A DNA stretch of 33,904 bases from Oscillospiraceae bacterium. GTDB lineage: Bacteria; Bacillota; Clostridia; Oscillospirales; UBA644. The number at the start of each line of letters is the position of its first letter. Position 1 is the stretch's first letter. Positions 1 to 33,904 of this stretch are shown here, in pieces. The position numbers and the translations under genes are program-made. The notes under the pieces were generated by a model. That model worked only from the letters and a program-made list of their open reading frames with translations, was not told where the DNA came from and did no database searches. The stretch is from NCBI GenBank assembly GCA_015067385.1, contig SVMP01000003.1, forward strand, positions 1 through 33,904, read 5' to 3'.

Positions 1-129
1 CCTGTCTTCTGCCCGAATCCGAACATTTCACCGTATCGGCTGAAGACAGGCATTGAGCTTCCGGGCGAAAGCAAGGAAGCTCAATGCCTGTCTTCTGCCC
101 GAATCCGAACATTTCACCGTATCGGCTGA
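1..129. repeat. 43-bp direct repeat (1-43 and 87-129) enclosing a 21-bp perfect inverted repeat (42-62 / 75-95, 12-nt loop)
   Basis: Read directly: cctgtcttctgcccgaatccgaacatttcaccgtatcggctga occurs twice; gaagacaggcattgagcttcc pairs with ggaagctcaatgcctgtcttc. Confidence 0.95.
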
Positions 130-1513
130 GCGTGTCGATAGTCAGAAGTCTGCCAACATCGAAAAAGTAACCGTTACACGATTTTTTCAGCGCCGTTAAG
201 ATGTTTACGTCGCCGTGCGCCGTGTATGCAAAACAAGACGGCTGGTACGTTTCGTAATATGTATAGTAACCTCCGCATTTGTAAGAGGTCTTTTGCTCAA
301 TTATCTCTTCTTCAAGCCCCGCAATGCCCGTGAGCATCTTGTATGTTGAACCCGGCGGGAAAAGACCCGATATCGCTCGGTTAACATACGGCTTTCCGGG
401 GTCCTTCGAAAGCGTTGCAAAATCTGCGCTGTATGTTTCGAGATTGTAGGTCGGATATGACGCCATCGAGTATATCTCGCCCGAATGTATGTCCATAAAT
501 ATCGCCGCACCGGAATTTGCGGCTTCCGGACCGTTTTGTTCTTTCAGCTTACGTATGACCTCCGCAAGCCCTGCCTCCGTTATTTTCTGCATGTCCGTGC
601 TTATCGTTAAAATAACGTCGTTTCCGGCTATCGGCTCAATGTCCTCGATTATGTCGATAACGTTGCCCGATCTGTCTGTCTGCGCATATTTGTATCCGTC
701 TGTGCCTCGCAGCCAGTTTTCGGCTATCTTTTCAATACCCTCTTTGCCGAGAGTGTCGTTTATAGAATATCCGCTTTCACGCAGCCTTTCGTATTCCTCG
801 GCATTGATCTTGCCGACGTAGCCTATTATGTGTGATGCGAATCTTTCGTTTACATACGAACGCACGCTTTCGAATTCAACGGTAACACCGAGGATCTCGG
901 AACTGCGTTCTTTTACCATCGTTACGGCTTCAAGACCGACATCTTCGGCAAAAGTGTAAAAATACCCTGCGCTGTTGTTCTCTATTCCGTAACGTACCGC
1001 AATTATGTCGCGCGCTCTCGAAAGTGTGTAATCTGTAAGCTTATAATATTTGATAAGAGCCTTCAACGCATCTTCCGCGGTTATATTCGACTTTATTTTT
1101 TTGTTCTTTAACCACTTTGAAAAGGCGTTTACCTTTGATTCCGATTCAACGAATGCTTCGTCGTATATGTAAGGCTCGGTTTTTGTGATAGGAAATGTAT
1201 CGTTATATTCTTCGCCGCATTTTTCAAAAATGCTTATTACCTTGTCTATCGTTCCGTTAAGATCTTTTATTATGCTTCGGTCAAATTCGACCGTCATTAT
1301 CGATGAGCTCTGAACTATCGGGCTGCAGTATCTGTCGAGGATCTCGCCTCTAGATGCGTCAACGGATGTTTTGCGTATAACACTGTTTCTCGAAGCCTCA
1401 AGATATTCTTCGCCGTCGATAAGCTGAAGCTTTATAAGCTGAAGAATAAATACCCCTATTATAATAAGGAAGACAGACATTATAACGATAACTCTTGACG
1501 GCTTTGTTACCAT
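1..1513 (-). CDS. mrdA: Penicillin-binding protein 2-like transpeptidase, 3' end missing at the window edge; the last ~95 bp are rearranged
   Basis: Manual minus-strand translation from ATG at 1513: MVTKPSRVIVIMSVFLIIIGVFILQLIKLQLIDGEEYLEASR..., with the PBP motif PGSTYKM (SxxK) and ...DTLSRYGEMFGFGQKTGIELP. The ORF is open to the window edge, so it is absent from the ORF track. It follows mreC/mreD, the usual context. Confidence 0.88.
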   Translation of the reverse strand, partial: MVTKPSRVIVIMSVFLIIIGVFILQLIKLQLIDGEEYLEASRNSVIRKTSVDASRGEILDRYCSPIVQSSSIMTVEFDRSIIKDLNGTIDKVISIFEKCGEEYNDTFPITKTEPYIYDEAFVESESKVNAFSKWLKNKKIKSNITAEDALKALIKYYKLTDYTLSRARDIIAVRYGIENNSAGYFYTFAEDVGLEAVTMVKERSSEILGVTVEFESVRSYVNERFASHIIGYVGKINAEEYERLRESGYSINDTLGKEGIEKIAENWLRGTDGYKYAQTDRSGNVIDIIEDIEPIAGNDVILTISTDMQKITEAGLAEVIRKLKEQNGPEAANSGAAIFMDIHSGEIYSMASYPTYNLETYSADFATLSKDPGKPYVNRAISGLFPPGSTYKMLTGIAGLEEEIIEQKTSYKCGGYYTYYETYQPSCFAYTAHGDVNILTALKKSCNGYFFDVGRLLTIDTLSRYGEMFGFGQKTGIELPCFRPEAQCLSSADTVKCSDSGRRQ

Positions 1514-2016
1514 ATGCCCTCCCTTTCTTCATGGAGAGCAAAACGCTTGCCCATGAATCTGATTATCGGGTATGTTATGATGACAGTCGGCACGGTAAGC
1601 AATATCTTCGGCATCGCAATAAACAGAAAAACATCTGCTATGCTCTCGGATGTAAAAAACGAATATGCACCTGCGAGAATACATTCGCTTACGACTGACG
1701 ATACCGCCGTTAAAAAGAATGCTCCGACAAATGACACGGCGATCTTCTGGTAGACCGTGATCCCGATAATGAACCCTATTATCATAAATGTGAGGGCGTT
1801 GACGCCGAATACCGCCGCCGATGTAAAATCAAGAAAAAGACCGAAAACAAGCCCGAATATCGCGCCGAAGCGTTCTTTTTCAACCATAGCTATGCAAACC
1901 GTTGCGGAAAGAAGAAATTCAGGACCGATCCCGAATATCTTTAACGGAACAAAAACGGCATCAATAAGGAAAAATAATATGAAAACAAGCGAATAGCCTA
2001 TTATTCTCTTTCTCAT
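1507..2016 (-). CDS. mreD: Rod shape-determining protein MreD
   Basis: Hydrophobic multi-TM ORF MRKRIIGYSLVFILFFLIDAVFVPLKIFGIGPEFLL... between mreC and PBP2; ATGA overlap with the mreC stop. Confidence 0.82.
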   Translation of the reverse strand: MRKRIIGYSLVFILFFLIDAVFVPLKIFGIGPEFLLSATVCIAMVEKERFGAIFGLVFGLFLDFTSAAVFGVNALTFMIIGFIIGITVYQKIAVSFVGAFFLTAVSSVVSECILAGAYSFFTSESIADVFLFIAMPKILLTVPTVIITYPIIRFMGKRFALHEEREGIW

Positions 2017-2849
2017 TCGCCCGCCCACGCTCCGTTCGTTATGTACACCCTGCGAAGTCCGTCAAGGCTTGCCGCCGGCTCGATCGTCGCATTCTGAGCA
2101 AGTCCGTTTTCCTCAGATTCAACCTCTGTTATTTTTCCGATAAGTATCCCTGCGGGGAAAACACCGCCGAGACCTGATGTGAAAACAATATCGCCTCTTA
2201 TTACCGATGCGTCCGCCGTGAGATAAGAAAGCCTTAAAAGTCCTTTCGCTCTCAGGGAAACATCGCTTTCCGTAACGCCTGTCGCTTCGCTTCTTTTAAC
2301 GGTTGCGCCGACAGACATCGACGGGTCGGTTATCGCCGTTACCGTCGCCCAGTTAAAGCCTATGTCCGTGACCTTCCCCACAAGCCCGTCGCACGAAACG
2401 ACGACAGAGTTGAGCTTTATTCCGTCAAGCGTGCCTTTGTTTACGGAAAATGTCGAGCCGAAGCCGTCTGCCGATACGGAAACGATGTCCGCCGCAACGT
2501 ACTGCAGGTCGTGAGATGTTTCAATAACATTGACTAATTTTTTCAGACGCTCTATTTCAACTTCGTTCGTGTACGTGTCCGCAAGCTCCGTTTCAAGCTT
2601 CGCCACCTGCTTTTTCAGCTCTTCGTTTTCTTTTTGCAGTTCGGAAAATTCCGCAAATGTGTTGATAATATCTTCCGTTCCGTTTTTTACCCATGTTCCG
2701 AAAGATGCAAACGGCGTGGCAATAAAGCCGATAAGATCTCTCGGTGCGGTGACTCCGCCGTCCAGAAGCATGTTAAGCATGAATCCGGCAAGGAAGCACG
2801 CGATGAAAACGAGCGTTATGAAGAATTTTCCGCGGAAAAAATCGCGCAT
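2013..2849 (-). CDS. mreC: Rod shape-determining protein MreC
   Basis: N-terminal TM, coiled coil (FAEFSELQKENEELKKQVAKLETELAD), then an MreC-type beta domain (GLVGKVTDIGFNWATVTAITDPSMSVGA). Confidence 0.9.
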   Translation of the reverse strand: MRDFFRGKFFITLVFIACFLAGFMLNMLLDGGVTAPRDLIGFIATPFASFGTWVKNGTEDIINTFAEFSELQKENEELKKQVAKLETELADTYTNEVEIERLKKLVNVIETSHDLQYVAADIVSVSADGFGSTFSVNKGTLDGIKLNSVVVSCDGLVGKVTDIGFNWATVTAITDPSMSVGATVKRSEATGVTESDVSLRAKGLLRLSYLTADASVIRGDIVFTSGLGGVFPAGILIGKITEVESEENGLAQNATIEPAASLDGLRRVYITNGAWAGE

Positions 2850-2881
2850 ACTGCCACCTCCGTTGTGTGTTGTTTTGAGTT

Positions 2882-3880
2882 TTATTCGATGGTCGATGCT
2901 TTCTTGAGCTTGTCTATCATGCCCGCCGCCCTGCCTGCTCCTATCGCAATGCAGTCGAGAGCGTTGACCGCAACTTCGGTTGAAACGCCGGTCTCCTTAT
3001 ATATAAATTCCGACCATCCGGGAAGCTGTGAACCGCCCCCGATAAGAATTATTCCGTTCTGGATTATGTCTGCCGCAAGCTCCGGATCAACACGCTCAAG
3101 CGTCGCTTTTATCGCATCTACTATCCCTTCGAGCGATTCCTTCATCGCTATATACACCTCGTCCGATGAGATCGTGAGGTTCAACGGCAGTCCGTCTATG
3201 AGGTCTCGTCCGCTGACTGTCATAAAATCGACCGTTTCACGTTCGACCGCAGCTCCGAGCCTTATTTTTATTTCTTCGGCTATCTGATCGCCGATAAGGA
3301 TATTGTATGTTTTTCTTACGTATGCAACAATATCTTTGTCCATCTGTATTCCGCAGCTGTGACATGTCGTTTCCGCAACTATTCCGCCGAGTGAAACGAC
3401 CGAGACCTCTGTCTTTCCGCCGCCGATGTCAACTATCATGTGTCCGCTCGGCTCAAATATCGGCAGATTAAGCCCTATTGCCGCCGCCAGAGGATCTTCG
3501 AGAAGATGGATCTTTTTGATTTTTGATGATAGAACAGCGTCCTCAACGGCTCGTCTTTCAACCGCCGTCGAACCGTACGGAACGGTCACCACCGCTCTTA
3601 TCGGGGTGAAGGGACGTTTGATCCGACTGACAAACGATGTGAGCATGACGGATGTTCTGTCAAAATTTGCAATAACGCCGTCGTCAAGCGGACGTATGGC
3701 TGTTACCGTATCGGGAGTTCTGCCGAGCATCTGTCTTGCCTCTTCGCCCACCGCCATGAGCTTGTTTGAAAAGCTTTCAACCGCAATAACGGACGGCTGA
3801 TCGAGAAGCATTCCTTTTGATTTACTGTAAATTCGAGTGTTGCTCGTTCCGAGATCTATTCCTACATCAAAGATGCCCAA
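2882..3880 (-). CDS. mreB: MreB/Mbl family actin-like rod-shape protein
   Basis: MGIFDVGIDLGTSNTRIYSKSKGMLLDQPSVIAV; DPLAAAIGLNLPIFEPSGHMIVDIGGGKTEVSVVSLGGIV; GIILIGGGSQLPG. Confidence 0.92.
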   Translation of the reverse strand: MGIFDVGIDLGTSNTRIYSKSKGMLLDQPSVIAVESFSNKLMAVGEEARQMLGRTPDTVTAIRPLDDGVIANFDRTSVMLTSFVSRIKRPFTPIRAVVTVPYGSTAVERRAVEDAVLSSKIKKIHLLEDPLAAAIGLNLPIFEPSGHMIVDIGGGKTEVSVVSLGGIVAETTCHSCGIQMDKDIVAYVRKTYNILIGDQIAEEIKIRLGAAVERETVDFMTVSGRDLIDGLPLNLTISSDEVYIAMKESLEGIVDAIKATLERVDPELAADIIQNGIILIGGGSQLPGWSEFIYKETGVSTEVAVNALDCIAIGAGRAAGMIDKLKKASTIE

Positions 3881-4473
3881 AAGATTACCCCCTTCTTTTT
3901 AAGTATGTCGTAAAGCGGAGAAAGCGGAAGCCCAACAACGTTGAAATAATCACCGTCTATCTTTTCTATGAAAACACAGGCTCTTCCCTGGATGGCGTAC
4001 GCTCCTGCTTTGTCCGAGCACTCACCCGATGCTACGTAATCACGTATCTCGCTGTCGGAAAGCGCTTTGAAATATACCTTTGTTTTAACGGCAAACGTCT
4101 CCGCGCCGTTTCTGTCTCTTACCGTAACACCCGTGTATACCTCGTTTGCCTTTCCCGAAAGATTCGAGATCATCCGGTATGCGTCGGCGTCGTCTTTGGG
4201 TTTCCCCATTATGCCCTCGCCCTCAAGGTAAACTACGGTGTCTGCCGCAATTACTATCGCCTCGGGGTTTTGTTCGAAAACGCTTTCCGCCTTTTTCTCC
4301 GACAGAAAACGTACGAGCATCTCCGGTTCTTTTATATCGCATTGTTCGTCCGCATCGGATACACATATACGGAAAGTGACGCCGATCTGTTCAAGCAGCT
4401 CGCGGCGTCTCGGTGATGCGGAGGCAAGAATTACCTCACCGACAGGATTTTTGTTTGCGGATATATCGCTCAT
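3862..4473 (-). CDS. maf: Maf-family nucleoside triphosphate pyrophosphatase
   Basis: ILASASPRRRELLEQIG signature, AADTVVYLEGEGIMGKP, SGECSDKAGAYAIQGRACVFIEKIDGDYFNVVGLPL. Confidence 0.95.
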   Translation of the reverse strand: MSDISANKNPVGEVILASASPRRRELLEQIGVTFRICVSDADEQCDIKEPEMLVRFLSEKKAESVFEQNPEAIVIAADTVVYLEGEGIMGKPKDDADAYRMISNLSGKANEVYTGVTVRDRNGAETFAVKTKVYFKALSDSEIRDYVASGECSDKAGAYAIQGRACVFIEKIDGDYFNVVGLPLSPLYDILKKKGVIFWASLM

Positions 4474-4868
4474 TCTTCGCTGTTCCCCATGACAATATCT
4501 AACATTCGCCTGTATTTTATCGGATCCTTTCCCTTCAGCTCAAATATCATTCGAGCCATGTGAACGAAAAGCTCATCCTCGCTTCCGAAGTTCATGAATA
4601 ATGCCGTGTCCTTCGTTTCAAGCTTATAGGCTTTGCATATTTTTGTTATAACTTCCTGTGACGGAACGAGAGGCATGCCCGAACGCGGATCCGCACCGTT
4701 TTCGAGAGATGCGAGATACGAATGGCTGATGCCGATAAGCTCGCCTGCCGCGCGCAGACTCAAGCCCCTCTTTATCCGTTCACGTTTAAGCGTCTCACCG
4801 AGTGACTTTGTATCGGTCTGCTCGGCGAGATCTGTCTGTTCGTCAAAATCGGGACGGTTACTGTTCAT
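4470..4868 (-). CDS. XRE-family helix-turn-helix transcriptional regulator
   Basis: LGETLKRERIKRGLSLRAAGELIGISHSYLASLENGADPRSG (HTH_3). The ORF-track start at 4910 is probably too early; ATG at 4868 (MNSNRPDF) is preferred. Confidence 0.85.
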   Translation of the reverse strand: MNSNRPDFDEQTDLAEQTDTKSLGETLKRERIKRGLSLRAAGELIGISHSYLASLENGADPRSGMPLVPSQEVITKICKAYKLETKDTALFMNFGSEDELFVHMARMIFELKGKDPIKYRRMLDIVMGNSEE

Positions 4869-5583
4869 CCCAGTTGTGCCATACGTTCTGTACGTCGTCG
4901 TTTTCTTCAAGATGATCGAGAAGCTTCTGCATGTTCTTGATCTGATCTTCGTCGGTAAGAGTTATGTAGTTAGAGGGAACCATTTCTGCTTCTGCGGAAA
5001 GGAATGTGTAACCCTTTTGTTCGAGAGCTTCGCATACGGAGCTGAGATTTTCGGGTGTGGTGTAGATCTCGTAAACCTCTTCTTCGATAACAAAGTCTTC
5101 TGCATCAAGCTCAAGAACATCGTCCATAAGCTTTTCTTCGGAATATTCCTCTTTGTCGATTACGATAACGCCTTTCTTCGTAAAGAGCCAGTTAACAGAA
5201 CCTGTCTGACCGAGGTTGCCGCCGAATTTATCGAAATAGTGACGTACGTCTGCGGCGGTTCTGTTTCTGTTTTCGGTAACTGCTTCAACGATTACCGCAA
5301 TACCTGCAGGACCGTAGCCCTCGTATGCGATCTCTTCGTAGTTTACGTTTTCGCCTTCACCGGATGCCTTTTTGATGCATCTTTCGATGTTGTCGTTGGG
5401 AACGTTGTTTGCCTTAGCCTTAAGAATGATGTCTTTAAGGCGACCGTTGGCTTCGGGATCGGGTCCGCCGTTCTTAACAGCGAGAACGATCTCTCTGCCT
5501 ATTTTTGTGAAGACACTTGCTCTCTGCTTATCTGTCTTCTCTTTCTTGTGCATAATGTTTTTCCACTTGGAATGACCGGACAT
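4858..5583 (-). CDS. yebC: YebC/PmpR family transcriptional/translational regulator
   Basis: MSGHSKWKNIMHKKEKTDKQRASVFTKIGREI signature; ATG at 5583 preceded by GGAGG. Confidence 0.95.
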   Translation of the reverse strand: MSGHSKWKNIMHKKEKTDKQRASVFTKIGREIVLAVKNGGPDPEANGRLKDIILKAKANNVPNDNIERCIKKASGEGENVNYEEIAYEGYGPAGIAVIVEAVTENRNRTAADVRHYFDKFGGNLGQTGSVNWLFTKKGVIVIDKEEYSEEKLMDDVLELDAEDFVIEEEVYEIYTTPENLSSVCEALEQKGYTFLSAEAEMVPSNYITLTDEDQIKNMQKLLDHLEENDDVQNVWHNWDEQ

Positions 5584-5624
5584 AAAAACCTCCAAAATAT
5601 ATCTGAGAATTTGATTTATTAAAA

Positions 5625-7262
5625 TTATTTTTTAATCAATGTTAAGAATAAAACGGGTATCGACCATATCGCATTGAAAAGAACGGTCCAGATCGGGCCG
5701 GGCGCCGAATGATCGATGAAAAATGCAATTGATGTTAAAACAAGACCGAGGATTATCGATGCTATTTTTACAAGAACGCTCATGTTTACAACGGATGCCA
5801 GCTTCTTCGCTTTTCTTACCGATGAAAGAATGCCTATCGCATTTTTCGTCGTTATCATGTCGGGAACAGCATTCGTTTCCTCTATGTCTTCGCATACGGA
5901 CGTTATAAGCTTACGCTCGTCCGCATCGGGAACAACTATCTTCGTATTGTTAAGCCCGTAAAGCTTCTGAATGGCGATCTCGGTGATATTGCAGTCGTTC
6001 GTTGTTGCGATTATTGCAAAATCCTCGCCTACGGTCTCCGCGGCGCGCTTCATTTCCGGGTCGCACGCATAGCTGAACACCGTGTACGAAACAAGAACAC
6101 CGTTTATTACCGTGTATATGATGCTTCTGTTTGTGGATGTCAAAGAAGCTTCTATCTCCTGAGAAAGCGGCGCTATCTCGTAAGAAAGCAGCATGTTTCT
6201 GTTTCCCACAAGGACCTCGTCGCCGTAAATATGTGCGACAACGCCGTAATTTTTCATGTATCGCCAATCGTCAACCTCGGGAAGACGGTCCGCATCACAG
6301 CCCGTTTCCGCTATGAATGTCGGGGCAAACGGTGATTCCGATTCGAGAAGTACAGCCGCCGTAAATTCAACCGCATCAGCCATCTTCTCTTTGTCACGAA
6401 AACGGAATCTCTCCATTCTCGTACGCTTTGCCGGGAAAAGATCAACGTCCGACACGACCAATGTTGAAACATCTCTCATGGCTTCGATCGAATGGTAGCC
6501 CAGAAGAACGCTGCCGAGCTTTCGAAGACGTCTCTGTTCGGCAATATACGGCAAAACAAAAGCCATTTCAGCCGTAAACGATGCCGCTATCGCAAACAAC
6601 GCAGCAAACGCCGCCGCAAATGCGCCGAAGCCCGATATGAAGCCCACTATCGCAGAGATTATCAGTATCGCTCCGCTTGCTATCGGAACAAACATCCGTA
6701 TCTTTTCTTCCGATGGATCTCCGTCATACGTCGTATCGACAACATTCGGGAATTTTACGATCGGGTTTACGATGCAGACACGGTCTATCGCACGCTTGTG
6801 CATGTCGATATCGCTCGTGTTGACAATGTACGTCTTACTGCTTTTTATTAAATTCAGGTTTGTTATTATCTCGCAGATAAATAAATATTTCATCGCCATC
6901 GATATTGCGGCGGAAAGAAATATTGCGGGAGCAAATGTGTGAAACTCACTGCCCTCCGGTGTAAAAATAAGGACTAACGACTGTATCGCCGCCGCTATGA
7001 GCGCAACGGATGTCAAAGAGTCGTTTGACGGACGAAGCAGGAATATAGAAATCAGCCCGTCGCCCATCTCCTGTGCGCAGAAAAAGAATACCGTGACAGA
7101 TAAAACGAGGCCCGCAATACCGTTTACCATCGGAGGAAGCCCGATAAGTGCAAGGATCGCTGTCAGTACTGCCGCAAATACGGAAACCAATGTCTTGACC
7201 CCGAAAGCGTCCTTCGACGCCTGCGCAACATTGAACTGTTCACGGAAATAATTATCTCTCAA
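5625..7262 (-). CDS. Degenerate P-type ATPase-like membrane protein (predicted inactive)
   Basis: TM arrangement like P1-type ATPases plus [42 protein letters not shown], collinear with TPTAI...[40 protein letters not shown] resembles the N-domain. DKTGT, TGE and GDGxND motifs not found. Confidence 0.72.
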   Translation of the reverse strand: [545 protein letters not shown]

Positions 7263-7277
7263 AGAAATTTACCCCGA

Positions 7278-8138
7278 TCATGCTCTGTCTTGTCTTACTT
7301 TTTCGTACATCGCAACCGCAGCCGCAACCGATATGTTGAGCGATGTTATCTCGCCTGCCATGGGGATCTTTATAAGGTGGTCGCATCTTTCTCTTACAAG
7401 TCTCGAAAGCCCTGTTCCTTCATCGCCCATAACAAGAGCCACTGCTCCGCGAAGATCCGTTCCGTAGATGTCGTTTTCCGCAGCGCCGTCCGTGCCGTAG
7501 ATCCAGACGTTCTGCTCTTTGAGATATTCGATCGTCTCCGCAATGTTGACAACTCTTGCGATCTTCATATATTCGCAGGCTCCCGCCGCTGTCTTGTATA
7601 CGGTCGCCGTAAGACCGCATGCACCTCTCTTGGGAAGGATTATGCCGTGAACACCTGCCGCATTTGCGGTCCTTATTATCGCACCGAGATTTCTCGGATC
7701 GTTGATACCGTCGATAACGATGATAAAGGGCTTCTCTTCTTTCTCTTTTGCATATTCGAGAATGTCCTCCGGTTCACAGTAGGAAAATTCGGTCGTTATC
7801 GCAACAACGCCCTGATGCGATGCCGAACGTGTCATGCTGTCAAGCTTTGCCTTTTCCGCTTCAACGACAGTGATACCGTTTTCTTTAGCCATCGCGATAA
7901 CTCTGACTATAGAGCCTTCTCTGTCGCCCTTTGCAACGAAAAGCTTGTCTACCGTTCTGCCCGAACGTATAGCCTCCATTACGGAGTTTCTGCCGAAGAC
8001 CATGTTTTCGCTGTCTTCGCTTGCCTGACCTCTTCCGTCATCTTTTCTTCTTTCGGGCTTGGGTGATTTTGCATATGAGGGCTTTTTGTAATTCGGGTTT
8101 CTTCCCGTTGTTTTACCTTTGGGTTTATTGTCTCTCAT
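7278..8138 (-). CDS. rlmB: 23S rRNA (guanosine-2'-O-)-methyltransferase RlmB-like, TrmH/SpoU family
   Basis: VFGRNSVMEAIRSGRTVDKLFV; IDGINDPRNLGAIIRTANAAGVHGIILPKRGACGL; VMGDEGTGLSRLVRERCD; IPMAGEITSLNISVAAAVAMYE. Confidence 0.93.
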   Translation of the reverse strand: MRDNKPKGKTTGRNPNYKKPSYAKSPKPERRKDDGRGQASEDSENMVFGRNSVMEAIRSGRTVDKLFVAKGDREGSIVRVIAMAKENGITVVEAEKAKLDSMTRSASHQGVVAITTEFSYCEPEDILEYAKEKEEKPFIIVIDGINDPRNLGAIIRTANAAGVHGIILPKRGACGLTATVYKTAAGACEYMKIARVVNIAETIEYLKEQNVWIYGTDGAAENDIYGTDLRGAVALVMGDEGTGLSRLVRERCDHLIKIPMAGEITSLNISVAAAVAMYEKVRQDRA

Positions 8139-8354
8139 GTCTTGTTCCTTTCGCTTTGACAAATGCGAAATTTTCCTCTCCTGATGTACTTTTTCTGTAT
8201 TTTTGATCTGTTATTTTACTTTTATTTGAGTTACATTATATTATAACACATTTTTTTTCATTTGAAAAGGGGTCAACGATTATTTCGACATTTTACATAA
8301 AATAAAGTTGTTTATTTGTGCAATTTACACAATAAAAAATTCGGATTTTTCCGC

Positions 8355-8849
8355 TCAGATAAAGATCGAGGTGAAAAAATAGCCTAAAATCATGTTTATT
8401 GCCGTAAAAATGACGGTCGCCGCCGCCGAAACGGGTATGTATTCACGGAGCCTCATTTTCATCAGCCCCGCAGGGATCGAGATAAATGTTCTTACAACGG
8501 GAATAAGCCTTGCCGCAAAAAGCCCTCCCGCTCCCCGCCTGTCGATCATATCAACGGTTTTGCCGTAAAGCTCCGATGTCTTTCCGTATTTGAGACAGAC
8601 GTTTTTTACCGTGTCCGAAAACAGATACGAAACACCGTATACCGTCATCTGCGAAAGCATCGCAAAAACCGATAATATTATCAACGTGCTCATAAACGGA
8701 ATATATCCAAGCCCTGCCACAACTCCTGCCGCCGGCATCGTTATTCCTCCCGGAAAGCCGGGAATGTTGAGATATTCGATATAGACAAGAACGGCAAGAA
8801 TGACAACGCCGTATCTTTCCGTAAATTCAATTATTTCAGCTATTTTCAT
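8355..8849 (-). CDS. DedA family membrane protein
   Basis: EYLNIPGFPGGITMPAAGVVAGLG ... GGLFAARLIPVVRTFISIPAGLMKMRLREYIPVSA (DedA/SNARE-associated signature). Confidence 0.88.
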   Translation of the reverse strand: MKIAEIIEFTERYGVVILAVLVYIEYLNIPGFPGGITMPAAGVVAGLGYIPFMSTLIILSVFAMLSQMTVYGVSYLFSDTVKNVCLKYGKTSELYGKTVDMIDRRGAGGLFAARLIPVVRTFISIPAGLMKMRLREYIPVSAAATVIFTAINMILGYFFTSIFI

Positions 8850-9651
8850 CCTTTGCCTCCACCTTTGCTATGACGGGAAAATGGTCCGACGGATACATGC
8901 CGCCGTAAGCCGTTCTGTCAATGTGTGCGGATACTATATCAAGCCGCTTTGTCGCAAAAATATAGTCGATCGGAGCACCTTTTTTCGTCCCCTTAAAGCC
9001 GTGATATGTGCGGATATTTTTCGGATCAAGGCGATAAAGAACGCGGAATGTGTCTTTTACAACAGTCCCCTCTTCGCCGTTTTCGAGCAGTGTTTTAACA
9101 GTCTTTGAGGTCGGCACGGCGTTGAAATCTCCCATTATGACGGTTCCGCAAAGCCGATCACTGTCGTATTTTTCGGCTAATCTCTTTATCAGCGCGATCC
9201 CTTTCCTTCTTGCAAAGGGACTGAAGCAGTCGAGATGCGTGTTGTATATCCGTATAAGAGCGCCGCTGTCTTTCTGCTTTAAGATGCACCATGTGCATAT
9301 TCTCGGAAAGAGCGAGAGCCACGATCTGCTCCCTTTTATCTTGGGAGAACGTGAGAGCCAGAACGTGTCCGATTCAATAAGCTCAAAAAGCTCTTTTTTA
9401 TAGAAAATAGCCGTGTATTCGCCTTTTTTGTTTAACGTTCTCGGGCTTCCCACACGTCCGTACCGCTCCGATATATCAGCCTTTTTTTCGAGAATGTCGA
9501 TAGAGGCTTCCGTCAGCTCCTGTGTACCGAGAATATCGGGCGAAACTTTTCCGAAAAATTCGGCTATCGAAGCTATTCTGTTGTGAAAATTCGCTTTCGA
9601 TCTTTCGAAGAGCGTCCGCTTCATGTTGAATGTTGCAACAGTATATGTCAA
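8836..9651 (-). CDS. Endonuclease/exonuclease/phosphatase (EEP) family protein
   Basis: VATFNMKR..., DILGTQELTEASIDIL, YNTHLDCFSPFAR, VIMGDFNAVPTS, APIDYIFATKRL, SDHFPVIAKVE. Confidence 0.9.
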   Translation of the reverse strand: MTYTVATFNMKRTLFERSKANFHNRIASIAEFFGKVSPDILGTQELTEASIDILEKKADISERYGRVGSPRTLNKKGEYTAIFYKKELFELIESDTFWLSRSPKIKGSRSWLSLFPRICTWCILKQKDSGALIRIYNTHLDCFSPFARRKGIALIKRLAEKYDSDRLCGTVIMGDFNAVPTSKTVKTLLENGEEGTVVKDTFRVLYRLDPKNIRTYHGFKGTKKGAPIDYIFATKRLDIVSAHIDRTAYGGMYPSDHFPVIAKVEAKDENS

Positions 9652-9725
9652 ATCAAATCCTCTTTCTTAAAAGAGTCGAGCGCAGAACACGCCCCCAAGC
9701 ATTATTCTGCCCTCGAAATCCGATA

Positions 9726-10424
9726 TTAGTCTTTTTTCAGTATGGTCTGAGCCAGAAGAAGATCTTCTTTTGTCGTTATTTTTATGTTTGACGGCTCGCA
9801 TATGACCGTTTTTACCCTTACGCCGAGAGCTTCCGCCATCGATGAATCGTCCGTAAAATCGGAAAATCTGTTTCGGAAATGCTCGACCATTTTTGCATAT
9901 GTTTCTCTTGAAAAAATCTGCGGAGTTGCCGCCGCAATGAGAATTTTTCTGTCAACCGTGCGGTCTATAAAGCCGTCTGCCGTTATTGCTTTAACGGTGT
10001 TCACCTGTGGCATGGCAGCTATCGCCGCCCCGTGTTCGTATGCCGCAACGGCAACCGCATCAATGTCTTTCGGTGTTATCAGCGGTCGGGCACCGTCATG
10101 GACCGCAACGAACGGTACGCTCGGATCTGTCGCTTCAAAGCCCAAAGCCGCAGAACTCTGCCTGCATTTGCCGCCTTCAACGACTGCCGTTATTTTTTTC
10201 AGACCGAATCTTTCTTTTAATTCAAGAATATATTCTATTTTTTCTTTACGTGTCACAACGACCGTCTGTGCTGTCTGCTCGGATAACTCAAAGGCTCTCA
10301 GCGTGTGAACTATACACGGGAGATCTCCGATAAGCTGTTCAGTTTTGTCTTTGCCGAATCTTTCCGAGGAGCCCGCAGCCGTTACTATCGCCGAAATTTT
10401 GCCGTTTCCTGTCAATGCAAACAC
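9726..10424 (-). CDS. ispD: 2-C-methyl-D-erythritol 4-phosphate cytidylyltransferase
   Basis: ISAIVTAAGSSERFGKDKTEQLIGDLPCIVHTLRAFE; VAVHDGARPLITPKDID; AAATPQIFSRE; TDDSSMAEALG. Start codon (GTG at 10424) uncertain. Confidence 0.88.
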   Translation of the reverse strand: MFALTGNGKISAIVTAAGSSERFGKDKTEQLIGDLPCIVHTLRAFELSEQTAQTVVVTRKEKIEYILELKERFGLKKITAVVEGGKCRQSSAALGFEATDPSVPFVAVHDGARPLITPKDIDAVAVAAYEHGAAIAAMPQVNTVKAITADGFIDRTVDRKILIAAATPQIFSRETYAKMVEHFRNRFSDFTDDSSMAEALGVRVKTVICEPSNIKITTKEDLLLAQTILKKD

Positions 10425-10457
10425 TCTTTCATTATAAATATAATCATATCACACAAT

Positions 10458-10485
10458 ATTATACGTTTTTTTTTTCATTTGTCAA
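10458..10485 (-). promoter_or_regulatory. Sigma-A type promoter upstream of ispD
   Basis: Minus-strand TTGACA (10485-10480), 16-nt spacer, TATAAT (10463-10458). Confidence 0.65.
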
Positions 10486-10496
10486 GGGTTTGGTTA

Positions 10497-10525
10497 TTGA
10501 TTTTTTCTAAAATTTAGTATATAAT
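10497..10525 (+). promoter_or_regulatory. Sigma-A type promoter upstream of the ymdB operon
   Basis: TTGATT (10497-10502), 17-nt spacer, TATAAT (10520-10525). Confidence 0.6.
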
Positions 10526-10597
10526 GATATAGGAAAAGTTTTTGTCTTCAAAAACCGACCGCGAATCATAAAAGAATTTAATTATCGAGTGTTTTTT

Positions 10598-11347
10598 ATG
10601 CGAGTATTGTTTATAGGCGATGTCGTCGGAAAAGCAGGTCTTACGTACCTGAAAAAAAATCTGAGCAAGCTGATCTCGGAATATCCGTGCGATATCGTTG
10701 TTGCCAACGGCGAAAATGTTAATCAAAAAAACGGAATAACATCTTATGAGGCTGAAGAGCTTCATTATGCCGGGGTCGATATAATAACCCTCGGCAATCA
10801 TGCATTCCGTCAGCAGAGCGTTTACGGCTTTCTTGACGATTGCAACTACATCGTTCGCCCCGCAAATTACCCTTCCGCAAGTCCGGGCGTGGGAACGGCG
10901 GAGTTTGACACGGCAAAAGGTAAGGTCGTTGTCGTTTCTCTTGCCGGTCAGGTCGATCTTGAACCTGCGGACAACCCCTTTTACACTGCGGATAAGATCG
11001 TTGCGGCTAACAGCGATGCGTTTATTATCGTTGATTTTCACGCAGAAGCGACAAGCGAAAAACGTGCTCTCGGCTATTATCTTGACGGCAGAGCAGGCTG
11101 CGTTTTCGGTACGCATACTCATGTTCCCACCGCCGACGAACAGTTTTTGCCGAAAGGCACGGCTTATATTACCGATGTCGGTATGACGGGAGCGTCGGAT
11201 TCCGTTCTCGGCGCAAAAAAACACCAGGCTATACAAAGATTTTTGACCCGTGCATATGTTCCGCTTGAACAGGCTGAGGAAAAACCTGTTATAAATGCGG
11301 TATATGCCGACACAGAAAAGAAATACATCGTGAGGATAACCCTGTAA
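10598..11347 (+). CDS. ymdB: YmdB-family metallophosphoesterase (2',3'-cyclic-nucleotide phosphodiesterase type)
   Basis: MRVLFIGDVVGKAGLTYLKKNL, VANGENVNQKNGIT, DIITLGNHAFRQ, FHAEATSEKRALGYYLDGR, GTHTHVPTADEQFLPKGTAYITDVGMTG. Confidence 0.93.
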   Translation: MRVLFIGDVVGKAGLTYLKKNLSKLISEYPCDIVVANGENVNQKNGITSYEAEELHYAGVDIITLGNHAFRQQSVYGFLDDCNYIVRPANYPSASPGVGTAEFDTAKGKVVVVSLAGQVDLEPADNPFYTADKIVAANSDAFIIVDFHAEATSEKRALGYYLDGRAGCVFGTHTHVPTADEQFLPKGTAYITDVGMTGASDSVLGAKKHQAIQRFLTRAYVPLEQAEEKPVINAVYADTEKKYIVRITL

Positions 11348-12771
11348 TGTACACTAAAGAAGATCTTAAAAGGCATCTTGCCGAAATGAATTTTTTCCCT
11401 TGGGACACCGTTCTCGTTCACTCTTCCATGAAATCCATAGGCGAAGTTGAGGGAGGAGCAGACACCGTTCTTGACGCTTTCAGCGAATATTTTTCGGACG
11501 GTCTTCTCATTTTCCCCACTCATTCATGGGCGACAATAGATGAAAAGCATTATATCTACGATCCCGAAAAAGAGCCTTCATGCGTAGGCCTTCTCACAAA
11601 TATGTTTATGAAACGTCCGGGCGTCGTCCGTTCGCTTCACCCTACCCACTCCGTTGCGGTCCTCGGCGCAAGAGCCAAGGAATTTATTGAGGGCGAAGAA
11701 TTCGCAACCACCCCCTGCCCCAGAAACGGCTGTTGGGGACGTCTTATCGAAGAAAGGGCAAAGATCCTTTTCCTCGGCTGCCCTCTCACAAAATTTACAT
11801 TCGTTCACGGCCCTGAGGAATGGCTCGATATTCCCGACAGACTTGCCCCCAACCCCATCGATCTTAAAATAAAAATGCCCGACGGAACATATCTTGACAG
11901 CCGTTTCCGCAAGCATCAGTGTTCTTTCGGCAATGTTTCAGACAATTTCGGCAAGCTCACCGAGCCGCTTATCGCAAAAGGCATCGCTCAGAAAGGTAAA
12001 TTCGGCGATGCGGAATGTATCATCGCAGATGCCGCACGTTCTTCCGAGTTTGTCATTCGTCTTCTTCAGACAGACCCCGAAATATTCAACGACCCCTCCC
12101 CCATTCCCGAAGAATATTTTGCCGTCAGACGTAAAATGAAAATTTCTCCGTCCATTCTCGCATGCGATATTTCAAAGCTCGGCAGCGAGATAGCGTCTGT
12201 TCCCAATGCCGATTTTATACATATCGACGTTATGGACGGACATTTCGTTCCGAATCTTTCGTTCGGCATTCCCATCGTTGAAGCCGTAAATAAAGTGACG
12301 GACCTCCCCCTCGACCTTCATCTTATGATCGACAATCCCTCAAAATATATTGAAGATTTCGCAAATGCGGGCGCAGACATAATAAGCGTTCATTATGAGG
12401 TTGACGAGGATCTTTCAGCCCTCATCTCGCTTATCAGATCGTTCGGCGTCAAGCCTGCCGTTGCTCTCAAACCCAAGACCCCCGTTGAAGTTATCTACCC
12501 CTATCTCGACAGTCTCGACTCCGTTCTTATCATGACTGTTGAACCCGGCTTCGGCGGTCAGACTCTTCACGAAGAATGTCTCGGTAAGGTAAGAAAGCTC
12601 CGCAACGAAATAAGAAGAAGAGGCCTTTCCGTTGAGATCGAAGCGGACGGCGGTATAAACGCTTCCAATCTTGCCGCCGTATCACGTTCGGGCGTTTCCA
12701 TTGCGGTTATGGGTACGGCTCTCTTTAAAGAAGACGACAGACAGGCGTTTATCGACAGGTGCAAGGGCTGA
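11347..12771 (+). CDS. Fusion protein: AAC(3)-family N-acetyltransferase domain (~11347-12135) + ribulose-phosphate 3-epimerase domain (~12136-12771)
   Basis: One ORF. N-terminal half: DTVLVHSSMKSIGEVEGGADTVLDAF, LLIFPTHSWA, LHPTHSVAVLG. C-terminal half: MKISPSILACD, HIDVMDGHFVPNLSFG, LDLHLMI, MTVEPGFGGQ, EADGGIN. Confidence 0.9.
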   Translation: MYTKEDLKRHLAEMNFFPWDTVLVHSSMKSIGEVEGGADTVLDAFSEYFSDGLLIFPTHSWATIDEKHYIYDPEKEPSCVGLLTNMFMKRPGVVRSLHPTHSVAVLGARAKEFIEGEEFATTPCPRNGCWGRLIEERAKILFLGCPLTKFTFVHGPEEWLDIPDRLAPNPIDLKIKMPDGTYLDSRFRKHQCSFGNVSDNFGKLTEPLIAKGIAQKGKFGDAECIIADAARSSEFVIRLLQTDPEIFNDPSPIPEEYFAVRRKMKISPSILACDISKLGSEIASVPNADFIHIDVMDGHFVPNLSFGIPIVEAVNKVTDLPLDLHLMIDNPSKYIEDFANAGADIISVHYEVDEDLSALISLIRSFGVKPAVALKPKTPVEVIYPYLDSLDSVLIMTVEPGFGGQTLHEECLGKVRKLRNEIRRRGLSVEIEADGGINASNLAAVSRSGVSIAVMGTALFKEDDRQAFIDRCKG

Positions 12772-13397
12772 TGGGTATTTTCAGCGGAATGGAGAGAGTT
12801 GTCAACGAAAATACTCTCAATATAAGAAAGATCCTGCTTGATCCGGACAGAACGGCTATGATAAACGTCAATACGTCCGACGGCTTCTTCAAAAAAGGTC
12901 CGTTCGTCTCTTCTCATATGTCTTCTGCAATAAAAAATCTCGTTCGCATTAACGAATACCTGCTCCATTGCAGACGTGTCTTTGCAGTCGATTATCATAA
13001 CCCCAAAAGCGCAGAGTTCAGAACGTTTCCCGAACATTGTACGACCGATGAATCGTGTCAGATAATCGAAGAGCTCGACAAGTTCGCATCCTCTTCCGAT
13101 ATCGTTGTTAAAAACTGCGCAAACGCAATGTTCTCAAACGCTTTTCTCCGTTGGTTTGCAGATAATGCCGACACTCTCGACAATTTTATTATCGTCGGCG
13201 CTCATACCGACATCGACGTTATGCAGCTCGCGCTCTCTCTTCGCTCTTATTTTAACGAACGGGACAGGTCCGTCAAGATCATCGTCGTTTTGAATGCGTG
13301 CAGAACATTTGCCGCAGAATCTCATAATGCGGACGATTTTCACACCTTCGCCGCTTATAATATGCTTCTTAACGGCATTACTTGCGCTAATGTCTGA
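12771..13397 (+). CDS. Isochorismatase-fold (cysteine hydrolase family) protein with substituted catalytic residues
   Basis: TAMINVNTSDGFFKKGPF, YHNPKSAEFRTFPEHC, VVKNCANAMF, DNFIIVGAHTDIDVMQLALSLRSYFNE follow the isochorismatase/nicotinamidase fold order. ATG overlaps the upstream TGA (TGATG). Confidence 0.75.
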   Translation: MGIFSGMERVVNENTLNIRKILLDPDRTAMINVNTSDGFFKKGPFVSSHMSSAIKNLVRINEYLLHCRRVFAVDYHNPKSAEFRTFPEHCTTDESCQIIEELDKFASSSDIVVKNCANAMFSNAFLRWFADNADTLDNFIIVGAHTDIDVMQLALSLRSYFNERDRSVKIIVVLNACRTFAAESHNADDFHTFAAYNMLLNGITCANV

Positions 13398-13425
13398 CAA
13401 ATATCACGTATTTTGATAAAACCTA

Positions 13426-13454
13426 TTGACAATTCACGTTAAATGATATATAAT
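13426..13454 (+). promoter_or_regulatory. Sigma-A type promoter for recA
   Basis: TTGACA (13426-13431), 17-nt spacer, TATAAT (13449-13454), ~37 nt before the recA ATG. Confidence 0.8.
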
Positions 13455-13491
13455 AAGCTGAAATATTCCAAAACACATGGAGGAAATTTTT

Positions 13492-14568
13492 ATGCAGGAT
13501 GCAAAACAGAAAGCACTTGACACCGCGCTTGCACAAATCGAAAAACAGTACGGCAAAGGCTCCGTAATGCTTCTCGGTCAGAATGCGGCAATGAATATAG
13601 ATTCGATATCCACAGGTTCTTTTTCTCTTGATATGGCGCTCGGTATAGGCGGCGTACCGAAGGGAAGAATAGTTGAAATATACGGTCCCGAAAGCTCAGG
13701 TAAAACAACGGTTGCGCTTCATATGGTCGCCGAAAGCCAGAAGGCAGGCGGCACTGCGGCATTTATCGATGCTGAACATGCCCTCGATCCCGAATATGCA
13801 AGAAATCTCGGCGTTGATATCGATTCTCTTCTCGTCTCTCAGCCCGATAACGGCGAGCAGGCGCTTGAGATAACCGAAACTCTCGTTCGCTCCGGCGCTA
13901 TCGATATAATAATCGTTGACTCCGTTGCGGCTCTCGTTCCCCGTCAGGAGCTTGAGGGCGATATGGGCGACAGTCATGTCGGTCTTCATGCCCGTCTCAT
14001 GTCTCAGGCATTGAGAAAACTTGCAGGCGCCATCTCAAAATCAATGTGCGTTGTTGTATTTATCAACCAGCTCCGTGAAAAAGTCGGCGTTGTTTACGGA
14101 AATCCCGAAACAACAACCGGCGGCCGTGCGCTTAAGTTCTACGCATCGGTACGTCTCGACGTAAGAAAGGTCGAAAATCTCAAGGTCGGCGGCGATGTTA
14201 TCGGCTCAAGAACAAGAGTCAAGGTCGTTAAAAACAAGGTCGCTCCCCCGTTCAAGGAAGCCGAGTTCGATATCCTCTACGGCAAAGGAATCTCACGTGA
14301 CGGCGAAATTCTCGATATTGCCGTAAAACTCGATATCGTTCAGAAATCGGGCGCATGGTTCTCGTACGACGGAAGCCGTCTCGGTCAGGGCAGAGATAAC
14401 TGCCGAGAGCTTATTCGCAATAATGCGGAGCTTCGTACAGAGCTTGAACAGAAGATCACCGCCGCTCTCAAAAATACGGGCGAGGATCTTTCCGATGTTG
14501 TTAAAACAAAATCCGAATCACCGTCTTCCAAGGTCTCCATTGACGTTTCCGCAGAAGATTTTGATTGA
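13492..14568 (+). CDS. recA: Recombinase RecA
   Basis: [121 protein letters not shown] before ATG 13492. Confidence 0.98.
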
Positions 14569-14570
14569 TA

Positions 14571-15203
14571 ATGTTTAAAATAACGGAGATCTCTCCTCAG
14601 CAAAAAGGCAATCTGCTCAATGTTTTTGTTAACGGAGAATATTCTTTTTCCGCAGATTCCGGGTTTATAGTCGATGAAGATATTTTTGTCGGCAGATCTC
14701 TTGAAAACGACGGACTTTGCGCGCTTAAACGTTCGGCGGAGATAAGAAAAGCCGTCCGTCATGCCCTCTATTTGCTCGAACACCGTGATTTCTCGAAAAA
14801 AGAGCTGTCGAAACGTCTTGAAGAGAAGGGTTACGATGAGGAATGCTCTTTGGCGGCGGCGGAGAAGATCGCCGAAATGGGCTATATAAACGACAGACGT
14901 TACGCAGAACGCCTTGTCGAACGTAAAAAAAATAAAGTCGGCTTGCAGCAGATACGCTATGAGCTTGCAAAAGCAGGTATCTGCAGGGAAGAACTTGACG
15001 ATGTTCTTGCCGAAACATATGCCGAAAGCGACGGCGTTGACGCTGTCGTTAAAGAAATGCGTCGTAAATTGAAAGGGAAAACGGTTGATCCCGATGACAG
15101 AAAAGCAATGTCGAAGCTTTTTAATTCTTTTCGAGCAAAAGGCTTTGATTTTGAAACAATAAAAGACGCATATGAAAAATACTGTGAAAACGAGGACGAA
15201 TAA
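14571..15203 (+). CDS. recX: Regulatory protein RecX
   Basis: Immediately downstream of recA; LLEHRDFSKKELSKRLEEKGYDEE, YINDRRYAERLVERKKNKVGLQQIRYELAKAGI. Confidence 0.9.
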   Translation: MFKITEISPQQKGNLLNVFVNGEYSFSADSGFIVDEDIFVGRSLENDGLCALKRSAEIRKAVRHALYLLEHRDFSKKELSKRLEEKGYDEECSLAAAEKIAEMGYINDRRYAERLVERKKNKVGLQQIRYELAKAGICREELDDVLAETYAESDGVDAVVKEMRRKLKGKTVDPDDRKAMSKLFNSFRAKGFDFETIKDAYEKYCENEDE

Positions 15204-16515
15204 ATTGATCGAAAATACTAAAGTCGGGATGGTTGCTCTCGGCTGTGAAAAAAACAGAATAGATGCCGAGGTCATGCTTGCCGCTCTTGAAAACGAGGGC
15301 TGTGAGCTTTGTGCCGACGAAAGCGAGTGCGACGTTATAATCGTTCATACCTGCACATTTATCGATAAGGCGAAGGATGAAAGTATTGAAAACATACTTC
15401 ATGCCGCAGAACAGAAAAAGATCGGCAAATGTAAAAAACTTATCGTTACCGGCTGTCTTGCAGAACGCTACAGAAGCGAGATCCTCGAAGCTATTCCCGA
15501 GGTCGATGTTATTCTCGGAAGCAAGAGCTTCGATAAGGTAGTTGAGGCGATAAAGAAGCCCGAAAAAGAGGTTTTTGAACATTACGAACCGCTTTCCTCC
15601 GTAACCCCCACCGGAGCCCGTGTCCTCACCTCCCCCAATTATTCCGTATTTTTAAAGATCGCAGACGGATGTTCAAACCATTGCTCTTACTGCGTTATCC
15701 CGTCCGTAAGAGGCGAGTTTATGCCGAGACCTTTTGTTGACGTCGTTGCCGAAGCAGAGGCTCTTGCCGCAAACGGTGCCGTTGAAATAAACCTCATCGC
15801 TCAGGACACGACCGCCTACCCCGATCTTTGTAAACTTATTAAAAGAATTGCCGCTATCGAAACGGTTAAATGGGTACGCATTCTCTACTGCCGCCCCGAA
15901 GAGATCTCCGATGAGCTTATCGATCTTATGGCGACCGAGGAAAAGCTCGTCAAGTATATCGATGTACCGCTTCAACATGCATCGGAACACGTTCTCAAGC
16001 TTATGAACAGATCTATGAGCGACAGCGAGCTTTCTGCGCTCGTCGAAAAGCTCCGTTCACGTATCCCCGATGTTTCCTTGCGTACCACCTTCATCGCAGG
16101 CTTCCCGCATGAGACCGAGGAAGATTTCGAGATACTTTGCAATTTCGTCAAAGCGTCCCGTTTTAACAATCTCGGCGTCTTTACCTACTCCAAGGAGGAG
16201 GGCACAAAGGCAGGCAGAATGCACGGTCAGATCGATCAGGAAACAAAGGAACGCAGAGCCGATATCGTAATGAACATTCAAATGACTCTCCTCGAAAGCA
16301 TCAACGATGAATTTATCGGTAAAACGTTCGATGTTCTCTGCGAGGGCTATGATGAGGAAAAAGAGCTTTACACCGGCAGAACTTACTTCCAGGCACCCGA
16401 TATCGACGGCAGGGTCTATTTCTCTTCCGACGATCCCGTTGAAGAAGGCGAATTTTGCAAGGTCACACTTAATGTTTACGACACATATGATTTTTACGGA
16501 AAGGTTTGTGAATAA
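15172..16515 (+). CDS. rimO: Ribosomal protein uS12 methylthiotransferase RimO
   Basis: VALGCEKNRIDAEVML, HTCTFIDKAKDESIENI, radical SAM/Fe-S IADGCSNHCSYCVIPSVRGEFMPRP. Start ambiguous (ATG 15172 or TTG 15205). Confidence 0.92.
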   Translation: MKNTVKTRTNKLIENTKVGMVALGCEKNRIDAEVMLAALENEGCELCADESECDVIIVHTCTFIDKAKDESIENILHAAEQKKIGKCKKLIVTGCLAERYRSEILEAIPEVDVILGSKSFDKVVEAIKKPEKEVFEHYEPLSSVTPTGARVLTSPNYSVFLKIADGCSNHCSYCVIPSVRGEFMPRPFVDVVAEAEALAANGAVEINLIAQDTTAYPDLCKLIKRIAAIETVKWVRILYCRPEEISDELIDLMATEEKLVKYIDVPLQHASEHVLKLMNRSMSDSELSALVEKLRSRIPDVSLRTTFIAGFPHETEEDFEILCNFVKASRFNNLGVFTYSKEEGTKAGRMHGQIDQETKERRADIVMNIQMTLLESINDEFIGKTFDVLCEGYDEEKELYTGRTYFQAPDIDGRVYFSSDDPVEEGEFCKVTLNVYDTYDFYGKVCE

Positions 16516-16517
16516 AT

Positions 16518-17123
16518 ATGATAAAAAAATTGCCTAATATGATCTGTTGGTTTCGAATAATCCTCATTCCTTTCGTTCTTCTTTTTATGCTGACAAATCC
16601 CGTTACCGCAGATATGTCGATACAGACACGTTTTCTCATCGGCGGCATAATCTTCGGCGTTGCAATGATTTCCGACGCTGTTGACGGTAAGATCGCAAGA
16701 AAATACGATGCTGTAACAAATTTCGGCAAATTTCTCGATCCCATCGCCGATAAATTGCTCGTTCTGAGCGTTCTTATGGCGTTTGTTGAACTTAAAATGC
16801 TTTCATCTATCCCTGTTATCCTTATTCTTGCGCGCGAATTTCTCGTTACCGGGCTTCGTCTCGGCGCTGCAGGCAAGGGTACGGTTGTTGCCGCAAACTA
16901 CTGGGGCAAGGTAAAAACAGCGCTTCAGGGTATTTCCATCGGTGCAACATTTGTTTTTGTTGCGCTTTTCCCCGAAACACTTCTCGGCACCCCCTCTGTT
17001 ATTGACGGACAGAATGTTTGCAATCTTCTCATTCCGCAGATCCTTCTCTGGATATCCGCTGTTTATTCCGTCATTTCCGCAATTCCTTATTACAATGCTA
17101 TGAAACAGTATATAAAAGACTGA
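16518..17123 (+). CDS. pgsA: CDP-diacylglycerol--glycerol-3-phosphate 3-phosphatidyltransferase
   Basis: CDP-alcohol phosphatidyltransferase motif SDAVDGKIARKYDAVTNFGKFLDPIADK. Confidence 0.93.
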   Translation: MIKKLPNMICWFRIILIPFVLLFMLTNPVTADMSIQTRFLIGGIIFGVAMISDAVDGKIARKYDAVTNFGKFLDPIADKLLVLSVLMAFVELKMLSSIPVILILAREFLVTGLRLGAAGKGTVVAANYWGKVKTALQGISIGATFVFVALFPETLLGTPSVIDGQNVCNLLIPQILLWISAVYSVISAIPYYNAMKQYIKD

Positions 17124-17144
17124 TTTTAGGGAGATAAAACACAA

Positions 17145-18542
17145 ATGCAACTTTTTAATTCCATGACGGGTCGAAAAGAGACTCTTGAAGCTGTTGACAA
17201 TACCGTCCGCATCTATGCCTGCGGTCCGACAGTTTATAACTTTTTCCATATCGGTAACGGCAGAGCTTTCACCGTTTATGATGTTCTTCGCCGTTATCTT
17301 CAGTATAAGGGCTATAACGTTCAGTTCGTACAGAACTTTACCGACGTTGACGATAAAATTATCAATAAGGCAAACGAGGAAGGCACCGATTTTACATCCG
17401 TTTCTCAGAAGTATATGAACGAATATTTCACCGATGCCGACGGTCTTAACATCCAGCGCGCAACCGTTCATCCCCTCGCAACCGAAAATATTCAGCAGAT
17501 CATCGATATCGTTGCAACTCTCGTTGAAAAGGGCCATGCATACGTTCTCGACAATGACGTATATTTCCGTGTCCGCAGCTTTAAGGATTACGGTCAGCTT
17601 CTCGGCCAGTCTATCGACGATCTTTCCTCCGGCGCGCGTATTTCCGTTGACGACCGTAAGGAAGATGCCCTCGACTTTGCTCTCTGGAAAGGCGCAAAGG
17701 AAGGCGAACCGTATTGGGAATCTCCTTGGGGCAAAGGCAGACCCGGCTGGCATATCGAATGCTCCGCTATGGCTAAACGCTATCTCGGCGATACTATCGA
17801 CATTCATTGCGGCGGCAGTGACCTTCGTTTCCCGCATCATACAAACGAGATCGCACAGTCCGAATGCGCAAACGGCTGCAAGTTCTCTAAGATGTGGTTC
17901 CATGTAGGCTTCGTTAACGTAAATAACGAAAAAATGAGTAAGTCAAAGAATAATTTCTTTACAGTACGTGACCTTGCGGCTGTTTACGGATACGAACCGC
18001 TTCGTTATTTCGCTATTTCCGCACATTACAGAAGCCCCATCAACTATGAACCCGACCTTATTCTTCAGGCAAAAGCATCTCTTGACAGACTTTACAACTG
18101 CGTTGACAATCTCGACTTCCTCGCCTCCTCCGCTTCCGAAACAGCTCTTACCGAAAGCGAAAACGAGGTCCTTGCAAAGTTCGATGTCTTCAGAGCACGT
18201 TTTGAAGAAAATATGGACGATGACCTCAATACCGCAAATGCGCTCTCCGTTCTTTTCGAATTCGTTCGTGAGATAAACAGCACCGTTGCGGATGTTAAAT
18301 ACTCAAAAGAATTTTACGAAAAACTCAAATCTCTCTTCATGGTTCTCGCATCTGCCCTCGGTCTTCTCTACAATCAGGGTAAATCCGCGCTCGAAGAAGA
18401 GATCGAGAAACTTATCGAAGAACGCCAGCAGGCACGTAAAAACAAGAATTTTGCACGCGCAGATGAGATCAGAGACGAACTCAAAGCAAGAGGCATCGTT
18501 CTTGAAGATACAAAAGACGGCGTAAAATGGAAAATGGTTTAA
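17145..18542 (+). CDS. cysS: Cysteinyl-tRNA synthetase
   Basis: YACGPTVYNFFHIGNGR, FTDVDDKIINKA, GWHIECSAMAKRYLG, IHCGGSDLRFPHHTNEIAQSE, KMSKSKNNF. Confidence 0.97.
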   Translation: MQLFNSMTGRKETLEAVDNTVRIYACGPTVYNFFHIGNGRAFTVYDVLRRYLQYKGYNVQFVQNFTDVDDKIINKANEEGTDFTSVSQKYMNEYFTDADGLNIQRATVHPLATENIQQIIDIVATLVEKGHAYVLDNDVYFRVRSFKDYGQLLGQSIDDLSSGARISVDDRKEDALDFALWKGAKEGEPYWESPWGKGRPGWHIECSAMAKRYLGDTIDIHCGGSDLRFPHHTNEIAQSECANGCKFSKMWFHVGFVNVNNEKMSKSKNNFFTVRDLAAVYGYEPLRYFAISAHYRSPINYEPDLILQAKASLDRLYNCVDNLDFLASSASETALTESENEVLAKFDVFRARFEENMDDDLNTANALSVLFEFVREINSTVADVKYSKEFYEKLKSLFMVLASALGLLYNQGKSALEEEIEKLIEERQQARKNKNFARADEIRDELKARGIVLEDTKDGVKWKMV

Positions 18543-20563
18543 ACAGTAATATAACTTATCTGAAGGGTGTCGGCGCAAAACGTGCCGAGACTCTTCATAA
18601 GCTCGGAATAGAAACGGTCGGCGATCTTATCGATTATTACCCCCGAACGTATCTCGATCTGAGCAACACCGTCCCTATCAGAGAAATTATCGACGGAGAA
18701 CCTGCTGCGGTCCGTGCAACGCTTGTAACAGATGTCAGCGTTAAAAAAACGGGTCGCGGAGGTTCTCTTACGCTTTATTCTTTTCTCGTTTCGGACGGCA
18801 CGGACACGATGCAGATAACGCTTTTTAACCAAAAATACACCGCAGAAAAGCTTATGAGAGGCGGCGAATATATCTTTTACGGCAAGGGCGAGGTCACAGG
18901 CTTTTTCAGAACGATCAAAAGCCCCGTTATCGAACTTCCCGACAATGCCGCTATCCTGCCCGTTTACCCATTGAGTGCAGGCGTTAATCAGAAATTTCTG
19001 CGTAATTCGACCCGTGCGGCTCTTGATGCGTGTTCCGAACATATAAAAGAAACTTTGCCCGAACATATCATAAAAAAATACGGACTTTTTCCTCGAAAAG
19101 AGGCTTATGAAAAGATACATTTCCCGAAAACACCGGCTGATTCGGAGCAGGCGTTTGACCGATTTGTTATCGAAGAGCTTCTTTATTTTATTCTCGGCAT
19201 AAGTGTTCTTAAAAAGAAAAACAGAAAGCGTGTGTCCGTTCCTTTGTCCGAAGCCGTCGATATGTCCGTTTTCTATTCGGCGCTTTCTTTTGAGCTTACA
19301 AACGCCCAGAAGCGTGTTATAAACGAATGCCTCGAAGATCTGAAGCGTCCCGTTTCGATGACAAGGCTCGTTCAGGGCGATGTCGGAAGCGGTAAGACCG
19401 TCGTTGCGGCGGCGATAATGTACTATGCCAAGATGTGCGGCGGTCAGAGTGCAATGATGGCTCCCACAGAGGTATTAGCCGTTCAGCACCATGAAAATCT
19501 TTCATCGCTTTTTTCGAAATTAGGCGTTACGTGTGCGCTTTTAACAGGCTCTACGGGTGCCGCCGAGCGAAGACGGATCCGAGAAGGAATACTTTCGGGA
19601 CAGATCGATATTTTGATCGGAACACATGCTCTCATTCAAAAAGACGTTTCATTTAAAAATCTCTCTCTCGTTATTGCCGACGAACAGCACAGATTCGGCG
19701 TAAATCAACGCTCTGCACTCACCGAAAAGGGCGAAAATCCGCATACGCTCATCATGTCCGCAACACCGATCCCGAGAACTATGGCGCTCATTCTTTACGG
19801 CGACCTTGATGTTTCCGTTATCGATGAATTGCCCAAGGGCAGACAGAAGATCTCTTCGTTTGTCGTCAATTCTCAGTCGCATGAAAAGATGTACGGCTAT
19901 CTGCGTGAACAGATAGAGCAGGGCAGGCAGGCGTATGTCGTATGCCCGCTTATCGAGGAGAATGATGAGAGCGAAACACGCTCCGTTATCGAATTTTCCG
20001 AGCAGCTTGCCGAGCAGTACCTCAGAGGGATAAATATTTCGTATCTTCACGGTAAAATGCCGCCCAAGGAAAAAGAAGCCGTTCTTCGTAATTTTGCGGA
20101 AGGCAAAATAAGCGTTCTTGTTTCAACAACCGTTATCGAGGTCGGTATCAACGTCCCCAACGCAACCGTTATGATAATCGAAAATGCCGAGAAATTCGGG
20201 CTTTCACAGCTTCATCAGCTTCGCGGACGTGTCGGCAGAGGCTCTCATAAAAGCTGGTGTTTTCTCGTTACGGACCATCAGGGACAGACTCGTTCCCGAC
20301 TGGAGAATTTCTGTAAAACGACAGACGGCTTCGAGATAAGCCGCCAGGATCTTGAACTGAGAGGTCCGGGCGATCTTTTCGGCTCCCGTCAGCACGGTCT
20401 TCCGGGGCTTCGCCTCGCTTCTCTTGCCGATATGGACTCTCTTCGCAACGCCCAACAGATAGCGTCCGAGATCGCATCTCAAAAAGGCTGGTACTCTTTG
20501 CCCGAAAATGCCGAGATCGCCGCCGCAGTCGTTCGTTTATTCGGCAAAACAACGGTCGTTTGA
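18527..20563 (+). CDS. recG: ATP-dependent DNA helicase RecG
   Basis: LKGVGAKRAETLHKLGI, RLVQGDVGSGKTVVAAAIM, APTEVLAVQHHENL, IADEQHRFGVNQR, MSATPIPRTMA, QLRGRVGRGSHKSWC. Confidence 0.97.
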   Translation: MENGLNSNITYLKGVGAKRAETLHKLGIETVGDLIDYYPRTYLDLSNTVPIREIIDGEPAAVRATLVTDVSVKKTGRGGSLTLYSFLVSDGTDTMQITLFNQKYTAEKLMRGGEYIFYGKGEVTGFFRTIKSPVIELPDNAAILPVYPLSAGVNQKFLRNSTRAALDACSEHIKETLPEHIIKKYGLFPRKEAYEKIHFPKTPADSEQAFDRFVIEELLYFILGISVLKKKNRKRVSVPLSEAVDMSVFYSALSFELTNAQKRVINECLEDLKRPVSMTRLVQGDVGSGKTVVAAAIMYYAKMCGGQSAMMAPTEVLAVQHHENLSSLFSKLGVTCALLTGSTGAAERRRIREGILSGQIDILIGTHALIQKDVSFKNLSLVIADEQHRFGVNQRSALTEKGENPHTLIMSATPIPRTMALILYGDLDVSVIDELPKGRQKISSFVVNSQSHEKMYGYLREQIEQGRQAYVVCPLIEENDESETRSVIEFSEQLAEQYLRGINISYLHGKMPPKEKEAVLRNFAEGKISVLVSTTVIEVGINVPNATVMIIENAEKFGLSQLHQLRGRVGRGSHKSWCFLVTDHQGQTRSRLENFCKTTDGFEISRQDLELRGPGDLFGSRQHGLPGLRLASLADMDSLRNAQQIASEIASQKGWYSLPENAEIAAAVVRLFGKTTVV

Positions 20564-20604
20564 ATTTTTGTTTTGACAATTTGTTGAACAATCGACTGTA
20601 TCTG

Positions 20605-20633
20605 TTGACATACATGAAATAATATGGTATACT
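20605..20633 (+). promoter_or_regulatory. Sigma-A type promoter for rplU-rpmA
   Basis: TTGACA (20605-20610), 17-nt spacer, TATACT (20628-20633). Confidence 0.8.
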
Positions 20634-20639
20634 GAATGG

Positions 20640-20715
20640 CCGCATTGAAAAGGTCACTAAAAAACGGTTCTCCGTTACCTTCGATAGCGAGACTTAAAAT
20701 AAATGAGGGAAAAAA
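20640..20715 (+). promoter_or_regulatory. 5' leader of rplU, candidate r-protein L21 leader
   Basis: Nested pairing in aaggtcactaaaaaACGGttctCCGTtacctt between the promoter and the rplU start. Not tested against a covariance model. Confidence 0.35.
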
Positions 20716-21027
20716 ATGTACGCAGTATTCACAACCGGCGGCAAGCAGTACAAGGCATCTGCAAATGATGTTCTTTACATCGAAAAACTTGACGCTGAAG
20801 CAGGTTCTGTCATCACTTTCGATGAGATCCTTCTTATCGGAGAAGACGGAAACGTAACCGTAGGCAATCCTTTCGTTAAAGGTGCAAAAGTAGAAGCTAA
20901 AGTTGAAAAGAACGGCAAAGGCAAGAAGATCAAGATCTTCAAGTACAAGCCCAAAAAAGGCTACCGCAAAAGAGGCGGCCACAGACAGCCGTATACAAAG
21001 ATCACAGTAACTTCTGTTACCAAATAA
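20716..21027 (+). CDS. rplU: 50S ribosomal protein L21
   Basis: MYAVFTTGGKQYKASANDVLYIEKLDAEAG... KKGYRKRGGHRQPYTKITV. Confidence 0.97.
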   Translation: MYAVFTTGGKQYKASANDVLYIEKLDAEAGSVITFDEILLIGEDGNVTVGNPFVKGAKVEAKVEKNGKGKKIKIFKYKPKKGYRKRGGHRQPYTKITVTSVTK

Positions 21028-21046
21028 TTAAGGAGAGGTGTAAGAC

Positions 21047-21313
21047 ATGGCTCATAAGAAAGGCGTCGGCTCAACTAAAAACGGCCGCGATTCAAAATCT
21101 AAACGTCTCGGTGTTAAGAAGGGCGACGGTCAGTTCGTTCTCGCCGGTAACATTCTCGTAAGACAGAGAGGAACCAAGATCCATCCGGGCGCAAACGTAG
21201 GTATTGGCTCTGATGATACACTTTTCGCTCTTATCGACGGTAAAGTTTCCTTTACCCGTTACGGTTTCAACAAAGAGAAGAGAAAAGTTTCGGTTCAGGC
21301 AATCGAAGAATAA
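21047..21313 (+). CDS. rpmA: 50S ribosomal protein L27 (no N-terminal extension)
   Basis: [62 protein letters not shown]. Confidence 0.97.
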
Positions 21314-21328
21314 TTAACAACAGGCTGC

Positions 21329-21367
21329 GGAGATGATTTTGCGAGATAAATCATCTCCCGTTTTTTT
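21329..21367 (+). terminator. Rho-independent terminator after rpmA
   Basis: 11-bp stem ggagatgattt (21329-21339)/aaatcatctcc (21348-21358) followed by a T-run (21361-21367). Confidence 0.85.
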
Positions 21368-21395
21368 AATAAAGCATATCGGAAAGGAAATTTAA

Positions 21396-22670
<1,275 letters not shown>

Positions 22671-22676
22671 TTGACG

Positions 22677-25382
22677 ATGAAAAGATATTTTTTATTGCTT
22701 TTGGCTGCGATCCTGCTCCTTTCGGGCTGTTCTTCAACGGTTGAACCTCCCGTTGTCATTCCCGAAAATAATGTCGAAGAAGAAAAGCCCCGCGTTTTTA
22801 CAAACGGGGAGTGGGATCTCGTTGAAAATCTTTATAAAGAAAATGAATATAACGCCGTCAACTTCTTTGTGTCTCTTTCGGGCGCAATCGCTGACGGTGT
22901 CTATGATGATACCTCCGCCATTCAGGCTGCCCTCGATAAAGCAGGCAACGCAGGCGGAGGCAGTGTTTATATAGCTAAGGGAAAATACCGTATCACACGT
23001 CCGATAAATATTCCCGATAATGTTACTCTCGTCGGCGACTTTGTTTCTCCTACTTCAAAAAAAGGTTCGTCCGACGGTACACTGATAATCGTTGAACCGA
23101 CCGATGTTTTTCGTGACTCCTCGGTTTTTGTTCTCAACAATAATTCAACTCTTTCGGATCTCACCGTCTGGTATGAAGAACAGTCGTTCGAATCTGTCGC
23201 AGAGTATCCGTATACCGTTCGCCACGCTTCCGGAAAAAGCGCAGCAGTCAAAAATATCGCTGTTCTTAACGCTTACAACGGTATAACAGCAGATTCGTCC
23301 TCCTGCGAGGAGTTCCTTGTTGAAAACGTATATATGACTGCATTCAACAATGCGCTCAGAGTCGTTGCATGTAAAGAAAAGCTTACGGTCAGAGGCTTTT
23401 CCGTATCACCTGTTTACTGGATAAACGATAATTTGACCGCTAAGCCCGAAAATTTCGACTTTTCGGCAATAAATGATATAATTTACAACTCTCTTACCGC
23501 CGTAACTCTCATGGGGGTAGGAGATGTCAGCATGACCGATGTTTCCATTGATACCGCAAATGTCGGTCTGCTCTTGAATATTTCCGACAGCACGGACAAA
23601 ACACCGCTGTTCTCTCTCTTGAATATCTCCAATGCGCTTGTCCCCGTTTCTGTTGAAAAGCTTCCCGATGCTGGCGCGGCTTTTGCTCTCTGTACGTTCG
23701 GCACATCAAATCTTCTCAATTCGGTTGCCGTTCGTGTCGGTAAGGATTTCGATTCAACATTAAGCTTCAATTCCTGCTCTTTCCCCGGTCAGCCTTCCGT
23801 TTCCGTCAGAAGCGATGGCACGGGCAGAATGTCTTTTGTCAACTGCAAATTCGTCGGCTGGCGAGATACGGCTCTTGATCTTTCCGATATTATTTTTACA
23901 GCGGTCAATTCTTCGTTCAACGCAGGCTCAATGCCCGTTCGTCTCGGCGAAAAATCCGTCGGTATGCTTGCCCTTTGCTCCGCATCCGCTCTTAACGGCG
24001 AAAAACAGGAGGAAGAGATCATTGTTCCCGAAGAAGGTGAGGGGGAGACGGAGGATGTTATCGAAGAAGAACCGAAAAAAGAAACTCTTTTCGTTGTATC
24101 GACCGAAAATGAATATGAATTCGATACCCTTATCAAATCTTATGTAGGCTCTTCGGCTTCTTCGCCCGATATAGGAAGCAAGATCTTTTATGCGGAGGAT
24201 TACGGCGTTTCAACATCATCTCCCGATAACTCCACAGCTATCCAGACTGCCGTTAATCATGCTTTTACAAGCGGCGGCGGAACTGTTTTTATCCCCGCAG
24301 GTCAGTATAAGATCAACAGCCCCATTCTCATTAAAGAGGGCGTAAGTCTTCACGGTGTCGGCGCAGGAACAGATCCCTTGATCTCAACTGTCCTTCTTAC
24401 CGAAAAGAATGCGGGAGATGCCTTCAATTTCTTTACTCTTGAGGATTCCACCGCAATTCACGGCGTAACGCTTTACTATTATAATATTCCCGACCTCGTT
24501 TCCGAAACAGAGCTTCTGGGTAATGCGATCTATGCCGAAAATAAAAAAGCCATCCATCTTTCCGATATAACATTTGTCCGCCCGTCTGTCGGCATTTCTC
24601 TTAAGGGCTGCGAATCCGTAAGCATTGATAACGTTTCGGGTACGACCGTATCCAAGGGTATTTTACTCGATTCCTGTATTGATATCTATGCCGAGGATAT
24701 TGATTTTACAGCCGAATTTGCAACTACGGACGCTCTTATCTCCTACAGACATTCGAATTACTCGGCTGTCTCCGCTATCGGCGGCGAAGGTATCACTGTA
24801 AGAGACCTCACGTGTTCCGATGCGGACTATGCGGTATATCTCGATGCGGACGACGTTCCCATTGTTCCGGATGAGCCGTCTTTTACGGTGCTTGACCTCT
24901 TTGCAAGAGATGTTTACGCTTCGGCTGCCGTAAATAAATATCCGTATGCATCTTTTATTAACGTGGCATCGCGTCCCACCGTTTTTTCAACAAATGCTTA
25001 TCACCTTACGACATTTTACGGAAACAGAGGTAAGGTAAATCTTTATAATCTTCTCGGTTCGGGCAGTGTGACCGGCGGCGTGTACGCAAGAAGCGGAACG
25101 GTGTCTGTTCAGTCCTCGGTCTTTAACAGCCTCGGTAAAAGCGCCTTGCTTATCGACGGTGCAAACGTCTCACTTATAGGCTCAATGCTCCTTGACAACG
25201 ATTGCACTTATCACGTTGAAGCAAGCTCCGGCGGCGCATTCCTTCTCGGAAACATAACAAACAACCTTTCCACAGAGTTCGGAGGAATCGAAACAAAATA
25301 CATCAGACGTTATATCGACGACGCCGCAAGCTATGCCGATGACGGAAATATCAGAGGAATTTTACCTGAAATTAACAGTTAA
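22677..25382 (+). CDS. Lipoprotein with two pectate-lyase-superfamily-like parallel beta-helix domains
   Basis: Lipobox MKRYFLLLLAAILLLSGC; two similar segments GAIADGVYDDTSAIQAALDKAGNAGGGSVYIAKGKYRITRPINIPDNVTLVGD and YGVSTSSPDNSTAIQTAVNHAFTSGGGTVFIPAGQYKINSPILIKEGVSLHGVGAGT; acidic linker EEEIIVPEEGEGETEDVIEEEPKKE. Confidence 0.82.
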   Translation: MKRYFLLLLAAILLLSGCSSTVEPPVVIPENNVEEEKPRVFTNGEWDLVENLYKENEYNAVNFFVSLSGAIADGVYDDTSAIQAALDKAGNAGGGSVYIAKGKYRITRPINIPDNVTLVGDFVSPTSKKGSSDGTLIIVEPTDVFRDSSVFVLNNNSTLSDLTVWYEEQSFESVAEYPYTVRHASGKSAAVKNIAVLNAYNGITADSSSCEEFLVENVYMTAFNNALRVVACKEKLTVRGFSVSPVYWINDNLTAKPENFDFSAINDIIYNSLTAVTLMGVGDVSMTDVSIDTANVGLLLNISDSTDKTPLFSLLNISNALVPVSVEKLPDAGAAFALCTFGTSNLLNSVAVRVGKDFDSTLSFNSCSFPGQPSVSVRSDGTGRMSFVNCKFVGWRDTALDLSDIIFTAVNSSFNAGSMPVRLGEKSVGMLALCSASALNGEKQEEEIIVPEEGEGETEDVIEEEPKKETLFVVSTENEYEFDTLIKSYVGSSASSPDIGSKIFYAEDYGVSTSSPDNSTAIQTAVNHAFTSGGGTVFIPAGQYKINSPILIKEGVSLHGVGAGTDPLISTVLLTEKNAGDAFNFFTLEDSTAIHGVTLYYYNIPDLVSETELLGNAIYAENKKAIHLSDITFVRPSVGISLKGCESVSIDNVSGTTVSKGILLDSCIDIYAEDIDFTAEFATTDALISYRHSNYSAVSAIGGEGITVRDLTCSDADYAVYLDADDVPIVPDEPSFTVLDLFARDVYASAAVNKYPYASFINVASRPTVFSTNAYHLTTFYGNRGKVNLYNLLGSGSVTGGVYARSGTVSVQSSVFNSLGKSALLIDGANVSLIGSMLLDNDCTYHVEASSGGAFLLGNITNNLSTEFGGIETKYIRRYIDDAASYADDGNIRGILPEINS

Positions 25383-25524
25383 TTAATCATTTTTGTCATT
25401 TCCGTGCAAAAATAATGAATTATGGAGCACATTTTTGTTTATTCTTTATCTTGTTTTTTATTCAATAATAGTGTATACTTAAAAGGTAGTGACGTTCAGT
25501 TTACTAACATTGAATTTAACAGAA

Positions 25525-25542
25525 GTTCGGAATGATCCGAAC
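25525..25542 (+). promoter_or_regulatory. 7-bp hairpin adjacent to the Shine-Dalgarno sequence of the EF-G paralogue
   Basis: GTTCGGA-atga-TCCGAAC immediately upstream of AAAGGAG. Confidence 0.5.
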
Positions 25543-25562
25543 GAAAGGAGATATAGATAAAC

Positions 25563-27590
25563 ATGCAATATTCGGCATCTCAAATCAGAAATATTTGTCT
25601 TATGGGTCACGGTGGAGACGGAAAGACCTCTCTTGCCGAAGCTCTTCTTTACCACACTAAGGGTACAGACCGCCTCGGTACAACTCCTGACGGAAATACC
25701 ATATGCGACTTTGACCCCGAGGAAATCAAGAGAAAAATATCTATTTCTACCGCAATCGCTCCTATTGAATGGAAAAATACAAAAATAAATATTCTTGATA
25801 CTCCCGGTTATTTCGACTTTGAAGGCGAAGTTCTTCAGGCTCTCAGCGCAGCTGAAACCGCTCTTATCGTTGTTTCCGCAAGAGACGGTGTTAACGTTGG
25901 TACAGAAAAGGCGTTCAAGCTTGCAAAAGCTAAGGGCGTTCCCGTAATGTTCTTTATTTCTAAGGTTGATGAAGAAAATGCCGCTTTCCAGAAGGTTTTC
26001 GATCAGATGAAGGAAATGTTCGGCAAAGGTCTTTGCGCAGTAAACGTTCCCGTATTCCAGAACGACGGTAATCTCGTCGGTTACTATAACCTTGTTGACG
26101 ACGTTTGCCGCAGAGCAGACGGCAGCGGCAAGATCGCTGAAGTTTCTATCCCCGATTATAAGAAAGAAGCTATAGACAGACTCAAAGGTATCCTTAACGA
26201 AGCTATCGCGGAAACCGATGAAGAACTCATGGAAAAATTCTTTGCAGGCGAAGAATTCTCCAAAGAAGAGATCAGAAAAGGCGTTGAGATCGGTCTCGAA
26301 ACCGAAACTCTCGTTCCCGTTCTTTGCGGTTCCTCATATACTCTCGAAGGTATTCCTTCTCTTCTCGACTTCTTTGCTCAGTACGTTCCCGCTCCCAAGG
26401 ATAAATCTTCCGAAGACACCGGTCTTTTCGTATTCAAGACCATTGCCGACCCGTTCGTAGGCAAAATGTCCTTCTTTAAAGTCGTATCCGGCTCTATCGC
26501 AGCAGGCACGACACTTGTTAATCAGAATACCGGCTCCAACGAAAAACTCGGTCATATCTATACCATGAAAGGTAAAAAACAGACCGAAGTTACCGAACTT
26601 TGCTGCGGCGATATCGGCGTTGTTAACAAACTTGCAGCTACCGGAACAGGCGACGTTCTTTGCGTTGCAGGCAGCAACATCGAAGTTAATCCCATTGAAT
26701 ATCCGAAGCCCTGCTTCTCCAGAGCGATCAAACCCAAGGCAAAAGGCGACGAAGAAAAGATCTCTCAGGGCTTGCAGAGACTTGCGGAAGAAGATCTTAC
26801 ATTCTCTTACGTTAACAACGCTGAAACTCATGAACAGGTTATCAGCGGTATGGGCGACACCCATCTCGACGTTATCGTAAGCAAACTTAAATCTAAATTC
26901 AACGTTGCCGTTGATCTTTCAGAGCCTCGTGTTCCTTACAGAGAAGCGATCCGTAAGAAAGTTAAACAGCAGGGTAAACATAAGAAACAGTCCGGCGGTC
27001 ACGGTCAGTACGGTGACGTTTGGATCGAATTCGAACCGTATGACGGCGAAGAACTCCTCTTCGAAGAAAACGTATTCGGCGGCGCTGTTCCGAGAAACTT
27101 CTTCCCGGCAGTTGAAAAAGGTCTCCGTGAATGCGCTCTCAAGGGCGTTCTCGCAGGCTACCCCGTAGTCGGTCTTAAAGCAACTCTCGTTGACGGTTCC
27201 TACCACGACGTTGACTCTTCTGAAATGTCATTCAAGATGGCTGCTTCCATCGCTTTCAAGGAAGGTCTCAAGAACGCTTCCCCGACTATCCTTGAACCTA
27301 TCGGCAATCTTAAGGTTCTCGTTCCCGACAACCTTATGGGCGATATTATCGGCGATATCAACAAACGCAGAGGTCAGATCCTCGGTATGAATCCCGCTGA
27401 AGAAGCAGGTATGCAGGAAGTCCTCGCTACTGTTCCTATGTCCGAAATGGCTTCATATGCAACAGATCTTCGTTCTATGACTCGCGGCCGCGGCTCCTTT
27501 GATTTTGAATTCGATTCTTATCAGGATGCGCCCAGCAACGTTGCTCAGCAGATCATTGAAGAAGCTAAGAAGAATGCAGACGACGAATAA
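25563..27590 (+). CDS. Elongation factor G-like translational GTPase (EF-G paralogue)
   Basis: NICLMGHGGDGKTSLAEALLYHTKG (atypical P-loop), ILDTPGYFDFEGEV, domain IV/V GGHGQYGDVWIEFEP, DVDSSEMSFKMAASIAFKEG, GDIIGDINKRRGQILGM. A separate canonical fusA lies at the right edge. Confidence 0.9.
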   Translation: MQYSASQIRNICLMGHGGDGKTSLAEALLYHTKGTDRLGTTPDGNTICDFDPEEIKRKISISTAIAPIEWKNTKINILDTPGYFDFEGEVLQALSAAETALIVVSARDGVNVGTEKAFKLAKAKGVPVMFFISKVDEENAAFQKVFDQMKEMFGKGLCAVNVPVFQNDGNLVGYYNLVDDVCRRADGSGKIAEVSIPDYKKEAIDRLKGILNEAIAETDEELMEKFFAGEEFSKEEIRKGVEIGLETETLVPVLCGSSYTLEGIPSLLDFFAQYVPAPKDKSSEDTGLFVFKTIADPFVGKMSFFKVVSGSIAAGTTLVNQNTGSNEKLGHIYTMKGKKQTEVTELCCGDIGVVNKLAATGTGDVLCVAGSNIEVNPIEYPKPCFSRAIKPKAKGDEEKISQGLQRLAEEDLTFSYVNNAETHEQVISGMGDTHLDVIVSKLKSKFNVAVDLSEPRVPYREAIRKKVKQQGKHKKQSGGHGQYGDVWIEFEPYDGEELLFEENVFGGAVPRNFFPAVEKGLRECALKGVLAGYPVVGLKATLVDGSYHDVDSSEMSFKMAASIAFKEGLKNASPTILEPIGNLKVLVPDNLMGDIIGDINKRRGQILGMNPAEEAGMQEVLATVPMSEMASYATDLRSMTRGRGSFDFEFDSYQDAPSNVAQQIIEEAKKNADDE

Positions 27591-27612
27591 TCTGTAAATT
27601 GAAAAGTAAAAG

Positions 27613-27640
27613 CAGACCGACGTCATGTCGGTCTGTTTCT
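27613..27640 (+). terminator. Possible terminator after the EF-G paralogue
   Basis: 9-bp stem cagaccgac (27613-27621)/gtcggtctg (27627-27635) followed by a weak T tract (tttct). Confidence 0.55.
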
Positions 27641-27661
27641 GTAAGAAAGGGTTTTATTTAA

Positions 27662-28501
27662 ATGGCAATGAATTTATATGAATCCGCTAAAGAGCGTGTT
27701 ATAATAACAGCACATCGCGGTGCTGCCGGCGGTAATATTCCTTGTAATACAATAGGCGCTTACGATTCTGCTCTCGCACAGGGCGCAGATATGATCGAGA
27801 TCGACGCAAGCCTCAGTGCAGACGGTACTCTTTACAGCTTCCACCCCTGGATGGAAGGTCAGCATCTCGGTACAGAGCTACGTATCCCCAAGCTTCATGA
27901 CGACGAGATAAAAGAGCTTCGATATGTCAACTATGACCGTGCAAGAACAGAGTGGGGCGTTTGCTCCTTCGATGAGATCTTCGAAAGATATAAGAACCGT
28001 TGCTTTATTAACGTCGATAAGTTCGGCGAACATCCCAAGGAGATCTGCGATCTTATCCGTAAGCACAATATGCAGGATCAGATCGTTGTAAAAAGCGGTC
28101 CCAATAAGGAGTCTCTTGATATTATCGAACAGTATGCTCCCGAGATCGCATACCTTTGCGTTATCAATAAGGATGACAACGTTCACGAGATGCTCAAAAA
28201 CCGCAATATCAATTATGTCGGCCTCGAAGTTCTCTTCTCAGAAGAAGACAGTCCGCTTTGTTCCGAAGAATTTATCGAAAAGCTTCATAAAGATAACAAG
28301 ATCGTCTGGGTAAACTCCATTATTTACGATTATCATGCACAGCTCTCCGCACGTCATTCCGACGATACAGCTCTTTCCTATGATATGGAATACGGCTGGG
28401 GCTGGCTCGCTAACAAGAATTTTGACATCATTCAGACAGACTGGCCGCTCGCCCTCAAGGTTTTCCTCGAAAGCACCGGCAGACGTTTCAGAAACAAATA
28501 A
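27662..28501 (+). CDS. Glycerophosphodiester phosphodiesterase family protein
   Basis: VIITAHRGAAGGNIPCNTIGAYDSALAQGADMIEIDASLSADGTLYSFHPWME: GDPD-like N-terminal motifs; C-terminal DIIQTDWPLAL. Confidence 0.85.
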   Translation: MAMNLYESAKERVIITAHRGAAGGNIPCNTIGAYDSALAQGADMIEIDASLSADGTLYSFHPWMEGQHLGTELRIPKLHDDEIKELRYVNYDRARTEWGVCSFDEIFERYKNRCFINVDKFGEHPKEICDLIRKHNMQDQIVVKSGPNKESLDIIEQYAPEIAYLCVINKDDNVHEMLKNRNINYVGLEVLFSEEDSPLCSEEFIEKLHKDNKIVWVNSIIYDYHAQLSARHSDDTALSYDMEYGWGWLANKNFDIIQTDWPLALKVFLESTGRRFRNK

Positions 28502-28505
28502 TTCA

Positions 28506-28538
28506 AAAGACACAAGCTTTTTTACGGCTTGTGTCTTT
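28506..28538. terminator. Bidirectional terminator between convergent GDPD and NAD synthetase genes
   Basis: 12-bp stem aaagacacaagc (28506-28517)/gcttgtgtcttt (28527-28538) with A/T flanks. Confidence 0.75.
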
Positions 28539-28551
28539 ATTTATAAGATTT

Positions 28552-30108
28552 TTACTGAAGAGGACGCATGTCTGCAGGCATATAGGGGAGGGTAAATCCG
28601 ATAAGATTTGCGCCTTCGCTTGCGGATGAACGTTTGAACTGGTTCTTGTAATATCTGCTGTAGAACATATCAAGCGCCGCATTGATGGTGTCATCATCAT
28701 ATTCATCAAATGTTGCGAACATGTATTTCTGAATTTCAGCTCTGGGGAATTTATATTTTGCAAAATAGAAGATAATAAAGTCGTGAAGAATGTACGGTCC
28801 GAGAATGTCTTCTGTCTGCTGTCCCTCAATAAGCTCGGGAGAAACAGGGGTCGCAACGATATCTTTGAGCGTTGTGGCAAGATCGCCGCCACGTTTGCCT
28901 GCAATATGAAGAACAAGCTCACGGATAAGAGTTTTGGGCACAGTCGCATTAACGTTATAATGGCTGAGATTGTCGCCTGCATAAGTTGTAAAGCCGAGAG
29001 CCGCTTCGGAAAGGTCGCCTGTTCCGAGAGCAAGAGCATTTTCAATATTTGCAACATCAAAAAGGATCTGTGCACGCTCACGAGCCTGTGCGTTTTCAAA
29101 TACAACGTTCTTGTTTTCAACATCGTGTCCGATATCTTCAAAATGCTTGAGGAGAGATTCTTTGATATTGATCTCACGAACGGTAATTCCAAGCTCGTTC
29201 ATGAGCTTTTTCGCATTTTCGTTTGTTCTTTGCGATGTTCCGAAACAGGGGAGAGTAAGACCGATAATGTTCGATGCGGGAATACCGAGCATTTTGAACG
29301 TATTTTCCGCAACAAGAAGAGCCATCGTTGAATCAAGACCGCCCGATACGTTTATAACAGCCTTTTTGATTCCCGTGTTGACCATTCTCATGTAAAGGGA
29401 CTGGGTCTGAAGAAGGAAAAGGTCATCAAGATAACGCTTTTTATCGTTTTTACCGTAGTAGGGGATTCTGTAGTCGGCAACGTTCTTTCTTGTGTAGATA
29501 AGTCCGGTGTCTTTTGTGTCTTCCGCTGCTGCGATAACGGTTTCGGGTGCTTCCTGGTTCATAAATGCAACGGCAACGCCTTTGTTGAACACGCCGCAGA
29601 AACCTTTATATACATTGTCCGCAGAGCTTTCGCCGAAGCCGCCGTTTGCAACCGCAACAACGCAATTCTTTGCTCCGGAAGCCTTCGCACAATATTCAAT
29701 AATATCATTCTGAATGCAGGGATATCCGGGCATGATCGTCGGAAGAAGAAGGATATCGACATTTTCTGTGCTGCTTTCGGAAACAGAAACGGTTTTGCCG
29801 TTTACTTTAAAGCTACTCTTTTTGAGAAGAGCACCTTCCTTGATTATAACATTTTCATGGTAGGGGACAGACGTTACAATGATCTTGTTTGTCTTCTCGC
29901 TGTATTCGCAAAGCTTGTCGAGCGCATCCTCTGTCTGCTGCTTGAATTCGGGGAATTCGTAAAGCTCGCCTGCGGAAGCGCCTGTGAGGGAGTAGGCAGG
30001 GAAAAGGTATATATCGCCCTCGTTTTGATCCATTATTTCAATCATTTTATTCGCATTTTCCTTCGGATAGCCGAGAGAAATGACAAAAACAGATGTTACT
30101 ATTTTCAT
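28552..30108 (-). CDS. nadE: NAD+ synthetase with degenerate N-terminal nitrilase/glutaminase-like domain
   Basis: Synthetase domain: AVINVSGGLDSTMALLVAENTFKMLG, GLTLPCFGTSQRTNENAKKLMNELG, ENAQARERAQILFDVAN, LGTGDLSEAALGFTTYAGDNLSHYNVNATVPKTLIREL. N-terminus: DIYLFPAYSLTGASAGEL resembles the nitrilase-type domain but lacks catalytic motifs. Confidence 0.88.
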   Translation of the reverse strand: MKIVTSVFVISLGYPKENANKMIEIMDQNEGDIYLFPAYSLTGASAGELYEFPEFKQQTEDALDKLCEYSEKTNKIIVTSVPYHENVIIKEGALLKKSSFKVNGKTVSVSESSTENVDILLLPTIMPGYPCIQNDIIEYCAKASGAKNCVVAVANGGFGESSADNVYKGFCGVFNKGVAVAFMNQEAPETVIAAAEDTKDTGLIYTRKNVADYRIPYYGKNDKKRYLDDLFLLQTQSLYMRMVNTGIKKAVINVSGGLDSTMALLVAENTFKMLGIPASNIIGLTLPCFGTSQRTNENAKKLMNELGITVREINIKESLLKHFEDIGHDVENKNVVFENAQARERAQILFDVANIENALALGTGDLSEAALGFTTYAGDNLSHYNVNATVPKTLIRELVLHIAGKRGGDLATTLKDIVATPVSPELIEGQQTEDILGPYILHDFIIFYFAKYKFPRAEIQKYMFATFDEYDDDTINAALDMFYSRYYKNQFKRSSASEGANLIGFTLPYMPADMRPLQ

Positions 30109-30151
30109 ATTGTGACCGATACAGTCCTTTCAGTATTTTTCAATATCTTTA

Positions 30152-30180
30152 ATTATATACCTTTTCGGCGTTTATGTCAA
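30152..30180 (-). promoter_or_regulatory. Sigma-A type promoter for nadE
   Basis: Minus-strand TTGACA (30180-30175), 17-nt spacer, TATAAT (30157-30152). Confidence 0.8.
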
Positions 30181-30244
30181 GTCATTCGCCGTAAAGTCGC
30201 ATTTTGTTTAGAATAGGGGAGAACTGTTAGCCCATTCATTGTCT

Positions 30245-31246
30245 TTACGCCATCGTTTCAAGCATTTTTTTCGTAACTTCGTATTGACAAGTCTTTCCGT
30301 CGATATACGCCTGACACTCTTCAAACATATATTTGCCCATTCTGCGTACCTCGTCTCCTGCACTTCCTGCGATATGAGGGGTGAGTTTGCAATTCGGCAA
30401 AGTGTAAAACGGATGCTCGCTTATCGGCGGTTCGGGCTCTGTTACGTCAAGCAAAGCTGTCAAGTCCGGTCTTTCTGTTAAAATACGGACAAGATCATCT
30501 TCAATGACCTGCGCACCTCGTCCGGTGTTTATAAAGACCGCATTCTCTCTCATGCGTCGGAAAAGATCGTAGTTTAACATCCCCTTTGTCTGCTCATTGT
30601 TCGCTAAATGATTGGAAACGACAAACGAACGTTCAAACAGCTCCGTAAGCTCACATTTTTCAACACCTAACTCGCTCGCTTTTTCATCGGGAAGGAACGG
30701 GTCGAAAACGCTCACTTTCAGATTGTATTGTTTTAACATTTTAATGACCAATTTACCGATCATTCCTGCGCCGATAATGCCTACGGTTTCTCCGTAATTT
30801 CCTTTACATTTTCTGAAAGCGGAATCTGCTGCCTGTCTGCCTTCCGAATGGAAGATTCGATTACTTACAAAATAACCTTTATTTGCAAGAATTATCTGTG
30901 CAACCGTCATTTCTGCAACGGGAACAGCGTTTGCTCCCCATGCCGAAAAGACTTTTACACCGCATTCAAGGAACGGACGTGCAAAAGACTGCACACTGCC
31001 TGCACCGTAAAAGACACATTTGAGCTTCGGAAGCGTGTTTCTGATCTCTTCTTCGCTCATTGAGGGCATACCCCAGGTCGAAAAAATGATCTCAACATTT
31101 GAAAAATGTTCGGGGTTTTCCTGTATCATTTTGCGATTATAAACTTTTTCATCAAGCTCGGCGATCTTTTTGATTTCGCAAACCGTCTCGCTGTCATAAA
31201 CTCTTGAAATATTATCGGGGGCTTCACATAAAAAAATTGCTCTCAT
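30245..31246 (-). CDS. D-isomer-specific 2-hydroxyacid dehydrogenase family protein
   Basis: GETVGIIGAGMIGKLVIKMLK (Rossmann), FINTGRGAQVIEDDLV, LLDVTEPEPP, TPHIAGS: conserved R/E/H positions retained. Confidence 0.92.
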   Translation of the reverse strand: MRAIFLCEAPDNISRVYDSETVCEIKKIAELDEKVYNRKMIQENPEHFSNVEIIFSTWGMPSMSEEEIRNTLPKLKCVFYGAGSVQSFARPFLECGVKVFSAWGANAVPVAEMTVAQIILANKGYFVSNRIFHSEGRQAADSAFRKCKGNYGETVGIIGAGMIGKLVIKMLKQYNLKVSVFDPFLPDEKASELGVEKCELTELFERSFVVSNHLANNEQTKGMLNYDLFRRMRENAVFINTGRGAQVIEDDLVRILTERPDLTALLDVTEPEPPISEHPFYTLPNCKLTPHIAGSAGDEVRRMGKYMFEECQAYIDGKTCQYEVTKKMLETMA

Positions 31247-31252
31247 TTCACA

Positions 31253-32008
31253 CTATCCTTTTATTATACGTTTCAGCGCATCCATTTCTGTGGGGAGCGT
31301 TTCAATCCGTCCGTCAGGCATAAATTCAAGAAGAAGAGTACGGGGTGTTGTAAATTTAGACAGGTAGCCCTGCCATTCCTCGATGCCTTCGTTCAAAGAG
31401 AATTTTTCTTGACCTTTCCACTGAAAAACATGAATATTTCGTGTGTATGGTGCGATCGCTTCGGCATATTTCATGTTTTCCTCTATATTTTGCCATTGGA
31501 ACGGCTGCCAATACATTCGGAATCTCGGCGAGTTTATCTCTTTCATGAATTCGAGCGCATCGTCAAGATATTCAGCTATAGTGTCATGATGACATTCCAT
31601 ACAGAAAAATACATCATATTTCTCTGCGATCTCAACGCTTTTACGGCATTCTTCAAGCAACAAGCGTCTTTCTTCTTCGGTCATATTTTTTCCGTTCTTT
31701 GTTCCGCACCAAAGGCGTAAAACATTTGTGCCAAGTATCTTTGCAGCCGTTATATAATCTGTCAATTCGCTGAGCGGCGTTTCGCCCAAACGGAAATATG
31801 TACCGTAAGATGAGCAGAACAAATCATATTCTTTTTGCAGTTCGGCAATTTCGTTTAATCGGGCAATATCACGGCAAGGCGCATGTACATCACTGCCCCA
31901 TTCTATACAGGAAAGCCCTACATTCTTTACTGCTTGAATGATCTCCTTCGGCGTATTGCCCCGAAAAGAGACAGACACTAACCCTAATAAATACTGATTC
32001 TCTTTCAT
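31253..32008 (-). CDS. Sugar phosphate isomerase/epimerase-like TIM-barrel protein
   Basis: MKENQYLLGLVSVSFRGNTPKEIIQAVKNVGLSCIEWGSDVHAPC, VFFCMECHHDTIAEYLDDALEFMKEI, RMYWQPFQW (AP_endonuc_2-like). Start at 32008 preferred over the ORF-track 32095. Confidence 0.8.
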   Translation of the reverse strand: MKENQYLLGLVSVSFRGNTPKEIIQAVKNVGLSCIEWGSDVHAPCRDIARLNEIAELQKEYDLFCSSYGTYFRLGETPLSELTDYITAAKILGTNVLRLWCGTKNGKNMTEEERRLLLEECRKSVEIAEKYDVFFCMECHHDTIAEYLDDALEFMKEINSPRFRMYWQPFQWQNIEENMKYAEAIAPYTRNIHVFQWKGQEKFSLNEGIEEWQGYLSKFTTPRTLLLEFMPDGRIETLPTEMDALKRIIKG

Positions 32009-32063
32009 GCTTGTAACACCTTTCTCTTGAATGAAGGATCGCAATATACTTTTTCTATAACAA

Positions 32064-32092
32064 AAAAAGGAGAGGACGAGCCTCTCCTTTTT
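32064..32092 (-). terminator. Rho-independent terminator downstream of tuf
   Basis: 12-bp stem aaaaaggagagg (32064-32075)/cctctccttttt (32081-32092); T-run on the minus strand. Confidence 0.8.
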
Positions 32093-32118
32093 CAAGTTGC
32101 ATTATAATTCTGTTAAAA

Positions 32119-33320
32119 TTATTCAGCGATGGTGGAAACGACACCGGAACCAACGGTTTTGCCGCCTTCACGGATAGCGAAACGGAGACCTTCTTCGATA
32201 GCGATGGGAGTGATGAGCTCAACGTTGATGGTAACGTTTTCGCCGGGCATGCACATGTCAACGCCTTCTTTGAGGGTGATGATACCGGTAACGTCAGTAG
32301 TTCTGAAGTAGAACTGGGGTCTGTAGTTGGATACGAAGGGTTTATGACGGCCGCCTTCTTTAGCGGTAAGAACGTAAACCTCGCCGGTGAATTTGGTGTG
32401 GGGTTTGATGGTACCAGGTTTAGCAAGAACCTGACCTCTTTCAACGTCAGTTCTCTGGATACCACGGAGGAGACAACCGATGTTATCGCCTGCTTCAGCG
32501 GAGTCGAGGAGTTTTCTGAACATTTCGATACCGGTAACAACAGACTTACGGGTTTCTTCTTTGATACCAACGATTTAACTTCTTCAGACATCTTAACAAC
32601 GCCTCTTTCAACACGACCGGTAACAACGGTACCACGGCCGGTGATGGTCATAACGTCTTCGATAGGCATGAGGAAGGGAAGGTTATCGTTTCTTTCAGGA
32701 GTGGGAATGAAGCTGTCAACAGCGTCCATAAGTTCTCTGAGGCAAGCATATTCGGGAGCTTCGGGATCTCTGGAAGTAGATTCGAGAGCGATAAGAGAGC
32801 TACCCTGAATGATGGGAGTGTCATCGCCGGGGAATTCGTACTTGTTGAGGAGGTCACGAATGTCCATTTCAACGATTTCGAGAAGTTCGGGGTCGTCAAC
32901 CTGGTCACATTTGTTCATGAAAACAACGATTGCAGGAACGCCAACCTGACGAGCAAGAAGAATGTGTTCGCTGGTCTGAGCCATAACGCCGTCGGATGCA
33001 GCAACAACGAGGATAGCGCCGTCCATCTGAGCAGCACCGGTGATCATGTTTTTGATGTAGTCAGCATGGCCCGGGCAGTCAACGTGAGCGTAGTGACGGT
33101 TGTCAGTTTCGTACTCAACGTGAGCGGTGTTAATGGTAATACCTCTTTCTCTTTCTTCGGGTGCTTTGTCGATCATATCATATGCTTCGAACTGAGCGTA
33201 GCCCTTAAGGGAGAGGAATTTGGTGATAGCAGCGGTAGTGGTGGTCTTACCATGGTCAACGTGACCGATGGTACCAATGTTAACGTGGGGTTTAGTTCTT
33301 TCAAATTTAGCCTTTGCCAT
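32119..33320 (-). CDS. tuf: Elongation factor Tu, interrupted by a 1-nt frameshift near 32576
   Basis: [34 protein letters not shown]... to [13 protein letters not shown] in one frame; [38 protein letters not shown]...SGVVSTIAE in another frame. Confidence 0.95.
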
Positions 33321-33362
33321 TAGAATAATCCTCCTATTAGTAGAATATAATATTTAAATTAA

Positions 33363-33904
33363 TTATTTTTTCATGATTGCTTCCTGAATGCTCTTAGGTA
33401 CTTCAGCATAGTGGCTGGGCTCCATAGTGTAAGCGCCACGGCCCTGAGTCTTAGAACGCATATCAGTAGCATAGCCGAACATTTCGCCGAGAGGTACGTG
33501 TGCAGTTACCTGCTGACCGCCGGTGATAACGTCGAGGCTCTGGATCTGACCACGACGGGAGTTGATGTCGCCGATAACGTCGCCGAGATATTCGTCGGGA
33601 GTGGTAACAACAACTTTCATGATCGGTTCCATAATAACGGGGTTAGCCTTCTTGGTAGCTTCCTTGAATGCCATAGAACCGGCAATCTTGAATGCCATTT
33701 CAGAAGAGTCAACTTCGTGGTAAGAACCGTCGTAAAGTGTTACTTTAACGTCAACAACAGGATAGCCTGCAAGTACACCGGACTGCATAGCGCCCTGGAT
33801 ACCTGCGTCAACAGCGGGAATGTATTCCTTGGGAATAGAACCGCCGACAACTTTGTTGATGAATTCGTAACCCTTGCCGGCTTCGTTAGGTTCAACGATG
33901 AGCT
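33363..33904 (-). CDS. fusA: Elongation factor G, C-terminal part (5' part beyond the window)
   Basis: [82 protein letters not shown]...; adjacent to tuf as in the classic fusA-tuf order. Confidence 0.96.

Follow-up and report, generated by a model that had tools for sequence, protein, structure and literature searches.

The window, that is, the whole stretch of 33,904 nucleotides analysed here, carries on its reverse strand a gene for an unusually short NAD synthetase (NadE), whose parts are listed in Table 1. A sequence-only reading had already given this open reading frame, with its strand, its length and its Ala38 codon, and all four were found again. An EF-G-like GTPase of 675 aa (25563-27590, +) and a GDPD gene (27662-28501) lie on one side and are syntenic beside the short nadE in the genus. 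On the other side, genes for a 2-hydroxyacid dehydrogenase and an AP_endonuc_2 (xylose isomerase-like) protein (30245-32095, -) separate the short nadE from tuf (32058-33320, -), which encodes EF-Tu and is located directly upstream of nadE in the genomes G197 and G083. The tuf frame of the window is left near position 32570, after about residue 250. Its product has an intact GTP_EFTU domain and a domain 2 that is cut short, the rest of the open reading frame being unrelated sequence. A full-length EF-Tu occupies the syntenic place in a relative, and the break in the window is probably an assembly error in this metagenome-assembled genome (MAG).

Table 1. The short nadE gene of the window and the parts of its product (all positions are those of the window).
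Feature	Positions	Strand	Evidence
Short NadE, 518 aa (P0001), stop codon included	28552..30108	-	NAD_synthase E 2.6e-29; one of 18 family orthologues
Remnant nitrilase (glutaminase) domain, residues 1-217	29458..30108	-	CN_hydrolase match not significant; AlphaFold2 pLDDT 85
Ala38 codon, in place of the catalytic Glu (Glu52 in M. tuberculosis NadE)	29995..29997	-	Alignment
Residues 83-117, 35 residues in place of 97 with the catalytic Lys, the YRE loop, the catalytic Cys and the following helix	29758..29862	-	Alignment; strands still predicted
PTIMPGYPC, residues 123-131, adjoining the former active site	29716..29742	-	P-T-x-M-x-x-Y-P-C invariant in 18/18 short forms
Synthetase (PP-loop) domain, residues 218-518	28555..29457	-	Profile and comparison with fused NadE
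SGGLDST, ATP pyrophosphatase P-loop, residues 255-261	29326..29346	-	Absent from the G123 and G149 copies
GTGDLSE motif, residues 362-368	29005..29025	-	Absent from the G123 and G149 copies
Asp379 codon	28972..28974	-	Aligned with Asp497 of M. tuberculosis NadE; role of Asp497 from PMC6946656

The C-terminal synthetase domain had been described as canonical, and the presence of both SGGLDST and GTGDLSE, together with the Pfam NAD_synthase match, bears this out. The N-terminal domain is different. Its residues were compared with Glu52, Lys121, Cys176 and the YRE loop of M. tuberculosis NadE, whose roles are known (PMC6946656). Alignment with the full-length NadE proteins of the order, and via one of them with the M. 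tuberculosis enzyme, confirmed the earlier proposal that the catalytic Glu is replaced by Ala38. The segments carrying the Lys and the Cys are missing, as had also been proposed, and counterparts of Lys121 and Cys176 are lacking in the alignment with M. tuberculosis NadE. The 97 residues of the reference NadE (L052) are represented by only 35 in the window protein (residues 83-117). The same reading had the chain running from MPGY straight to GFGESS; this segment is indeed shortened, but about 26 residues (PCIQNDIIEYCAKASGAKNCVVAVAN) lie in between.

At the three positions of the Glu-Lys-Cys triad, all 18 short forms show an invariant Ala38 and two deletions. The Pfam family CN_hydrolase (PF00795) did not match the complete window protein at E<=1. 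The isolated N-domain reached 11.8 bits, below the cut-off of 23.2, and an intact full-length relative taken as a control scored 84.9 bits. Loss of glutaminase activity from the window protein is supported by these sequence comparisons. A new glutaminase or amidase site could have been built on other residues, such as the Tyr-Pro-Cys131 segment and Cys140. Y129-P130-C131, D135, C140 and E160 are invariant in 18/18 short forms of the family alignment, and the Cys131 segment aligns beside the former active site. Invariance alone is no proof of catalysis, however, and the nitrilase Glu-Lys-Cys arrangement is absent. Moreover, Cys131 is kept even in copies with a dead synthetase, where the output of a glutaminase would be useless. 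Such a new site is considered improbable.

Structure prediction, which had been proposed as a check, indicates that the nitrilase fold is kept. The AlphaFold2 models have a pLDDT of 80.5 for the whole protein and 85.4 for the N-domain alone. The best PDB matches of the N-domain model are structures of M. tuberculosis NadE, with a TM-score of about 0.73-0.75 by query length, and stand-alone amidases rank behind the glutaminase domain of this enzyme. As the strands of the nitrilase sandwich are retained in the models, the deletion is predicted to have taken out the catalytic loops and left the beta scaffold. The whole-chain model fits M. tuberculosis NadE poorly (rmsd about 20 Å), and the placement of the domains in it is therefore not relied on.

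The short form is found in 18 of the 20 genomes of the family set (group code f1, 7 genera). One further genome has a fragment at a contig edge, and one MAG (61% complete) shows none; all family genomes of sufficient completeness have the short form. With a profile built on the short N-domain (A3), the 18 carriers all reach 315 bits or more. No other genome among the 394 examined for the order or the 391 for the class exceeds 53 bits, and the short form was not found in any of them. This gap makes the short form a property of one family. An assembly error or a frameshift in nadE is ruled out, since 17 other genomes have the same shortened domain.

Loss of the glutaminase site is not restricted to the short forms. 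Among the 92 scorable full-size NadE proteins (90 from the order and two from outside), Glu-Lys-Cys is kept in 76 and the Cys is absent in 16, a count that includes G170, which aligns a Cys but has neither Glu nor Lys. In most of these, a Gly stands in place of the Cys and the motif can otherwise be recognised. The synthetase-domain tree requires the Cys state to have changed at least 10 times. Parsimony counts alone give no direction to these changes; we infer that they run from Cys to its loss from the wide occurrence of the Cys. In 13 of the 16 genomes with a Cys-less full-size form, the NadE with the dead glutaminase is the only one of the genome. Within the order, the states form a graded series, from intact through Cys to Gly and loss of the triad to excised loops.

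The short forms are monophyletic (100/100). Their sister group (100/98) consists of the proteins of G170 and G037, in which the triad is lost at near full size, a position which suggests that the loops were excised only after inactivation. Starting from a fused, glutamine-dependent NadE, the triad would have been lost while the domain was still near full size, a state that would survive in G170 and G037. The two catalytic loops, one with the Lys and the YRE loop and the other with the Cys and its helix, would then have been excised, leaving the beta scaffold. G037 encodes three PF02540 proteins on contigs C42 and C51, of which two are of the ammonia type (open reading frames of 272 and 292 aa, contig C42) and the third is the near full-size NadE without the triad.

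No other strong PF02540 protein accompanies the short form in 13 of its 18 carriers. Any one of these MAGs could miss a second NadE, though the five that are at least 90% complete (G053, G069, G083, G109 and G171) agree. The search for a second nadE in the genome of the window, suggested in the sequence-only reading, found none in a MAG that is 77% complete. Two carriers, G034 and G096, also have an ammonia-type NadE, and three others, G009, G123 and G149, have a full-length NadE with an intact triad. In G034, a close relative, the ammonia-type NadE (242 aa) and an adjoining CN_hydrolase gene form a two-subunit-like arrangement (L132, G034:C15, 2328-3949). NadD is found in 19/20 family genomes, and the substrate of NadE is therefore made. 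Pairwise dN/dS values are low: about 0.03-0.13 for the N-domain, about 0.04-0.11 for the synthetase.

These data bear on the idea that the short protein is nowhere an NAD synthetase but a moonlighting or regulatory paralogue, with NAD supplied by another route such as salvage. The copies of G123 and G149, which lack the synthetase site in genomes that also have a full-length NadE, would fit this idea. In 13 genomes, however, the protein is the only NadE, its synthetase motifs are all intact, its dN/dS is low, and the substrate-making enzyme NadD is conserved. Little weight is given to a paralogue of this kind.

The enzyme might still depend on glutamine if a stand-alone glutaminase of the nitrilase type docked in trans, as in the two-subunit (type C or R) synthetases. 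Two-subunit NAD synthetases do exist, according to the 2012 survey (PMC3376133), and G034 has its CN_hydrolase gene beside its other, ammonia-type NadE. Unlike in the two-subunit systems, no separate glutaminase of this type is present in G053, G069, G083 and G109: in these genomes (90-95% complete), no CN_hydrolase protein of any kind was found, which argues against a nitrilase-type partner there. The only CN_hydrolase protein of the window's genome is split over two contig ends and reads as an apolipoprotein N-acyltransferase (Lnt-like). The loops that would form a glutamine site in cis are gone as well. Glutamine dependence in trans is considered very improbable.

The sequence-only reading had proposed free NH3 or another ammonia donor. 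Because most family genomes have no NadE other than the short form, NadD is present, no nitrilase-type glutaminase partner was found and dN/dS is low, an ammonia-dependent NAD synthetase using free NH3 is the best inference. With a probability of roughly 80%, the gene of the window encodes a working ammonia-dependent NAD synthetase whose glutaminase site has been excised. The enzyme would adenylate nicotinic acid adenine dinucleotide with ATP and would then amidate it with free ammonia. Close relatives with named records were obtained from the gut of ruminants and deer (water deer colon, goat omasum and RUG isolates), sites that are rich in ammonia, and such a habitat may have been a permissive condition.

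The role of the remnant domain is best approached through the copies of G123 and G149. These short proteins lack the P-loop and the GTGD motif, and their synthetase half has lost about 45-70 residues; the frames nevertheless stay open over 473 codons (G123) and 449 codons (G149). Both copies are in ordinary operon positions. The G123 copy is located between AddA-like and RecD-like genes, as in G009, and AddA-like sequence is also found upstream in G160 and G096. The G149 copy lies between ispF-like and ruvC-like genes, and TrmB and IspF neighbours are also found in G201. In the N-domain tree, G123 groups with G009 (95/93) and G149 with the genus g5 (100/100). As the two are sister to different lineages, the synthetase site was probably lost twice, each case being represented by a single MAG, with one genome per genus.

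The two halves of these doubly dead proteins have changed at very different rates. The end branches of their N-domains (0.61 for G123 and 0.45 for G149) are similar to those of the intact relatives G182 (0.61) and G009 (0.47), whereas their synthetase branches measure 4.7-5.0, versus about 0.3. The N-domains share 36-56% identity with the intact forms, which is to be compared with 40-68% between intact genera. For the P-loop half, the identity is 16-28% in G123 and G149 versus 47-62%.

The full-length NadE proteins of G009, G123 and G149 sit at different places in the tree. Contamination as the source of these copies was rejected, as their tetranucleotide composition fits their own genome better than the related full-length carriers. 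The match is 0.94-0.97 for G009 (with one outlying contig at 0.78), 0.90-0.95 for G123 and 0.87-0.91 for G149; with a contig of 4 kb, G123 gives the weakest test. The separate tree places and the match to the own genome make independent acquisition likelier than contamination.

The sequence-only reading had regarded the N-domain as a vestigial scaffold for the synthetase. This is not supported as stated, with a dN/dS in the N-domain close to that of the synthetase half and a normal rate of change in G123 and G149 despite the lost synthetase site. A mere structural scaffold without a role of its own, which would be compatible with ammonia use, is a possibility of some standing that we do not favour. 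Full-length NadE is an octamer with its two domains packed together (PMC6946656), and the enzyme could become unstable if this domain were lost; the contrary evidence comes from two MAGs only. Against it, the remnant is under constraint similar in strength to that on the synthetase, and its conservation in G123 and G149 after the synthetase site had died makes this description too weak. The remnant domain appears, from its sequence conservation, to be retained for a purpose other than the support of NAD synthesis. Its conserved role (assembly, regulation or ligand binding) would probably be separable from NAD synthesis, a point that is less certain as it comes from two lineages. More tentatively, the domain may have taken on a new function unrelated to ammonia supply, which selection would preserve after the death of the attached synthetase. 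The proteins of G123 and G149 would then be doubly dead pseudoenzymes acting as a sensor, a regulator or a partner, possibly of the full-length NadE of their own genome.

Compared to known systems, the window protein, a member of the NadE superfamily, resembles most closely the fused, glutamine-dependent NadE (type F; M. tuberculosis NadE, NCBIfam NF002730). It shares with this type the domain order, the PP-loop, GTGDLSE and a predicted nitrilase-like N-terminal fold, for which the best structural matches are found there. It differs by the absence of the Glu-Lys-Cys triad and the YRE loop and by a length shorter by about 110 residues, and it reaches 376.9 bits on NF002730, below the curated cut-off of 473. 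With the single-domain ammonia-dependent NadE (TIGR00552; H. pylori, B. subtilis) it has in common the synthetase fold, with a domain score of 80.6 (cut-off 63.65), and probably the nitrogen donor. Proteins of that type have about 250-290 aa, whereas the window protein has 518 aa with a retained N-domain of ~217 aa and, in its synthetase half, a far greater similarity to the fused family.

Carbamoyl phosphate synthetase 1 (CPS1) is an ammonia enzyme that keeps an inactive glutaminase domain after loss of the nucleophile (PMC4655335). The short NadE may be seen as its analogue, with a dead glutaminase domain kept and free ammonia used. The glutaminase class is unrelated, however, and CPS1 has a Cys to Ser change in an intact domain, whereas both catalytic loops are gone here. 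Closer at hand are the near full-size NadE proteins of the order with a replaced Cys (G016, G057, G064, G120, G079, G089 and others), in which the glutaminase is also dead by sequence and which are usually the only NadE of their genome. Unlike the short forms, they mostly retain the loops, and their losses are independent except for G170 and G037, the sister group of the short forms.

A search restricted to open-access papers gave no report of a NadE with a dead glutaminase in Clostridia, so the novelty is not certain. The 2012 survey (PMC3376133) distinguishes fused glutamine-using from stand-alone ammonia-using NAD synthetases and infers no later fission; inactivated fused enzymes are not described in the passages considered. 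The short NadE would represent a third route, in which a fused NadE is converted to ammonia use through loss of the glutaminase site within the fused chain. The doubly dead copies provide a clean way to ask why a dead amidotransferase domain is kept. The graded series, with its at least 10 changes of state, would constitute a natural experiment to learn under which conditions glutamine channelling is required, and bears on the question of the in vivo nitrogen donor raised in that survey (PMC3376133).
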